The notes beneath the pieces were generated by a model. That model made no database searches, was not told the DNA's origin, and saw only the letters and a program-made list of their open reading frames with translations. This document shows, in pieces, positions 1 to 64,000 of a DNA stretch of 64,000 nt (its first letter is position 1; the number at the start of each line of letters is the position of its first letter). A program made the position numbers and the translations under genes. This DNA comes from Candidatus Bathyarchaeota archaeon (GTDB taxonomy: Archaea; Thermoproteota; Bathyarchaeia; Bathyarchaeales; Bathycorpusculaceae): positions 124,001-188,000 of the forward strand of contig JAOZIA010000005.1 in assembly GCA_026014585.1 (NCBI GenBank), in the 5' to 3' direction.

Positions 1-869
1 TAAAGTTCAATAATGTAAGGCTCAATTTGTGCGCCATGCATACGTTTCAAATGGTTCTTTATCAGCAAGTCTCTACTGCTCGGGGTTAACACTGTGGATG
101 TTGTAAAGTTTGCGCCGATTAAGTCATCTCTTGTATAACCAGTCATTAAAGTCACACTTTTTGTCATTGCCAAAAAAATGCCTTGACCATCAACAATCAC
201 CGCTGGGTCAGGAAGCAGACTAAAGAGTTTGGAAAAATTCTGTTCAGCAGCCGTTAACTGCTGTTTTAAAGCAATAATAGGCAAAGCCGCACTGTCCTGT
301 CTATTTGCAGCCTCAAAGGCCAGCAGCAAAGTTGCCATTGCGGAGAATCCAGCAAAAAGTGCTAGTTCAATTAATCCGGGACCAATCGCTAAGAAGCAAG
401 CCGTAAAGCAGGGAACTGAAAGAAACATGAGTACTGATGAAATGTCAAATTCTTTGGAATATTGCAAAAAAGCAAGTCCTAAGGAGAAAACTACGGCACC
501 GATTAAAAAGTAAAAAGAGTTTATCGTGATAGGAACAAAAAATAGTGCAACAGATATTGCGGTTCCTAAAAGGAAGACTGGAAAGATTTTTTTGTTGCCT
601 ATGAAGAAGCGGTTATCAAGCAAAGTCAAAATAAAAGCTAACAAGATAGGAAGGGGGGACCAGTAAAAAACGTTTTTTTCAAAAAAAGTGTTTCCTACGC
701 CTATAGCGGCTAGTATGTAAATGCCCGAACATATCAAAAGTCCGATGGTGAACATTAATTTGCGGGTGTCTTTGTCTTTTCGGTATAGCAAGAAAATTTT
801 TATAGCTACTGCAAAATCAAGAGTGATAATTGCGCCCCAAAGAAGTAATGAGTAAAAGAAAGGAATCAT
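1..869 (-). CDS. PAS-domain membrane sensor, C-terminus cut by window edge
   Basis: Reading the minus strand from the ATG at 869 gives an uninterrupted frame to the first base of the window, so the N-terminus is complete and the C-terminus lies outside. About six or seven hydrophobic segments fill the first ~190 residues. A linker with KQQLTAAEQNFSKLF follows, then a PAS domain (LLPDPAVIVDGQGIFLAM, then MTGYTRDDLIG). This layout is typical of archaeal sensor histidine kinases and PAS-containing signalling proteins; the output domain is not visible, so kinase activity is inference. No partner regulator is next to it. The upstream neighbour at 1068 is divergent. Confidence 0.8.
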   Translation of the reverse strand, partial: MIPFFYSLLLWGAIITLDFAVAIKIFLLYRKDKDTRKLMFTIGLLICSGIYILAAIGVGNTFFEKNVFYWSPLPILLAFILTLLDNRFFIGNKKIFPVFLLGTAISVALFFVPITINSFYFLIGAVVFSLGLAFLQYSKEFDISSVLMFLSVPCFTACFLAIGPGLIELALFAGFSAMATLLLAFEAANRQDSAALPIIALKQQLTAAEQNFSKLFSLLPDPAVIVDGQGIFLAMTKSVTLMTGYTRDDLIGANFTTSTVLTPSSRDLLIKNHLKRMHGAQIEPYIIEL

Positions 870-1067
870 ATGTGCCATTCCTCGATTACTTCAATGTTAA
901 ACATAGGGGCGATACCTGATTAATTTTTTTGGAGCCAGAAATACTAGAAAGCAACTGGCAATATATTAATTATGAATTTTTAGTACGGAAGTAGGCAAAA
1001 GAGACATCTTTTTATCAAAAGCTTATAATATCAACATTGGCTTCTTTGCACCTAAAGGTAAACCCCC

Positions 1068-1979
1068 ATGAAATTTGCCACATTCACCTACAAACCTGAA
1101 AAACCTGAGGGCTTTGACTTTAGCCTGCTCCGAGTTAAACCTGAAACAGGCATAAGAATCCAGCCAGACCCAACCATGCATAGCAACATCGCAGTTTTCG
1201 CTGATACCGCAACAGGCAAAGTTCACCCTGACTGGGTTTCCCAATCTGAGCTTGGACCAGCCAAATTTGGAAACTACAATTACAACATTTACTGGGATGT
1301 GCTCTGCCCTACTCAACCCGAATACCAAGCCGAACAGCTGGATTATATCGAGGAGGTTTCCCGTATGTCCAAGGGCATCTGGCTAAACAGCCAATACTTT
1401 GCCGACCATGGACACTGCACCTGCCCCCGATGCAAAGAAAGATTTCAGAAAAGTGGGTTAAGCTGGGAACAGTGGCGCCGAAAAGAAGTTACTGATTACA
1501 TTGCCCAAATCCGCGAGCGGGTCAAGGGTGATTTGGTTTTATGTCTTCAACCAGACCCAGTAAGCAGCCTTGAGCGTTACGGCGTGGACTTTGACGACTT
1601 CGCCAAATATGCTGATGCCTTCTGCGTGGTCATGTTTAGCAAAAACTATGCTACGCCATGGTACTGGGAAATGATCACCCGCGGATTCAAAAAACAACTC
1701 AAAAAACCATTCTACATCAGCCTCTACATTTACGGGCCAGGAGACCTGCCTCAAGACGTACCCACCACATCTGAACTGCTAACGGTTTCTGTGCGTTGCG
1801 TTCGAGTCGGCGGCATAGAAGGCATACTCTATCTGGTTGACAGTGAAAAAGAAGCTGTAGAGTTCCAAAAACAAGCAGTCGAAAACACTGCGCTAAGACA
1901 AAGGCTAAGAGCATTTGGCGGCGCGCCTGTGCAGGAATATCTTGACAGGGTAGCCAGTTGGGAAAACATAGTCAAATAA
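1068..1979 (+). CDS. TIM-barrel glycoside-hydrolase-like protein
   Basis: A 303-residue soluble protein without signal peptide or membrane segment. The middle has a CTCPRCKERF segment just after a strand ending in GIWLNSQYF. This type of CxCPxC segment recurs in hypothetical TIM-barrel glycosidase-like proteins, where it follows a barrel strand. Later segments (DLVLCLQPDPVS, ADAFCVVMFSKNY, KPFYISLYIYGPGD) look like successive barrel strands. Acidic catalytic residues cannot be assigned by eye, so activity and substrate are unknown. An AT-rich TATA-like box (cttataata) sits near 1021-1029, about 40 bases before the ATG. The gene appears monocistronic. Confidence 0.6.
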   Translation: MKFATFTYKPEKPEGFDFSLLRVKPETGIRIQPDPTMHSNIAVFADTATGKVHPDWVSQSELGPAKFGNYNYNIYWDVLCPTQPEYQAEQLDYIEEVSRMSKGIWLNSQYFADHGHCTCPRCKERFQKSGLSWEQWRRKEVTDYIAQIRERVKGDLVLCLQPDPVSSLERYGVDFDDFAKYADAFCVVMFSKNYATPWYWEMITRGFKKQLKKPFYISLYIYGPGDLPQDVPTTSELLTVSVRCVRVGGIEGILYLVDSEKEAVEFQKQAVENTALRQRLRAFGGAPVQEYLDRVASWENIVK

Positions 1980-2000
1980 CACAATTTTCTAATTTTATTT

Positions 2001-2079
2001 GTCTATTTGGAGCCTAATAGTAATTCATTGCAGAAACTATAGAGGGAGGTCCCCTAATGGCGCATTCCCCAACCAAAAA
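2001..2079 (+). repeat. Dispersed repeat copy A (one unit)
   Basis: Contains CTATTTGGAGCCTAATAG (2003-2020), an 8-base spacer, TGCAGAA, then ACTATAGAGGGAGGTCCCC and an ATG beginning Met-Ala-His. The same unit recurs at 25410-25589 (copy B) and, on the minus strand, at 44691-44803 (copy C). The 18-mer is an imperfect palindrome. It lies between the convergent genes ending at 1979 and 2109. Function unknown. Confidence 0.7.
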
Positions 2080-2108
2080 AGGGAAAGCCACTGAGCAACC
2101 AAAACCGA

Positions 2109-3074
2109 CTATATTGCCAGCATTTCAGCGAGTTTTAGCATGCGCATATCCAACTGTTTTCTGTTGGTTGCAGCTTCGGTTAGGTCGATGTCGCAGATTT
2201 GCCCTTTCTGCAAACCAACTGCCCTGTTTCCTGCATCCCTGCAAATCAGCTCCACCGCGCGGTCCGCAAACAAACTTGCTAATAGTCTGCTTCGTGCTGT
2301 TGGGCTGCCTCCGCGTTGTGAGTAACCCAGAATGGAGAGGCGGACTTCGGATTCGGTTTGCCGTTGGAGTTCTTGCATAAGTTTGTGGGTGTCTCCGATG
2401 CCTTCGGTGGCGACGATTACGCCTGCACGTTTACCTTTTTTGGCGTTGGCATCCATCACCTGCATGATGTCGTCCATTTTTGTGGGGTTCTCGGGGATAA
2501 GAATGATTTCTGCACCCACGCTGATGCCTACTTCTAAGGCGAGGAACCCACGTTTACGACCCATAACTTCAACGATGAAGAGGCGTTCGTGACTGATTGC
2601 GGTGTCACGGATTTTGTCAATAGCATTAACCGCAGTGTTCACAGCCGTATCAAACCCAATAGTTTCATCAGTACCGTACACGTCGTTATCAATAGTTGCG
2701 GGAATCCCAACCATTGAAGTACCGCTTTTTTTGCTCAAGTCCAAGGCACCACGAAAACTGCCATCCCCGCCAATCACTACCAAGCCGTCTACGTTGTTCT
2801 TGTTTAGCATGTCCGCTGCGCAATCCACGCCTTGAGGGTCCTCAAATGCGGGGCAACGAAGAGTATGCAGAAAAGTTCCGCCGAGCTGGATGATGCCGCC
2901 TACGCTTCTTGGGGTAAGTTTACGGAAGGAATTAGTGAGCAGTCCATCCCAGCCACGTTCAAAACCGATAACTTGTAGACCATTGTAGTGGGCTACACGG
3001 GTGACTGCGCGTATGGCAGCGTTCATTCCTGGCGCGTCTCCGCCTGAAGTTACAATACCAATAGTTTTAACCAA
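2109..3074 (-). CDS. pfkA: 6-phosphofructokinase (PfkA family)
   Basis: Phosphorylates fructose 6-phosphate to fructose 1,6-bisphosphate in upper glycolysis. The 321-residue length matches the bacterial-type short PFK. Visible motifs: GGDAPGMN at 11-18 (nucleotide-binding loop), GGDGS at 102-106, PATIDND at 125-131 with the catalytic Asp at 129, and VEVMGRKRG for fructose 6-phosphate binding. Gly rather than Asp in GGDGS, and Ala rather than Lys before TIDND, point to ATP rather than pyrophosphate as donor; this follows the known family rule and is not tested here. Many archaea use ADP-dependent kinases instead, so a PfkA-type gene suggests ancestral transfer. Confidence 0.93.
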   Translation of the reverse strand: MVKTIGIVTSGGDAPGMNAAIRAVTRVAHYNGLQVIGFERGWDGLLTNSFRKLTPRSVGGIIQLGGTFLHTLRCPAFEDPQGVDCAADMLNKNNVDGLVVIGGDGSFRGALDLSKKSGTSMVGIPATIDNDVYGTDETIGFDTAVNTAVNAIDKIRDTAISHERLFIVEVMGRKRGFLALEVGISVGAEIILIPENPTKMDDIMQVMDANAKKGKRAGVIVATEGIGDTHKLMQELQRQTESEVRLSILGYSQRGGSPTARSRLLASLFADRAVELICRDAGNRAVGLQKGQICDIDLTEAATNRKQLDMRMLKLAEMLAI

Positions 3075-3142
3075 ATAAATCAGCCTCAGATTTCACTATC
3101 GGCTAGGGATTTTCAAAATAAAAACTTATCTCACAAGCAAAA

Positions 3143-3151
3143 CACATAAAT
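3143..3151 (+). promoter_or_regulatory. Probable TATA box of tRNA-Tyr
   Basis: The AT-rich stretch acataaatt lies about 29-37 bases before the mature tRNA 5' end at 3180, the spacing expected for an archaeal TATA box. No other candidate is closer. Confidence 0.45.
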
Positions 3152-3179
3152 TCTTAGTTAGTGTCGTATTGGTTTTTGT

Positions 3180-3333
3180 CGGGAGGTAGCTCAGCCTGGC
3201 AGAGCTCTCGAGCCCGTTCCTTTCGGGGATGGACGGAGAAGCTGTAGAGGTCTACCCATGGTGGGCTTCATTCTAGCCTGTCTAGGCCACAGATACCGAG
3301 CCGTCGCAGGTTCAAATCCTGCTCTCCCGACCA
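3180..3333 (+). tRNA. tRNA-Tyr (GTA) with two introns
   Basis: The mature tRNA is built from 3180-3210, 3241-3247 and 3295-3333 with CCA encoded (3331-3333). Removing 30 bases (3211-3240) and 47 bases (3248-3294) leaves exactly 77. The acceptor is CGGGAGG/TCTCCCG with C1-G72 and A73, the archaeal tyrosine identity elements. D stem is GCTC/GAGC, T stem GCAGG/CCTGC. The anticodon stem CTCGG/CCGAG becomes fully paired only after both introns are removed, with loop CTGTAGA giving anticodon GTA. The second intron is at the canonical 37/38 site; the first is non-canonical at 30/31. The exact cut of intron 2 is ambiguous by one A. Confidence 0.9.
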
Positions 3334-3388
3334 TTATTCCAAACTACAAACAAGTTAACGCTTTATTATTAACCAAACACACATGTAA

Positions 3389-4171
3389 GTGGTGACCCCT
3401 CAAATGAGCAATCTTGCAAGTCTTGAGCAGTTTTGGTGTGACCTTGTCTTAAATTTTAGGGGTTCCAAAAAACTTGATGACGCAATCGCAATCTCCTATC
3501 CCAAAGCGCCATTTTTTGCGGTTAACCATGTAGCAGACGTTAAAGCAAAAGAAGAATCATCAGCAAACCTGCTGGTTGAGGCTGAAGGGTTTTTCCGTTC
3601 CCAAAAAGTGCCCTTTAGCAGTTTTAGAATTTCACCACAGACCCCAAGCACATTTAGGAATTGTTTGGAGGAGAACGGGTTTTTGGCACAAAGCGACCAA
3701 TCCGTTATGATATACAGCAAAACTGCTCTGCCGCAATTTTCAAACAGTCAAGGAACAACTGTTAAGGCAGTGGAGAACATGGAGGATGTTGAGGTTATGT
3801 CGGATTTGATGATGGAGATTTTTGAGATGCCACCCGAGTGGAAGCAGGGATTTTTAGAGTTTAACGTGGAAAGTTTCCAGAGGGGCTGGCGGTTTTACTT
3901 AGCATACGTTGATGACGAACCTGTGGGTACCTGTGCATTGTTTTCGTCTGGCGGCGTGAGTGGTATATTTAATGTTGGCACACTCAAACAGTACAGGGGT
4001 TATGGTACGGGTTCAGCTTTAACGATTCAAGCCCTTAAAGACTCCATGGCTGAAGGAAATGTTTTGCATTCGTTGCAGGCGGAGTGCGGGGGAAACGCAG
4101 AGAGGTTGTACCTGAAGCTTGGCTTTGTGGTGGACCATAAAATTCAGTTCTACGCCAAAGACCTGACTTAA
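3389..4171 (+). CDS. GNAT-family N-acetyltransferase
   Basis: A 260-residue soluble protein with a C-terminal GNAT fold. GTCALFSSGGVSGIFNVGT forms beta4, QYRGYGTGSALT is the acetyl-CoA-binding motif A (R/Q-x-x-G-x-G/A), and NAERLYLKLGF is the motif B helix before the last strand. The N-terminal ~130 residues are a degenerate extra half. Acceptor unknown. The frame opens at GTG 3389; an in-frame ATG at 3404 is an equally good start. The 3' end overlaps the convergent gene at 4168 by four bases. Confidence 0.75.
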   Translation: MVTPQMSNLASLEQFWCDLVLNFRGSKKLDDAIAISYPKAPFFAVNHVADVKAKEESSANLLVEAEGFFRSQKVPFSSFRISPQTPSTFRNCLEENGFLAQSDQSVMIYSKTALPQFSNSQGTTVKAVENMEDVEVMSDLMMEIFEMPPEWKQGFLEFNVESFQRGWRFYLAYVDDEPVGTCALFSSGGVSGIFNVGTLKQYRGYGTGSALTIQALKDSMAEGNVLHSLQAECGGNAERLYLKLGFVVDHKIQFYAKDLT

Positions 4172-4674
4172 TCAGCTTTAACCAGCACAATTTCGCTTGG
4201 CGCAAACCATATAGCGCGGTAAAATTTGAAAACACGAAAACCAACCCGACGCCATAACCCCAAAAACCCAATCTTTGAATAACCTTCCTTGCTAAAAGTC
4301 GCCAATGACGCTGTGTTTCCTCGGGTAGCAGATGCAAAAACAGCTTTTGACCCGTGAGCTTGGAGATATTTTGTGCCAGCATTGACCAGTGTGGTGGCGT
4401 ATCCTTTTCTGTGCTGGGTTGGGTGTACTGCAAGCCACAATATGCATCCGTACTGCTCATCTTTTATTGTAAACCAAATCAGCTTGGCAAATCCCACAGT
4501 AGAACCCTTTGCTTCCCCAAGCAGGGTGTTGCCGTCTTTGGATTGTAAACTGTGAAGAGCAAAAAATCGGAAGAACCGTGGAAAAGAGGCATCCACAATC
4601 GTTTTTAGGGCTGAGTCGTCTTGTGGCTGTGCTTGTCTTATCAGTAAGGAATTGTTCACGGATGGTTGCCTCAT
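4168..4674 (-). CDS. GNAT-family N-acetyltransferase
   Basis: 168 residues, a single GNAT domain. CILWLAVHPTQHRKGYATTLV gives beta4 followed by the acetyl-CoA-binding loop (HRKGYATTL), and NTASLATFSKEGYSKIGF is the conserved B motif with its asparagine. The N-terminus LLIRQAQPQDDSALKTIVDASFP is the usual beta1-alpha1 of the family. Substrate unknown. It is convergent with, and overlaps by four bases, the GNAT gene at 3389; the two are not close copies. The UPF0104 gene at 4687-5832 lies upstream on the same strand 12 bases away, so the two may be cotranscribed. Confidence 0.8.
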   Translation of the reverse strand: MRQPSVNNSLLIRQAQPQDDSALKTIVDASFPRFFRFFALHSLQSKDGNTLLGEAKGSTVGFAKLIWFTIKDEQYGCILWLAVHPTQHRKGYATTLVNAGTKYLQAHGSKAVFASATRGNTASLATFSKEGYSKIGFLGLWRRVGFRVFKFYRAIWFAPSEIVLVKAD

Positions 4675-4686
4675 AAATAGGGAGTG

Positions 4687-5832
4687 TTAAATTGTTGGTG
4701 GCGTGGGCGGGATTGTGTCGGGTTCTTTTTTGCGTGTGAAAATGAGACTGGTTGACTTTACGATTTGTGGAATACCGACCAAGTCCTCAAAAATTAGCAA
4801 ACCCCGGGCTAATAGGGCAAATACGCCTGCGGGTCCTGCAGCTATGCCTAAAAGACCCAGAATTCCGATGATTCCGAATTCTTGCACTCCAGCACCTGCG
4901 GGGGTTATTGGAACAAATGCTAAAGCTGTTACTAACGGGTGTATTAAGAAGAATGCAAGCCAAGGAATTTGAGTCATGCCTAATGCTAAGCCTAAGAACC
5001 ACCATTCAAAGCCTTTCAAAAGCCAACAGGCAAAGGTTAGAAGGATTATTTCAGGTATGGCTTTGCTGGTGCTTTGGGAGCTTTCTTTGTATTCTTCGAG
5101 TTTTCCCAGTAGACCGCCTGTGAATCTTTTTAGGTATCTGGAGTTGGCGATTTTGTCAAATATTGATATGGCTCGTTTTGACCAAGTGAAGAGGGCAAGC
5201 ACAATTGCGCCTGCAAGCATCATGGCGATGCCTAGTCCTGCAATGATCAGTCCAAGGTTTATTCCTGCAACAGTTTGGGGAAATAGTTGGTTCCAAGTTG
5301 CTGCTGGAACAAAGGTGACAAGATAAAGCACTGCACCTACTCCGCCTATTACTTTAACCAGAAATTCTATTGTTTGAATCCCTAAAATGGTTGAGAGTCC
5401 TTTTGATGCGGGCACACCTTGGTCTCTTAGGTAGACGGGGGTTAGAATGTAGCCTGACCGTCCGGGTGTTACATCACTTGTTAACATTCCTGCAAACTGT
5501 GCCTGCAAGGTTTTGCCAAAAGTTGTTTTGACACCTGCTTTGCTTAGGACACGTTGCAATCTTACTGTGAAGAGCAGGTTAATTCCAAAGTACATAAGAA
5601 AAGCAAGGGCTAAAAATTCTATTTTTATGGTTAATATGGTTGTGTAGAGGTAATCTACACCTCTAATAATGGTAGGTTCATCGGGGTGAAAATCAGCTGG
5701 AACAGTTGTTCCTACATACCAAAGTAAAGCTATGAAAATGGCAATCATTGCCACAACTTGAAGTAGAATTTTAAGAATTCTTTTTGAAGACCCCTGCGAT
5801 TTCGTTTGAGGTAAAGGTTGTAGCTCGGACAT
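4687..5832 (-). CDS. UPF0104 / LPG-synthase-like integral membrane protein
   Basis: 381 residues with about eight hydrophobic helices, the first at ~25-43. The segment TPGRSGYILTPVYLRDQGVP matches the signature loop of the lysylphosphatidylglycerol synthase transmembrane region family (UPF0104, YbhN/AglD-like). Members act in polar-lipid or lipid-linked sugar flipping; which applies here is not known. The C-terminus LPITPAGAGVQEFG-like stretch (here PITPAGAGVQEFGIIG) is also diagnostic. Starts at ATG 5832 with a short cytoplasmic N-terminus rich in Ser/Lys. Probably precedes the GNAT gene at 4168 in one transcript. Confidence 0.8.
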   Translation of the reverse strand: MSELQPLPQTKSQGSSKRILKILLQVVAMIAIFIALLWYVGTTVPADFHPDEPTIIRGVDYLYTTILTIKIEFLALAFLMYFGINLLFTVRLQRVLSKAGVKTTFGKTLQAQFAGMLTSDVTPGRSGYILTPVYLRDQGVPASKGLSTILGIQTIEFLVKVIGGVGAVLYLVTFVPAATWNQLFPQTVAGINLGLIIAGLGIAMMLAGAIVLALFTWSKRAISIFDKIANSRYLKRFTGGLLGKLEEYKESSQSTSKAIPEIILLTFACWLLKGFEWWFLGLALGMTQIPWLAFFLIHPLVTALAFVPITPAGAGVQEFGIIGILGLLGIAAGPAGVFALLARGLLIFEDLVGIPQIVKSTSLIFTRKKEPDTIPPTPPTI

Positions 5833-5911
5833 ATCGCTTAGAGATTAGTTTGGGAAGTTAAATGGATTTTGGATAAACACCTTTTATCATCCATGAAGCT
5901 CAATGTACAAG

Positions 5912-6091
5912 TTATGGTCTTACGCATTCAGCTTTGGGCCTGTAGGTTTTTTTGGCTGTTCGTTTACGCTTGTGATAATCGCATTCTTTGATGCGGGTCA
6001 GCATCCAGCCTAAGTCTTGGTATATGCATCCGCAGGGCAGATTTGTTATTTTGGTTTTGTTTGCTTCAGCGGGTTTTTTGTTTTCTGCCAT
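5912..6091 (-). CDS. Small Cys-containing basic protein
   Basis: A 59-residue frame on the minus strand from ATG 6091 to TAA at 5912, with no in-frame stop. It begins MAENKKPAEANKTKITNLPC and carries Cys at 20, 22, 37 and 56 and a His at 40, with a Lys/Arg-rich second half. The Cys/His pattern would allow one metal site. Not recognised. It lies alone between the divergent genes at 5832 and 6234. Codon use and the charged, non-random composition support a real gene, but no homology is available. Confidence 0.5.
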   Translation of the reverse strand: MAENKKPAEANKTKITNLPCGCIYQDLGWMLTRIKECDYHKRKRTAKKTYRPKAECVRP

Positions 6092-6175
6092 TGGTTATCT
6101 GTTCTTTATTGTGGTTTATCAGAGGCTTATTTAACTTACCTTTTTGTTAGTGTTTATTTCGTTTTGGAAAGTTAG

Positions 6176-6190
6176 TTTAAATAATAAAAA
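6176..6190 (+). promoter_or_regulatory. Probable TATA box of the archaeosortase gene
   Basis: tttaaataataaaaa lies about 45-58 bases before ATG 6234. A transcript starting ~25 bases downstream would exclude the upstream start at 6144, which supports 6234 as the translation start. Confidence 0.4.
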
Positions 6191-6233
6191 ATACATTGGG
6201 TTACAATCAACCCGTAATTGCTTTGGATATCAA

Positions 6234-8303
6234 ATGGAAAAACAGAAAATTTCATCCAAAATCAGTTTATCCTCACTTCGTAACAGTATTTCTTTAGCTG
6301 TAGCAGTCAAGTTTTCTGCAATTGCGGCGGCAGTGATAGTTTTTTACCTTCAGGATTTAGGGTTCATCTTTAATAATGCATTAAGTGATGAATCCTCAAC
6401 ACACCTGCTAATAATTCCATTCATGTTTCTCTACATTCTTTACAGAAAAAGAAAAGTGCTGCTGGCATCGGTAAACCAGACGCACCGCGAAGGTTTAGGC
6501 AACATATTTGACACAGCAATAGGTGCCTTGCTGTGTGCAACTTCGGTTTTGATTTACTGGTATGGCTCCTATACCTTCACACCCATAGAGTACCATATGT
6601 TCACGCTTCCAATATTCACCACAGGCTTAACCCTGCTATTCTTTAACAGGCACACTCTGCGGCATCTTGTGGTTCCAATTCTCTTCCTGTTCTTCCTCAC
6701 ACCACCACCTACCGAAATCCTTTATGGAGCAGGTTCAGCGCTTTCTGTTGTCAGTGCTATAGTGGCAAACGGCGTCACTAACTTGGTAGGTATAGCAACA
6801 AATTTTTCTGCCAGTCAGTATGGAAGCCCATTAATTTCTATGGTAACACCCAGCGGAGAAAGCTTGACGTTTAGTGTAGATATTGCTTGTTCAGGAATTT
6901 ACAGTTTAATTGGTTTTGTCGTGTTTTCAGCTTTCATAGCATACATCATAAGGGAAAGCCCAACAAGAAAATTAGTCACACTACTTATGGGCATACCGCT
7001 TATTGTTGCCTTAAACATTTTCAGAATAACTGCACTGTTAATTATTGGCTATAACTTTGGCGATGAAGTTGCCCTACAAGTTTTCCACACAGTAGGCGGA
7101 ACAGTGCTAATGTTTATTGGCACAATAATTTTGTTTGGAATCACAGAGAAAATCTTCAAAAAACGAGCCATCCCAGCAGGTTGCCTAACATGCGAACAGA
7201 CCCCAGTTACCCCGCCACATGGCTTTTGTGACAACTGCGGGAAACTGTTAAGTTATCCTAAAGAAAAACTGAAAAAGGTTGACTTAGTGAAAATTATTTC
7301 AGTCATCTTTATCGTGATTGTACTTGTTTCTATCCAGTCACCTGTCTTTGCATTAACAAATGTGGGGGCAGAATTAACGGTTCAGACACCTTCAGGAGAG
7401 CAGGGCAACTCAGAAATTCTCCCCCAAATTGAGGGTTATACATTGAATTTTCTTAAACGCGACACCGCCTTTGAAGCAACTGCAGGCCAAGATGCATCCT
7501 TGATTTATGTTTACACGCCCATTAACCCTGGCAACGGCTCGAATCCTCAAATTTGGGTTACCATAGAAGTTGCCACAGCCGTCAGTTCGCTTCACCGCTG
7601 GGAAACATGCCTTGTTAATTACCCGATTAGTCAAGGTTACAAGCCAAGCGTTACTCAGTTAGATTTAAGAGATGTACAAATAAATGATAACCCACCAGTT
7701 TTGGCGCGGTATTTCTCTTTCCAAGATAACACTGACGACCTAACCCAAGTGGTTCTGTACTGGTACCAAACAGGAACCTTTTCACAGAACGGAACAAGCA
7801 TCTCTCAAAACGTGAAAATTAGCTTAATTTTGTACCCAAGCAGCCCAGCACTTGTTCAGGCAGCGGAGGATGCTCTTTTGCCAGTTGCGGTTACAGTTAA
7901 CAGTTACTGGGAACCCATTAAAAGCTGGGCAACTTTCTCTATAATTATTTCTCAAAACGGATTAACGCTGTCAATTGTGTGCCTTGCTTTGCTTGTAGCT
8001 TTGATAGCCTACAAACTGTTATTTATTGACCGGGCGCAGCGGGAATTGCTTAAGAACTTGTATGGTAAAATCCCAGAAAAAGACCGATTCCTACTACAAA
8101 TAATCAACAAAACAAAAGGCAACTTTACACTGGCAACACTATCAGAAGAACTACAAAAAAGCGCAGGAACACCCGTACCAGAAGATTGGTTAAAACAGGA
8201 ACTTGAGCAGGCAGAACAGGCAGGTTTCATCGAGAAAATAATCGTTAACAAAAATGATGTGCCGATAATCAAATGGAGAATTAACCTGAAATTAACTACT
8301 TAA
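6234..8303 (+). CDS. Archaeosortase/exosortase with zinc ribbon, EpsI-like region and winged helix
   Basis: 689 residues from ATG 6234 (the frame is open from 6144). In numbering from 6144, ~50-335 is a polytopic membrane domain with the exosortase-family residues: Cys249 in ACSGIYSL, Arg294 in NIFRITALL and His315 in FHTVGG. This family cleaves C-terminal sorting signals and transfers surface proteins to an acceptor. A zinc ribbon follows (C347, C350, C362, C365), then a membrane segment near 385-402. An extracellular region with ETCLVNYPISQGY-type sequence resembles EpsI-like exosortase partners. A last membrane helix (~605-628) leads to a ~75-residue charged tail resembling a winged helix. 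The order is unusual; family membership is well supported, while the tail assignment is inference. Confidence 0.85.
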   Translation: MEKQKISSKISLSSLRNSISLAVAVKFSAIAAAVIVFYLQDLGFIFNNALSDESSTHLLIIPFMFLYILYRKRKVLLASVNQTHREGLGNIFDTAIGALLCATSVLIYWYGSYTFTPIEYHMFTLPIFTTGLTLLFFNRHTLRHLVVPILFLFFLTPPPTEILYGAGSALSVVSAIVANGVTNLVGIATNFSASQYGSPLISMVTPSGESLTFSVDIACSGIYSLIGFVVFSAFIAYIIRESPTRKLVTLLMGIPLIVALNIFRITALLIIGYNFGDEVALQVFHTVGGTVLMFIGTIILFGITEKIFKKRAIPAGCLTCEQTPVTPPHGFCDNCGKLLSYPKEKLKKVDLVKIISVIFIVIVLVSIQSPVFALTNVGAELTVQTPSGEQGNSEILPQIEGYTLNFLKRDTAFEATAGQDASLIYVYTPINPGNGSNPQIWVTIEVATAVSSLHRWETCLVNYPISQGYKPSVTQLDLRDVQINDNPPVLARYFSFQDNTDDLTQVVLYWYQTGTFSQNGTSISQNVKISLILYPSSPALVQAAEDALLPVAVTVNSYWEPIKSWATFSIIISQNGLTLSIVCLALLVALIAYKLLFIDRAQRELLKNLYGKIPEKDRFLLQIINKTKGNFTLATLSEELQKSAGTPVPEDWLKQELEQAEQAGFIEKIIVNKNDVPIIKWRINLKLTT

Positions 8304-8330
8304 TCAAAGTCGCTGGTTTATTTTTTTGGT

Positions 8331-8576
8331 TTATTCGTATCGTATTAGGAAGAGCGGTTTTTGAGCTTCTCGGTGTCTCTCACTTAGGGGAACATCTTTT
8401 AGAGTTATTATCTGCGAAGAGCTAGCCTTGTATTGGAGAATATAGGTTTTGTATAGGTCTTTTTCTAATGCTTTTAATTTTCCTTGAGATACCATTCTCC
8501 TCACCCTGTTATAGGCTTCCTTTCTGAAAATATTAACATTAGTGACTGTACTAGTACAACAACAGCAATAGTACAT
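8331..8576 (-). CDS. Uncertain small protein
   Basis: An 81-codon frame on the minus strand. The first ~27 codons (four Cys in a row, Thr/Val-rich) look non-coding. The later part (KEAYNRVRRMVSQGKLKALE and on) is a charged helix-rich stretch that could be translated from the internal ATG at 8495, giving ~54 residues. Not recognised. It lies between the archaeosortase and EF-1alpha genes; a 12-bp palindrome TGTACTAGTACA (8547-8558) overlaps the doubtful N-terminus and may be its upstream operator. Confidence 0.3.
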   Translation of the reverse strand: MYYCCCCTSTVTNVNIFRKEAYNRVRRMVSQGKLKALEKDLYKTYILQYKASSSQIITLKDVPLSERHREAQKPLFLIRYE

Positions 8577-8629
8577 GTGAGTTAACTAAAAAATGGCAAA
8601 AACGCCAACAAATCAACAAACTTATCTAT

Positions 8630-8666
8630 CAAATAATAAAAAACAAAAACTAATTAAATAAAAAAG
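8630..8666 (-). terminator. T-rich terminator after the EF-1alpha gene
   Basis: Immediately after the EF-1alpha stop codon the minus strand has runs of five or six T separated by AT-rich sequence, with no hairpin. This is the usual archaeal oligo-T termination signal. Confidence 0.5.
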
Positions 8667-8675
8667 GACAGGGTT

Positions 8676-9980
8676 TTATGGACCCTTTTTGGTGACTTCT
8701 TTTACTGCGCCAGCGGCTACAGTTGTGCCCATGTCTCGGATTGCAAACCTGCCGAGTTCGGGGAAGTCATTGAAAGTTTCGATAGCAATGGGGTGCAGTG
8801 GCTCCATGCGTACCCAAGCAGCATCACCAGTTTTGAGATAGCTTGGGTGCTCCTCAGATACTTGACCAGTTCTTGGGTCAATCTTCTTGATTAGTTCAGT
8901 GAAGCGGCATGCGATTTGTCCTGTGTGGTAGTGAAGCACTGGAGTGTATCCTGCTGCGATTGCTGTTGGGTGGTAGATAACGATGATTTGCCCGATGAAT
9001 TCTTTAGCAACTGTTGGTGGATTGTCAACTGGACCTGCAACGTCTCCACGGTGGACATCGTTCTTTGCGATGCCTCTAACGTTCATACCAATGTTGTCTC
9101 CTGGTTCTGCAGCGGGGATGCTTGTGTGGTGCATTTCGATAGATTTGACTTCAGCTGTCTTGTTTGATGGCATGAAGATAAGGCTTTGTCCTGGTTTTAG
9201 AACACCTGTTTCAACTCTGCCAACTGGGACAGTGCCGATGCCTGTGATTGTGTAGATGTCTTGGACTGGAACACGGAGTGGTTTGTTGGTTGGTTTTGCT
9301 GGAAGTTCTAGAAGGTCAAATGCTTCCATCATGGTTGGACCATTGTACCATGGCATCTTCTCGCTCTTCTTGAGCAAGTTGTCGCCTGTCCAGCCTGAAA
9401 CTGGTATGAAGTGAACTTTCTCAATCTTGTAGCCGACCATTCTGAGCATTCTTGAAATTTCATTCTTCATTTCATCGTAACGTTCTTGGCTCCAGTTAAC
9501 TGTGTTGTCATCCATCTTGTTGATGGCAACAATTAATTGGCGTATACCCAAGGTGAATGCTAAGAAGGCGTGTTCTCTTGTTTGACCACCTGCGCCGATG
9601 CCTGCTTCGAATTCGCCTTTCTTGGCTGAACTGAAGAGGACAGCTGCGTCAGCTTGGCTTGCGCCAGTAATCATGTTTTTGATAAAGTCTCTGTGTCCTG
9701 GTGCATCAATGACAGTCATGTTGTATTTCTTGGTTGGGAATTGTAGGAATCGAAGGTCAATGGTGACACCGCGTTCTCGTTCTTCCTTCAAGTTGTCGAG
9801 CACCCACGCGAAGTGGAATGTTCCTTTTCCTAGTTTTTCTGCTTCTGCCTTGTAAGCGTCGATTGTCCTTTGGTCAATAACGCCTGCTAGATATAGTAAG
9901 TGTCCGGTGGTTGTTGATTTGCCGTTGTCAACGTGCCCCATGATGATAATGTTCAGGTGGGGTTTATCACTTTTACTCAT
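8676..9980 (-). CDS. tuf: Translation elongation factor EF-1alpha (aEF1A)
   Basis: GTPase that delivers aminoacyl-tRNA to the ribosome. 434 residues, the normal archaeal length. G1 GHVDNGKST at 15-23, G3 DAPGH, G4 NKMD, and the EF1A-specific TIDLRF switch region are present. Asn rather than His in the P-loop (VDNGK) is seen in some archaeal EF1A proteins. Domains 2 and 3 follow (VQDIYTITGIGTVPVGRVETG and onward). The ATG at 9980 is preceded by GAGGATG, a reasonable ribosome-binding site, and an AT-rich promoter region. It is divergent from the gene at 10054. No ribosomal-protein genes adjoin it. Confidence 0.98.
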   Translation of the reverse strand: MSKSDKPHLNIIIMGHVDNGKSTTTGHLLYLAGVIDQRTIDAYKAEAEKLGKGTFHFAWVLDNLKEERERGVTIDLRFLQFPTKKYNMTVIDAPGHRDFIKNMITGASQADAAVLFSSAKKGEFEAGIGAGGQTREHAFLAFTLGIRQLIVAINKMDDNTVNWSQERYDEMKNEISRMLRMVGYKIEKVHFIPVSGWTGDNLLKKSEKMPWYNGPTMMEAFDLLELPAKPTNKPLRVPVQDIYTITGIGTVPVGRVETGVLKPGQSLIFMPSNKTAEVKSIEMHHTSIPAAEPGDNIGMNVRGIAKNDVHRGDVAGPVDNPPTVAKEFIGQIIVIYHPTAIAAGYTPVLHYHTGQIACRFTELIKKIDPRTGQVSEEHPSYLKTGDAAWVRMEPLHPIAIETFNDFPELGRFAIRDMGTTVAAGAVKEVTKKGP

Positions 9981-10053
9981 TTTTTCATCCTCAAACTTTT
10001 AATTTAAATTTTATGAATTCGTTAACACATCAGTCCTTCCAATTATTTTAAGC

Positions 10054-10935
10054 TTGCGACACTTATTGCCCGCACTACTCTTAGAAAAGCACCCAGTTAC
10101 AGGCACAATCAGTACTGAAGAAATATTTAACCTCACAACAGAAGAAACCAAAAAAGCGCGCGCCAAGATCAAGGAAACTTGGATTTTAGATTTACCTTTT
10201 TATGTCTGTTCAACTGGATATGTGACTATGAGCGCTAAAAAGAGAGTTTGGGTGATTTGCAAGAAAATCTTCAGTCTCTCACTATTGTTCAACGCTCTTC
10301 TAACTATCGCCTACAGCGTCGGAATCCTTGCAGGTTTTTACTGGATATACAACAATTGGCAACCCTACTCACCCTACGTGATTAACGGCAACCTTTTCTG
10401 GATAGCAGTAGTTGCTGGGTTCATCAATATTTTCCCAAGCGCATTTGTGGGCAGAAAACTTCACACAGGACGCTTTCTTTTTCATCATTACTTTTACGGC
10501 TTAATTGTTTTGGCAGCAGCAATCTTTTACGTGACACTTTTTACGCCAGTAAACTTGCTAAACCTGTTTTTTGTAAATGACACCACCGTAGCGGTTAATA
10601 TTGGCAGGTTTTTCATTTTAGGCGGCTTAACCTTGTTGCTGGATGATTTGCCTGACCTTGCCAAAGTGCTTGAACGTGGACTGGGCTGGTTGGATAGAAA
10701 AGCCATCAAAGCAAAAAAGCCCATCTACGCACTACAGTACCTTACAGGGTTTGTTTCCTTGTATCTTTTTGTTGCCATACTGCTGTTCTTTAACGATAAC
10801 CCCGGCTGGATAACCCTTGCTAACTGCATACTTGCGGGCACTATATGCATAACGGGGTTGTGTTCAGTTATTTTTGCTTATAGAGGGTGGCTGGGTAAAG
10901 AAGAAACTCAGAAGGCAAAGAAAATGCCGCATTAA
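10054..10935 (+). CDS. Polytopic membrane protein of unknown function
   Basis: 293 residues from TTG 10054, or 234 from ATG 10228. From ~75 on there are five or six hydrophobic helices with a Tyr/Phe/Trp-rich first pair. A histidine-containing loop (KLHTGRFLFHHYFYGL) resembles di-His loops in membrane oxidoreductases, but no family is recognised. LLLDDLPDLAKVLERGLG is an amphipathic segment between helices. The extra N-terminus (HPVTGTISTEEIFNLTTEE...) has coding-like codons but no ribosome-binding site, so the start is open. Divergent from EF-1alpha and convergent with the gene ending at 10945. Confidence 0.6.
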   Translation: MRHLLPALLLEKHPVTGTISTEEIFNLTTEETKKARAKIKETWILDLPFYVCSTGYVTMSAKKRVWVICKKIFSLSLLFNALLTIAYSVGILAGFYWIYNNWQPYSPYVINGNLFWIAVVAGFINIFPSAFVGRKLHTGRFLFHHYFYGLIVLAAAIFYVTLFTPVNLLNLFFVNDTTVAVNIGRFFILGGLTLLLDDLPDLAKVLERGLGWLDRKAIKAKKPIYALQYLTGFVSLYLFVAILLFFNDNPGWITLANCILAGTICITGLCSVIFAYRGWLGKEETQKAKKMPH

Positions 10936-10944
10936 AGCAAAATG

Positions 10945-12120
10945 CTACCATTTCTTTGATGCTGCTGAAGCAATTATTCCCGCGGCTGTGTTTTCATCCA
11001 TTTTCCAAGTATTCAAAACCAAATCATAAACGGCGGGGTCTTCCCAGTTTATACTGTAGAATCGGTGCAGATACTCCGCTGATGCACGGTCATGGTCTTC
11101 AATTAGTTTTTGAGCATCCTCTTTTGTTAATGCTTTAGTTTTCATGATTCGTTCAATTCTCTCATTGAGGGGCGCAATTATCCTTACGTGAAGCACTCCC
11201 ACTTTATGCTTCAATATTGCTTGACCGCCCCGTCCTACAATAACCGTGTTACCTCTACCTGCCAAGTTGTTGATAACTGTTTGAATCACAGAGAGGCATT
11301 TTTCCTCGTCAAGAGTTTTACTGATTACCTCGTCGCCCTTCTGAGTTATAGATATAGCGGCAGGTTTCTCACGAAGCAAGATTTTATCCACTAAACTTTT
11401 AACCGTGTAAACATCCTCAGAAAAATCTGCAATATCCTCCTCAGAAACACCGATACACTTAGCCACATTCATCAGCATATTCTTATCAAAATAAGCATAG
11501 CCCAGAAGCGTGCTGACTTTCTGCGCAATCTCGTCTCCGCCACTACCTGCCTGTCTTGAAATAGTTATTATGGTATGTTCGCTTGGTGCTCGTTCTTCCA
11601 GCGAAATTTGTTTTAAAGTTTCACTTATTTCAGTATAGTCTGGTTCAGTTTCAGGAATATTAGAAGACCAAACATAACGGATTATACCGTCTTCGTCAAG
11701 GACAAAGATTGAACGTTTTGCAGCAGGGTAACAACCATCACCCAATCGGCATGCAACTGGTTCTCCTTCAGCGCCAACATAAGCAGGAACGTCTAAACCG
11801 TAAGCTTTGAAAACATCACGCTTGCTATCGCTTAATATTGGAAATTGTAACCTGTTTTTCTCAGCAAATGCCTTGTTTTTGGAGGGAACGTTGACGTCGA
11901 TTCCGACAATTTGAGCTTTTAAATTAATGAATTGTGACATTGAATCTCTAAAGTCGCATACTTCTTTGGTTGAAGTTAAAGTGAAAGCTCCAACGAAAAA
12001 GACTAACACGACTTTTTGTCCTAGAAACTCTTTGAGACTGCGGGTTCTATTTTCTGTGTCTGGTAAAGTAAAATCAGGTGCCTTGTCACCAATTTTGACT
12101 CCTATCAAAATAAGCATCAA
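10945..12120 (-). CDS. Peroxiredoxin-like domain fused to cytidylate-kinase-like domain
   Basis: 391 residues in two parts. Residues 8-170 are an AhpC/TSA thioredoxin-fold domain: [13 protein letters not shown] at the start, then [19 protein letters not shown]. The usual peroxidatic motif FTPVCTKE reads FTLTSTKE, so the catalytic Cys is Ser50; Cys55, Cys124 and Cys130 remain. Residues ~182-391 match the cytidylate-kinase-like family (Cytidylate_kin2): [17 protein letters not shown] at 183-199 is the P-loop variant and VGRGGQAIL and [15 protein letters not shown] follow. Ordinary peroxidase activity is unlikely; the kinase-like half may act on a nucleotide. No frameshift separates the parts. 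The MMLILIG start allows either Met. Confidence 0.85.
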
Positions 12121-12193
12121 CCTCCAAAAAAGCTAGAGATAATCTCACATAAATAGCTAATGCGAATTCAAAACCTTAAAAAACAAAAAATGT

Positions 12194-12688
12194 TCACTCC
12201 GTCTCAGCGGTTCCATGCCATCTCCTCTCCAAGTAGAGAATCAGGCTGAAAAGACCTCGGCTGAAAATTACTAAAAGAAGCAGCTCAAACTCAGCCATTG
12301 TTCTAGTAGCTACAGTGCGAATGATTTCTGCGCCAATAAAAAAGTTTAGACTTAGTGTTAAGTATCCTGACAAGTAATGGGTAGAAGAGGACGGACGATA
12401 GGGGTCTTTAAGTTTAATTTGAATAAACCTGACTGTTACAAACAAGGCGCCAAAAACGATAACACCGCCACCAATCAAATAAAGAGTATTAGCGGCTATA
12501 GACAGAACAACATAAATTGCATCATAAATTAAGCCTCCAGGAATGTATGTGGGTCCTAAAAATACTGAGATTAAATTAGGATAAAAGAAACTAAAAAAAG
12601 CACCCAAAACTGCAACAGCGATTATCAAAATTAACAGAATAACAACAAGAAAATTACATTTTGAGAAAAGTTTCTGGGTTACAACCAT
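12194..12688 (-). CDS. DUF1622-family membrane protein
   Basis: 164 residues with four hydrophobic helices (about 13-35, 60-90, 105-122, 132-152). GGGVIVFGALFVTVRFI followed by YLSGYLTLSLNFFIGAEIIRT matches the DUF1622 pattern of an arginine-ended helix and a following LxLxFxxGADIIxT-type helix. Function of the family is unknown. The stop lies 73 bases past the start of the upstream-in-window gene at 12120, on the same strand, so it may head an operon with the Prx-kinase fusion. Confidence 0.7.
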   Translation of the reverse strand: MVVTQKLFSKCNFLVVILLILIIAVAVLGAFFSFFYPNLISVFLGPTYIPGGLIYDAIYVVLSIAANTLYLIGGGVIVFGALFVTVRFIQIKLKDPYRPSSSTHYLSGYLTLSLNFFIGAEIIRTVATRTMAEFELLLLVIFSRGLFSLILYLERRWHGTAETE

Positions 12689-13019
12689 TAAAAATAAGCA
12701 ACCTGCGCTAATTTGTAGTTAAATGACATGCCTAATAAACTTGATTAAACCCCAAAAACGCTCATTTTAGAACTTTAAACTTTAAATCAAAACACTCATA
12801 ACTGCCAACACCTCCCCCCGCAGAAATATCACTGGCGCCAAGCACAGAAAACGTTGAACCATCCCACATCACCGAACCCACACAAAAAACGGTTCCTTCC
12901 ATTACAGCACCCAAAATTTTTAGCATCAAAATAAACCAAAAAAAGACAACACCCCATTCAGCGCCAGAAGGCACATAAAAAAGGGTGCTAATGATTAAAA
13001 AAATAGAGAGGCACGTAAA

Positions 13020-13151
13020 TTATTTTCCCGATATTTTTTGGGCAGCTTTTTTAGATTCATCAACTGTTTTTTGACCAGCACTTTTTGCGCCTTCAGAAGT
13101 TTTTCTTGCGGCTTCTTCAGTTTTCTTTTTTGCTTTATCTAAAACTGACAA
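13020..13151 (-). CDS. Small Lys/Ala-rich helical protein
   Basis: 43 residues if started at the TTG at 13151, which follows a GGTGGTGA stretch; the open frame extends further up to 13226 but that part is hydrophobic and unlike the rest. The product is almost wholly Lys/Ala/Glu/Ser/Thr with an ~11-residue periodicity (KAKKKTEEAARKTSEGAKSA), as in LEA-like or YtxH-like stress proteins. Predicted amphipathic helix without cysteines. No specific role can be given. Confidence 0.5.
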   Translation of the reverse strand: MSVLDKAKKKTEEAARKTSEGAKSAGQKTVDESKKAAQKISGK

Positions 13152-13272
13152 AAAATCACCACCTTTGAATAAATCAAGGAGAAAAAAGGCAAAATAAAGA
13201 TGTGTGATTGCACTAGAGCAGCACATTTCTGAAAAAGCATGTTTAGCATCAAGGCTGCAACGTATTAGAGAG

Positions 13273-13350
13273 TGGTGCGGTCGCCGAGATTTGAACCCGG
13301 GTCGTCAGCGTGGCAGGCTGATGTCCTAGACCAAACTAGACTACGACCGC
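13273..13350 (-). tRNA. tRNA-Gly (GCC), CCA encoded
   Basis: Minus-strand cloverleaf: acceptor GCGGTCG/CGACCGC, anticodon stem TCAGC/GCTGA, loop CTGCCAC with anticodon GCC, T loop TTCAAAT, discriminator A, and an encoded CCA at 13273-13275. No intron. 145 bases from a second tRNA-Gly(GCC). Confidence 0.92.
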
Positions 13351-13495
13351 TTTTCCATGGTTTCTTATTGGATTACGACCACCGTTTAGGTGCCATTAGC
13401 CATGCCGCCTTTGTGATAGACTGCGATAGTATTTATGTGCTTTTTGGTTGAATTGAACCTGCCGGAAATAGGCTGCTGGAAAAAGATAATGACAG

Positions 13496-13569
13496 TGCGG
13501 TAACCGGGATTTGAACCCGGGTCCTAGACTTGGCAAGCCTATGTACTAACCAAGCTGTACTATTACCGC
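13496..13569 (-). tRNA. tRNA-Gly (GCC), second form, CCA not encoded
   Basis: Minus-strand cloverleaf: acceptor GCGGTAA/TTACCGC, D stem GTAC/GTAC, anticodon stem TAGGC/GTCTA (one G-T pair), loop TTGCCAA with anticodon GCC, T stem with CCCGGGTTCAAATCCCGG context, discriminator A. The next genomic bases are CTG, so CCA must be added. The body differs strongly from its neighbour at 13273 although the anticodon is the same. Confidence 0.9.
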
Positions 13570-13889
13570 TCAGTGATTCCTGTATTGGCGCATCAATACT
13601 TATGACTTCGCCGCTGTTTCAACTATAGAGCTAAATAAATAATTTACTATTCTAATTTCAATAGTTTTTTGGCGTTCTTACCATAAATTGGTTACCCCTT
13701 GAACCCCGAATAGAATATGATAGCCACGGAAAATTCACTTGAGCAAATCACAAAATGCAATTTGTTTAGAAAATGTTCCAGTTGCATTGGGGATATTTTC
13801 AGGCATAAATTGTGTAATACCCCAGTTTTGAAGAATTCTGGAAAGTGGGGATGTGGGTTTAACACGGGTTTTAGGGGAAAAATGGTTTA
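13570..13889. other. Gene-free stretch after the tRNAs
   Basis: No frame of useful length and no cloverleaf is visible. It is AT-rich, with a TATA-like block (ctaaataaataattt, about 13631-13645) upstream of the minus-strand tRNA-Gly genes. Confidence 0.4.
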
Positions 13890-13929
13890 GTCAAGAAAGT
13901 TTGACTAAGCTTAGTCAAGATTTCTTGAC
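13890..13929. promoter_or_regulatory. 40-bp near-perfect inverted repeat, probable operator
   Basis: Two 20-base arms differ at only two positions. The core TTGACTAAGCTTAGTCAA (13901-13918) is a perfect 18-bp palindrome. Outer arms are GTCAAGAAA and TTTCTTGAC. Four TTGAC/GTCAA half-sites are therefore arranged symmetrically 53 bases before the small HTH gene at 13983. A cooperative operator is the best reading; a terminator is less likely because no gene ends just upstream. Confidence 0.6.
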
Positions 13930-13982
13930 GAAAATTCTTTTATTTTAAAAATTTGTGCCCTAGATTGTAGGTTGAAAATACA

Positions 13983-14234
13983 ATGAGTGGAAAAAGAACT
14001 AAAGAGAAAAGGCTTTCTAAGGCGGTTGTATTGATGCGTAATTCTAATTGGCGATGTGGCAAACTTGAAAGGTCAATTATTCTGTACTTGCAGAAAAAAA
14101 ATCATTTATTCAAAAAAGATGTTCCAGTAAAAGAGCTTGTTAGCAATTCAAGCTTGTCTGAGTATAGCAGAGACGAATGTTTAGATGCGATTAAAAGGTT
14201 GGAGCAAAGAAAAATCGTGATGCTACTTTCATAA
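13983..14234 (+). CDS. Small winged-helix-like protein
   Basis: 83 residues, Lys/Arg-rich. LERSIILYLQKKNHLFKKDVPVKELVSNSSLSEYSRDECLDAIKRLEQRKIVMLLS reads as helix - helix-turn-helix - recognition helix - wing start, the minimal winged-helix layout; the second wing strand is short or absent. No cysteine pair or ligand domain. The 40-bp inverted repeat upstream suggests autoregulation. Regulatory target unknown. Confidence 0.6.
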   Translation: MSGKRTKEKRLSKAVVLMRNSNWRCGKLERSIILYLQKKNHLFKKDVPVKELVSNSSLSEYSRDECLDAIKRLEQRKIVMLLS

Positions 14235-14381
14235 ATCATTAAGGCAAACGAGTTACGTTGTAAGACAAGGTTTCACTGCACATAGGACAAGTTTTCTTTA
14301 AGTGGTGCAAATACCAGCAAAGTAGGCAACGTTGCGTAATACAACCAAAAAACCATTAAGTCCAGAAATAAACGACTACGT

Positions 14382-15239
14382 ATGAACCCACAAACTAAAG
14401 ACCCAAACCAAGCCATAATCACCCCGATGAATCAGCAAGAAGTAAAACTGGCGGTTGAATGGGCACGCCAAGAGGGATGGAACCCCGGAATCCATGACGC
14501 TACATGCTTCTACCAAACTGATCCCGCGGGCTTTTATGCTGCCAAAGTTAATGGGGAAATTGTGGGGACTGTTTCGGCAGTAAATTATGGGGGCGGTTTT
14601 GTTTTTGCAGGTTTCTACATTGTGCGGACTGATATGCGCATGTTGGGTGTTGGAGCTAAGCTTTACAGTTTTCTTATGGATAAATTCCAAGACTGTAACG
14701 TTGGGATTGATGGGGTTTTGGAGATGCAGGCAACATATGAACGCCACGGCTTTCTGTTTTCCCACAAAAATAGCAGGTATATGGGAACCGCTAAAGGTGA
14801 ATTGTCAAATCTTTGTATTTCTATCAGCCAAGAAAACTTTGAAGAAATCGTAGCCTACGATGCAAAATGCTTCTCAGTTCCGCGACCTGAATTTTTAAAA
14901 CACTGGCTTACCCAAGAAGACAGTCATGCATTCATGACCAAAAGTGGGGGTGAAGTTTGTGGGTACGGAGTTATCCGCAAGTGCTTTGAAGGACATAAAA
15001 TTGGACCACTTTTTGCAAACACAAAAGAGACAGCTTCAGCCCTTTTGGAGAGTTTGATGTCAACGGTGCAGGGTGAGATGGTGTTTTTGGATGTGCCTGA
15101 ACCCAATTCAGCAGGGGTTTTGCTTGCCAAAAAGTATGGTATGCAGTCAGTGTTTGCCACGGTTAGAATGTACACGAAAAGGGCTGTTGCTTTGCCGCTG
15201 GACCAGATTTATGGCGTGACCTCATTTGAGTTGGGGTAA
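14382..15239 (+). CDS. Double-domain GNAT acetyltransferase
   Basis: 285 residues. The N-terminal GNAT domain has VAVN-type beta4 (FVFAGFYIVRTDMRMLGVGAKLYSFLM) in which the acetyl-CoA loop RMLGVGAKL is recognisable. From ~140 a second GNAT-like half (Acetyltransf_18 type) runs through DAKCFSVPRPEFLKHWL, GEVCGYGVIRKCFEGHKIGPLFA and the last strands FLDVPEPNSAGVLLAKKYGM. This two-domain arrangement occurs widely in bacteria and archaea with unknown acceptors. Starts at ATG 14382; monocistronic. Confidence 0.8.
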   Translation: MNPQTKDPNQAIITPMNQQEVKLAVEWARQEGWNPGIHDATCFYQTDPAGFYAAKVNGEIVGTVSAVNYGGGFVFAGFYIVRTDMRMLGVGAKLYSFLMDKFQDCNVGIDGVLEMQATYERHGFLFSHKNSRYMGTAKGELSNLCISISQENFEEIVAYDAKCFSVPRPEFLKHWLTQEDSHAFMTKSGGEVCGYGVIRKCFEGHKIGPLFANTKETASALLESLMSTVQGEMVFLDVPEPNSAGVLLAKKYGMQSVFATVRMYTKRAVALPLDQIYGVTSFELG

Positions 15240-15308
15240 CTGGTTAATACAACCTGATTGCTTGAAAAATATGGAAAAAAAATAAAAGGGATAGAGATTT
15301 GTTGCAGA

Positions 15309-18300
15309 CTACTTTTTACGGCTTCGCAGAAGCATTACTATAGCAACAATCACAATTATCGCTACAATAATGCCTATGATTATGTAAAGGTAGTCCGTTG
15401 GAATGATTGGTGGGCTTTCTGAGGAGGCTGTTGGTGATTCAGGACCTGGAGTGCTTTCACCCATAACGTTTATGCTGGTGTAGGGTGTGTATGCTTCGTT
15501 TAGGTTTAAGCCGCTTGCTAATTCAGTGCCTGGGAAGTAGACTAGCCATGATGCTTCGCCAGATGTTGTTGGTGTGTAGGTGAAGTTAAAGAATCCTTCG
15601 TGGTCTGTTGTTGTCGAAATTTCTTCACTGCTACCGTCTGGGTTAACCCAAATCAAGTTGACGGTTTGGTTTTCAAGTGGTGGTGTAAAGGTTGCATTGT
15701 TGTTGGGGTCAGCTTGTGACTGGAAGAACTGGTAACCATTCAATCCGCCTGCGATAATTGTTGCTTCGTTTGCCAACATTGATTCGCCTTTGTTGGATTG
15801 TGCATAAATGTTAACAGTTCCCTGTGCACCGCCAATGAAAGCGTAGAGATGACCGTCGTTGGATGTTATGTACACGTTGTTGTTTGCAAGGGCTGCTGTA
15901 GCGAAAACTTGACCAAGAGCTGTGAAAGTAGACAGCACCGCACCGCTTGAAGCATTATATGCGGTAAAGCCGTAGGCTGCGTTGCCCATGTAGAACACAT
16001 TGGTTCCTGACACTTGTGCAACAGATGCAGACGCAAAGATTTGGTGTCCACCCCATGCATTCCATATTTGAACAAAGTATGGTACAGTAGAGTTGACAAT
16101 CCATGCGGAACTGCCGCTGCCGCCTAAGTTGGTTCCAGGTTCAATGAGTGCAAGAGCAACTGCATTGGTTGATGCTGATACACACAGCGTTGGGAAGTTC
16201 ATGACAGTTGTGTCGTTAAGAAGATATTGGTAGTCTGTTCCATCGAGTTCGTAGCCCATGTCGGTTTGATTAGCGAAAACACACACGTTATCTGCGATGT
16301 ATGTAGGAGTCTGTGTCATTGGAGTGCTGGCAGTTTCTCCAGCATTAATAGTGCCAATATTGATACGCTCTAAGGATGTTGCATTGTATATTGCTATAGT
16401 TCCCGCACCGCTTCCATAGGTTAAGAATAGGTAATCATTGACAATTGTTGGTGTACCATGGTTTGACCTTGCAGAACCAACCGAAACAGAGTTAATTATG
16501 GTTCCATTGATGTCTATTTGGGTCAGTGCACTTCCGCCAGCTTGAATATACAAACATGTTCGATTAAGCAGGTCTGTATGTATAGCTAGACTTCCGCCTT
16601 GACCGTCCTCAACTGATGAAACCGTAGTAGCCCATTGCTTTAGGCCCGTAGCAGCATTGATGGCGTACAGGTTACCGTCCTGCGCAGCAACATAAAGCGT
16701 TCCATTCCAAAATAGTGGAGAGCTTTTAACTTGCCAAGCAGTACGTTGAGTTGGCATATCGTTTATGTTTCCAGCAGTAGTACTCCATATTGTATTCCCG
16801 TTAGTAGCGTTCAAAGCATAGACATTGCCATCGTCAGCGCCAGTGTACAAAACTCCATTAATGATTGTGGGTGTTGATAGTAGCCTTGTATTGAATGATC
16901 TATTCCAGACTTCTTCGCCGCTAATAGAATCTACTGCATAAAGAGTTCCAGCCCATGACCCAAAGAAGACTGTACCATCACCAACAACTGGCGAACCAGA
17001 CACTGGTGAATCAGCCTCAAAGGACCAACTTGCGGTCCTTATGTTAGTTGGGTAACTTCCAGATACAACACCTGTTTGTGTACCTGTTGTATCCATTGGA
17101 CCATGGAATTGTGGCCAACCATCTGATTGTGGAAAATCAGATATACCACCGGAAACGTCACCAATACAGTAGATGTACCGACCATCGCTATCTGAATGAG
17201 TGCCAAATACACAACCATAAGCGACTATAGGCATAACAAAGTGTACAGGTAACTCCCAGAGCTTTTGACCAGTTATAACGTCGTAAGCTGTGAAGTGATA
17301 CCCATCAAATGGTATGTCTGTTCCAGGCACATTTCCAGAGCTACGGTCAGAAGCGCTAATGAATAACTTGCCGTCACCGACACATCCAACCATGTATGAA
17401 ATGTAGTATTGTGCCGGTTGCTTCCATAATTGAACAAGTGTTTTAGCATCGAATGCACTTACCCAGCCTTGAGGACTCTCAATGCTGTTGGCATATATTC
17501 GGCCATAAGCTGCCTCCGTGCCATAAGCATAGAAAGCTCTGCCGCCTGCTACGTCAAAGGCGCCAACTACGGCACCAGTATTTCCATCGAATGCAGTGAT
17601 TTGTGTTGAAGAACCGCAGTGATACAAGATACCATCATAGTAAGTAGCGGAATAACCAGCATTACCTTGTTTGTATTGTCTCCAAATTTCTTGACCTGTA
17701 TCTAGGTCTACTGCAAAGACAATACCTTCGCCATAACCGCCAAAGAATGCTTTTCCATCGGCAATAGCCAACGCCTCAAGACCGGTACCAACATAGTAAG
17801 TCCATTTGCCTACGGCTCCACTCGATGGTTGAGAGCAGTCGATGGCAACACCAACATGCTTGTTAGTTTCGGATTCTACAGCGGCTCCGATCAATACCTG
17901 CGTTGCAGGATCATACATTACCTGCCAGTAGCTGACTATAAGATTGCTTAAGCTTGTATAGCCAAAGGGTGTGCCGATATCTGTCATAGATGTTTCCGTT
18001 AACAATTCACCGTTAGTAGTGTTGACAAAGTATAAGGAACGAGTGTAGACTACAAGCAGAACGTCATCAGTAACTTTTACTGGTGCTTGAGTACCGAACA
18101 AGCCAACACCTGAACGTACACTATTACAAGTCCACACTTCTTCACCGTTAGTGATGTTAAATGCGGTTAAAGCACGGCTGCCTGTAAAAGCATAAACTAA
18201 ACCGTTAAATGCAGTACATGCAGAACCGCCAAACATACTTGAGTAGAGCGGCATAGCGCTTTTCCAAAGTACAGTGCCAGTGTTAGGTGCTGGTCCAGTG

Positions 18301-18533
18301 CCAAAGCGTGTGTTTGCTCCGTCATTGCCCCAACTTGCCCATTCATATTGCATGACATCTCCGTATGGTTCACCTGTTTCAGGATTAATTTTTTCAGCTA
18401 AGACTTCTTGTGAAGAAACAACTGCATCATCAGAGTAGTAACTGACTCCTTGAGCAAATACTGTTAATATTGAGATAATCAGAATAGTAGATAGAATTAT
18501 TGTTGCGATTTTTGAGTTATTCAGTTTTTTCAT
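15309..18533 (-). CDS. Anchored surface protein with PQQ-type beta-propellers
   Basis: 1074 residues. Signal peptide at 1-~30 (KIATIILSTILIISILTVFAQG). Two tandem propellers follow, roughly 60-480 and 490-900, made of repeated blades such as GTLYAVDSISGEEVWNRSF, GNVYALNATNGNTIWSTTA and GNLYAINAATGLKQWATTV, the PQQ-like repeat. Then a beta-sandwich with FFNFTYTPTTSGEASW, a Pro/Ser/Glu linker (~1020-1040), one membrane helix (YLYIIIGIIVAIIVIVAIVML) and RSRKK at the very end. It is an outward-facing, cell-attached protein; no quinone ligand or enzyme activity can be claimed. The divergent TrmB-like gene at 18677 may control it. Confidence 0.88.
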   Translation of the reverse strand: MKKLNNSKIATIILSTILIISILTVFAQGVSYYSDDAVVSSQEVLAEKINPETGEPYGDVMQYEWASWGNDGANTRFGTGPAPNTGTVLWKSAMPLYSSMFGGSACTAFNGLVYAFTGSRALTAFNITNGEEVWTCNSVRSGVGLFGTQAPVKVTDDVLLVVYTRSLYFVNTTNGELLTETSMTDIGTPFGYTSLSNLIVSYWQVMYDPATQVLIGAAVESETNKHVGVAIDCSQPSSGAVGKWTYYVGTGLEALAIADGKAFFGGYGEGIVFAVDLDTGQEIWRQYKQGNAGYSATYYDGILYHCGSSTQITAFDGNTGAVVGAFDVAGGRAFYAYGTEAAYGRIYANSIESPQGWVSAFDAKTLVQLWKQPAQYYISYMVGCVGDGKLFISASDRSSGNVPGTDIPFDGYHFTAYDVITGQKLWELPVHFVMPIVAYGCVFGTHSDSDGRYIYCIGDVSGGISDFPQSDGWPQFHGPMDTTGTQTGVVSGSYPTNIRTASWSFEADSPVSGSPVVGDGTVFFGSWAGTLYAVDSISGEEVWNRSFNTRLLSTPTIINGVLYTGADDGNVYALNATNGNTIWSTTAGNINDMPTQRTAWQVKSSPLFWNGTLYVAAQDGNLYAINAATGLKQWATTVSSVEDGQGGSLAIHTDLLNRTCLYIQAGGSALTQIDINGTIINSVSVGSARSNHGTPTIVNDYLFLTYGSGAGTIAIYNATSLERINIGTINAGETASTPMTQTPTYIADNVCVFANQTDMGYELDGTDYQYLLNDTTVMNFPTLCVSASTNAVALALIEPGTNLGGSGSSAWIVNSTVPYFVQIWNAWGGHQIFASASVAQVSGTNVFYMGNAAYGFTAYNASSGAVLSTFTALGQVFATAALANNNVYITSNDGHLYAFIGGAQGTVNIYAQSNKGESMLANEATIIAGGLNGYQFFQSQADPNNNATFTPPLENQTVNLIWVNPDGSSEEISTTTDHEGFFNFTYTPTTSGEASWLVYFPGTELASGLNLNEAYTPYTSINVMGESTPGPESPTASSESPPIIPTDYLYIIIGIIVAIIVIVAIVMLLRSRKK

Positions 18534-18614
18534 TTTTTTCGCCCAAATAGGGTTATATTAGCGTAAAAACGCATACCATTCAAGTTCTACGCTTTTTAAT
18601 TTAATAATTAGTGT

Positions 18615-18627
18615 GTGGGACTCCCAC
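18615..18627. promoter_or_regulatory. 13-bp palindrome between surface-protein gene and TrmB-like gene
   Basis: GTGGGACTCCCAC is a perfect inverted repeat with a one-base centre, placed 49 bases before the start of the TrmB-like gene and 81 bases from the start of the divergent gene. It stands out in an AT-rich intergenic stretch, as an operator would. Confidence 0.45.
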
Positions 18628-18676
18628 TGACAAAAAATAAAATTTAAAACATAAACAAACAATAATAAGAACTGAC

Positions 18677-19576
18677 ATGAAGAAATGGATTGATGAGAAG
18701 GATGACGAACAAGAGGCTCATACGCTAATTAGTTTAGGAGTAACTGCTTGCCAAGCCAAGATACTGATTTTTCTATCAAAAACAGGTGGCTCAAGTGCCC
18801 AAGCCATATCAAAAGCAACGGGCATAAATCGCACAGATATCTACCGCATTATGCCCACCCTGTATAAAGAAGGATTAATTAACAAGATAATAAGTGCACC
18901 CGTCAAATTTGAAGCAGTTCCAATAAAGGATATTATAACAATTCTTATGAAGCACAAAACCGCTGAAATGATTGCTTTAAAATCAGCTACAGACAAAATG
19001 ATCAGGGACTATAAAACAAATAAAAATCCCGTTGTCTACTCAGTTGATGAAGATCAAGACCGATTTATACTCATCCCAAAAGGTAAAGCGGTGTCGAAAA
19101 AAAGAAAACAAGCAATAGAGAAAGCAAAAGAAAGTATTGATTCAGCCTGTACTTACTCAAATTACATATACAATATTACAGATAATTATACAAGAATTAT
19201 GGATGCCTTAAACAGAGGTGTACAAATCAGGCACATAATTGAGATGCCCAACATCCCAAGGTCGTTCCCAAAAGAAGCCCAGAAAATTTGGGGGCACCCT
19301 TATTTTCAAATCAGAGCAGTAGCTAAACCACTCACAAGCATATTTGAAATTTATGACAACAAAGAAGTAATAATTAGTGTTTCCGCGCACAAAGTATATC
19401 GTTCAAACATTTTTTGTTGCAATAACACCAGCATCTTAGAAATTACAAAAACTTATTTTGAAAACACATGGACCAACGCCAGCTACCCAAACGAAATAAT
19501 TAACAAAATGACCATAACACAAAAAATAAGCGGAAAGAAGAAACCTAACAGTACAGAGTCAGCTATTTTCGTGTAA
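18677..19576 (+). CDS. TrmB-like transcriptional regulator
   Basis: 299 residues. The N-terminal ~90 are a winged helix of the TrmB class: LISLGVTACQAKILIFLSKTGG, SAQAISKATGINRTDIYRIMPTLYKEGLINK, then the wing. A short linker helix follows (MIALKSATDKMIRDYK). The C-terminal ~170 residues are a ligand-type domain that is not closely recognisable; it is not a full sugar-binding TrmB domain. Divergent from the propeller protein (143 bases apart). The 3' end overlaps the convergent DUF1385 gene by 18 bases. Confidence 0.8.
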   Translation: MKKWIDEKDDEQEAHTLISLGVTACQAKILIFLSKTGGSSAQAISKATGINRTDIYRIMPTLYKEGLINKIISAPVKFEAVPIKDIITILMKHKTAEMIALKSATDKMIRDYKTNKNPVVYSVDEDQDRFILIPKGKAVSKKRKQAIEKAKESIDSACTYSNYIYNITDNYTRIMDALNRGVQIRHIIEMPNIPRSFPKEAQKIWGHPYFQIRAVAKPLTSIFEIYDNKEVIISVSAHKVYRSNIFCCNNTSILEITKTYFENTWTNASYPNEIINKMTITQKISGKKKPNSTESAIFV

Positions 19577-20479
19577 AGGCGTACAAATCAGCTTGTTAAC
19601 TTCTTTTACTGCTTTTATTGATACTTCCAACATGTCATCGGTGGGTTCTTTGGTGGTGAGATACTGGAAAGCCATTCCCGGTGAAACGAGCGCCTTTACA
19701 ATGGGTGAGTTTCGGTATTTGCCGCTGAGTCTTAGTAGTTCATAGGATATGCCCGCGATAACGGGGATAAGCAAAAGCCTGTATGATAGGTTTATTGCAA
19801 ATCCCAAGTCAGGCATTAAAGTGAACACTACTATGCTGATTATGAGGACGATGAAAAGGAAGCTTGTTCCGCATCTGGGGTGTAGCCGTGAGTGTTTTTT
19901 GACATGTTCCACATCCATTGGGACGCCTGCTTCATGTGCGTTAATAGCTTTATGTTCTGCACCATGATACATGAGCACACGTTTGTATTGTCCCCAAAGC
20001 GAAATCACTGACAAGTACGCTACAAACATTGTGAGGCGGATGATTGCTTCAGCAAGGTTGAAGAGGAACCCTGAAAGATTAAACCATGTGGCTAAAAGGA
20101 AAGGAGCCAAAAAGAACACGGCGGTTATACCTAAAACGCCACCGATTATTAAGGCGATTTCACCAATGCCAAACTCGATTTTTTCTGGTTCTTTACCATC
20201 AACTGCTTCTTCTTCAAAGGCAGCGCTTGCAGAAAACATTATCCCTTGAATTCCCAGATAGAGGTTTTCAATCATGTTTACAATGCCGCGGAAAAAGGGC
20301 AATCCGAAGAGGCGGTTTCGTTCAGAGTAGGGGTTTATGTGTTTTATGTCTGTTACGATTTCTTGGTTGGGTTTTCTTATGCAGGACACCATGTATCTGC
20401 GGGAACGCATCATGATACCTTCAATGAGCGCTTGTCCTCCAAATGCAAGTGACGGTTCATTTTTTGAACTGTTGGGCAA
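19559..20479 (-). CDS. DUF1385-family membrane protein
   Basis: 306 residues starting at TTG 20479. Opening LAFGGQALIEGIMMRSRRYM, then FRGIVNMIENLYLGI, then YHGAEHKAINAHEAG and LHPRCGTSFLFIV are the diagnostic blocks of DUF1385 (PF07136). Four or five membrane helices. The conserved His, Glu and Cys residues suggest a metal-dependent membrane enzyme, but the family has no established reaction that I can name. Convergent, 18-base overlap with the TrmB-like gene. Confidence 0.85.
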   Translation of the reverse strand: MPNSSKNEPSLAFGGQALIEGIMMRSRRYMVSCIRKPNQEIVTDIKHINPYSERNRLFGLPFFRGIVNMIENLYLGIQGIMFSASAAFEEEAVDGKEPEKIEFGIGEIALIIGGVLGITAVFFLAPFLLATWFNLSGFLFNLAEAIIRLTMFVAYLSVISLWGQYKRVLMYHGAEHKAINAHEAGVPMDVEHVKKHSRLHPRCGTSFLFIVLIISIVVFTLMPDLGFAINLSYRLLLIPVIAGISYELLRLSGKYRNSPIVKALVSPGMAFQYLTTKEPTDDMLEVSIKAVKEVNKLICTPLHENS

Positions 20480-20879
20480 TTACGTATCAACCTTTTATCG
20501 CTTGGGATTCGTTTTTATTATTGTTTCCCAGCTAAATAAACACGGTATACACATTTTGTTAATGTCTTTTTCAGGTAAAATATGTGGGTTTAAAATATTG
20601 TCGAGTTTAAATCACGCTATTTATGAAAAAATTATGTTAGATACTTTGTTCCAGTTTTTGGAACACCCTTGTTTTATTTCTTTCAAAAGAAATATCGGTT
20701 AACTTTTCAATGTTGCCATTTGAACAAGCCAGAGTTTTCAAATAAAGAATTATTTACAGTCAAAATGAAGAGGGTCCTTGAGAGGCTGGTGGATAAAACA
20801 TGTTAACATTTAGTACCTTGTTGATTCTTTGTTAAGTACCAGTGAATAGCCACCAAAATTATGATATGCTTAAAAAGTG
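20480..20879. other. Gene-free AT-rich stretch at island edge
   Basis: A 121-codon frame crosses it but has no ribosome-binding site, a Phe/Ile/Leu-heavy random composition, and overlaps the DUF1385 5' end. I see no gene, RNA or repeat here. Confidence 0.4.
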
Positions 20880-21015
20880 TGCCAAGTTGTGTCTAAACCC
20901 TACAGTTTTCTTCCATAGCAGCGTCTTGCTCCATCATAAACACCTAAGCATTCATGACAGAATCAAAACCCTTTTGGCTTGAAATCAACTGTAAAGCGTG
21001 TTCCACAACTTGGCA
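20880..21015. repeat. 136-bp segment bounded by 12-bp inverted repeats
   Basis: TGCCAAGTTGTG at 20880-20891 is matched by its exact reverse complement CACAACTTGGCA at 21004-21015. Nothing in between codes for protein. The layout resembles a small non-autonomous transposable element (MITE) or a remnant. Target-site duplication is not obvious. Confidence 0.4.
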
Positions 21016-21062
21016 AAATATTATTCTTTTTTTGAAATATAACGCTTTGTTGTAACAGATTG

Positions 21063-21282
21063 AAACCCACCGCCACATCGACTTTTATTCCAAACGGTAC
21101 CGGACGCGAAAGTGCACGACAAAATTCACCTCGAAAACGGCGACCACATCATAATCAACAAGCCCAGCCTCACCGAAGAATGGTACGTGGTAGGCGAAAA
21201 AGTAACAATCACTTACCCACTGGAAAAAGCAAACGTATGCCTATATCCGCCAAACGAGTTAGCAGACGAAACAGCAGTCTAA
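21063..21282 (+). pseudogene. Relic 3' end of a sugar-type ABC transporter ATPase (TOBE domain)
   Basis: The frame ending at TAA 21280-21282 reads DAKVHDKIHLENGDHIII, then NKPSLTEEWYVVGEKVTITY and a short tail. This is the C-terminal TOBE region of MalK/UgpC-type ATPases (the NRPS/NKPS..EEW..VGE.V motif). A TGA at 21061-21063 blocks the frame upstream, and no Walker or signature motif is left anywhere nearby. About 300 residues of the ATPase are missing. A GTG at 21112 could start a 56-residue product, but a decayed gene is likelier. It directly precedes the restriction-modification genes. Confidence 0.6.
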
Positions 21283-21367
21283 AAACAACAAATAAGACCA
21301 CAGAGTGCTATCTTAACTTATTAATACTAACAATACATGAATACAGAAGAAGCTAAGGGATACTTGG

Positions 21368-23014
21368 ATGGCTAAAGACAATCTATCTGAATTGTCAAAA
21401 GAACAACTTATAGATGAAATAAAAAGGCTTAAAAAAAGAAAAAAATACGGCATAGTCTGGGAGAACAAACCAGAAGAAGTAGCAGAGCTCTGCAAAAAAA
21501 AACTGCCTATATTTGTAGAAGATAAAGAAAAAGAAATCAACACAGACAAAGAAGCACCAGTCAATATTTTAATCGAAGGCGACAACTATCACGCCCTCTC
21601 AGTTCTCAATTATACTCACAAAGGCAAGGTTGATGTGATATACATTGACCCACCGTACAATACAGGAAATGGAGACAGCTTTATCTACAATGATAAAATC
21701 GTCGACAATAATGATGGATATAATCACAGTAAGTGGCTGTCTTTTATTTCAAAAAGATTAAATTTAGCTAAGAACCTCCTTAGCAAGAAAGGAATAATTT
21801 TCATATCTATTGATGACACAGAAGTATCACAGTTGAAACTTTTATGCGACGAGATATTTGGAGAAAAAAATTTTATTGCTAATGTACTATGGAAAAAAAA
21901 GACAAACGCTAATAACATAGGCTTCATACCACCGGTACACGACTTTATCCTTGTTTACTCACGAACTAATAGACCAAAAATTACAGATTTACCAATTTCT
22001 GATGAATATATTAAAAGCGTCTACAAGAATCCAAATAATGACCCTAAAGGTTTTTGGAAGACGATGGATTTATCTGCAAATCACAAAGGTCCTTATTTCC
22101 CAATAAAAAACCCGAAAACAGGAAAGGACTATTATCCACCAAAGGGGAGGTATTGGGTATTTAACGAAGAAGAGATAAAAAGACGAATCAAAGAGGGCTT
22201 AATTATCTTTGGTACAAGTGGAAAAGGGGCACCAGTTCAAAAAAAATACTTGAATGAAGCAAAACTCACTGTGAAACCTGATACATGGTGGGATAAAGTC
22301 GCTCAAAATAGCGAGGGGACAACAGAAATTGCAGAAATCTTGGGACCAAAAAAATTTGTGCACCCAAAACCAAAAAATCTCATTAAACATATATTAAGAC
22401 TAAGCGGCGATGCTGACTCGATCATTTTAGATTTTTTTGCAGGTTCAGGGACTACAGCTCATGCAGTTTTAGAGCTTAACGACGAGGATAAAGGTAATAG
22501 AAAATTCATTCTTTGCACCAATAATGAAAATGATATCTGTAGTGAAGTTTGTTATCCACGAATTAAGAACGTAGTGGAAGGATATACTTCATTAAAAAGA
22601 GGCAGAGTAAAAGGCAGCCAAGGACACCTTAAATATTTTAGAACAGATTTTGTTGATGCTGAACCTACCGATATCAACAAAAAAAGATTAGTTGAGAAAT
22701 CAACTGAGATGTTATGTTTAAAGGAGAATTGTTTCGAGGACACTAAGATAGGTCAAGACTTCAAGTTATTTTCCAATAGACAACGCAAAAATTTGGGTAT
22801 TATTTATAGTGAAGAAGGGATTGAACCCTTTAAACAAGAAGTTAAAGCTTTGAAAAAGAAGTTTTTGGTTTACGTTTTTTCTCTTGATGAAAATGCTAGA
22901 GATGAAGAATTTGAGGATGTCGCAGAATTCGTCCAATTAAAACCCATTCCCGCAGTTATATTAAATGTTTATAAAAGAATTTTCAATCCAAAAAGAGGTA
23001 ACTCTAATGATTGA
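21368..23014 (+). CDS. mod: Type III restriction-modification DNA methyltransferase (Mod)
   Basis: N6-adenine methyltransferase and specificity subunit. 548 residues. Motif IV DPPYNTG at 94-100 precedes motif I, DFFAGSGTTAHAVLELN, near 355: the beta-class order used by Mod subunits. The long insert between them is the target-recognition region. GVIWENKPE-type N-terminus (YGIVWENKPEEV) is typical of type III Mod. The 3' end overlaps the res gene by eight bases (ATGATTGA), so the two are translationally coupled. Recognition site cannot be read from sequence. Confidence 0.92.
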   Translation: MAKDNLSELSKEQLIDEIKRLKKRKKYGIVWENKPEEVAELCKKKLPIFVEDKEKEINTDKEAPVNILIEGDNYHALSVLNYTHKGKVDVIYIDPPYNTGNGDSFIYNDKIVDNNDGYNHSKWLSFISKRLNLAKNLLSKKGIIFISIDDTEVSQLKLLCDEIFGEKNFIANVLWKKKTNANNIGFIPPVHDFILVYSRTNRPKITDLPISDEYIKSVYKNPNNDPKGFWKTMDLSANHKGPYFPIKNPKTGKDYYPPKGRYWVFNEEEIKRRIKEGLIIFGTSGKGAPVQKKYLNEAKLTVKPDTWWDKVAQNSEGTTEIAEILGPKKFVHPKPKNLIKHILRLSGDADSIILDFFAGSGTTAHAVLELNDEDKGNRKFILCTNNENDICSEVCYPRIKNVVEGYTSLKRGRVKGSQGHLKYFRTDFVDAEPTDINKKRLVEKSTEMLCLKENCFEDTKIGQDFKLFSNRQRKNLGIIYSEEGIEPFKQEVKALKKKFLVYVFSLDENARDEEFEDVAEFVQLKPIPAVILNVYKRIFNPKRGNSND

Positions 23015-25193
23015 GCTTAGAAATTATCAGAAAAGAGCTGTTAAAAGCCTTAAGGGTAAAATTGAAAATGTTTTGCGGTCTTCTGAAAGGGGTATTGTTA
23101 TTTTTCAAGCGCCCACTGGTAGTGGAAAAACTGTTATGGTTTCTGAAGTGTTAAGGCAGCTTGTGAAAAGTCAGCAAGAACATAGAGGGTTATCGTTTAT
23201 TTGGGTTTCAGTGAGGATGCTGCATGAACAAAGTAAGGAGAAGCTTGAAAAGTTTTTTGAGGATGAAAGGCTTCTTCAGTGTTCCTATTTTGAAGATTTA
23301 TCCGACAGACAAATAGGCGAAAACGAGATTCTGTTCATTAACTGGTCTAGCATAAACAAAAAAGACATCAACATTTTCGTGAGAGACAACGAACAAGATA
23401 ACAACCTCAACGCAGTGGTTCAAAACACAAAAGAAGAAGGCAGAGACATTATCCTAATTATTGATGAAAGCCACCACACCGCAAACTCTGAAAAATCAAA
23501 AGAACTAATCAACATCATTTCACCCAAAGTAATTCTGGAAGTATCCGCCACACCTCACCTCAAAGAGGACGTATCAGAAATAGAAAATGTACACTTATCA
23601 GATGTTAAAGCAGAAGAAATGATAAAATCAGAAATTGCAGTAAATCCTGAATTTCTCAATTTGAAAGTTAATGCTAAAAGTTCAGATGAACTTATTATAG
23701 GACAAGCACTTAAAAAGCGAGAAGAATTAGCTGATTTATACAAAAAAGAAGGGGTAAACGTTAACCCACTGGTTTTGATACAATTACCTGACCAAAAGGG
23801 CAACTTAATTAACAAAAAAGAAGATGTCATTCAAATCCTCGAAAAGTTCGGAATAACCGATGAAAACGGAAAAATGGCAGTTTGGCTCTCAGAAGAAAAA
23901 ACAGATACACTACCAAATGTCGAAATCAATACAAACGAAGTAGAAGCGCTAGTTTTCAAACAAGCAATCGCGCTAGGATGGGATTGCCCAAGAGCATCAA
24001 TACTGGTAATCTTTAGAGAATCACACAGTTTCACATTCACTATTCAAACTATTGGTAGAATAATGAGAATGCCCCAGCTAAAATACTACAACGAACCAGA
24101 ACTAAACAAAGGCTTTGTTTTCACTAACCTATCAAACATTGAGATAACAGAAGACTACGCAAAAGACTACATCACCACCAATGAAGCAAAACGCAACAAT
24201 AACCTCTACCAAAAAATAGAACTTCCCTCAATTTATCTAAAAAGACAAAGAGAACGTACAAGGCTATCTGGAGAATTTGTAAAAATATTTGCCAAAGTAG
24301 CTGATGAAACAAACTTACAACAAAAAATAACCGTGCCACCATCAAGGGTTGTTAGCCCAATAATAGCCGATGGAAAAATTGTTAATGTAGACAAAGCAGG
24401 AGAAATTGAGCATAAAGGAACCATCAAGGTACAATTAAGCCTGTTAGAGCTTCAGCAAAAATTTGATAAATTTATAACGGATTGCTGCACACCGTATGCC
24501 CCCTCAGATTCAAGCGACCGCCTAAAAACAGCGTTATACAACTATATTTCTCAAAAGTACAAGACAGAAAAATTTGACCCGATGGCACAAAGAATAGTTT
24601 TAGGAATAGAAAACACTCAAGCGTTTGTAGACACAATTAATCTCGCCAAAGAGCAATACAAAAAACAAATTGTAGATAAAATAAGCCAAAAAAGAGAAAA
24701 AATAGCATACCCAAAATGGGAAATCCCCCAAATAATCAGCTACAACAGCAGATACACAAAAACTGAAAAACCCAAATCAATTATGTCACCATTTTACACA
24801 AAAAAACCAAGTCAACCCGAAAAGCTCTTTGTTGAATTAATAGACAAATCTAAAAAAGTCAAATGGTGGTTTAAAAACGGGGAATCGGAACCAAAATTTT
24901 TTGCGGTACCCTACACTGAAAGCGACATCGAAAGCGCATTTTATGTTGACTTCATCGTACAATTCCAAGATGGCTCAATAGGTTTATTTGACACTAAAAG
25001 TGGAATCACAGCCAAAACCGCTAAATCAAAAGCGGAAAGCCTACAAAAATACATAAAAGAACAAAACAGCAAAAACAGAAAGCTATGGGGCGGCATAGTC
25101 ATTAACATAAATGACAGTTGGAGATATAACGACCAAGAAATTTACGCATATAACCCCAATGACCTCAGTAACTGGAAAGTTTTAAACATTTAG
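23007..25193 (+). CDS. res: Type III restriction endonuclease helicase subunit (Res)
   Basis: 728 residues from ATG 23007, inside the mod stop overlap. RecA-like helicase motifs: Walker A APTGSGKT near residue 30, Walker B with IIDESHH, motif III SATPH, and a later QTIGRIMRMPQ (motif VI). The C-terminus has AFYVDFIVQFQDGSIGLFDTKSG, a PD-(D/E)XK-like nuclease core (D...D-T-K). Shorter than the common ~900-1000-residue Res subunits. With Mod it cleaves DNA after meeting head-to-head unmethylated sites. The ORF is intact, so the system may be active. Confidence 0.9.
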   Translation: MIELRNYQKRAVKSLKGKIENVLRSSERGIVIFQAPTGSGKTVMVSEVLRQLVKSQQEHRGLSFIWVSVRMLHEQSKEKLEKFFEDERLLQCSYFEDLSDRQIGENEILFINWSSINKKDINIFVRDNEQDNNLNAVVQNTKEEGRDIILIIDESHHTANSEKSKELINIISPKVILEVSATPHLKEDVSEIENVHLSDVKAEEMIKSEIAVNPEFLNLKVNAKSSDELIIGQALKKREELADLYKKEGVNVNPLVLIQLPDQKGNLINKKEDVIQILEKFGITDENGKMAVWLSEEKTDTLPNVEINTNEVEALVFKQAIALGWDCPRASILVIFRESHSFTFTIQTIGRIMRMPQLKYYNEPELNKGFVFTNLSNIEITEDYAKDYITTNEAKRNNNLYQKIELPSIYLKRQRERTRLSGEFVKIFAKVADETNLQQKITVPPSRVVSPIIADGKIVNVDKAGEIEHKGTIKVQLSLLELQQKFDKFITDCCTPYAPSDSSDRLKTALYNYISQKYKTEKFDPMAQRIVLGIENTQAFVDTINLAKEQYKKQIVDKISQKREKIAYPKWEIPQIISYNSRYTKTEKPKSIMSPFYTKKPSQPEKLFVELIDKSKKVKWWFKNGESEPKFFAVPYTESDIESAFYVDFIVQFQDGSIGLFDTKSGITAKTAKSKAESLQKYIKEQNSKNRKLWGGIVININDSWRYNDQEIYAYNPNDLSNWKVLNI

Positions 25194-25409
25194 TTAGTTA
25201 ACAATTTTTCTGCTAAAAGCTGTTTTTTGTTTGGTTTTTTGTTTGTGAAAATTGTTTATAGGTCATCATTGCGGGGATGGTTTGAGGTGGGAGATGGCGT
25301 AGGTTTGTTGTTTCTGGGTGATTCTTGTAAGCCCACTTCATTGGTAATTGCTGTTCATTGCTTTCTGTTGTTTGGCACCTTTGGGGGTTATGAGCGGTTA
25401 AACCTCCGT
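25194..25409. other. Non-coding GT-rich stretch
   Basis: Rich in T and G on the plus strand; no supported frame. Leads directly into repeat copy B. Confidence 0.4.
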
Positions 25410-25589
25410 GCAGAATGTAGATAAAGTCTATTTGCCGCCTATTTGGCTCCTAATAGTCAAAGTATGCAGAAAAGATAGAGAGAGGTCAAAGTCTATTTGG
25501 AGCCTATTAGAAATACAATGCAGAACCTATAGAGGGGTCTACCAGAACAATAGATGGGGGTCCCCTAATGGCTCATTTTCAAACCAAAA
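25410..25589 (+). repeat. Dispersed repeat copy B (two and a half units)
   Basis: A partial unit tail (TGCAGAATGTAGATAAAG, from 25410) is followed by full units whose 18-mers start at 25439 (CTATTTGGCTCCTAATAG) and 25493 (CTATTTGGAGCCTATTAG), 54 bases apart. The end, GGGTCCCCTAATGGCTCATTTTC, matches copy A after its unit, including the Met-Ala-His start. Copy C shares both units in the same order. Confidence 0.75.
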
Positions 25590-25595
25590 ATATGG

Positions 25596-25781
25596 TTATT
25601 CGCTGCTGTAGCCGTGCTCTATTCTTCCATGAGTTCTGCGGTACTCGCTCTCATGCATTGCTTTGTCTGCGCCAAAGACTTGGATGTGTTGTTTTAGGTC
25701 TGCTTGTGTCATGAAGATGCAGGCGCAGTGGGGGCATTTGTAGTGATGATTATGGTTTTGGGGTTCGTTTATTTGGTCCAT
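25596..25781 (-). CDS. Tiny C2H2-like zinc-finger protein
   Basis: 61 residues. YKCPHCACIFMTQADLKQHIQ has Cys16, Cys19 and His32 with C-x2-C-x12-H spacing and the conserved Phe/Leu of C2H2 fingers. The last ligand would be His43 or His51, a longer gap than the classical three to five residues. Starts 12 bases after the ileS stop on the same strand, so it is probably cotranscribed. It may bind RNA or DNA; no target known. Confidence 0.7.
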   Translation of the reverse strand: MDQINEPQNHNHHYKCPHCACIFMTQADLKQHIQVFGADKAMHESEYRRTHGRIEHGYSSE

Positions 25782-25792
25782 GTTCTTTTCAC

Positions 25793-28700
25793 CTAGTGAA
25801 TGTTTATTTGGATTTTTTTGCCATCCAACTCGCTCTCACGCCATTCCGCGTCAACTTCGCTTCGGTTCTTGTGCAAATACACTTTACGTGTACGAACTAG
25901 CCCCGCAAGCTCATCAAGGTACGGTTGCAGCAGAGCCATGCTTTCCTCGTCAAGCTCTGCGACATGCACAGATTCCATAATGTCGGTTGGTGTGAAACCC
26001 ATCTCTTTACGTTGCGCTTGGATTCTGCGGGCTAAATCACGCATAATACCCTCACCGAGCAATTTATCATCACGCTGACCACTGAGAAACACAGTAACAG
26101 GGTCTTCTTGAGCAGACACCCATTTCTCAGCGCCTAAATCAGGAACAGCCTGCACATACTCAGCTGACTTCACGTTAACCTGCTCCAAAAACAGCGCCTC
26201 CAAGCTCTTCAATGCTTCAAGCGTCTTTTCGGGTGCAACCACAATTGCTTTTGCCAAAGGCCAGCGACGTTTCAGTTTACCCTGTTGACGGGCAGCATAC
26301 GAGATTGAGACGCATTTGAGTAGGATGTCAAATTGTTCCTCGATGGTGCTGTCTTGCATTTGCGGGTTGGGTGTAGGCCACTCTGCCAAATTGATGGTTT
26401 CAGGCAGGTTAGGCTCCATAACACGGTAAATTTTCTGATACAGCATTTCGCTAAGGTATGGCGTTACAGGGTTAAAGAGTAACGTAACAGTTTTAAGAGT
26501 ATGATACAGCAGTGCATAGATGGTTTGGCGGCGCATCATAGCTTCGGGCTCATCGGTCCAGAGTTCCTTGCGAATCATTGGCACGTACATGCGGCTCAAG
26601 GTTTCAATTACAAAGTCCTCCAAAAGCGCAACTGCTGCGTTGAACTCGCAGCGGTCGAGTTTCTGAGTGTACTCGTGGATTTTGCCCTGCAGTTTGGAGA
26701 GTAACCATTTGTCAGCTGCGGAGAGCGTGCCTGATTTGAAAGCCCAATCCAGCGTGTACTTTTCTGCGTCAAACTTGTCAAAGGTTGCGTTTTGCACAAA
26801 GAACCTGCTCAAGTGGTACAGTGTGCTCAATACTTGGTAGGGTCTGCGGGTGAGTTCTTGCATGTCAAAATTCATAAAGTCAATTGGGCTGCATTTGCGC
26901 ATCATGTAGAAGCGGCAGAGGTCTGCACTGTTTTTCTCGAGCAGCTGGCTGGTTTGAACAACGTTTCCTAAGCTTTTGCTCATTTTTCTGCCTTTAGCAT
27001 CCTGAGTTAAACCTTGGAACAAAAACGCCTTGTAGGGTGCAATGGGTTTACCTGTTAAAATCACGTACTCAAGTAGCAGCGAGTTTGCCCATCCCCGTGT
27101 TTGGTCAATGCCCTCAGTTAAGAACTCTGTTGGCACGAATTTGTGGGATTCTTCGTCTGTGAAGCGTGCGTATGGTGAGGCTCCGCTGTTGTGCCATGTG
27201 TCTAAAACGAAGTCTTCTCTGTGCATGACTCCTCCGCAGGTTGGGCACTCAAACGTGATGCGGTCAACCCAGGGCTTATGCAACTCAAAATCTGCTGGAA
27301 TCTCTTCTCTTGCCAGTTCAAGCAGTTCTTTTTTGCTGCCTACCACGCGTTTGCCACCGCATTTTTCACAAGTCCACAGGGGTAGCGGTGTTCCCCAGAT
27401 GCGTTCACGGCTGATGCACCATGGTTTGCCCTCTTTGAGGAAGCCTAAGAAGCGGTTTTTGGGTTCATCATAGAAGTATTCTACGCCTTCCGCAGCTTGG
27501 AGAACTTTGCTGTTGATTTTGTCTGTTCGTAGGAAGTATTCTTTTCTTGCGAGCCAAACGATTTTGTGGTGGCTTCTCCAGCAGGTTGGGTAATCGTGCT
27601 TGATTCTCTTGATCTTTACGTAACTGTTGCGAGCTTTAAGTTCTTCAACCACCATCATGTCCGCGTCACGTGCAAACACGCCTGCAAAGATTCCTGCGTC
27701 CTTGGTAAATTTAACCTCATCATCGTAGGGTGCAAAGATGGGGACTTTTCTGCGTTGGGCTGCCCAGAAGTCATCTTCACCGTTGCCTGGGGAGAGGTGC
27801 ACGACGCCTGTGGCAGTGTTTACTTCAACGAAATCTTCGCCGATAACATGGTGGACAAGGTTGTGTTTGGTTTCGAGTTCGGCTTGTTTGGGGATTACAT
27901 CTTTTAGGGGGTAATCATACGCGGGACCTTCGAGGCTTTCGCCTGTGAGGGTTTGGAGGATTTGGTAGTTTTTGATTTCCAACTCTGCCATCAAGGGCTC
28001 GACGCGTTCTTTAACCATTATCCAAATTTCACTTCCCACCTGAACTTTGACGTATTCTGCTTTGGGTTGAACCGCAAGCATAGTGTCCGTAATAACGGTA
28101 AACGGCATAGTTGTCCAGACAAGGAAATACTCGTTTTCTGTCCCACTGACTTTGAATTTGAAGTACAATGAGGGGTCTTCAACTGGCACATAACTGCCTT
28201 CGTAACCAACTTCCGCGCTTGAAAGGCTGGTTTGGCATCCAGGACAGTAAGCAACCACGTAGTGACCTTCTTCAAGCAGGTTTGTTTCCCAAGCACGCTT
28301 AAGAATTGTCCATTCACGTTCAATGTAACTGTCTTTGTAAGTGAAATAGGCTTTTTCCTGATTAATCGCAACGCCTAATCGACTGTCAGCATCCAGCCAC
28401 ATTGCATGATATTTCATGATTGCTTTTTTGCATTCCGCGATGAAGCGTTCCATCCCGTATTTTTCGATGGATTCACGTTTATTACGGACACCAAGGAGTT
28501 TTTCGACTTCAAGTTCCACTGGCAAGCCTTGACAGTCCCAACCCGCCCAAAACGGCATGTAGTAGCCTTGCATGGTTCGCATGCGGTATTTGATGTCTTT
28601 CATGATTCTACCGCGAGCGTGCCCAATGTGGGGAATACCGTTAAGTGTCGGTGGTCCTTCCACGTAGCCCAAGTTTGCTTTGGCGCAACTTTGGATGTTT

Positions 28701-28834
28701 TCCATTTTCTGGCGGATTTGATTTTCAGTCCAGAACTTGCGCATTTCTGCTTCAAGCTGCAAGGGAGCATAATTAGTTGGTAAACCTGAATTATCCTGTG
28801 TTTGGCTTGTCACTTTGGATACCTGCTGACGCAA
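25793..28834 (-). CDS. ileS: Isoleucyl-tRNA synthetase
   Basis: Charges tRNA-Ile in the cytosol; class Ia synthetase. 1013 residues, near the archaeal norm. PHIGHARGRI at 68-77 is the HIGH motif and GRKMSKSLGNVV the KMSKS loop. Between them are the editing CP1 domain and zinc-binding pairs (CEKCGGKRVVG; CPTCGG). The anticodon-binding helices and a C-terminal extension (DLARRIQAQRKEMGFTPTD) complete the protein. Start ATG 28834. The small zinc-finger gene follows on the same transcript. Confidence 0.97.
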   Translation of the reverse strand: MRQQVSKVTSQTQDNSGLPTNYAPLQLEAEMRKFWTENQIRQKMENIQSCAKANLGYVEGPPTLNGIPHIGHARGRIMKDIKYRMRTMQGYYMPFWAGWDCQGLPVELEVEKLLGVRNKRESIEKYGMERFIAECKKAIMKYHAMWLDADSRLGVAINQEKAYFTYKDSYIEREWTILKRAWETNLLEEGHYVVAYCPGCQTSLSSAEVGYEGSYVPVEDPSLYFKFKVSGTENEYFLVWTTMPFTVITDTMLAVQPKAEYVKVQVGSEIWIMVKERVEPLMAELEIKNYQILQTLTGESLEGPAYDYPLKDVIPKQAELETKHNLVHHVIGEDFVEVNTATGVVHLSPGNGEDDFWAAQRRKVPIFAPYDDEVKFTKDAGIFAGVFARDADMMVVEELKARNSYVKIKRIKHDYPTCWRSHHKIVWLARKEYFLRTDKINSKVLQAAEGVEYFYDEPKNRFLGFLKEGKPWCISRERIWGTPLPLWTCEKCGGKRVVGSKKELLELAREEIPADFELHKPWVDRITFECPTCGGVMHREDFVLDTWHNSGASPYARFTDEESHKFVPTEFLTEGIDQTRGWANSLLLEYVILTGKPIAPYKAFLFQGLTQDAKGRKMSKSLGNVVQTSQLLEKNSADLCRFYMMRKCSPIDFMNFDMQELTRRPYQVLSTLYHLSRFFVQNATFDKFDAEKYTLDWAFKSGTLSAADKWLLSKLQGKIHEYTQKLDRCEFNAAVALLEDFVIETLSRMYVPMIRKELWTDEPEAMMRRQTIYALLYHTLKTVTLLFNPVTPYLSEMLYQKIYRVMEPNLPETINLAEWPTPNPQMQDSTIEEQFDILLKCVSISYAARQQGKLKRRWPLAKAIVVAPEKTLEALKSLEALFLEQVNVKSAEYVQAVPDLGAEKWVSAQEDPVTVFLSGQRDDKLLGEGIMRDLARRIQAQRKEMGFTPTDIMESVHVAELDEESMALLQPYLDELAGLVRTRKVYLHKNRSEVDAEWRESELDGKKIQINIH

Positions 28835-28976
28835 AAATACGCTAAAAGACTATAAAAATCTATACAACCAAAAACAAAAAACACCAAACCCGGCTACTCT
28901 TTGTTGCAAAACTTTTAGTCGTGGATACACCGATATTTTAAATACTGTCAGATAAAATTAATCATTAGGGATTTAT

Positions 28977-29453
28977 GTGAGAGGCAAAATCAACAGTGTA
29001 GTTTTAGTAACCTTTTTGGTGTGTTTAACTACTGTGTCTGTAGCTTTAATAGTATTGCAGCAACAAAATGAAAGTTTAGGACAAACAGAAATTCCGCAAG
29101 CTCCAGGGAATTCTTCAAACAAAATATATCCCTTATTTTATAACGTCAGTTTTCATTATGATGAGTCAAGCGTGTTGGTATACTCTGATGTCCCGATGCA
29201 AAACTTGACAATAGTTTACCAGTACACGACCATAGCTGGAACAACCCTTACCGAAAGCTTTGATTACGGAAGCTACTATCCCACATGGAACCCAAATCAC
29301 GCAGTTTCACCTGGAGAACACCACTTTCAATATTACGAAATTCCCCAGTACATCATAAAAGCTTCTTCGACAATGAAATGGACCAGCGCGGGTTGCTTAA
29401 TATTTGATATCGCTCCTCAAGTGCAAATTACGGAAATTTATGGCTACAGTTAA
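28977..29453 (+). CDS. Secreted or membrane-anchored hypothetical protein
   Basis: 158 residues from GTG 28977. One N-terminal hydrophobic helix (VVLVTFLVCLTTVSVALIVL) then an extracellular beta-rich domain (NVSFHYDESSVLVYSDVPMQNLTIVYQY...). Not recognised. A TATA-like box (ttttaaata, about 28937-28945) gives a very short leader. It stands alone, divergent from ileS. Confidence 0.65.
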   Translation: MRGKINSVVLVTFLVCLTTVSVALIVLQQQNESLGQTEIPQAPGNSSNKIYPLFYNVSFHYDESSVLVYSDVPMQNLTIVYQYTTIAGTTLTESFDYGSYYPTWNPNHAVSPGEHHFQYYEIPQYIIKASSTMKWTSAGCLIFDIAPQVQITEIYGYS

Positions 29454-29606
29454 GTTCAGATAATTTAAGAACAGCTAAGTAACTGAAACTAAAAAAGAAA
29501 AATCATATATTTACTATTTTTCAGTAGGTAGACGAAACTCTGCAAGTGTAAAAAGAAAACAAGTTTTTTCTGAACTAAACAGAAGAAGGGAAAAGAAAGA
29601 TTGTGT

Positions 29607-31121
29607 TTATGCGATTGGTGTGAAGGGTAGTTGTGGAAGGACTGGGTTGATGAGTTGCAGTACGATGTCTGGGAAGAGTCCGAGGATGAAGATTGCAGCG
29701 ACCAGTATGAATACGGGAATGAGTATGTACTTGTTTTCAACGATTTTTGTTTCATCTTTGGGTTTGCGTGCATACATTACGTTGACGAGTCGGAAGATGT
29801 AAGCAGTTTGCAGTACACTGGTGATTACTCCGATGATTGCTAACCAGACCAAGTTTGCTTGAATCGCGGCGGTGAATACGAAATACTTTGCAATGAAACC
29901 ACCCAATGGTGGAACACCAGCAAAGCTCAGACCTGCAATGATTAAAGCTAAGCTTGCAATGGGCATTCTCTTGCCTAAGCCTGCGAAGTCTTCTAGTGTT
30001 CGGAATCCGTGACTGTTGATTATGCCAATTACCATGAATGCGAGTGCTGTGGTTAAGCCGCCTATTAGGAAGAAGTACAAGTTTCCTGCTAAGCCGAGGG
30101 CGGTTGCGCTGGTGATGGCGACGAGGTTGTAGCCGACGTCTGCGACGCAGATGTATGCCATCATGCGTTTAACGTTGTTTTGTATCAGTGCAAAGATGTT
30201 ACCTACAATCATGCTTAAGGCTGCCATGACAGCGAGCATGAATGCCCAGTCAACGGGACCTAATGGAGCGGGTAATACGATGTAGAGGAGGATTCTGATG
30301 AGGATGTAGTAGCTGCCTTGGTCAACCAGTGCGGATAGGAAGGCTGCTGATGAGGCTGGTGCAGCTGTATATGCGTCAGGTAGCCAGAAGTGGAAGGGCA
30401 CAATTGCGGCTTCGATTGCGTAGCCTGCAGCGATGAAGATGAAGCTGATTATGAGCAGGTTTTTGTCTGCTGGGTTAATTGCTGATAGGGCGTTTCGGAC
30501 GCCTTCATAGTTTAGGCTGCCTGTGATGCCGTACACGATGGAAAGACCCAACAATACGAAGGCGCTGGCGATGATGACCATGATTAGGTATTTCATGGTG
30601 GCGTTTAGGCTGAATGCGTTTTTCTTAAACAACATTAGAAACGCGGCTGCTGCCGTTGCGGCTTCCCAGAATATGAAGAATGTAAGTAAATCGCCTGCAA
30701 GGACTGCACCAACTAGTGCGCCTGTTAGCATGAGCATTACGGCGAAGTAGCGGTCTGAGGGGCGCTCGTTAGAGTTTACAAAGAACACCGTATAGATCAT
30801 GATGACCGCAGCTATGCCCACGATGATTATTGCCATGTAAATGGATAGGGCATCTACAAGGAATGTGGTAGCTATTGCTGTGTCTATGTCACCTGTTAAG
30901 CCGATGTATTGGGCACCTGGGTCAGCTACGCTGTAGTAGCTTAAAGCCAAGTTTGCTATGGTGACTGCAGATAGGACAAAAACTACCAGTATCCACGCGA
31001 GGGTGGCGGCGGTTTTGTGGTTGCTGCTGTTTTTGCGGATTAGTTTGAAGACTGGGATGGTTAGTAGGGAAGCGATTATGAAAGTTATTATGGGTAATAT
31101 TATGTCAAGTATTTGTACCAT
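29607..31121 (-). CDS. NuoN-like antiporter-type subunit of the hydrogenase complex
   Basis: 504 residues, ~14 membrane helices. Proton_antipo_M domain: TFFIFWEAATAAAAFLML, AIVPFHFWLPDAYTAAPASSAAFLSALVDQGSYYIL and SFAGVPPLGGFIAKYFVF are the family blocks, with a helix-5 Glu and helix-7 Lys/Asp residues expected for ion transfer. Last gene of a ten-gene operon. The third of three antiporter-like subunits, so the complex has complex I-scale pumping capacity. Confidence 0.93.
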   Translation of the reverse strand: MVQILDIILPIITFIIASLLTIPVFKLIRKNSSNHKTAATLAWILVVFVLSAVTIANLALSYYSVADPGAQYIGLTGDIDTAIATTFLVDALSIYMAIIIVGIAAVIMIYTVFFVNSNERPSDRYFAVMLMLTGALVGAVLAGDLLTFFIFWEAATAAAAFLMLFKKNAFSLNATMKYLIMVIIASAFVLLGLSIVYGITGSLNYEGVRNALSAINPADKNLLIISFIFIAAGYAIEAAIVPFHFWLPDAYTAAPASSAAFLSALVDQGSYYILIRILLYIVLPAPLGPVDWAFMLAVMAALSMIVGNIFALIQNNVKRMMAYICVADVGYNLVAITSATALGLAGNLYFFLIGGLTTALAFMVIGIINSHGFRTLEDFAGLGKRMPIASLALIIAGLSFAGVPPLGGFIAKYFVFTAAIQANLVWLAIIGVITSVLQTAYIFRLVNVMYARKPKDETKIVENKYILIPVFILVAAIFILGLFPDIVLQLINPVLPQLPFTPIA

Positions 31122-31131
31122 CTTTTTTCAC

Positions 31132-32724
31132 CTATCCTATCAATGTTGCTCCAAGTGTGGCTGTCTGAATTAAATCCATAAAGAAGGTTGGATAAACACC
31201 AATAAGGAGAACCAGCACTACCAAGATTGCCAGTGATAGTTTCATCCAGTTTGGAACATCAACGATTTTGTGTCCTTCATGTGTTACTGGTTCTGTGGAT
31301 ATTTCGCCTTCTGCGGGTTCATCTTTGGATTTACCAAAGAAAACTTTGCTTACAAAACGCAAAGAGTAAGCAAGCGAGAATACTGTTGCAACCAGCATAA
31401 GTGCGGTTGGCCAAATGTAGAAGCTGGCTAAGCCACCTGTGGCGCCTATTATTTGGAATGCACCTATAAAGATGAAGAATTCACTAATGAAGCATGCAAA
31501 TGGTGGTGCACCAGAAATGCTAAGGGCTGCGATGATTCCTGAAACTGCGCTGAAGGGCATTTTGCCTGCTAATCCACCCATTTTGCGGATGTCTCGTTCT
31601 TCAGTTTGGTGCATGATTCCGCCTGCGGTAAGGAAGAAAAGTCCTTTGCTTGCGGCATGAGTGATAATGTGCAGTACAGTGCCCACAATTGCTAAAGATG
31701 AGCCAATCATAACGACGCTTGCACCTGCAAGTGATACAGGGACTAAGCTGAGGCCAAACATTATGTAGCCCATGTGGGCGATGCTTGAGTAAGCAATTAA
31801 GCGTTTAATATCGGTGGATACTAGAGCTATGAATGAGCCAAAGAAGGCAGTTATGACACCGATTATTGAGAGTGCCTGCAGGAAGGTTGTTCCAAAAGCA
31901 ATTCCAACTGAGGGGAAAACCATGTCAAAGGATAATCTGAGAATTGCGTATGCTCCTGCACTGATGATAACTCCGCTTAATAATGCAGACATTGGGGCAG
32001 GTGCTTCTCCGTGTGCATCTGGAAGCCACATGTGAACTGGGAAAACAGCCATTTTCACTGCGAACCCAGCTGTTAAAGCTATCAGAACATAGCGGACAGC
32101 ATCTGTTGCAAAGGAAGTACTCATGAGGCTTTCTTGAGCTATGAACATGTCTGTTGTTCCTGTGAGCCAGTAAACTGCTCCAATGCCCAACAGCACAAAA
32201 ACTGCGCCTGCATGGGTGAAGATGAATAGTTTGAAGGCTGACTTGTAGCTGTTACGATAACCCCATTCGCCCACTATGAAGTATGCGGGTACCAGCATGA
32301 GTTCCCAGCAGAAGTAGAATAGTATTAGGTTGCTGGTTAGGAATACGCCGATTAAGCCTACTGATAGCATGCATAGTAGTGCGTAGTAAGCGGGCAGGTG
32401 TTTTTTGCCGTGCATGTAGTTAACTGAGTATAGTGATGCCACCATCATTAAGGCTAAGCTGATTAGCGCAATGGATGCACTGATGCCGTCTAAGTATAGC
32501 GTGAATTCTGTGTTTATTATGGAGGGTATCCATGTGTAGGTTTCCGTGTAGCTTCCAGTTTCCAGTATAGTTGGAACCGTGTAGGCTACAAGTGCGATGT
32601 TTATCAATGCGATTAACGCGACAAAGATTGCCGCTGCTTTGATTGATTTCTTTCCTGTAAGGTAAACAAATGGGATGCTAATTGTTGGTATAGCGAATAC
32701 TGCTAGTAATAATGGTAGCGACAT
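31132..32724 (-). CDS. NuoM-like antiporter-type subunit
   Basis: 530 residues, ~14 helices. LFYFCWELMLVPAYFIVGEWGYRN, VKMAVFPVHMWLPDAHGEAPAPMSALLSG and SISGAPPFACFISEFFIF are the NuoM/HyfD blocks. The helix-5 Glu (CWELMLVP) is kept. Ten bases from nuoN and four bases from nuoL, in one operon. Confidence 0.94.
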   Translation of the reverse strand: MSLPLLLAVFAIPTISIPFVYLTGKKSIKAAAIFVALIALINIALVAYTVPTILETGSYTETYTWIPSIINTEFTLYLDGISASIALISLALMMVASLYSVNYMHGKKHLPAYYALLCMLSVGLIGVFLTSNLILFYFCWELMLVPAYFIVGEWGYRNSYKSAFKLFIFTHAGAVFVLLGIGAVYWLTGTTDMFIAQESLMSTSFATDAVRYVLIALTAGFAVKMAVFPVHMWLPDAHGEAPAPMSALLSGVIISAGAYAILRLSFDMVFPSVGIAFGTTFLQALSIIGVITAFFGSFIALVSTDIKRLIAYSSIAHMGYIMFGLSLVPVSLAGASVVMIGSSLAIVGTVLHIITHAASKGLFFLTAGGIMHQTEERDIRKMGGLAGKMPFSAVSGIIAALSISGAPPFACFISEFFIFIGAFQIIGATGGLASFYIWPTALMLVATVFSLAYSLRFVSKVFFGKSKDEPAEGEISTEPVTHEGHKIVDVPNWMKLSLAILVVLVLLIGVYPTFFMDLIQTATLGATLIG

Positions 32725-32728
32725 TGTT

Positions 32729-34678
32729 TTACACTCCTAAACCTGTTTTCAATATTATTAGTACAATAATCAGTATGAAACCAAGCACCGCCGCAGCCAC
32801 GTAATTGCGGAAGGAAGATGATGGTCCCTTCTTTAGCATCTGTGCTTTTTCAGGGTCGGCTGTTTGGTTAACGGATTCACCAAGTTTGTCAGGGTAGTTA
32901 CTGAAGAGTGAATCTTCAACATGTTTAAGCCCGCTTGATAGTTTTTCGACGCCTTTTGCGAGTCCATTGTAGAAGTCATCAAAGAAGAAGGCGTGACGTA
33001 GAGTGAAGGATATTGGGTTTTTGCCTGCTGCGATGTTGCGGAGTCCGTTGAAGCCTTTGTAGTATGTGTAGTACCCAAGGATGAATACAGGCACCAGAAG
33101 CAACAGGAATATGGGCGTTTCTAGGGTTTCTATTGATTCTATCATGAAAGTGCCCAAGCTGGTTAAGACGCCGTAGTTTAGCAAGTGTTCAGTGTAAATT
33201 GACTTAGACATGAATTCAGTGAGGAACGGCAGCAGTAAACCCCAAATCACAGCTAACCCAGCGATGATTGCTGCTGGAGCCATCATAACTTTGGGTAATT
33301 CGTGAACATGCTGTTTCTGTATGTGCTCTGAGGGTTTACCCATAAAGACTAAGCTGAACATGCGCACACAGTAAGCAAACGTTAGCATTGCCGTAGCGTA
33401 CAGTATGATTATTTGGATTAGACTACCTGCCTCGGTTACGCTGGTTAGGATTAAGCCTTTGCTAAAGAAGGCGGCAAATGGCGGTAAACCGCTGGTTGTT
33501 AAAATCATAATACCCATTAAGATGAAGCTTACAGGCATAAGTTTTCGCAGTCCACCCATAAGACGCATATCCCTTGTACCAATTGCGTGGATGATACCTC
33601 CTGCAATGAGGAATCCTAAGCCTTCGAAGAAAGCATGGCTGACCATGTGGAAGAGGCTTGCAAACCAACCTATGGATGCTGCACCTTCAACTGCTGCACC
33701 TAAGCCTGCCATCATGAAGCCGATTTGGCTGATGGTGGAGTATGCAAGGACTCCTTTGATGTCAGTGGTGTTAATCGCTAGGCATGCACCGATAAGTGCG
33801 GTTAAGACGCCTATCCAAGCGACAGCTGGGAACCATAACGGGTGTAATGCTTCAATTAATGCGGGTACTGCTGATACGATTAGTATGAATCTTGCAAGAA
33901 GGTAAATACCTGCTTTGACCATTGTGGCAGCGTGAAGTAAGGCACTGACTGAGGTTGGTGCTTCCATTGCACTGTATAGCCAAGTAAACAGGGGTAGCTG
34001 GGCTGATTTTGAGATTGCCGCGCCAAGGAACAGGAAAGCAATTACAACCAAGCTTTCAGTTGGGACTAATCCGATGTTTTCGATTGTGCCTCGGAAACTG
34101 AAAGTGTTAGTACTTAAGAACAACAAGGCAACTGCGGCTAAAAGACAAACGTCACCGACGCGGGTCATGAGGAAAACTTTTACACCTGCGCGGATTGATT
34201 CGGGCTTTTTGTACCAGAACGAAATCAGCGCGTAGCTGCATAAACCAACCATTTCCCAGAAGATGAACATCTGGAGCATGTTGTCTGATATGACTAGCCC
34301 AATCATTGAGCCGATGAAGAGCAAGATTAGGAAGTAGTATCGTGTTAGTCCTTCTTCACCCTTCATGTAACCTTGCGAGTATACGGCTATGATTAAGCCA
34401 AAGAACCCTACTAGACAGGTGAATAGAACGCTTAAGGGGTCAAGGTAGACTCCTGCGTCGATGCCGGGAATCCATGAGATGTAGGTTCCGCCGGCTGCTC
34501 CGTCGCTTGATAGTACGGCGGGCACCATTGAGAATGCCAAAACCGCAATTACCGCGGCTACTGCTACTACGTAGTAGTTTCGGGCTTTTTCACTGAATTT
34601 GCCGATTAATGGAACAAAAAGGCTGGCGATTAAGGGGCCAAGCCAAACTAGCCATGATGCAATGTTTGTGAAGTCCAT
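32729..34678 (-). CDS. NuoL-like antiporter-type subunit
   Basis: 649 residues, about 16 helices plus a C-terminal extension that in complex I includes the lateral helix (KGFNGLRNIAAGKNPISFTLRHAFFFDDFY then a final helix). Core: MFIFWEMVGLCSYALISFWYKKPES, LPLFTWLYSAMEAPTSVSALLHAATMVKAG. Its ATG overlaps the nuoK stop by one base. Confidence 0.94.
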   Translation of the reverse strand: MDFTNIASWLVWLGPLIASLFVPLIGKFSEKARNYYVVAVAAVIAVLAFSMVPAVLSSDGAAGGTYISWIPGIDAGVYLDPLSVLFTCLVGFFGLIIAVYSQGYMKGEEGLTRYYFLILLFIGSMIGLVISDNMLQMFIFWEMVGLCSYALISFWYKKPESIRAGVKVFLMTRVGDVCLLAAVALLFLSTNTFSFRGTIENIGLVPTESLVVIAFLFLGAAISKSAQLPLFTWLYSAMEAPTSVSALLHAATMVKAGIYLLARFILIVSAVPALIEALHPLWFPAVAWIGVLTALIGACLAINTTDIKGVLAYSTISQIGFMMAGLGAAVEGAASIGWFASLFHMVSHAFFEGLGFLIAGGIIHAIGTRDMRLMGGLRKLMPVSFILMGIMILTTSGLPPFAAFFSKGLILTSVTEAGSLIQIIILYATAMLTFAYCVRMFSLVFMGKPSEHIQKQHVHELPKVMMAPAAIIAGLAVIWGLLLPFLTEFMSKSIYTEHLLNYGVLTSLGTFMIESIETLETPIFLLLLVPVFILGYYTYYKGFNGLRNIAAGKNPISFTLRHAFFFDDFYNGLAKGVEKLSSGLKHVEDSLFSNYPDKLGESVNQTADPEKAQMLKKGPSSSFRNYVAAAVLGFILIIVLIILKTGLGV

Positions 34679-35013
34679 TAGGATTCAACCTCTGTTTCGT
34701 CTTTTCCTTGCATTTTTTCTATTATTTTGTCCATGTCGCTTGTGCCGTAACGTTTGGATACGATGACGAGCAAAGCTAAGATTATGCCGCTAACTGCGGT
34801 GTCTGTTGCGAAGGCTAATACCAAAAATGCCTGTCCTAAGCCTACACCAGCTGATGAGACAAGCATGACAAAGTTGAGTGTTGCCGCTGTGGCGATTAAC
34901 TCAACGCTGATGAAAACTTTGAGTAGTTGACGGTTGGTGAGCAAGCCGTAGATTCCAACAGCTAGCATTACCAGTGATAAAATCACAAAGTCCATTCTTA
35001 CTTGCGCCTCCAT
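34678..35013 (-). CDS. NuoK-like membrane subunit
   Basis: 111 residues, three helices. SVELIATAATLNFVM carries the conserved helix-2 Glu and AFATDTAVSGIILALLVIV the helix-3 region of NuoK/MrpC. It overlaps nuoJ by 16 bases. Links the antiporter subunits to the NuoH/NuoJ heel. Confidence 0.92.
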   Translation of the reverse strand: MEAQVRMDFVILSLVMLAVGIYGLLTNRQLLKVFISVELIATAATLNFVMLVSSAGVGLGQAFLVLAFATDTAVSGIILALLVIVSKRYGTSDMDKIIEKMQGKDETEVES

Positions 35014-35471
35014 TCATACAAAACGATTGCTATACCAAGCGCTACCGTTAAGATAACCAGCGCCTGCAAAACCACGTCTATACCACGTAAATCCCATAAC
35101 GCTTGACCAAAGTCAAGGTTTGATTCAGCTGATGAAACGCCTGAAACTGAAAGGAACAATGCAGGCAAAGATAACATTACTCCACCAACAAATAGGGCGG
35201 CTATGCGTAGGGGCGGAGTTTTCTTTTTGGGTTTATCACCAAGCATTTCTCCTGATAAGAACAAGATTGCAAGAGTTCCAACGCCCACAGCAAACTGGAA
35301 AATTCCAGCAAACAGTGCGCCAGAAAGGGCGTAAATTAGTGCTATAAACAAAAAGGTTCCTGCTAGTGCCGTTACGGAGTAGATTACTTCGTCAAGGAAC
35401 AGAGCTAAAACCGCAGATACTAGTAAGCCAACTGCGAATAATTCAATTAGGATGGTTGCATCGATTATCAT
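34998..35471 (-). CDS. NuoJ-like membrane subunit
   Basis: 157 residues, five helices. ALAGTFLFIALIYALSGALFAGIFQFAVGVGTLAILFLSGEML is the NuoJ helix-2/3 region, including the pi-bulge-type segment of complex I. Its presence with NuoA separates this operon from simple Ech-type hydrogenases. Overlaps nuoI by four bases. Confidence 0.9.
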   Translation of the reverse strand: MIIDATILIELFAVGLLVSAVLALFLDEVIYSVTALAGTFLFIALIYALSGALFAGIFQFAVGVGTLAILFLSGEMLGDKPKKKTPPLRIAALFVGGVMLSLPALFLSVSGVSSAESNLDFGQALWDLRGIDVVLQALVILTVALGIAIVLYEWRRK

Positions 35472-35932
35472 TGTTTTTTGTCCTCCTCATAGCTTGGTTT
35501 CATAATTAACGCTGCCTTGTTTGTGGTGGCAAGCTCATAGAGCACTGAACTCTTGATTGCGTCTCTTGGGCAACTTTCCACACATTGATGACAGAAAATA
35601 CATTGGTTAAGGTTGATTTGAGGGCGTTTTTTACCGGGTTCAACCTCGACGATTTCTATTGCCTGAGCGGGGCAATCACGTTCACACACGTGACAACTAG
35701 AACCCACAATTGATTTAACATCTAATCGGAAGTCTTTGCCACTGCCTAAATCGATGCAGTTGCAGTCTTTGATTTCATAGATGATTTGACCGCGCATGTC
35801 ATCAGGAAGCTTTGGTTTCTCAAATGGATACTTTGTAGTTGCTGGCTTAGTGAATACGTGTGATACTGTACGTTTCCACATTGGAGAAAATATGGAACGT
35901 TTCTTGGTTTTTTTGTCGCTTTTGTCACTCAT
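35468..35932 (-). CDS. NuoI/HycF-like ferredoxin subunit
   Basis: 154 residues, soluble arm, carries electrons between an external ferredoxin and the catalytic pair. The second cluster motif is complete: C111-x2-C114-x2-C117-x3-C121-P. The first keeps C80, C83 and C87-P but lacks the leading Cys three residues upstream; a distant CNC (57-59) precedes a ~20-residue insertion and may replace it. So one [4Fe-4S] cluster is clear and the other may use an unusual ligand set. The gene is four bases from nuoH. Confidence 0.9.
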   Translation of the reverse strand: MSDKSDKKTKKRSIFSPMWKRTVSHVFTKPATTKYPFEKPKLPDDMRGQIIYEIKDCNCIDLGSGKDFRLDVKSIVGSSCHVCERDCPAQAIEIVEVEPGKKRPQINLNQCIFCHQCVESCPRDAIKSSVLYELATTNKAALIMKPSYEEDKKQ

Positions 35933-35936
35933 TTTG

Positions 35937-36938
35937 CTACACCACCGCTAATAAGGGGTAAACCCAAACTGCTAAAGCCACAGTCAATATCAAAGAGATA
36001 ATTGCAAGTGGCAGGATAATTTTCCAGTTAGCTGAAACCACTTGATCAATGCGGAAGCGTGCAAACAATACCGTGATATACTCGGTAATGACGACCACTA
36101 TAAGCAGTTTTAGCACAAACCAGAGGCTGTACCAGAATGCAGGCAATCCAAAGAACACTGGACCATTGGAACCGCCAAGGAATAACACAACCACCAAGGC
36201 TGAGCCAAACACGACTTGTACATCGCGTGTCAAGTGAAGGAATGCAAGTTTTGCACCTGTAAACTCTGTTTCTAATCCGCCGACCAGTTCGCTTTCTGCG
36301 TCTGGAACATCGAAGGGGTCTTTTTCAAGTTCCGCCTGCAAAGTGATTATGAATAATATGAAGGCTAAGGGAGCAAGAATTATGAATGGAATAACCGCTT
36401 GGCTATTAACAATCTCAAAGACACTTAGACTTCCTGCCAAAAAGGCTGGAGATAACGCAAGTATGAACAGTGGGATATCATAGCCCATGAATTGAGTGAG
36501 CACTCTTGCTGAGCTAATTGTACCATAGGGATTTGCAGAGGCCCAGCCTGAAAGGAACATCAAAAAGTTTGCTATAGTTGCAAACGCTAAGATAACAACT
36601 AAATCACCTGTAAAGCCGGCGCCTAGAACGCTTGAGCCATCAATTGGCAAAAAGCACATCGCAAACATCATAACAGCAAATGCCGCTAAGGGTGAGAATT
36701 TGAACAGGAATTTTTTGGCGTCACGTGGTTCAATGTCTTCTTTAGTTAGCAGTTTGATAAAGTCTGCCAATGGCTGGAAAAGCCCTGCTGGACCTGCAAC
36801 TAGGGGACCGACACGGTTTTGCATGCGTGCTTCAAGTTTTCTTTCTATCCAGTCACAGAAGAGGGTTAAGAATAGTATAAATGTGAAGCCTGGGAATACC
36901 AGTATTCTAAAGATTAATTCTATGTCAATCATTGTCAT
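35937..36938 (-). CDS. NuoH/HycD-like membrane subunit
   Basis: 333 residues, eight helices. CDWIERKLEARMQNRVGPLVAGPAGLFQPLADFIKLLTKEDI is the canonical cytoplasmic loop, and FDVPDAESELVGGLETEFTGAKLAFLHLTRDVQV the second. The Glu-rich loops form the quinone cavity in complex I and the ion path in hydrogenases. It docks the catalytic module to the membrane. Confidence 0.95.
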   Translation of the reverse strand: MTMIDIELIFRILVFPGFTFILFLTLFCDWIERKLEARMQNRVGPLVAGPAGLFQPLADFIKLLTKEDIEPRDAKKFLFKFSPLAAFAVMMFAMCFLPIDGSSVLGAGFTGDLVVILAFATIANFLMFLSGWASANPYGTISSARVLTQFMGYDIPLFILALSPAFLAGSLSVFEIVNSQAVIPFIILAPLAFILFIITLQAELEKDPFDVPDAESELVGGLETEFTGAKLAFLHLTRDVQVVFGSALVVVLFLGGSNGPVFFGLPAFWYSLWFVLKLLIVVVITEYITVLFARFRIDQVVSANWKIILPLAIISLILTVALAVWVYPLLAVV

Positions 36939-36939
36939 A

Positions 36940-38505
36940 TCACCTGTCTGTGCATGAGAAACATGGATCTAAGCTAACAAAGTTCGGTGGCACGTCAGCT
37001 ATGTTCTCACCGATTGCTGATTTAAGGAATGCTGGAATGTTAGCAAATGTTGGAGTGCGGATTTTTACGCGGTCGGGAATAGCAGTACCATTGCCTCTAA
37101 CGTAATAGAATAATTCGCCTCTTGGGGCTTCAATACGGTTTACAGCTTCACCCACAGGCACATTTCTTGGTGCGTCAAGTCTGAAGGGTCCTTTAGGCAT
37201 GTTATCAAGGCAGTACTCTATGATGTTTATGCTTTCTTCAACTTCGTCAAGACGCACGTTCATTCTTGCCCATGTATCGCAGGTATCATAGACGATTTCT
37301 TTGAATGGAATTTCACCGTACACTTCGTATGGCTCGTCTTTGCGGACGTCAATATCATAGTTTGAACCACGCGCTACTGGACCAACGGTAGCCAGATTTA
37401 TAGCATCTTCACGGCTAAGTATGCCCACTTTAGCCATTCTTGCTCGTAGTGTTGGCTCATCACCGTAAAGTTTACGGTAAAAGGGCATTTTACCGCGGAA
37501 ATCTTCCAAGACAGTTCTGATTTTGGGAACATCACTGTCTCTTATGTCACGTCGTACACCGCCAACAACCATCAGTGAGGAGTAAACACGGTTTCCACTG
37601 GTTAATTCAATCAAATCCATGATTGGTTCGCGGTCTCTCCAGAAGTACTGGAATAAGGTTTCGTAGCCGATTTCGAGGCAGGCGTGACCTAAAGTTAGAA
37701 GGTGACTGTGAAGTCTGTTAAGTTCCAACGCGATAACTCGCAGGTATTGGGCTCTTTTTGGAACTTCAAATTGTAGAATTTTTTCTACTGTTTCAACAAA
37801 GGCGCAAGCGTGGCATGCATTGCAGATTCCGCAGACGCGTTCTACAAGGTAAACGTCCTGCAGGTAAGTGCGTGATTCTGCTGCTTTTTCGATGCCTCTG
37901 TGCACATAGCCGATGCGGGGTTCAACTTTTGTTACTTTTTCGCCTTCCACCAAAATGTCGAATTTTTCTGGTTCTAGCAGTGCGGGGTGTTGTGGTCCGA
38001 TGATGATTTTTACGATTTTGCTGTCTGTTGGTGGTTTTTCTGGTGGAGAAGGTCTGAGTTTAACGTCGCTTACGTTGAAATCTTTACGTAGTGGATACAT
38101 ACCTTCAGGCCACTGGTCGGATAGGATAAAGTGTCCTGTAAGTTCATTTCCCTTGAAAACTACACCGAATAGGTCTGAGACTTCCAGTTCATGGAAAGCT
38201 GCACCAGGGTGAAGGTCAACTAAAGATTGAATTTGTGGGGTAGCTTTTGGAACATGCGATTTTATTGTTAAGAAATCGTTTGTGGCATGCACGTGGTAGT
38301 ATATACCAAGTTTTTCGCCAAGGTCCATGCCTGTTATGGAGGTTATGCCGACTTTTTCATCTACGTCCATCATTGCTTGGAAAACATCACGGTGCAAGCC
38401 GTTGTCTGCCACCACTGCGGCGGTTCCAAGTTGTCCCGGATAAATCTGGACTTTTCCATCAAGTTTAGATTCGATTGCTTTTACTGTGTCTATTTTATTT
38501 GGCAT
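36940..38505 (-). CDS. [NiFe]-hydrogenase large subunit fused to NuoC (NuoCD-type)
   Basis: 521 residues. Residues 1-~145 are a NuoC domain (FHELEVSDLFGVVFKG at 104-119). From ~165 is the NuoD/HycE fold. Both metal motifs are intact: CGICNACH at 225-232 and DPCFSCTDR at 513-521, giving Cys225, Cys228, Cys515 and Cys518 and His232. True complex I and Fpo NuoD proteins lack these Cys. The protein ends exactly after the CTDR at which the HycI-type protease would cut, so no C-terminal extension needs removal. It is therefore a catalytic group 4 hydrogenase subunit; direction of catalysis is inference. Confidence 0.95.
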   Translation of the reverse strand: MPNKIDTVKAIESKLDGKVQIYPGQLGTAAVVADNGLHRDVFQAMMDVDEKVGITSITGMDLGEKLGIYYHVHATNDFLTIKSHVPKATPQIQSLVDLHPGAAFHELEVSDLFGVVFKGNELTGHFILSDQWPEGMYPLRKDFNVSDVKLRPSPPEKPPTDSKIVKIIIGPQHPALLEPEKFDILVEGEKVTKVEPRIGYVHRGIEKAAESRTYLQDVYLVERVCGICNACHACAFVETVEKILQFEVPKRAQYLRVIALELNRLHSHLLTLGHACLEIGYETLFQYFWRDREPIMDLIELTSGNRVYSSLMVVGGVRRDIRDSDVPKIRTVLEDFRGKMPFYRKLYGDEPTLRARMAKVGILSREDAINLATVGPVARGSNYDIDVRKDEPYEVYGEIPFKEIVYDTCDTWARMNVRLDEVEESINIIEYCLDNMPKGPFRLDAPRNVPVGEAVNRIEAPRGELFYYVRGNGTAIPDRVKIRTPTFANIPAFLKSAIGENIADVPPNFVSLDPCFSCTDR

Positions 38506-38964
38506 TTACTTTTTTGCCTCCTCTTTTGATTTTTTCTGTTTGGGCGGATTTAGTGCGTTAAGCAACTTCACTACTCCATCTAAGATTGCTTCTGGACGCG
38601 GTGGGCATCCAGGAATGTAGGCTGTAACTGGAATAACCTTGTCTACTCCGCCGGCAACATTGTAGCAACCCGAAAAAACGCCACCGCTACATGCACATGC
38701 ACCAATGGCTACTACGAATTTAGGCTGTGGCATCTGATCGTAAACTCGTTTAAGCCGTTCTGCACATTGCTGGGTTACTCCTCCGGTTACTAGGAGCACG
38801 TCGGCGTGGCGTGGTGAGGGTTCAAGTTTTACTCCGAAGCGTTCAACATCATATTTAGGCGTTAGCAGGGCAACGATTTCTATGTCGCAACCGTTGCAGG
38901 CACCGCTGTTGAAGTGAAGTACCCATGGTGATTTTACGCGTGCCCAAGTTAATGTTCCTGGCAT
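38506..38964 (-). CDS. Hydrogenase small subunit (NuoB/HycG-like)
   Basis: 152 residues. Binds the single proximal [4Fe-4S] cluster. Ligands are in CNGCDIE (C23, C26), GACACSGG (C90) and PGCPPRPE (C120). Complex I NuoB instead has tandem CC at the first position; CNGC is the hydrogenase pattern, which agrees with the large subunit. The C-terminus is a short Lys-rich tail. One base from the large-subunit gene; its first base overlaps the stop of nuoA. Confidence 0.95.
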   Translation of the reverse strand: MPGTLTWARVKSPWVLHFNSGACNGCDIEIVALLTPKYDVERFGVKLEPSPRHADVLLVTGGVTQQCAERLKRVYDQMPQPKFVVAIGACACSGGVFSGCYNVAGGVDKVIPVTAYIPGCPPRPEAILDGVVKLLNALNPPKQKKSKEEAKK

Positions 38965-39293
38965 TAGTCTTTTCCTCCTTCCACTAAAACTACTCCTGCG
39001 GCAAGCAGTATACCAAGGTATAAGATGAGAAGAATCGGATTAACTGCAGCAATTGCAAATGAGGCGAATGCGAGGACTAATACGGCTGAGTCAAAAATTA
39101 CAAAGTAAATCAGGTACTTGTAGAGTGATACGTTGATTTTTAGTCCCAAGAAATTAGCGTCTTCGCCGCAAGCATAGGATGCTTGAGCGTTTTCGCTGAT
39201 GGTTGTTTTTGGTGCTGCTCTTCTTCCTAAGGAATAAATTGCCACGGTGGACATGAAAATTAAGATGAAAGCTACTAACATTTCCTCAAGCAT
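38964..39293 (-). CDS. NuoA-like membrane subunit
   Basis: 109 residues, three helices. NAQASYACGEDANFLG matches the NuoA loop, and YFVIFDSAVLVLAFA the following helix with its Asp. NuoA is missing from most energy-converting hydrogenases but present in complex I and Fpo, so its place as the first gene of this hydrogenase operon is notable. Confidence 0.9.
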   Translation of the reverse strand: MLEEMLVAFILIFMSTVAIYSLGRRAAPKTTISENAQASYACGEDANFLGLKINVSLYKYLIYFVIFDSAVLVLAFASFAIAAVNPILLILYLGILLAAGVVLVEGGKD

Positions 39294-39519
39294 GTAGAGA
39301 CCCTCTCCCCTGAACTTTAACCATTAAGGCGCCCTCAAAGCCTTGTCTGGAATGATTCATAATGACGGATTGCTTTCTCTTGAAAATATTTAAGAGTATT
39401 GCCACAGAGTCCGCCCAAACGTATGCTTTGAAAGTATTATCGAGGATGCTAACTGGCATCACCCAGCCTCTAAAAGCAGGGTTAATTATAGTTTTTTCTA
39501 ACTTGCCATTTTCCCCCAT
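39286..39519 (-). CDS. Possible small protein ahead of nuoA
   Basis: A 77-codon frame overlapping nuoA by eight bases, which would couple the two. Composition is moderately protein-like (PAFRGWVMPVSILDNTFKAYV, NIFKRKQSVIMNHSRQGF), with no cysteines or membrane span. Not recognised. It could equally be an unread leader of the operon. Nothing else occupies 39520-39718. Confidence 0.3.
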   Translation of the reverse strand: MGENGKLEKTIINPAFRGWVMPVSILDNTFKAYVWADSVAILLNIFKRKQSVIMNHSRQGFEGALMVKVQGRGSLHA

Positions 39520-39718
39520 AATACCCCAAACTCAAGCACACAGAATAATGCAACACACATTTAAGGATTAACCAAAAAATATTGAAAAATTGCCTTAAAA
39601 TTAAACGAAAAAACTGCCTTAACTTGAAAAAATCCGCATTCTTACCCATGTAAGCTTGCTTTTTGTCCAAGAGGTCTGCGGGCAACATTTAAATTTCCAG
39701 TTTGCTGCTAGACTGGTA

Positions 39719-40045
39719 GTGATTAAATTGGCTTATTGCACTAAATGTGGAGAAAAACTGCCCGATGACGCATATTTCTGCGCTAAATGTGGCGTTAAAA
39801 CCCAAAAAGGCGTAGAAGCAAATGTTCCAACACCAGCAGATGAACTGCGGGAGGCATTCACACGGGTGGGTGTTGAAATGGAAAAAGCTTTTCTTGTTGT
39901 CGCCAAAGAAGCACATAACGCTTTCCAGAAAGCAAAAGAAAACGTGCAAAAATCACAACAGCCAATTCAATGTGTAAGCTGCCAAGCCAGCATACCTCCA
40001 AACTCAGTTTACTGTTCTAAATGTGGCGCTAAACAAGGAGAATAA
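39719..40045 (+). CDS. Double zinc-ribbon protein
   Basis: 108 residues from GTG 39719; upstream residues of the open frame look non-coding, and catttaaatttc (about 39687-39698) is a plausible TATA element. First ribbon CTKCGEKL...FCAKCG, last ribbon CVSCQASIPPNSVYCSKCG, both C-x2-C/C-x2-C. Between them lies a ~60-residue amphipathic helix (LREAFTRVGVEMEKAFLVV...). Function unknown; adaptor-like. Confidence 0.75.
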   Translation: MIKLAYCTKCGEKLPDDAYFCAKCGVKTQKGVEANVPTPADELREAFTRVGVEMEKAFLVVAKEAHNAFQKAKENVQKSQQPIQCVSCQASIPPNSVYCSKCGAKQGE

Positions 40046-40216
40046 ATCTAAAAAACAAACAGGACCCAAATTTCTTTTGGCTACTAACCGGAACTGGGTT
40101 TAAAGATGCTTTTGGCAGGCTTTTTTGTTACAATTTTGCCACTTGCCGGTTTCAGCAATCAGTACAAAACCTCAAATAATGCCCAGATTCAAAAAAACAG
40201 GATAACAATCATTCCA

Positions 40217-40849
40217 TCATAATTTAGACACCCCATAAGTTGTTTTGATTGAGCCCCAAATTAAAAATAAATGGCAGAAAAAAATAACACCAAATATTAG
40301 GTAATAAACGAGACCATTTTGCCCAAATACCCACACTGGCAAGAAATTAATTAAAATAAAAAGTGGGTAAATAGCGTAGAGTCCAAATAACAGAGGAACA
40401 ATAAGCAAAAGACTATTGTATCTACCATATTTTTGGATCACTAAACTTGAAAACATTAAAGAAAGACCCAAAAGAACCATAAAAAAGCCAACCCAAGGTA
40501 TGCTGAAAAATTTATTTTCGAAAGCAGCACTCATAAGGATTATCGGGAAAAGTAAACCGATAGTTGTTATGACAACAGATGATAATTGCAGGTAAGTCCT
40601 TTTCTTTTTAAAAAAAGAAAACAAGCCGATAAATCCGCCAATTGTGCAAATTAAAAATTTTAGAGAAGCTTCGTAAAAACTAAATTGAAACTCTGGATAA
40701 ACAATTTCTGTATGAATCTGTGTAAAGGAAGTAACATTAATTACGGTGTAAGCCAGAGGAGGTATAAATGCAGTTAAACAACCAAAAAGTATAACAAAAA
40801 TTGAACCGCTTAAAAAAAGTGTATCGAATTTATTTTTTATTTGTTGCAT
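40217..40849 (-). CDS. Membrane protein of unknown function
   Basis: 210 residues with six hydrophobic helices and few charged residues in the loops. One extracellular loop is rich in Phe/Tyr (HTEIVYPEFQFSFYEASLKF). No family signature recognised. AT-rich intergenic DNA on both sides; monocistronic. Confidence 0.6.
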   Translation of the reverse strand: MQQIKNKFDTLFLSGSIFVILFGCLTAFIPPLAYTVINVTSFTQIHTEIVYPEFQFSFYEASLKFLICTIGGFIGLFSFFKKKRTYLQLSSVVITTIGLLFPIILMSAAFENKFFSIPWVGFFMVLLGLSLMFSSLVIQKYGRYNSLLLIVPLLFGLYAIYPLFILINFLPVWVFGQNGLVYYLIFGVIFFCHLFLIWGSIKTTYGVSKL

Positions 40850-40968
40850 GGATTTGGTAAGTGAGTTGAAAATTTAAAATCTTTCACAATAGAATATATA
40901 TCAACTATTTCCACGATTCAAGTGATGTTAAATACAGGGTAATTATGTAAAGAATGGAGGTATAAGTT

Positions 40969-41205
40969 ATGCGTATTGGTGTATGTGGAATAGCTTGCGA
41001 GAAATGCCCAAAAATGCAGAAAGGAACTTGCCCAAATGGCACGGCAGGCTGTGTTCCCAGAGAGAACAAAATGTGCAAAATCTGCAATTGCGCATTCACA
41101 AAGGGTAGACGGTTCTGTTTTGAGTGTGAAGAGTTTCCATGCGAGCTCACTAATCATGGACCCATAAGTTATGGTTACTGCCAATACCTTGCAGGCAAAT
41201 TCTAA
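40969..41205 (+). CDS. DUF3795-type Cys-rich protein
   Basis: 78 residues with 12 cysteines. MRIGVCGIACEKCPK is the DUF3795 opening, followed by CKICNCAFTKGRRFCFECEEFPCE. Likely binds zinc or an iron-sulfur centre; role unknown. The AUG follows a GGAGGT stretch at 40955-40960. The ABC exporter genes follow 37 bases downstream on the same strand. Confidence 0.8.
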   Translation: MRIGVCGIACEKCPKMQKGTCPNGTAGCVPRENKMCKICNCAFTKGRRFCFECEEFPCELTNHGPISYGYCQYLAGKF

Positions 41206-41242
41206 AAAGCATAAAAATAATTATTTTTACAGTTGACCAAGC

Positions 41243-42169
41243 ATGAGTGCACCACAGGTTCTGATTACAGCAGAAAAACTAACCAAAAAATATGATGACT
41301 TCTTAGCAGTTGACCACATAGATTTTGAAATCTACAAAGGCGAATGCATAGGCTTTTTGGGACCAAATGGTGCAGGAAAAACCACGATAGTGCGAATGAT
41401 GTACTGCTTTCTCTCGCCCACATCTGGCAAATTAACCATGGCGGGACTGGATGTTAACACGCAAAGCAGGGAAATAAAATGCATCATTGGTGTAGCTCCG
41501 CAAGAGGATAACTTGGACCCTGATTTTTCAGTAATACAAAACCTGATTGTTTACGCCCGATACTTTGACATACCAAAAGAAGAAGCAAAAAAACGGGCAG
41601 AAGAACAACTAAAATTTTTTCAACTACAAGAAAAAATGCAGGTGCCCATAATGGCGCTTTCTACAGGTATGAAACGTCGCCTAATAATTGCACGAGCGCT
41701 TATCAATCACCCGCAGATTCTGCTTTTAGATGAACCCACAACGGGGCTTGACCCGCAGGCGCGGCATCTGGTTTGGGATAAAATCCGCCACTTAAAAAAA
41801 CAGGGCGTCACAATAATTTTAACTACCCATTACATGGATGAAGCCCAAGTACTATGCGACCGCATCTTAGTAGTCGATAAAGGCAGAATCATTGAAGAAG
41901 GCACCCCAGCGGGTTTAATCAAAAAGTTTGTCGGGCAAGAAGTTCTCGAAGTGGATTATGACGAGAAAAACGAGAAAGAACTCAAAAAAACCTTCCCAAA
42001 CATGCACCTTGAACGACTCGGAGACCGCATACAAATCTTCACAGACCAGCCCCGGGGAGTCTTTGAAAACTTTCTCAAAAAGCACCCGATGCAAAACGTA
42101 ACGATCCGCAACGCAAACTTGGAAGATGTTTTTCTTAAATTAACTGGCAGAGGCTTGAGGGGAGAATGA
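41243..42169 (+). CDS. ABC exporter ATP-binding protein (DrrA type)
   Basis: 308 residues. Walker A GPNGAGKTT near 39-47, ABC signature LSTGMKRRLIIARAL, Walker B LLLDEPTTGLD, H-loop TTHYMDEA. The C-terminal ~80 residues form the DrrA-type extension. It overlaps the permease gene by four bases (ATGA), so the two form one exporter. Substrate unknown; homologues export lipids, drugs or sugars. Confidence 0.93.
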   Translation: MSAPQVLITAEKLTKKYDDFLAVDHIDFEIYKGECIGFLGPNGAGKTTIVRMMYCFLSPTSGKLTMAGLDVNTQSREIKCIIGVAPQEDNLDPDFSVIQNLIVYARYFDIPKEEAKKRAEEQLKFFQLQEKMQVPIMALSTGMKRRLIIARALINHPQILLLDEPTTGLDPQARHLVWDKIRHLKKQGVTIILTTHYMDEAQVLCDRILVVDKGRIIEEGTPAGLIKKFVGQEVLEVDYDEKNEKELKKTFPNMHLERLGDRIQIFTDQPRGVFENFLKKHPMQNVTIRNANLEDVFLKLTGRGLRGE

Positions 42170-42981
42170 GCAAACCAGCAGCATTCACGATTCCTAAACT
42201 GACGTATCGTGTGTGGAAGGTTTGGCGCAGAAACATAGATGTTTTTCTCAAAACCATAAAAGTCAACTTTTTGCCCAGCCTTTTTGAACCCATAATTTAC
42301 CTTATAGCATTCGGGTTTGGTCTTGGTGGCTTCATCCCCCAAATCAATGGGCAACCCTACATCAACTTTCTTGCACCTGCCCTTGTCGCAATCGCTATCA
42401 TGAATGGCAGCTTTTTTGAGTGTACTTTTGCCTCGTTTGTGCGCATGTATTTTCAGAAAACCTTTGATGCTATTGTGGCAACGCCTGTTAGTCTTGAGGA
42501 AGTTGTGGCAGGTGAGCTGCTTTGGGGTGCAACAAGAGCCACAATTAATGCAACAATTGTACTGGCGGTTATTGCAGCGTTTGGGTTAGTGACCAGCCCA
42601 CTGTTTTTGCTGGTTCCCGTGGTCGCGTTTGTTGGTGGGTTAATGTTCTCAGCTATCGCCATGTGCTTTACAGCAATTGCGCCAAATATTGACTTCTTCA
42701 ATTATCCCTCGTTCTTGTTTCTTACACCCATGACCTTTATCAGCGGCACATTCTTCCCCCTCACAGCCCTACCAATTGCAGCACAAGCAGGAGCCATCGC
42801 AATTTTACCCTTGAACCAACTGGTTAACATTTCCCGAGGCTTAATCAATGGTGGAGTTGAACCGATTTTGGGTTTAAACCCGCAACTTATAGTGCTAATT
42901 AGTGTGTGTTGGGTTGCGGTGGCAACCGTGTTCTTTTTCATCTTAAGCATTAACTTGATGAAGCGGCGACTGCGAAACTAA
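42166..42981 (+). CDS. ABC-2 type permease
   Basis: 271 residues, six helices, with the ABC-2 signature NYPSFLFLTPMTFISGTFFPLTALP before the last pair. Partner of the ATPase at 41243 (ATGA overlap). Half-size, so a homodimer is expected. Confidence 0.92.
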   Translation: MSKPAAFTIPKLTYRVWKVWRRNIDVFLKTIKVNFLPSLFEPIIYLIAFGFGLGGFIPQINGQPYINFLAPALVAIAIMNGSFFECTFASFVRMYFQKTFDAIVATPVSLEEVVAGELLWGATRATINATIVLAVIAAFGLVTSPLFLLVPVVAFVGGLMFSAIAMCFTAIAPNIDFFNYPSFLFLTPMTFISGTFFPLTALPIAAQAGAIAILPLNQLVNISRGLINGGVEPILGLNPQLIVLISVCWVAVATVFFFILSINLMKRRLRN

Positions 42982-43042
42982 CCAAGTTTTATGAAGGTTT
43001 TTAACTGCAAACGCTAATGTAGCCAGTGAAGAGGACTCAAGT

Positions 43043-43717
43043 ATGCGGTTAGTTGTGCGAATAGGCGGCTCCGTCGTAGCTTCACCAGTAAACACAGAGC
43101 TCATGGCAAAATACGCCGAATTAATCAAAAAAGTCCACGCAGAAGGGCACGAAATCGTCGTGATATTGGGCGGCGGCGCGTTGGCACGTGAATTTATCGG
43201 CATAGCTAAAAACTTGGGCTTAGAAATGAACGCTCAGGATGAAGTTGCGATTTCCTGCTCAAGGCTGTATGCTCAGCTTTTCCTAAAAAAACTGGGCGAT
43301 GCGGGATGCAGCAAGGTTGCGGTGTCGCTGGATGAGGCGGCGGCGTGTTTGGCTGAGGGCAAAGTTGTGGTTATGGGAGGCTTAAAACCGGGACACACGA
43401 CGGACGCGGTTGCGGCTTTGGTTGCTGAGCGTATAGGTGCGGAGCTTGTGGTTAAGGGCACTGACCAAGAGGGCGTTTACGATAAAGACCCCCGAAAGCA
43501 TCCTGACGCGGTAAAACTTGATAAAATCCCAATTGACGAGTTAGGCAAAGTGTTTGAGGAAAACACGCACACAGCAGGCATTCACCAAATCATCGACACC
43601 AAAGCCATTGAAGTTTTAAAACGTAGCAATCTCAAACTGGTCGTAGTTAACGGTTTTGACCCAGAGAATATTCAGCGGGCAATAAAGGGCGAGGCAGTCG
43701 GCACAGTCATAAACTAA
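43043..43717 (+). CDS. pyrH: UMP kinase, archaeal type
   Basis: Phosphorylates UMP to UDP for pyrimidine nucleotides. 224 residues; amino-acid-kinase fold with the archaeal opening MRLVVRIGGSVVAS, the ILGGGALARE loop, GGLKPGHTTDAVAALVAE and the nucleotide-binding KGTDQEGVYDKDP. Length and motifs match archaeal PyrH. It is convergent with the UbiA gene nine bases away. Confidence 0.95.
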   Translation: MRLVVRIGGSVVASPVNTELMAKYAELIKKVHAEGHEIVVILGGGALAREFIGIAKNLGLEMNAQDEVAISCSRLYAQLFLKKLGDAGCSKVAVSLDEAAACLAEGKVVVMGGLKPGHTTDAVAALVAERIGAELVVKGTDQEGVYDKDPRKHPDAVKLDKIPIDELGKVFEENTHTAGIHQIIDTKAIEVLKRSNLKLVVVNGFDPENIQRAIKGEAVGTVIN

Positions 43718-43725
43718 ATTTTTGC

Positions 43726-44577
43726 TTATTTTATTACGCCAAAGATGTATGCCAGCAACCCAAACAAGAACAGGAACAGCACGATTTTTTTGATTTTCCG
43801 CGCTTTCTCCCGCGAGTGGTCAAGAAGCAGAATTACTGAACATGCAATCAGACCGATGTCTGTAACCAGCACAAATGGGATGAACCAGACGCCCACAATC
43901 CCCAAAACCCACGTCACCGGCGTCAAAGCCACTGCTGAGAGGTAAAACACAACTGCAACCACTGCTGCCGCGCGTTCCCCAAACCGCACCGCCAAGGTTT
44001 TCACGCCTTCTGCACGGTCACCTTTAGTGTCTACGATGCCTTTGGTTATTTCTCTGCCTGTGTTGGAGAGGAATGCCATGGACGCAAACAGCCAAACATT
44101 AAGCGGGACATAGTTGAGGCTGACAAAACTGCCGTAAATGAAAGGAATCGCAACACATGCGCTGACCAGAAAGTTGCCGGGTAACCCGCTTTTTTTGCCC
44201 ACTGTCAGGTAGGATGCTGTGAGTACCAGTGAGATGGCGGCTACTATCATGCATGCGATGCTGACTTTGAAGGCAAAAACAAACCCTACAACAATCAGAA
44301 CCACCATAAACGCCAATGCCTCGTTAGGCTTTATCAAGCCGCTGGGAATTGGGCGTTGGGGCTCGTTGATTAGGTCGATTTTTCGGTCATAGTAATCGTT
44401 AATGACCATGGCGGCAGCGCAAAACGTGAATCCAGTTATGAACCCGAAAATTACACTAAGCCAGTTTAAGCAGGTGAATTGTCCTGTGGCAAGAACCGCG
44501 CCCACCAGCACGGCGAACCCCATCATTATGCAGTTGATTGGACGCATAAGTTGAATGAAGCCGCCGAGTTTGCTCAT
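43726..44577 (-). CDS. UbiA-family prenyltransferase, probable DGGGP synthase
   Basis: 283 residues, nine helices. Attaches the second geranylgeranyl chain to geranylgeranylglyceryl phosphate in ether-lipid synthesis. The first Asp motif is NDYYDRKIDLINEPQRPIPSG and the second DTKGDRAEGVKTL, both UbiA signatures that bind the prenyl diphosphate through magnesium. A UbiA of other substrate (for example quinone-type) cannot be ruled out, but the archaeal context and the geranylgeranyl reductase at 48857 favour this. Confidence 0.85.
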   Translation of the reverse strand: MSKLGGFIQLMRPINCIMMGFAVLVGAVLATGQFTCLNWLSVIFGFITGFTFCAAAMVINDYYDRKIDLINEPQRPIPSGLIKPNEALAFMVVLIVVGFVFAFKVSIACMIVAAISLVLTASYLTVGKKSGLPGNFLVSACVAIPFIYGSFVSLNYVPLNVWLFASMAFLSNTGREITKGIVDTKGDRAEGVKTLAVRFGERAAAVVAVVFYLSAVALTPVTWVLGIVGVWFIPFVLVTDIGLIACSVILLLDHSREKARKIKKIVLFLFLFGLLAYIFGVIK

Positions 44578-44690
44578 GATTGTTCCTGCCGTTGCTGTCC
44601 ATATTGGGTGAGGTTGCCTATAAAAATTGCAGCCACATCCGGCCTTTGATGATGATTTTTTAACATTTAATTGGTTAAAAACACGATTAG

Positions 44691-44803
44691 TGACTCTCCC
44701 CTCTATAGGTTCTGCAATGAATTTCTAATAGGAACCAAATAGAGCCTTGACCTCTTCCTATCATTTCTGCATACCTTGACTAATAGGCTCCAAATAGAAA
44801 GTC
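44691..44803 (-). repeat. Dispersed repeat copy C (two units)
   Basis: On the minus strand two units, with 18-mers at 44780-44797 and 44725-44742 (55 bases apart), each followed by the spacer and TGCAGAA. Spacer sequences match copy B unit for unit (TCAAGGTA/TCAAAGTA, AAATTCAT/AAATACAA). It sits between the UbiA gene start and the 3' end of the LolD-like gene. Confidence 0.75.
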
Positions 44804-44834
44804 ACCAACAAAAGAAAAAAAGGAAAAATTTTGG

Positions 44835-45548
44835 TTATGGCGACGTTTTCTTTGCGTACAAGCCTTCTTTTTCTTTAATTATTTTTCCATCCTTGAGCAA
44901 GAGCATGCGTTGCGTGTGCGCTGCTACGGGGCTATCATGCGTGACGGTGATGATGGTGGTTCCTTGGCTTCTGTTGAGGCTTGCCAGTAGCTTGACGATT
45001 TCCTGCTTGTTTTTTGAATCCAAGTTTCCTGTGGGTTCATCTGCAAGGATAAATGCGGGGTTGTTGGCTAAGGCTCGGGCGATGGCGACTCTTTGCTGCT
45101 CTCCCGCGCTGAGGCGGTTGGGTCGATGGTTTTCTCTTCCTGAAAGCCCCACCATCGATAGCAACTTGTTTGCGCGTGCGCGGCGTTCTTCTTTGGATTT
45201 TATTTTGCCCTCCATAGGTAACTCCACGTTTTCTCTGGCGTTTAGGTAGGGGAGCAAGTTGAAGGTTTGGAACACAAACCCCATTTTGTCGCGGCGAATT
45301 TTGTAGAGTTTGTTCTCAGCCATTTTGCCGACGTCGATGCCGTCTAGGAGTACGGTGCCGCTGGTTGGCTTGTCGATGCACCCAATCACATTTAGCAAGG
45401 TGGTTTTTCCTGAACCCGAGGGTCCCATGATGGAAACAAAATCGCCTTCTGCCACGGTTAGGTTGAGGTCTGCTAGGGCATCAACTTTGCGTTTGCCCAG
45501 CATGTAGGTTTTGGTTAGGTTTTCTATTTGCAGCACTGTTTTACTCAT
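44835..45548 (-). CDS. ABC transporter ATPase, MacB/LolD type
   Basis: 237 residues. Walker A GPSGSGKTT, signature LSAGEQQRVAIARAL, Walker B ILADEPTGNLD. Drives the FtsX-type permease at 45541, overlapping it by eight bases. Such pairs export or extract substrates from the membrane face, not true uptake. Substrate unknown. Confidence 0.93.
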   Translation of the reverse strand: MSKTVLQIENLTKTYMLGKRKVDALADLNLTVAEGDFVSIMGPSGSGKTTLLNVIGCIDKPTSGTVLLDGIDVGKMAENKLYKIRRDKMGFVFQTFNLLPYLNARENVELPMEGKIKSKEERRARANKLLSMVGLSGRENHRPNRLSAGEQQRVAIARALANNPAFILADEPTGNLDSKNKQEIVKLLASLNRSQGTTIITVTHDSPVAAHTQRMLLLKDGKIIKEKEGLYAKKTSP

Positions 45549-47022
45549 ATCTCATCGCCTCCGCAGGTCTAATTCTAGCAGCACGCCACGCAGGATACAA
45601 ACTGCCCAAAGTTCCCAGTAGCAACGCTGCGCCAAACGCTAACAACACAAGGCTAACTTCCACAGTAACTGAAGTTGTGGAAACTGCGGCATTTGCCATA
45701 AAAGACCTGCCCGCGTTGGCGGCTATTGTGTTAATGCTTGGGAGCAGCAGTGAGGATAGGACGGGTGCGGCAAAAACGCCTATTACAACACCGACAACGC
45801 CTGCGATGGCGCTGAGCATTATGCCTTCAAGCATGAACTGTCCCATGACTGTATAGTTGCTAAAGCCGATTGCTTTGAGTGTGCCGATTTCTTTGGTTCG
45901 CTCCTTTACGGTGTAGAGCATTACAAACAGCACAATTAGGCTGGTTGCTGCGACAACTACAAGGATTTCTTCAAACGCAACTGTTTGGGTCTGGCTAATT
46001 GATGCTTCAGCGCTTTCTAAGGCGGTGGTGTACATTTCCTGCATAGCTGTTAACTGGGACATACGCTGCTGCGCGGTAGTGACGGTTAATTCTGAATGTA
46101 GAGAGCTTATCTCGTTGGCAATGTTGGTTACCATGGAGCTGTCTTGTGCAAAAACTGAAATGCTTGTTATGTAGCCAGTGTTATTGGTTATTGTCTGTGC
46201 ATCTTCTAGGCTCATGTATAGCAGTTGGAGGTCTTCATTACTTGTTGTACCATGAATCCCAACTACAGTGAAGTTATAGTCCAAAATCGAGATTTCATCA
46301 CCTACACCAGCGTTAAAGTAAACGGAGTTGTTTTCGCTAAGCACCACCACACCAGTTTCACCAGCCAAAAGGCTTCGTCCAGCAGTGATATTGCTTGATA
46401 ACTCAGTATAATGGTCTATAGCCTCAGAGGTTAAAGATACACCCTCAATCACGTAATCAGGCACAATTTGAGTAAAATTTCGACCCATTAACTCAGTGGT
46501 AACATTTTCACCCTCAGTAGCCTGCAAAATGTAAGCAACAGCATCAACACCACTAATGTCCTCAAGATCCGTGTATAAAGTCTGATTCATTGGACTAACC
46601 TGCCCGCCGCTAAAAGAGCCCCCGCCAAACTGACCAGGAGCAGTTCCTCCACCAAACTGGTTAGGGTCAAAAACGCTGGTTGAAGGCGTCGCGCCGCCAC
46701 CACCTGGACCAAAAGGTTCACCTGGGTCAGTAATAGTAACGTTTGGGGCGCTAAAACCAAAACCAGAAAAACCTGAAGAAAGACTGCAATCAATCTGAGT
46801 TAAGGTTTGATTGATTGTTTGGTCAGATACGTTGATGGTGCCGCTTAGGTTTTCCGCGAGGCTACTTGCAGCCTCCTGATTGGCTAACACACCCGCAGGA
46901 ATTGACACTAAAATGGCCATCGAAAAGCCTAACGCGATGATTACTAGTAATGCTCGAATTTTTCTTCGTGAAATATTTCTTATTGCCCTACTTGTTATTC
47001 CCATTATTTTTTTCACCTTCAT
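45541..47022 (-). CDS. MacB/FtsX-type permease
   Basis: 493 residues: one N-terminal helix (ALLVIIALGFSMAILVSIPAG), a ~300-residue outside domain with a Gly/Pro-rich stretch (EPFGPGGGGATPST), then three helices with the FtsX pattern (TLKAIGFSNYTVMGQFMLEGIMLSAIAGVVGVVIG). Works with the ATPase at 44835. The promoter region upstream carries two copies of the CCAAAT direct-repeat motif. Confidence 0.92.
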   Translation of the reverse strand: MKVKKIMGITSRAIRNISRRKIRALLVIIALGFSMAILVSIPAGVLANQEAASSLAENLSGTINVSDQTINQTLTQIDCSLSSGFSGFGFSAPNVTITDPGEPFGPGGGGATPSTSVFDPNQFGGGTAPGQFGGGSFSGGQVSPMNQTLYTDLEDISGVDAVAYILQATEGENVTTELMGRNFTQIVPDYVIEGVSLTSEAIDHYTELSSNITAGRSLLAGETGVVVLSENNSVYFNAGVGDEISILDYNFTVVGIHGTTSNEDLQLLYMSLEDAQTITNNTGYITSISVFAQDSSMVTNIANEISSLHSELTVTTAQQRMSQLTAMQEMYTTALESAEASISQTQTVAFEEILVVVAATSLIVLFVMLYTVKERTKEIGTLKAIGFSNYTVMGQFMLEGIMLSAIAGVVGVVIGVFAAPVLSSLLLPSINTIAANAGRSFMANAAVSTTSVTVEVSLVLLAFGAALLLGTLGSLYPAWRAARIRPAEAMRYE

Positions 47023-47061
47023 TTTAAGCAGCTAATCGTCCATCAGCCACTCACACGAAGG

Positions 47062-47116
47062 TCAATATATAATTATTAAAGCAATTTTCTAAATTATACC
47101 CAAATCTCCCCCAAAT
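47062..47116 (-). promoter_or_regulatory. Promoter of the MacB-type operon with direct-repeat site
   Basis: A TATA-like block (minus strand ataattatatatt, about 47065-47077) lies ~45 bases before the start at 47022. Just beyond it CCAAAT occurs at 47100-47105 and 47111-47116, 11 bases apart (as read on the plus strand). A related pair (CCAAAT/CCCAAT, same spacing) is at 47269-47285. Confidence 0.5.
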
Positions 47117-47312
47117 TTGGAGAACAAAAAACAGAAACAAAAATAAAAAATTAAAAAAAATAAAATTTGGCAATCTCTGAGAGGCTGAAAGGGGCACTTT
47201 AGGAGTGAAATCAAACCTCTCTTTGACTGCTTAACAAAACCTTCACGCCAGCTAATTAATGGTTTTACCCAAATCTTGCCCCAATCATAAAAATCTTCCA
47301 AAAAAAATTAGA

Positions 47313-47810
47313 TTAAGGCTGACTTACCTGTGCTGGTGGGGCAGGTAGAGTGGTTATGTTTGTCACCGTTCCCTCAGCGATGTTAACTGTCACCAGAACT
47401 CTGCCCTCCGTGCCCTGAAGCACTACATCTGCTGCTGTCGCCTTCAAAGTCACGTTTCCATCTGCGTCAACTACCGTGGTTATAATTGGGTGCACAGCGG
47501 TAATGTTGTATCCTTGGTCTAACAATGCAATAACTTCTGAGTCGCTACTGGCTATGTCGGTTGCTTTTGCAGTGTATTCATCGCTTACCTCCATCTGTCC
47601 AGGTCCTCCCTGCCCATGGCAGCCAGGTCCCATGCGCATACCCATTGTGCTGTTATCCATCATTGCTGGAGCAAAATCAGGCATACCAGAGGGTGTAGTT
47701 GTTGTGTCGTCTGTTTGTGTTGTGGAATCAAGAGCGAAAACCATGGAAGTTGCAACGGTTGCAATCGCCATTAAGGAAAGAATCAAAAGAGCCTTGCTTT
47801 TCATGTTCAA
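47313..47810 (-). CDS. Secreted Met-rich hypothetical protein
   Basis: 165 residues. Signal peptide 1-~26 (ALLILSLMAIATVATSMVFA). A linker with MPDFAPAMMDNSTMGMRMGP, then GPGCHGQGGPG, followed by a beta-rich domain containing TVVDADGNVTLKA and VLVTVNIAEGTVTNI. The Met/His/Cys patch could bind copper; that is speculation. On the same strand as the MacB operon, 290 bases upstream, and preceded by its own CCAAAT direct repeat, so probably coregulated with it. Confidence 0.65.
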   Translation of the reverse strand: MNMKSKALLILSLMAIATVATSMVFALDSTTQTDDTTTTPSGMPDFAPAMMDNSTMGMRMGPGCHGQGGPGQMEVSDEYTAKATDIASSDSEVIALLDQGYNITAVHPIITTVVDADGNVTLKATAADVVLQGTEGRVLVTVNIAEGTVTNITTLPAPPAQVSQP

Positions 47811-47880
47811 ACTTTTTCACCTCCATCTTAACCAAAACCTCAAAAGCCAATTTCTTATTAAGGGATTTTTCAACATTACA

Positions 47881-47899
47881 CCCAAATTGATGCCAAATT
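47881..47899. promoter_or_regulatory. CCAAAT direct-repeat site in the divergent promoter
   Basis: CCAAAT at 47882-47887 and 47893-47898, 11 bases (one helical turn) apart, between the secreted-protein gene and the ArsR-like regulator. A TATA-like block (cttattaa, about 47848-47855) serves the minus-strand gene. Confidence 0.5.
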
Positions 47900-47960
47900 C
47901 CACCTTAAAGCAGTCTAAGCCTATGTTTTGGGATAACACTTTATTACTAAAACCAGACTA

Positions 47961-48305
47961 ATGGTGACAAAGAAATCTCTTCATGCACGGAGCCACTCAG
48001 AAATGCCAACAAACGCGCACTCGCTAAAATACGTACTCGGATGGTTGATAGCGGGCACACGCGGAGGACCCACTCGTGCAAAAATAATAGAAATCCTAAA
48101 AGAAACCCCGCAAAACGCAAACCAGCTTGCAACAACTCTGGAAATGGATTACAAAACCATGAGGCACCACCTGCAGGTTCTGGAAAAAAACAAGATAATC
48201 ACGTCAGTTGGTGACAGGTACGGTGCAACATATTTTCTATCACAAACAATGGAGACCAATTATGACTTGTTTGAGGAGATTAGTAAGAAAATAGGGAAAA
48301 AGTAA
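47961..48305 (+). CDS. ArsR-like winged-helix regulator
   Basis: 114 residues. RAKIIEILKETPQNANQLATTLEMDYKTMRHHLQVLEKNKIITSVGDRYGATYFLS is a helix-turn-helix with a wing, the archaeal ArsR-like pattern. No Cys metal site, so metal sensing is unlikely. Divergent from the secreted Met-rich protein gene; the same CCAAAT repeat motif lies in this and the MacB promoters, so it is the best candidate regulator. Confidence 0.8.
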   Translation: MVTKKSLHARSHSEMPTNAHSLKYVLGWLIAGTRGGPTRAKIIEILKETPQNANQLATTLEMDYKTMRHHLQVLEKNKIITSVGDRYGATYFLSQTMETNYDLFEEISKKIGKK

Positions 48306-48335
48306 AAAAAGGAGCATAAACAAGAGGGAAAACTA

Positions 48336-48767
48336 ATGGACAATCGAGTAAAAATCGGGCTAATTGTTTCAGTAATCGCGTTTGCAGCTGTTTTATCAGC
48401 GGTTTGGGCATTAACAACCCTGCAACCACCTCAGTTTCCAGGTCCAGGAGACCACCGCTCAGAACTTGTCGCAGGCGACTTGGAAGTTTTCTATCTAACC
48501 TATGCAGTAATCTCAACAATCAACATAGTCCTACTGGTCATACTAGTCCTAAACTTTGTAAGCATCTACAGAAAAACACGCTCCCCATTCACCGTAGGAT
48601 TAGTAATCTTTGCAGGAGCATTCCTAATAAAAGACATCACAGCCAACCCACTAGTAATAGGCATGTTCAGGTTTCAACCATCAGGACTAGGTCCCTTCGT
48701 GTTTTTGCCAGGCATCTTTGAACTCATGGCGCTCTCAGCACTGCTCTACCTAAGCATAAAATACTAA
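48336..48767 (+). CDS. Four-helix membrane protein
   Basis: 143 residues with four hydrophobic segments. Thirty bases downstream of the ArsR-like gene on the same strand, so probably cotranscribed. Pro-rich external loop (LQPPQFPGPGDHRSELVAGD). Not recognised. Confidence 0.65.
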   Translation: MDNRVKIGLIVSVIAFAAVLSAVWALTTLQPPQFPGPGDHRSELVAGDLEVFYLTYAVISTINIVLLVILVLNFVSIYRKTRSPFTVGLVIFAGAFLIKDITANPLVIGMFRFQPSGLGPFVFLPGIFELMALSALLYLSIKY

Positions 48768-48856
48768 AACAAACTAAAGCATCATTTCCCATTTAGGAAA
48801 TAGCTTTAATACCCACCAAAATAAGCAATTGCCAAACAAAGGAGAAGGGACCGGAC

Positions 48857-50344
48857 ATAAGCGACATCCAAAAAATCTTTGAAAGCGACCACATCAGCGA
48901 CTTTTTAATTGTTGGCGGTGGACCAGCAGGCGCAACAGCAGCATACTACCTTGCTAAAGCTGGAAAAAGCGTGATTTTAATTGACCGCCAAACCTTTCCC
49001 AGAGACAAAGTCTGCGGAGATTTCGTCAGCCAAATCGCCATTGCTGAACTGGAAAAAATGGGCATAACCCAGCTGCCAGAGTTTCAAGATACAAACGTGA
49101 TAAACTCTGCCTCTGTTTTTGTTGACGGAAAAGAACTTGCCTCAGCTACAATGCCTCTTCTAGCAGAGCTTTCGCAGCCTGGAAGAGTAATTCCAAGAAA
49201 AACATTAGACAACTGGATATTGGATGCAGCAAAAAAAGCAGGCGTAACCGTCTTAGAAAATGTTTTAGTAACGGATTTTGTGGTTGAAAACAATCAAGTG
49301 CGCGTTATAGCACAAGATAAAGAAGGAGTAAACCACATATTCCACTCTCGACTCCTAATCGGAGCAGACGGCAGCAACTCATTAATTTCACGCATAATGC
49401 ACGGAAATTTGCCCCCTCAAACAAACCGCATCATTGGCTTGCGAGGCTACTTTGAAGACGTAAAAGGCCCCTTTGACCGTGCAGACATGCATTTTTCAAG
49501 CAAAAACTTCCCCGGTTACTGCTGGCTTTTCCCCACAGGACAAAACCAAGCAAATGTTGGGATAGGCGTGGTGCTTGAAACAATGCCAAAAGAAGACAAT
49601 CCAAAAGAACTCTTAGATCAGCTTATTCATCAAGATGAAGGCGTAAAGCAGCGTCTTGCCGATGCCAAACTCAAAGGACCAATCCAAAGCTGGCCTATTA
49701 ACGTTTATAACCCACACAGAGAAATCACGAGTGAAAGGGTAATGCTTGTTGGAGAAGCCGCAGGACTGGTAAACCCCCTAAATGGAGAAGGAATCCAGTA
49801 TGCTCTACTAAGCGGAAAATGGGCAGCTCAAACAGCCCTAAAATGCAAAGAAACAGAAGATTACAACCGAACTGCCCTGTTTGAGTACGCAAAAAAAGTC
49901 CGTGACGAACTGGATTTTGGCTTTAAACTCTCATCACTTCTGATTCAGCTTACGCGAAACCGCAATCTTAACCCGCTTTGGCTGGCAACCTTTGAGGTTA
50001 TGCTCTCACGTGCCAAAACGGATCCAGAATATGCAAAGCTCACAGGCGGCATACTCTCAGGCATAACTCCCGCAACTGACGGGTTAAATGCCAAATTCGT
50101 AATCAGCACAATAGAATCCGCAGTAGCATCTACAAAACAAAAAATAATCAAAGACCCCGCCAGTCTGCCAAAAGACGCGGTAAAATTCACTCAGACAACG
50201 CTAAAAGTAGCTCAAGACACCGCCCACGACCCTGTTGGCTTTATTGAGTGGGGCATATCAACAGCGCTTCAAGCTGCTGAATTTGCCGCAACAATCCCCA
50301 TGCGAGCTCTAAGAGCGTATGCTAAAGAAAAAACAAGTCAGTAA
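48857..50344 (+). CDS. Geranylgeranyl reductase family FAD protein, atypical start
   Basis: Reduces the isoprenoid double bonds of archaeal ether lipids. ~495 residues. The FAD-binding DFLIVGGGPAGATAAYYLAK lies upstream of the first GTG (48971), so the real start is earlier. The frame is open back to TAG 48794 but has no ATG, GTG or TTG. An ATA at 48857, twelve bases after GGAG, is the most likely start. Also seen: RDKVCGDFV (GGR-type PxxCG-like), LIGADGSNSLISR, and MLVGEAAGLVNPLNGEGIQYAL. Either a rare start codon or a base error (ATG to ATA). Confidence 0.85.
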   Translation: MSDIQKIFESDHISDFLIVGGGPAGATAAYYLAKAGKSVILIDRQTFPRDKVCGDFVSQIAIAELEKMGITQLPEFQDTNVINSASVFVDGKELASATMPLLAELSQPGRVIPRKTLDNWILDAAKKAGVTVLENVLVTDFVVENNQVRVIAQDKEGVNHIFHSRLLIGADGSNSLISRIMHGNLPPQTNRIIGLRGYFEDVKGPFDRADMHFSSKNFPGYCWLFPTGQNQANVGIGVVLETMPKEDNPKELLDQLIHQDEGVKQRLADAKLKGPIQSWPINVYNPHREITSERVMLVGEAAGLVNPLNGEGIQYALLSGKWAAQTALKCKETEDYNRTALFEYAKKVRDELDFGFKLSSLLIQLTRNRNLNPLWLATFEVMLSRAKTDPEYAKLTGGILSGITPATDGLNAKFVISTIESAVASTKQKIIKDPASLPKDAVKFTQTTLKVAQDTAHDPVGFIEWGISTALQAAEFAATIPMRALRAYAKEKTSQ

Positions 50345-50382
50345 CCCATTTTTTGTGTGCTTGTGCAGCCCCCCTTTTGGCG

Positions 50383-50697
50383 TTAGGAGGTTGTTTCTTT
50401 TTGTTGAGCTTTTTTTAATGCAACTATCAGGGTTACGTAGGTTACGCTTAGTGTAGCTAAAGTCCAGCTGGGTACGAGAAAGCCGTAGACTAACCAAACG
50501 TAGTAGTCCATAATTGCGTTTATAATTTGAATTATAAGAAAGATTTTTATTATTTTCCAAATAGTTTGGAAAGTGGGCAAAAGTTTAGCACTCCAGACAT
50601 TTGAAGGGTTTGCTGGCACTTGATTGATTACAGGCTTGTTTGAGAATATATTGGTTTGCTGTTGCACCCAATCAATAACAAATTTGACAATTGTCAA
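50383..50697 (-). CDS. Small membrane protein
   Basis: 104 residues with two hydrophobic helices (IWKIIKIFLIIQIINAIMDYYV, then FLVPSWTLATLSVTYVTLIVAL). Starts at ATG 50697. Convergent with the reductase gene. Between it and the divergent pilin (50880) is a promoter-sized gap. Function unknown. Confidence 0.5.
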   Translation of the reverse strand: MTIVKFVIDWVQQQTNIFSNKPVINQVPANPSNVWSAKLLPTFQTIWKIIKIFLIIQIINAIMDYYVWLVYGFLVPSWTLATLSVTYVTLIVALKKAQQKETTS

Positions 50698-50879
50698 AAG
50701 TTTTCACCTGACGCTTGCTCGCCAGCCCTTCAAGCGCATGTTTAACAAAACAGTTGTCACCTGTCTGCCACACACTAATATAACAGTTGTCCAATAGTTA
50801 ATTTACCTGATTTTTAATCAATCAAGAGGAATCACGGTATTCCATCATAGGAGAAGGCGGTTTTTTGGAGGTGAAATGA

Positions 50880-51338
50880 ATGAAACGAAAGAATTTTTTT
50901 AGGAGCATAAAGGCAGTTAGTCCAGTCATCGCCACAATCATTCTTGTAGCAATTTCAATTGTAATGGCAATCTCAGTAGCTTACTGGGCACTAGGCATCG
51001 GAGGCTCATTCACCAAATTCGAAAAAATGCAATACACATACGCATATCCAGTTGCCAACGAGGATTCAACATGGAGCATAATGCTTAATGTTAAAAACAC
51101 AGGAACTGCAACCGCGACAATCAATAACATTTTCCTCAATGGACAACCATACACCACTTACACAACAGAACCAACAGTAACCTTTGACCCAGACAGCATG
51201 CTAGTGAATCCAGGCCAAAACTCTACCATTACAATCACTGCAGGATATGCAGAACCTTGGGCATCAGGAATGAGTATTCAAGTTGATGTCATGACTGCTG
51301 CAGGAAACAGTTACCCAACAACAGTGATGATCCCATAA
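50880..51338 (+). CDS. Archaeal type IV pilin (class III signal)
   Basis: 152 residues. RSIKAVSPVIATIILVAISI is the class III prepilin motif: basic leader, cleavage before the hydrophobic N-terminal helix. The rest is a beta-sandwich head. The SD GGAGGTG at 50867-50873 sits six bases from ATG 50880. Likely major pilin or adhesin. Followed by the ATPase and platform genes, so one operon. Confidence 0.88.
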   Translation: MKRKNFFRSIKAVSPVIATIILVAISIVMAISVAYWALGIGGSFTKFEKMQYTYAYPVANEDSTWSIMLNVKNTGTATATINNIFLNGQPYTTYTTEPTVTFDPDSMLVNPGQNSTITITAGYAEPWASGMSIQVDVMTAAGNSYPTTVMIP

Positions 51339-51402
51339 GGAGTTACTGTTGACCTAATCTCTTTTTTGTTATTTTTTTAAGCCATTTTTTGGAGAAAGTA
51401 AA

Positions 51403-53115
51403 ATGAATTCTAAAAAAAGTTTAACTAAGAAAAACGGAAGAATTACAGCTCACAAAACAAGAAGCCTAACCCACAAATTATATGCTAAAAGCGAAAATGT
51501 AACAGTTAAGTCCACAAAAACAAAGACAAGTGGTTTATTCTTAAAGAAAAACAAAAAACAGCCGTTAAGTATCAAGGCGACAGCAATTTTTAAAGAACTG
51601 CCACAAACTGCTCAGACGGTTGAAGTTTACCCTGTTGAGGAGGCTTTCTCAAAAATCACCATTGCCTCTTTACCTGAACTGGGTGGAGGCAAAGCATACT
51701 TTATTGATGAAATCAGGCTTTCTGATGAAGAGAAAGCGTTTTTGTTCACACTTAATGAAATGATAAGCAAGGAGCTTGAACCTCCAAAAAACATGGTTGA
51801 CGCCAAGAGCCATGTTGCCCAAGAAGCGCTCAGGTTAGCAACAAAATATGGTCTAAATAAGAAAATATCCAGTGAATCTTGGTCAAAAATTCAACATTAC
51901 CTGTACCGTAACCTCATCGGTTTTGGCGACATCGACGTCATCATGAAGGATCCGCAAATCGAGGACATATCCGTTAATGGAGTAGACCTACCAGTTTATG
52001 TGTGGCACCGCAAATACGAAAGCATCCCAACAAACCTTGTGTTCACAGATGAAGTCGCGCTTGACAATTTAATCGTAAAGCTCACACACATGGCAAATAA
52101 ACACATCTCCACTGCTTTTCCATTACTTGACGCCATGCTACCAGGCAAGGACCGCTTAGCGGCAACGTTTAAACGGGAAGTCTCACCTAAAGGCGGCTCG
52201 TTTAGCATCCGTCGTTTCCGTGAAGAACCCTTCAGCATAATTGACCTAATAGAACTGGGAACAATAAACGAAGAAATCGCAGCTTATTTCTGGCTACTGA
52301 TAGAAAACCGCATGACCCTTGCGGTTATAGGCGGCACAGGCGCAGGAAAAACAAGCACACTAAACGCGGTCGCCAGCCTTGTTAAGCCGTCTATGAAAAT
52401 TGTTACAGTCGAAGAGATTCCTGAACTAAACCTGCCCCATGAAAACTGGGTTCAACTCGTCAGCAGAGAAAGCTACGGGTTAGGAACAATAAAAACAGGC
52501 GAAGTCGCACTTTTCCACCTAGTTAAAACAGCACTAAGATACAGACCAGACTACATCGTAGTTGGCGAAATCCGCGGAGAAGAAGCATTCGTCCTATTCC
52601 AAGCACTCGCCACAGGCCACGGAGGATTAACCACCCTACACGCTGACAGCATCGACTACGCCATTAAACGCTTAACCAGCCCACCCATGAACGTTGCAGA
52701 AACATACATGCCGCTAATCAATGTAACTGCACTGGTCGAACGCCAACAACTTCCAACAAAATCAGCCAGTGGAGCCTCATTTGGAAGACGCATAACAAGC
52801 ATTGCAGAGGTTGAAGAATTCGAAAAATACAACACCATAAGCCAATGGAATCCAACAAAAGACGTTTTTAACGTAAATCTTCAAAACAGCGTTATCCTGC
52901 AAAAAATAGCAGTTAGACAAGGAGTAACCAAGCAAGACTTACTCAAGGAAATTGCTGCTCGCGCCAAATTCCTTCATAAAATGAAAGAAAATGGGATAAA
53001 GAATAACACTGAACTGGCAAAACGGGTAACAGCACACCGTTCAAACAAAGAATCGCCAGCGTCGGATGCTGAAATGATTCCATTGATACCTGTTGAGGTA
53101 GAATTGATTAAGTGA
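51403..53115 (+). CDS. Type IV pilus assembly ATPase (PilB/GspE/FlaI family)
   Basis: 570 residues. Powers pilin polymerisation at the cytoplasmic face. Walker A GGTGAGKTS at 311-319, VEEIPELNL, Walker B VVGEIRGEEA near 386, and the secretion-ATPase box GHGGLTTLHAD at 405-415. The N-terminal 90 residues are a basic, low-complexity extension. It begins 65 bases after the pilin and is followed at six bases by the platform gene. Confidence 0.93.
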   Translation: MNSKKSLTKKNGRITAHKTRSLTHKLYAKSENVTVKSTKTKTSGLFLKKNKKQPLSIKATAIFKELPQTAQTVEVYPVEEAFSKITIASLPELGGGKAYFIDEIRLSDEEKAFLFTLNEMISKELEPPKNMVDAKSHVAQEALRLATKYGLNKKISSESWSKIQHYLYRNLIGFGDIDVIMKDPQIEDISVNGVDLPVYVWHRKYESIPTNLVFTDEVALDNLIVKLTHMANKHISTAFPLLDAMLPGKDRLAATFKREVSPKGGSFSIRRFREEPFSIIDLIELGTINEEIAAYFWLLIENRMTLAVIGGTGAGKTSTLNAVASLVKPSMKIVTVEEIPELNLPHENWVQLVSRESYGLGTIKTGEVALFHLVKTALRYRPDYIVVGEIRGEEAFVLFQALATGHGGLTTLHADSIDYAIKRLTSPPMNVAETYMPLINVTALVERQQLPTKSASGASFGRRITSIAEVEEFEKYNTISQWNPTKDVFNVNLQNSVILQKIAVRQGVTKQDLLKEIAARAKFLHKMKENGIKNNTELAKRVTAHRSNKESPASDAEMIPLIPVEVELIK

Positions 53116-53121
53116 TATAAA

Positions 53122-54882
53122 ATGGCGAAACAAAATTTTTCTCTTTTAAGCTTTAGTTACCGTCACTTTAACTTTTTAGGCAACGCTCTAAGCCGATTAT
53201 ACTCAAGTAAACACGCAAAACTTGAACAATCATTGGCTGACAGCGGACTAAAAATTTATCCGCCAGCATACTATGCAATGGTCGGCTTTCTTTTCCTTTT
53301 AGCAACGATAATAAGCACCCCAATTATAGTGGTAACTGGCTTAATTTTTCTGTTACCTGCACCATTTTTGGTTCTGCTTTTAGGCTACATGATTCCAAGT
53401 ATCATGGCTACAGATAAGGCACAAAAACTGGATTTGGAAGTACCTTTTGCAGGCACATATGTGAGTGTTATGGCAACAGGTGGACTTTCACCTTACGCTA
53501 GCCTAAAACGCCTAAAAAAATGCGATTTACTGCCAAACATGTCCAAAGCCATAAATGACATAGAAATTGACGTGCAAATAAAAGGCATTGACCCAGTTTC
53601 TGCAATGGAAAAATCCGCACGACACCTACCATCTAAAGACTACAAGGATTTAATGCTTGGCTACACATCCACTCAACGCACAGGCGGAGACGTTGTCCAT
53701 TACCTGTTGATTAAAACTGAAAATCTCTTCAAAAATTTAGCCATAAAAGTGAAATCGTTTGGGGAACGCGCGGGTGTCCTTATTGAATCGTACATAACAA
53801 TCAGCATTCTAATGACACTGATGCTAACCATAATGTTTATGACCTCACTGTCTCTGCAGCAGTTTTGGCAAGGAAACATCTCAGCGTCAACCTTTCTGAT
53901 TTTTGGCTACTTAATAATCCCGATAATCTCGCTACTTTTCATCTATCTGTCAGATTCCCAGCAGATGAACCCACCAATGAACGATTGGCGAACATACAAG
54001 GTATTCTTTGCATTCTTACCCTTGACGGTTTTTTTGGCTTTCACAATGTTTGTACCGTTTGCTTTCCAATCATTAACATTACCTTTTGCACAACCATTCA
54101 TGAATGTTATAACAGCATTGGTGGGTACCACAGGTTTACCGACAGGTTACGAAGCAGCCATTGGTTTAGGGATAGCTTTACTTGCCAGCTGTGCCCCAGC
54201 AGCAATAGCCAATTACGTGTATGCAAGCAAAGGAAAAGGAGTTGAACATAATGTTTCAGTTTTTATGCGTGATTTAACCGAAACCCGCAAGACAGGCGCT
54301 TCACCAGAAAGCTGCTTGGCCACCCTTTCAGGACGAGACTATGGTCAATTTACGCCTATCTTGGAGGTTGCATCACGGCAAATCCGCTGGGGATTACCGT
54401 TCAACGTTATTTACAAAACTTTCAAGGAAAAAATGCATTCTTGGCTTGCTTTAATCAACATTTACTTGCTGGTGGATGCCATCGAAGTAGGCGGTGGAAC
54501 ACCTGAAACCCTTGAAACCCTGACACGTTTCAGCGAAGAAATAAACACACTACAAAAAGAAAAAAAACAAGCACTACGACCCCTGCTTTTTATGCCATAC
54601 ATCGGCGCAGGCATACTAATTTTCTCAACAATAATTTTCTTGGGCTTTAGCGGAACAATACTGGGCTCGTTTGGTCATCAAGCCATCCCAAGCGCTCAAA
54701 TCGCCACAATAATTTTACCCCCATTAATGCTACAAAGTTTCTTTATCGGGTTAGTATCAGGAAAAATCAGTAGCGGCGATACAGCGTCTGGTTTTAAGCA
54801 TGCCACTATCTTGGTGATAATGGCGTTGATAATGATGCCTATGGCAGGTTTCCTTACAGCATCATTTAAAGGAGGACTCTAA
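53122..54882 (+). CDS. Type IV pilus membrane platform (TadC/FlaJ-like)
   Basis: 586 residues in two T2SSF-type halves: each has a cytoplasmic helix bundle (FAGTYVSVMATGGLSPYASLKRL; TRKTGASPESCLATLSGRDYGQFT) followed by membrane helices. This is the archaeal FlaJ/TadC layout. It anchors the ATPase and receives pilins. Six bases after the ATPase gene. Confidence 0.92.
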   Translation: MAKQNFSLLSFSYRHFNFLGNALSRLYSSKHAKLEQSLADSGLKIYPPAYYAMVGFLFLLATIISTPIIVVTGLIFLLPAPFLVLLLGYMIPSIMATDKAQKLDLEVPFAGTYVSVMATGGLSPYASLKRLKKCDLLPNMSKAINDIEIDVQIKGIDPVSAMEKSARHLPSKDYKDLMLGYTSTQRTGGDVVHYLLIKTENLFKNLAIKVKSFGERAGVLIESYITISILMTLMLTIMFMTSLSLQQFWQGNISASTFLIFGYLIIPIISLLFIYLSDSQQMNPPMNDWRTYKVFFAFLPLTVFLAFTMFVPFAFQSLTLPFAQPFMNVITALVGTTGLPTGYEAAIGLGIALLASCAPAAIANYVYASKGKGVEHNVSVFMRDLTETRKTGASPESCLATLSGRDYGQFTPILEVASRQIRWGLPFNVIYKTFKEKMHSWLALINIYLLVDAIEVGGGTPETLETLTRFSEEINTLQKEKKQALRPLLFMPYIGAGILIFSTIIFLGFSGTILGSFGHQAIPSAQIATIILPPLMLQSFFIGLVSGKISSGDTASGFKHATILVIMALIMMPMAGFLTASFKGGL

Positions 54883-55407
54883 ATGAGAAAAAAACTTTTT
54901 TTAAGAAATAGACAATTGAAAAAGCTGCTTTCAGATAAACGGGCAGTAAGTGTTGCTTTATCAACTTTGATTATAACGGCTGCGGTTATTGCAGCAGGCA
55001 TTTCAGTTTTGTACTGGGCTTATTCATGGGGTGACATAGCCAATCAACAATACAGCCAAACCATGGAAGGAAACCGAAACGCCACATCAGAACTGGTGAC
55101 TTTTGAATACATAACCTATTCAGAGCAAAAAATAACAGTGTACTTGATTAATTGTGGACAATCCAACGATTTAGCAGTTGCCAGAATATACATCTGGGAC
55201 AATTCAGGGCAAGCAATCACCTATTTACCTGACGACCCAGGCTTAAAATTTACAGCCAACAATTCAAGAATTGACAGCAACAGTCTAGACATTGGCCAAG
55301 AAGGCTACTTTACGGTAACCATGAATACCCCGTTGCCGCCGGGATACTACTCAATGCGTCTTGTAACTGAAAGAGGGAGAAATTTTGACGCTACATTCTC
55401 AATTTAA
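54883..55407 (+). CDS. Pilin-like protein
   Basis: 174 residues. RAVSVALSTLIITAAVIAAGISVLYW is a class III signal with its hydrophobic helix. Immediately after the platform gene. Its 3' end overlaps the next gene by 23 bases. Probably a minor pilin. Confidence 0.8.
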   Translation: MRKKLFLRNRQLKKLLSDKRAVSVALSTLIITAAVIAAGISVLYWAYSWGDIANQQYSQTMEGNRNATSELVTFEYITYSEQKITVYLINCGQSNDLAVARIYIWDNSGQAITYLPDDPGLKFTANNSRIDSNSLDIGQEGYFTVTMNTPLPPGYYSMRLVTERGRNFDATFSI

Positions 55408-56368
55408 AAAATTATTCAAAAACAAAAAGGGCTACTCAGGAATAATAGCCACAATCTTTATGGTTCTAGTGTTATTGTTTCTAGTTTTTAATGTCTACAT
55501 GTTCACACAACAGCAAAATGTGGGATTACAAGACACCATAAGCCAAACCCAACAATTAAACGCTGACCGAACATCAGAAGACATAACCGTTTCAGACATG
55601 CTCTTAATCCCCACCCAAAACAACATTGACATTTACTGTCAAATCTTCAACTCAGGACCCATAGCCACAAACCTCGTAAGTTTATGGGCAAACGACATTG
55701 ACTCTCAAACACACAATTCAATACCAATCTCAGTCAGCCTTCAACCAGGAGAAAGCAAAAACTTCAACATACTCATGAACTTAGATGGCGCTCAGCCTTC
55801 GGATGAACAAATTGCAGCATGGTTTGTTACTGCCCGAGGAAACTTGATACCTATAGTAGAAGCAGAGGATGATATAAGTGAATTACAGCTACCTGAGACA
55901 GGTTCCATTAAGCTTGACTGGAGACAAATCAAGTACTACGATTTTGGAATTGACCCACCATTAAGCGGTGCAGCCTTGCCAGCAACGGCGACATATGGAT
56001 GCACAATTCCAAGCAACCATTATGTGCTAATCGCCGCTGTCCTAACAAATTTAGACCCCGAACAGCAGCCAATAACACTCACCAACGACACATACATTTA
56101 CGCCATTGCAAAAAACAGTCACTCAGGAAACCCGCATGATAACGTGGCGTTCAGCATGAATATTGCAGCAGTCAATGGAAACCATTACAGCACAACTTTC
56201 ACAACTCAAACACTCATGTATAATGAGCCAGTAATGGTCTACTTTGGCGTTGACACTTATGAAAATGACATATTACCCTTTAACATGGTGCTTTTCGGTT
56301 ACACCAGCTCAGGAGCAGCCTACGGACAAAACATACCCTTCGTAACCTTCAAATTCTCAAACACCTGA
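55385..56368 (+). CDS. Large pilin-like protein
   Basis: 327 residues. KKGYSGIIATIFMVLVLLFLVFNVYM is the class III hydrophobic helix after a basic leader; the start ATG at 55385 overlaps the preceding gene. Two beta-rich head regions follow. The size suggests a tip adhesin or minor pilin. End of the pilus operon. Confidence 0.78.
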   Translation: MTLHSQFKKLFKNKKGYSGIIATIFMVLVLLFLVFNVYMFTQQQNVGLQDTISQTQQLNADRTSEDITVSDMLLIPTQNNIDIYCQIFNSGPIATNLVSLWANDIDSQTHNSIPISVSLQPGESKNFNILMNLDGAQPSDEQIAAWFVTARGNLIPIVEAEDDISELQLPETGSIKLDWRQIKYYDFGIDPPLSGAALPATATYGCTIPSNHYVLIAAVLTNLDPEQQPITLTNDTYIYAIAKNSHSGNPHDNVAFSMNIAAVNGNHYSTTFTTQTLMYNEPVMVYFGVDTYENDILPFNMVLFGYTSSGAAYGQNIPFVTFKFSNT

Positions 56369-56376
56369 ACACTACA

Positions 56377-56470
56377 GAGTGGAGCCTAATCAACAGCGCT
56401 TCAAGCCGCCGAGTTCGCCGCAACCATTCCTATTCGGACCCTAAGAGCATACACCCAATCAATAACAATT
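56377..56470 (+). pseudogene. Relic 3' end of a second geranylgeranyl-reductase-like gene
   Basis: From 56391 the frame reads STALQAAEFAATIPIRTLRAY, which aligns with the reductase tail STALQAAEFAATIPMRALRAY near 50260-50330. The DNA is about three-quarters identical over ~66 bases, with most changes at third positions. Just before it GAGTGG is shared but a one-base insertion breaks the frame. The upstream 450 codons are absent. Nine bases separate it from the pilus stop codon. Confidence 0.65.
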
Positions 56471-56526
56471 GCTAAAAAAGAGGACAGCAATTTCTCAAGT
56501 GCGGGTTACTATTTTTGGGAGTTGTT

Positions 56527-57549
56527 TTATTCTATGAGGGGTAAATTGTATCTTTCTCGCAGAACATTACCGTACTGCTTCACCGTGTTCAACTGCACAT
56601 TTCGGTTTATTCCCTTGATGAATGAATATTTACTTAAGCATAAACACGAGTTGTATGGGCATTTTATGGGTAAAACGGGTTTTTGAGGTAAAGAATCACT
56701 TTTGAATATATTGCCGTTATGCATTGGTGCACAACCTCCAGTTACATTGCCAGATGGACCCATTTCATAAGCTAAAGTAGGGTACAGACAAATTTTTCCT
56801 TTTGTCGAACAACCTGTTTTATAGTAAAAATCCAATTCACCTAAATCAGCTTTCATCACATCAACATAATCATCAACTAATTTTGCACCCACAAGTGGCC
56901 CAGGGTTTAAAGGTATTCCAATTTGGCTAAAACGCTTTTTTACAGCTAAATAATGAGGTGCTTGTGTGGGGGTCATCATGTAATTTACAAAACTTATTGT
57001 CCAGCCTAAATTCGAGAGCTGCTGTGTTTTTTCGAAAAATTTGTCTATGGAAATCTGCGAGGGGTGAAAAGAACCCATTAAGTAAATTTTGCTTTTATTT
57101 TGTAGTTTTTCATATTTTTTTGGGTTCCATGCAAAGTTAGTGGTAATAAAAATGCTGCGTAGGAATTTTTTATCTGAAATCAACTGGAGAAAAAGTGACA
57201 TATTCTCTGCATCAAGCATGGGTTCCCCACCAGTAATATGAAGCTCCAACATTTTGTTCCTAAAATTGCGCTCAATAGCATCAACCCATTTCTGCGGGGA
57301 AGCATTATCAAAACAATGTGCAACTCCATTAGCTATTCTGTGATTTCTTGAGTGGTCACTTTGGAAGCAATAAGGACAGTTATAGTTGCACCAATCGGTC
57401 ATGAACCAAGCTAATATTTCAGTTTTTTCCCAAGCCTTCATCATTTCTGTAAATGCTGGAACTTCATTTGGTTGCTGCTTTAAGGGACGAACAAATCTGC
57501 AGACCAAGCTGAATACTTTTTGTTGAGCATGTTTGAGGATTTGAGGCAT
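56527..57549 (-). CDS. Radical SAM protein with C-terminal cysteines
   Basis: 340 residues. CNYNCPYC (C-x3-C-x2-C) binds the SAM-coordinating [4Fe-4S] cluster; ELHITGGEPMLD is the GGE motif. A late set of Cys (CSTKGKICLYP, GGCAP, CPYNSCLC) suggests a SPASM-like auxiliary site. Substrate unknown. It lies in the surface-glycan area but does not resemble known sugar enzymes. Confidence 0.88.
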   Translation of the reverse strand: MPQILKHAQQKVFSLVCRFVRPLKQQPNEVPAFTEMMKAWEKTEILAWFMTDWCNYNCPYCFQSDHSRNHRIANGVAHCFDNASPQKWVDAIERNFRNKMLELHITGGEPMLDAENMSLFLQLISDKKFLRSIFITTNFAWNPKKYEKLQNKSKIYLMGSFHPSQISIDKFFEKTQQLSNLGWTISFVNYMMTPTQAPHYLAVKKRFSQIGIPLNPGPLVGAKLVDDYVDVMKADLGELDFYYKTGCSTKGKICLYPTLAYEMGPSGNVTGGCAPMHNGNIFKSDSLPQKPVLPIKCPYNSCLCLSKYSFIKGINRNVQLNTVKQYGNVLRERYNLPLIE

Positions 57550-57642
57550 TTACAAGTCTTTTGTCTTATTTGCACCACCTTGCTTAAATAATTATCCACA
57601 TACACTAAAATCACGACTAATTATTAGAATATCAAGTCAATA

Positions 57643-58443
57643 TTATTGATGTCTTAGAACACAGTAGACATTTACAGAAAAATACTCTCTTAAAAAGGGA
57701 ATTTTTCTGATAACGTTGAAAACTGAAAACAATATTTTATCTTTTAAATTGGTGCTCACATTGACTTTAAAGTACTCAATTTTTAGTCCGCTTTCCTTAA
57801 TTAGGTTTAAAAACCCTTTAAAAGAAAGCTGATTTAAGCCCCCAATGTTTGTGTCGTTAAAACTTTTGATATTATTATTTGAGTGATATCTTCGCAACTC
57901 ATCTAACAATAAATCCTCATCAAAGATAACATGCAGCCAAGGAAGAGAACTAAATTTACCTAAATGCCCACCAATAGGTGAATTCCACAACCCTGAAAAA
58001 CCAATCACCAGTTGCCCATCAGGTTTCAAATGTTTCTTCATTTCATCCAGAATTAGTTCAGGATTTGAATAATGTTCAAAGCAATCTTTTGATATTATAA
58101 TATCAAATTGCTTGTCTTTTGCCATTTTGCTTGTAAATTCAAGATTTGTAACTGAGGGGTCCTCTTTAAGTTTTTCATTTGCTCGAATTAACGCTTTTTC
58201 GTTAATATCTAACCCAGTGACATCCTTTGCGTATTTACCTATTTCAAAACAGGTTACGCCCCAACCACACCCAAAATCAAGCACACTTTTATTTTTAAAA
58301 TCAAGCGAATTATTGAAGCGTTTAAAAAATTCTGCCGATTGCGCTTCATATTTTTTAAGCCACACTTCTTGCGGGAGAGCATAATTTTTTGCGGTGCCTT
58401 TTCTGATGAAAATTTTGAGTAATCGTTTACTTTTTATTTTCAA
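57643..58443 (-). CDS. SAM-dependent methyltransferase
   Basis: 266 residues. KSVLDFGCGWGVTCFEIGKYAKDVTGLDINEKAL is motif I-II and FDIIISKDCFEHYSNPELILDEMKKHLKPDGQLVIGF motifs III-IV of class I methyltransferases (Methyltransf_11/25). Target unknown; neighbours suggest a glycan or lipid-linked sugar. Divergent from the gene at 58590. Confidence 0.88.
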   Translation of the reverse strand: MKIKSKRLLKIFIRKGTAKNYALPQEVWLKKYEAQSAEFFKRFNNSLDFKNKSVLDFGCGWGVTCFEIGKYAKDVTGLDINEKALIRANEKLKEDPSVTNLEFTSKMAKDKQFDIIISKDCFEHYSNPELILDEMKKHLKPDGQLVIGFSGLWNSPIGGHLGKFSSLPWLHVIFDEDLLLDELRRYHSNNNIKSFNDTNIGGLNQLSFKGFLNLIKESGLKIEYFKVNVSTNLKDKILFSVFNVIRKIPFLREYFSVNVYCVLRHQ

Positions 58444-58589
58444 GCTTGCTCTTCCAAGTTGGTTTTTATAATTTAGAAATACTTATTAAGTTATGGGTAA
58501 GTTGATTAGACGCCTAAAAACTAAATTCGCAAAGCAATATTGCTTAAAAATAAAAAGGGATACATCATTCTCACTTAAGGCGCACCCAA

Positions 58590-59465
58590 TTGATTGAAAA
58601 TGATATAAATAATCATCTTTCATGCCCAGATTGCATGGGAAAAATTAAGCAGTTAAAATGTCAATCCTGCGGTAAAAGCTTCGTTAAAGAAAACAACGTT
58701 TTAAAACTACTACCCACCGAGTTAACGTCTCATGATATTTCCTCAGATAGCAATTGGGAAAATCACAAGAAAAAGTTTGAGTCAAAACCATTGACTATTT
58801 TACTGAGAAGAGCTGACGCAATTCTCCACTTTAACGAACAAATCCTGCCCAAACTGGACTTAAAAGGGAACATTTTAGAGATAGGCAGTGGATACTGCTG
58901 GATTAGCTCATTAATTAAACTTAATTTTCCACAGGTTAAAATGGTTTCAACCGACATCTCATACAATGCCTTGCTTATAGGCGAAAAAATAAGCCAATTC
59001 TTAAACACAAAAATAGATTGCTATGCAACCTCTAAAATAGAAAAAATCCCTTTTGAAAACCAATACTTCGATTACGTCATAGGCAGCGCAGTACTACAGC
59101 AAACAAAACCTGAAGAGTCAATTAAAGAAATTTTTCGCGTCTTAAAAGAAGACGGCAAATACATAGGCATCTGGGAACTTTGTAGCCCACACCTTTTAGG
59201 GTCAATATGGGGGAGCCGCTTTGGACTACAAGGCAAAACCGCAAGACAGGACAAGGTAACGTACCGCAATTACAGCGTCAAAGAATGGGAACAGCACTTC
59301 AAAGAGGCAGGATTCAAAAAAGTAGCCATAGAAATGGATATTGACCCACGTTACAAAAAAAATCACTGGTTCATATGCTTCTACTACAACCAGCTAAAAC
59401 ACGTACCTCAAAAAATAGTTAAAAACTACTTACCGTACAGCATCAACATTTACGCAGAAAAATAG
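58590..59465 (+). CDS. SAM-dependent methyltransferase with N-terminal zinc ribbon
   Basis: 291 residues. CPDCMGKIKQLKCQSCGKSF is a two-pair zinc ribbon (Trm112-like). Then NILEIGSGYCWISSLIKLNFPQVKMVSTDISYNAL and FDYVIGSAVLQQTKPEESIKEIFRVLKEDGKYIGIW, the class I methyltransferase core. Substrate unknown. It ends convergently four bases from the DUF1616 gene. Confidence 0.87.
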   Translation: MIENDINNHLSCPDCMGKIKQLKCQSCGKSFVKENNVLKLLPTELTSHDISSDSNWENHKKKFESKPLTILLRRADAILHFNEQILPKLDLKGNILEIGSGYCWISSLIKLNFPQVKMVSTDISYNALLIGEKISQFLNTKIDCYATSKIEKIPFENQYFDYVIGSAVLQQTKPEESIKEIFRVLKEDGKYIGIWELCSPHLLGSIWGSRFGLQGKTARQDKVTYRNYSVKEWEQHFKEAGFKKVAIEMDIDPRYKKNHWFICFYYNQLKHVPQKIVKNYLPYSINIYAEK

Positions 59466-59468
59466 CAG

Positions 59469-60086
59469 TTAGGAAACTTTAGCTGCAAGATACTCACGGT
59501 AACCAGCAACAAACGCAAAAGCCAACGTTAAAAACAGCATACAAACAGTTAATGACTCTAAGCGTATGCCCCAAGGGGAATAATTCAAAACTAAAGCAAC
59601 CAACGGCGCAAGACACAAACTTGAAGCCAAACTTAAAGCAACACGCTCAATTTTGTTCTCTGACGTGATTTTTATGGGGATTTTTGTGTCTGCGGGAAAC
59701 ATTGCCTTTATGAAAACGTACCCAGGAAGGAACGCCAAAAAAATTAAACCTAAAACATATCGGGTATAAGCCACCGCTAAAATGTTAGCTGGAAGGAAAA
59801 AAACCAGTGCAGCCACGGTTGATAAAACAATAGAGAACCAAAACCATAAAGCACACCTAGAAAGCAGGTAGTCTTTAATTGAAAAAAATCGTTGTGCCTT
59901 GCCTTTCACAAAAGAGACCGTCTCATCCGCTTCCAACTCAATCAAAGCTGCAGCTACTTGCTCCTTTGACAGGAAATAACGTGTTTGCATAATGTCGACT
60001 AACTGCTCAACATTTTCAGGCTGCTCTGATGCTATTATTTGAGCTATGAGAGCCTTAGTCTGATCATTTGTGACGGCCATACTCAA
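59469..60086 (-). CDS. DUF1616-family membrane protein with winged-helix N-terminus
   Basis: 205 residues. Residues ~7-70 (KALIAQIIASEQPENVEQLVD, then KEQVAAALIELEADETVSF) look like a winged helix. Four helices follow with FLAFLPGYVFIKAMFPA and RVALSLASSLCLAPLVALVLNYSPWGIR, the DUF1616 signature. Found in archaeal surface-glycan and sortase areas; biochemical role unknown. Six bases after the small gene at 60093. Confidence 0.75.
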   Translation of the reverse strand: MSMAVTNDQTKALIAQIIASEQPENVEQLVDIMQTRYFLSKEQVAAALIELEADETVSFVKGKAQRFFSIKDYLLSRCALWFWFSIVLSTVAALVFFLPANILAVAYTRYVLGLIFLAFLPGYVFIKAMFPADTKIPIKITSENKIERVALSLASSLCLAPLVALVLNYSPWGIRLESLTVCMLFLTLAFAFVAGYREYLAAKVS

Positions 60087-60092
60087 GTTGTT

Positions 60093-60308
60093 TTAGCTTC
60101 CTAAGATTAAGTTTACTACAACAATTAAGAAGGTAATCAAGAATAAAACAGCAATAACCATCGAAATAATCCGTAACCGTCGCCTGTCCAAAATAATATT
60201 TACCTGCTTATAACGGCTTGATAACAATTCAAGAGTAATCAGCAATGCAATAGCAGCTAAAGCCAGCAGTAAGGCGATATTTTCAAAGGTTAACTGTGGA
60301 AGCTGCAT
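60093..60308 (-). CDS. Small two-helix membrane protein
   Basis: 71 residues: two hydrophobic helices (NIALLLALAAIALLITLELL; IISMVIAVLFLITFLIVVVNL) joined by a basic loop. Probably an operon partner of the DUF1616 gene. No family recognised. Confidence 0.55.
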   Translation of the reverse strand: MQLPQLTFENIALLLALAAIALLITLELLSSRYKQVNIILDRRRLRIISMVIAVLFLITFLIVVVNLILGS

Positions 60309-60389
60309 ATCAGACCGTTTCCTTCACTTTAACAAACACTTGTTAGGCAAATAACTTAATTATAACTTTTCTGCGTATGCCAAAAAAAA

Positions 60390-61667
60390 TTATTTTTCCG
60401 TTGACACAGGTTGCCCTAACAATTTTTTTATTTCAGAGACACTGGCAATTATTGACTTATCAATTTGTGGTTTTCTGGCTTGCAGGTCTTTTTGTATTGT
60501 TTCTCGGTTTGCCCAAGCCCCATCTATCATTGAAACCAACTTGGAATATGTCAGTGCGTTTATACTGCAGAAGTAGTCTTGCTGGTTTAGCATGTTCATT
60601 ATTCCAGAATATTTATGGCTCCAGCCGATGACCACTGTTGGAACACCCATTGATAGAGCAGCTATGTTTGAATGCATACGTGCTCCAATGAATAAATCGC
60701 AGATGCCAATAATGCCTTTTAGTTCTTCAGGAGAATAATCTGCAAGTAAAATTTTGATTCTGTTTTTGTTTTTTGCTTTGCCATAAATTCTGTTTGCGAT
60801 TGTACGATCATCATTGGACATGTAACCCTCAGGAATAATCACATGAGAAATTAACAGTATATTAGCGTCTAACTTTTCAATTAAATAGTCAGCAACTTGC
60901 GCCATTAAATCAACATAGGTGCCTTCTTGGGCTCTGAAATGTTTATTCATTAACTCGTTAGGTCCAATACCGATGAGAATACCTGGAGGTCTTTCATATT
61001 TTTCTTGAGCCAATATTTCGGAAACTTTTTGTTTACTTACGGGGTTTAAAAGGAAAGCTACATCAGGCATTAACATAATTTTTGAGTTGGTCAGATGCAT
61101 TTCTTCTATAATAGCAACACTTTCTGTTTCTCGGACAGCTATGAGGTCAACTTTGTTTAGGCAGTACCTAACTAAAGGCGCATTTAACCGTCGGAAGGGA
61201 CCAATTGACTGCGAATAAACAACAACTTTTTTCTTTAAAAAAACACCAATCAAGGTATGAAAAATAGAGTAAAGCGCATTTGCACCATGATCACTTAAGG
61301 TATCACCGCTTAAATCAAGAACAAAGTCAGACTTTTGATACTCCTTTAAAACCTCATCGGACAGCAGAAAATCACTTTTAATTTTTGCTTTGCTTAAAGC
61401 GTACCATAGGGCACTTCTTAAAACCTCATTAGAAAGCACCATTAATCTGCGGACGTAAGCTTTTTTTGAGAAAACCTTACCCATTGGGGAACCAACAATA
61501 TGGATGTTGGATGCCTTGCAGGATGGATAATCCAATTCGTAAGCTTCTGATACCAAAGTAAAAGTTAGATTGGGGATATACTGTTTAAGAACACCAATTG
61601 TGCTTGAAACCTGTGCCGCTGAGCCTTTGTTCCACGAATAATTCGTGTTAATTAACAGTATATGCAT
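60390..61667 (-). CDS. Polysaccharide pyruvyl transferase family protein
   Basis: 425 residues. NKGSAAQVSSTIGVL, VLDLSGDTLSDHGANALYS, VVYSQSIGPFRRLNAP and the C-terminal IIGICDLFIGARMHSNIAALSMGVPTVVIGWSHKYSGIMN with its HKY are PF04230 blocks. Transfers pyruvate ketal, or acts as a sugar transferase of the family, on surface polysaccharide. The frame ends just before the secreted protein at 61691, probably in one operon. Confidence 0.88.
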   Translation of the reverse strand: MHILLINTNYSWNKGSAAQVSSTIGVLKQYIPNLTFTLVSEAYELDYPSCKASNIHIVGSPMGKVFSKKAYVRRLMVLSNEVLRSALWYALSKAKIKSDFLLSDEVLKEYQKSDFVLDLSGDTLSDHGANALYSIFHTLIGVFLKKKVVVYSQSIGPFRRLNAPLVRYCLNKVDLIAVRETESVAIIEEMHLTNSKIMLMPDVAFLLNPVSKQKVSEILAQEKYERPPGILIGIGPNELMNKHFRAQEGTYVDLMAQVADYLIEKLDANILLISHVIIPEGYMSNDDRTIANRIYGKAKNKNRIKILLADYSPEELKGIIGICDLFIGARMHSNIAALSMGVPTVVIGWSHKYSGIMNMLNQQDYFCSINALTYSKLVSMIDGAWANRETIQKDLQARKPQIDKSIIASVSEIKKLLGQPVSTEK

Positions 61668-61690
61668 TTTATGCGTAATAGAGAAACGTC

Positions 61691-62995
61691 CTATTTAAGC
61701 AAAAGCAGACCACTGTGAGCAGCAACAGTTAAAACCCCTGTTACTTCTTCGCCGTCAAGAGTGGTGTAGACACCATCTAATTCAAAGTTTAGGGCATTGG
61801 CGGTAGGATTAACCAACACTTTTCCATTGCTGAAGTCTCTTGCATAAAGGGGCAGTGAATTTATTTGGTAGTAGTCTCCAAGGAAAACACCAAGATCTGC
61901 GTTTTGTAGTTTTTGAAGCAGATCCACAGAGTTAGAGTAACGTTCAGGGTTTAAGCTAAAAGAGATTATGTTTTGAGGTGAAGAATATTTTGCGGCAAGC
62001 ATCAAAGAGCAAAAGCCGTATTGAATAAGTTGATCAGCTGTCGCATCAGAAGGCAAGATCGCGGCTTGACAAGTTGCTATGAAAACTTTGCCCTGCTGTA
62101 GGAAACTGTTTTGCACCCAACTAACCATATCTAAGGATTTACGCCAATCGCTTTCACTGTACCATTGACCGTTGTAGGTGATGAAGGTTCCTTCACTCAT
62201 CAACCCGCTTAATCCGGGCACTTGAGATATTATTTGGTTGTATGGATCGGCGCTATTGTAGAATGATTCGCCATTCCAGATTCCGTTAGGAACCACAAGT
62301 TTGGATGGTCCAACGGCGTTGATTATTTCATTTAAAATTTGGATGTAACCTGTTCTTATTTCGTCCCAAGTGAAGTTTGTGCCTGTTTTTGGGTTAATGG
62401 GGGAGGCACTGCTACCAGATTGCCAAGCAGCCACAGAAGAGGCTAACCCGTTGTCAACCATTACACCATCAAAGGAAGGGTACTGATCTAGCCATGCCTT
62501 TATTTTGTCTGCTACCCAAACTTGGTAATCAGGGTTTGTAATATCAACTCGATAGTTTTCAGGGTAAGCCTTACTCACAACGTAGTTTCCTGAGGAATCC
62601 TTAAGCAGCCACCCGTTACTGTCTGCAGTATTCCAGTCATCTGCCCAATAATCGTATATGCAAACGATATCTCGGTAGATTAGCGCTTTGTAGTTGGGGT
62701 TTATGGCGTGAATTTGGTCTATTTTTGAAATGTATTTATTGTCTATGTTAGTTGGTGAAACGTACCAAGATTGGCTTGCGCCGAATGCTGAGGTAAGGAC
62801 GCTTGTTTCGTATTCGGCTAGATTCCAAGAGGTTGTGTAGAGGGAAATTTTTAGGGATGGGAAAATTATTTGTCCACTCGCTTGGATTGTTTGGGTTTCT
62901 TGCAGCGGGGCTGCTTGGGTGAGGGCTACTCCGTTTGAGAGTGCTATGATGAGCATGAGCAATATAGCTGTTATGCAGGGTAATCGCTTACGCAT
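61691..62995 (-). CDS. Secreted glycoside-hydrolase-like protein (GHL15 type)
   Basis: 434 residues. Signal peptide 1-~29. TIM-barrel: HAINPNYKALIYRDIVCIYDY, YRVDITNPDYQVWVADKIKAWLDQYPSFDGVMVDNG with the expected acidic Asp, and KLVVPNGIW. This matches the putative glycosyl hydrolase-like 15 family. The C-terminus ends in a small beta-sandwich (LDGEEVTGVLTVAAHSGLLLL). Likely trims or remodels extracellular polysaccharide; not tested. Confidence 0.8.
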   Translation of the reverse strand: MRKRLPCITAILLMLIIALSNGVALTQAAPLQETQTIQASGQIIFPSLKISLYTTSWNLAEYETSVLTSAFGASQSWYVSPTNIDNKYISKIDQIHAINPNYKALIYRDIVCIYDYWADDWNTADSNGWLLKDSSGNYVVSKAYPENYRVDITNPDYQVWVADKIKAWLDQYPSFDGVMVDNGLASSVAAWQSGSSASPINPKTGTNFTWDEIRTGYIQILNEIINAVGPSKLVVPNGIWNGESFYNSADPYNQIISQVPGLSGLMSEGTFITYNGQWYSESDWRKSLDMVSWVQNSFLQQGKVFIATCQAAILPSDATADQLIQYGFCSLMLAAKYSSPQNIISFSLNPERYSNSVDLLQKLQNADLGVFLGDYYQINSLPLYARDFSNGKVLVNPTANALNFELDGVYTTLDGEEVTGVLTVAAHSGLLLLK

Positions 62996-63069
62996 GTTTT
63001 AGTCGTAAGAGTTACGATTTAATAAACATAACTTTTAAATTGTACAACAGAAGTACACTAAAAACTTTT

Positions 63070-64000
63070 TCACTTATGCCCCCTAAGCTTACCCAAAACC
63101 ACTTTATACAAAGGAGTAAACCACAAAAACCATTCAGGATACACCAAATTCCTTGTAAGAAACAATTCACATGCTTTCTCATAACCCTCTGCCTTAAAAA
63201 CATTGAAAAAAGTCGTCCGTTGACTTATTTCCATAGAACCACTGTTAACACGGGGGTTTTCTTTTAGCACAACATCTAAAGAAATGGGAAACTTTACGAC
63301 TTCAATTTGTTCAAATAATTTTTCTGCTTTCGTGGTGTTAGTCAAGATTATAGAAACACCATTTCTGTTGTACAGATTAAAAGGCACACCCCAAAAATCA
63401 CCTATCGTCAAATCTGAAGAGCGGGGAACCTTTGCAAAAGGACAGGAGTAACATGAAGGTCTCATAAGGAGATTCTTTAAGTAGCCAACCATAAAAGGGT
63501 CGGTTCGGTAGCTTTTGAAGTAAGCAGATTTGTCTTTAAAAGTTGCTTTTTGCCCGTAATTTTCCCAGCCTAATTTTTTATCTCTAAAACTGTACCCAAC
63601 AAGAACGCTTTTGGCACATATATTCTCTAAATATTTATTAAAAAAAAGCTCAGAAACCACCCCATGACAAATAAGGTCACATATATAAAACTCGTTAAAT
63701 TGTTTGTCCAATTTTTTATTTTTTAAATACAATTTTAAAGCTGCTGTTTGACAGGGGGTACCACAGAAGAGAACAGGTTTGCCCTGTTTTGCCAAGGAAA
63801 CAGCAGATTCATACGCATTACCGATATGGCTTTGAATATATTTTGAGCCCCTCAAAGGAGCCAATTCTTTTTCATTTGTGGCAACACAATGTTTTAAGGT
63901 AAAATTTTCATCAAAGGCAGCCCCAAAAACTACCCCATTCTTTTTAAGGACAACATTGGCGATTTCAGAAAAAATTCCACCCGATGAGCTTGCCAAAATT
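63070..64000 (-). CDS. FrhB/FdhB-C family protein, N-terminus beyond window
   Basis: The visible ~309 residues end at stop 63070-63072. Reading back to the edge, the frame continues through ILASSSGGIFSEIANV, so the N-terminus (normally a ferredoxin-like Cys cluster) is outside. LRGSKYIQSHIGNAYESAVSLAKQGKPVLFCGTPCQTAAL is the coenzyme F420 hydrogenase/dehydrogenase beta-subunit block, and CYSCPFAKVPRSSDLTIGDFWG the second cluster. In polysaccharide loci such proteins act beside pyruvyl transferases. The first visible TTG is not a real start. Confidence 0.88.
   Translation of the reverse strand, partial: ILASSSGGIFSEIANVVLKKNGVVFGAAFDENFTLKHCVATNEKELAPLRGSKYIQSHIGNAYESAVSLAKQGKPVLFCGTPCQTAALKLYLKNKKLDKQFNEFYICDLICHGVVSELFFNKYLENICAKSVLVGYSFRDKKLGWENYGQKATFKDKSAYFKSYRTDPFMVGYLKNLLMRPSCYSCPFAKVPRSSDLTIGDFWGVPFNLYNRNGVSIILTNTTKAEKLFEQIEVVKFPISLDVVLKENPRVNSGSMEISQRTTFFNVFKAEGYEKACELFLTRNLVYPEWFLWFTPLYKVVLGKLRGHK

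Follow-up and report, generated by a model that had tools for sequence, protein, structure and literature searches.

An exosortase of the Bathyarchaeia fused to a zinc ribbon, EpsI-like domain and winged-helix tail, and its likely VPE-tagged substrates

Archaeosortases are known in pairs with C-terminal sorting signals, such as ArtA with PGF-CTERM and ArtC with PEF-CTERM. Archaeosortase A mediates lipid anchoring in haloarchaea (PMC7157517). Fusions of EpsH and EpsI have been described (Haft et al. 2006, PMC1569441), and PEP-CTERM genes have separate regulators, PrsK, PrsR and PrsT (PMC1569441).

The protein analysed here is encoded in a window of 64,000 nucleotides from a Candidatus Bathyarchaeota archaeon (contig JAOZIA010000005.1, positions 124,001 to 188,000). 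Its family resembles the bacterial EpsH-type exosortases with EpsI (XrtA, XrtB, XrtV, XrtD; TIGR02602, PF09721, TIGR02914) in the core fold with Cys, Arg and His, in an EpsI-like domain directly downstream of the core, in a glycan gene neighbourhood and in tripartite C-terminal tags with a Pro-Glu motif. It differs from them in being archaeal, in having a winged-helix tail and, between the core and the EpsI-like part, a zinc ribbon, in a tag of the form VPE[Y/S/L/V]xxG and not PEP, and in missing all named subfamily cut-offs. Like archaeosortases A to F, it consists of archaeal membrane sortases of the TIGR04178 signature family, but the core scores much more weakly against these (archaeosortase C, E 2.4e-5; ArtF, 1.2e-6) than against bacterial exosortases (XrtA, 1.2e-22; XrtV, 2.7e-21). 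PrsK, PrsR and PrsT tie regulation to a tag-sorting system, but as separate proteins that are not fused to the sortase. The exosortases of about 550 residues found in other Thermoproteota (loci L094-L097) share the core and a downstream HxWxxC domain, while lacking both the zinc ribbon and the winged-helix tail.

The gene is a single open reading frame of 689 amino acids without internal stops. The longest frame opens with TTG at 6144, and the ATG at 6234 is favoured by the homologues. Its features, in window positions, are as follows.

6234..8303, forward strand: whole gene, with exosortase core, zinc ribbon, EpsI-like domain and winged-helix tail; conserved end to end in relatives
6327..7145, forward strand: exosortase (EpsH) core, residues 32-304; PF09721 E 1.6e-36, TIGR04178
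6888..6890, forward strand: codon of Cys219 (motif ACSG), predicted catalytic from the homologue alignment and by analogy with exosortases
7023..7025, forward strand: codon of Arg264 (motif FRIT), predicted catalytic from the alignment
7086..7088, forward strand: codon of His285 (motif FHTVGG), predicted catalytic; invariant in the 19-row alignment, Glu in one copy (L105)
7182..7238, forward strand: cytoplasmic zinc ribbon CxxC-x11-CxxC, residues 317-335; zinc binding predicted from two CxxC knuckles
7275..7334, forward strand: membrane pass after the zinc ribbon, residues 348-367; AlphaFold helix, hydropathy peak 345-379
7437..7910, forward strand: EpsI-like extracytoplasmic domain, residues 402-559; sub-threshold PF11984, invariant motifs
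7959..8033, forward strand: last membrane pass, within helix 576-612; AlphaFold model, hydropathy peak 566-602
8070..8300, forward strand: cytoplasmic winged-helix tail, residues 613-689 (HHHEE, 615-683); two AlphaFold models, Foldseek, weak Pfam matches in relatives

This architecture recurs at full length in relatives and is therefore neither a product of chance nor a fusion artefact. A frameshift fusion of two genes, named as a possible objection in the preliminary description, is ruled out by the open frame and by the conservation of the full architecture across families: the fusion protein is real and widely conserved. A survey of related sortases for the same tail showed that about 40 of the 257 Bathyarchaeia genomes have the long, complete form, which a few other Thermoproteota share. 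A scan of genome contigs returned one locus, in Candidatus Bathyarchaeota A05DMB-I-11. Contig 21 of the genome under study encodes another long copy (C21), and contig 2 a short exosortase-like protein.

The full-length AlphaFold model, made with 19 relatives (pLDDT 79, pTM 0.80), consists of the core helices, a helix at 348-367, an alpha/beta domain at 402-559, a helix at 576-612 and the HHHEE tail. Together with the alignment, it bears out the domain order first read from the sequence: core, zinc ribbon, membrane pass, outer domain and tail. A structure search with the full model gave no strong match in the PDB (best E 0.009). Because the chain is rich in Lys and Arg before the first of the last two passes, rich in Asp and Glu between them and again rich in Lys and Arg after the second, the zinc ribbon and the tail are placed inside and the alpha/beta domain outside. 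The cysteines of the ribbon (C317, C320, C332 and C335) are invariant in the 19-row alignment, which agrees with the cytoplasmic zinc ribbon of the preliminary description; a few divergent copies retain three of the four, and zinc-ribbon Pfam matches are weak and occur in many family members.

With 126.4 bits against a PF09721 cut-off of 25.7, the core belongs to the exosortase/archaeosortase superfamily, and it reaches 72.4 bits (cut-off 23) with TIGR04178, the general NCBIfam signature. The best named NCBIfam models are the bacterial exosortases XrtA, XrtV and XrtD, with archaeosortases weaker. None of the cut-offs of the named NCBIfam exosortase/archaeosortase subfamilies is reached (XrtA 80.6 of 208 bits, ArtC 24.3 of 100), and these cut-offs exclude a named archaeosortase as its identity. 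Of the initial label "archaeosortase", the superfamily stands and the named archaeosortase does not; by its scores, the core seems closer to the EpsH-type exosortases of bacteria than to any of the named archaeosortases. The three catalytic residues that had been recognized, Cys, Arg and His, are present as C219, R264 and H285 and are conserved in the alignment. The copy with Glu in place of the predicted catalytic His285 (FELFGG) is a second sortase of its genome (L105; G106 contig 11, 7661-9745, reverse strand). The subfamily is apparently undescribed: a literature search that reached only a minority of the subscription papers found neither an archaeal exosortase described as carrying both a zinc ribbon and a winged-helix tail nor any account of the VPE[Y/S/L/V]xxG tag.

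The name "EpsI-like" for the outer domain is supported by its motifs, HxxExC followed by YW, with a weak assignment by sequence models. Both lie C-terminal to the exosortase; H454, W456, E457 and C459, and Y509-W510, are invariant in the 19-row alignment and can be compared with HRPEVC and YW of bacterial EpsI. PF11984 matches below threshold in three or four family members (best E 4e-4 to 5e-5). Its sole match in the own genome is the domain of the C21 paralogue (E 4.9e-5, 23.2 of 26.1 bits), and at E<=0.001 it finds only two proteins across the 257 genomes, both members of this sortase family. TIGR02914 was missed with 14.2 of 42.8 bits. An hhalign comparison with bacterial EpsI gave E 0.17 with the motifs matching, and when three bacterial EpsI proteins were compared directly, the HMM scores were no higher than for shuffled sequences. 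A candidate stand-alone EpsI-tail gene in another genome (G119) is interrupted by a run of N and could not be read. The fused domain, with its HxWExC motif, probably aids recognition or transfer.

Three sequences from two lineages (L090, L092 and L104, the last being the other sortase copy in the genome of L105) have Ser for Cys219, and in all three the EpsI-like Cys459 is Ser as well (Fisher p 8e-4; with two close relatives counted once, about 7e-3). Two further sequences (L091, L202) have Ser459 alone. The paired changes suggest that the two outer sites cooperate, or that outward cysteines are avoided at both.

At most family loci, secreted proteins encoded beside the sortase end in VPE[Y/S/L/V]-x-x-G, a hydrophobic stretch and Lys/Arg. 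Of the 184 genes that lie at most three genes from the sortase, 25 carry the tag, versus none of 241 further out (p 3e-10), and 19 of 37 loci have a tagged secreted gene within this distance. A search of the own genome for C-terminal sorting signals, with a profile built from 21 tags (A5), found nine proteins at E<=0.008, and a tenth, weaker candidate was recognized by eye; there are further matches in two other genomes (G007 and G145). In all 43 matches checked in three genomes, at most 19 residues separate the end of the match from the C-terminus, and nearly all the proteins have an N-terminal signal-like segment. The consensus by eye in the own genome, G007 and G145 is VPEYxxGALxALxACFAAFxxFKK. 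Many tags (G007, G145, G000; loci L155-L199) have a conserved Cys inside the hydrophobic part (ACFAAF). The NCBIfam sorting-signal models matched none of twenty tagged proteins or tails, and PEF-CTERM was rejected as the tag, its search in the own genome giving only sub-threshold matches.

As in PEP-CTERM-like systems, this tripartite tag on secreted proteins co-occurs with the sortase. Class-wide, tags are present in 36 of 40 genomes with the long sortase versus 17 of 217 without (Fisher p about 2e-26); since the profile comes partly from genomes later tested, the contributing genomes were also left out, which gives 19 of 23 versus 17 of 217 (p 8e-15). These tests treat related genomes as independent, which is answered in part by the comparison within the genus, with tags in eight of eight genomes with the long sortase versus two of 23 without (p 6e-6). 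Eleven genomes have tags at E<1e-5 although no full-length sortase was detected in them, and four others have the sortase but no tag match; these count against the pairing, and many are draft assemblies. The VPE-tagged secreted proteins are likely the substrate class of the long sortase, and new here. It seems rather unlikely that the enzyme sorts other proteins, with the VPE-tagged ones serving a different protease or sortase of like distribution: the tag-bearing genomes without a detected long sortase and the short exosortase-like protein in the own genome would fit this, but most genus genomes without the long enzyme, some of them with a short one, have no tags, and the tagged genes adjoin the long sortase.

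The tail of about 75 residues had been credited with helix-turn-helix character, and it adopts the HHHEE order of a winged-helix fold whether modelled alone or within the full protein, with moderate confidence (mean pLDDT 66.5 for the isolated tail and about 80 within the full model). The best Foldseek matches of the tail alone are mostly winged-helix DNA-binding proteins (probability about 1.0, TM 0.5-0.67, best E 0.017), among them PadR/LmrR, Fur, YodB, RosR and Cdc6/Orc1 (E about 0.02), and not an unrelated fold. Winged-helix HMMs give weak Pfam matches in single relatives (HTH_12 1.6e-5, Cdc6_C 2.9e-4). Thus a winged-helix fold is supported.

A fold of this kind invites the explanation that the tail is a membrane-tethered transcription factor controlling substrate or glycan genes, with a signal from the outer EpsI-like domain or from sorting flux crossing the membrane, ToxR-like with the domain order reversed. 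The structural matches to DNA-binding proteins, the order outside-membrane-inside, a basic wing and a basic juxtamembrane stretch, and the retention of the tail in a derivative without catalytic core are all in line with it. Against it, the helix that would recognize DNA is acidic (net -4 here; mean of the family -1.2) in a domain that is neutral as a whole; the tail is poorly conserved, with 18-34% identity to the window protein versus up to 50% in the EpsI-like part; and a weak test, the search for an operator motif upstream of 43 substrate genes, found in common only a ribosome-binding-site-like word and A-rich dyads. DNA binding by the tail, though conceivable, and the coupling of sorting to regulation suggested in the preliminary description are left unsupported by these results, and such a transcription factor appears fairly improbable. 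The related idea of one membrane protein that sorts surface proteins outside, while its tail tunes gene expression by sorting flux or surface state, is distinctly unlikely. Because the helix is acidic and the substrate genes have no operator in common, docking in the cytoplasm is the more likely role of the tail, a preference based on exclusion and on the gene neighbourhood.

In relatives, the sortase gene is clustered with genes for c1, DUF1616 proteins, a polysaccharide flippase, glycosyltransferases, epimerases and small secreted tagged proteins. The two-pass membrane protein c1, for which no family was matched in Pfam or the PDB, lies beside the sortase at 22 loci, and the DUF1616 family is found nearby in about 10 relatives. 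The window copy stands alone, with none of these partners adjoining, which counts against the reading preferred below; c1 and DUF1616 are beside the paralogue on another contig. Conversely, the derivative without the catalytic region (L098; G192, 6300-7931, reverse strand) has kept the zinc ribbon, the tail and an adjoining c1 gene, and this counts for docking. Elsewhere in the window, positions 59469-60086 (reverse strand) encode a DUF1616 membrane protein (PF07760 E 5e-25) with a helix-turn-helix-like N-terminus; its neighbours are genes for methyltransferases and a polysaccharide pyruvyl transferase. A lysylphosphatidylglycerol synthase-like membrane protein (PF03706) is encoded upstream of the sortase, on the reverse strand (4687-5832).

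We consider it probable, at about 0.6, that the protein is a bathyarchaeal exosortase for VPE-tagged proteins, with cytoplasmic parts for assembly. An N-terminal signal would export the substrate, and the tag, VPE[Y/S/L/V]xxG followed by a hydrophobic stretch and Lys/Arg, would hold it in the membrane. Cys219, with Arg264 and His285 at the outer face, may then cut at the VPE motif or close to it, and the cut protein would be handed to an acceptor, a lipid or a glycan, to give a released or anchored surface protein. The EpsI-like domain outside would assist recognition or transfer, and the zinc ribbon and winged-helix tail could dock the enzyme to c1, to the DUF1616 protein with its own helix-turn-helix-like N-terminus and to the neighbouring glycan machinery. 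The least likely explanation is that C21 is the working enzyme and that the copy in the window, a redundant paralogue, drifts with no distinct function: this copy is isolated in its surroundings and, in a quick tree, lies outside the other copies of the genus, with a longer branch (0.73) and no genus orthologue among the sampled sequences, but its catalytic, zinc, EpsI-motif and tail positions are all intact and its frame is open.

The natural fusions, the catalytically deleted derivative and the parallel Cys-to-Ser changes in sortase and EpsI-like sites offer three handles on the function of EpsI. With an archaeal exosortase subfamily, a predicted cognate tag and candidate partners, the surface proteome of the Bathyarchaeia, an abundant and mostly uncultured archaeal class, becomes predictable.
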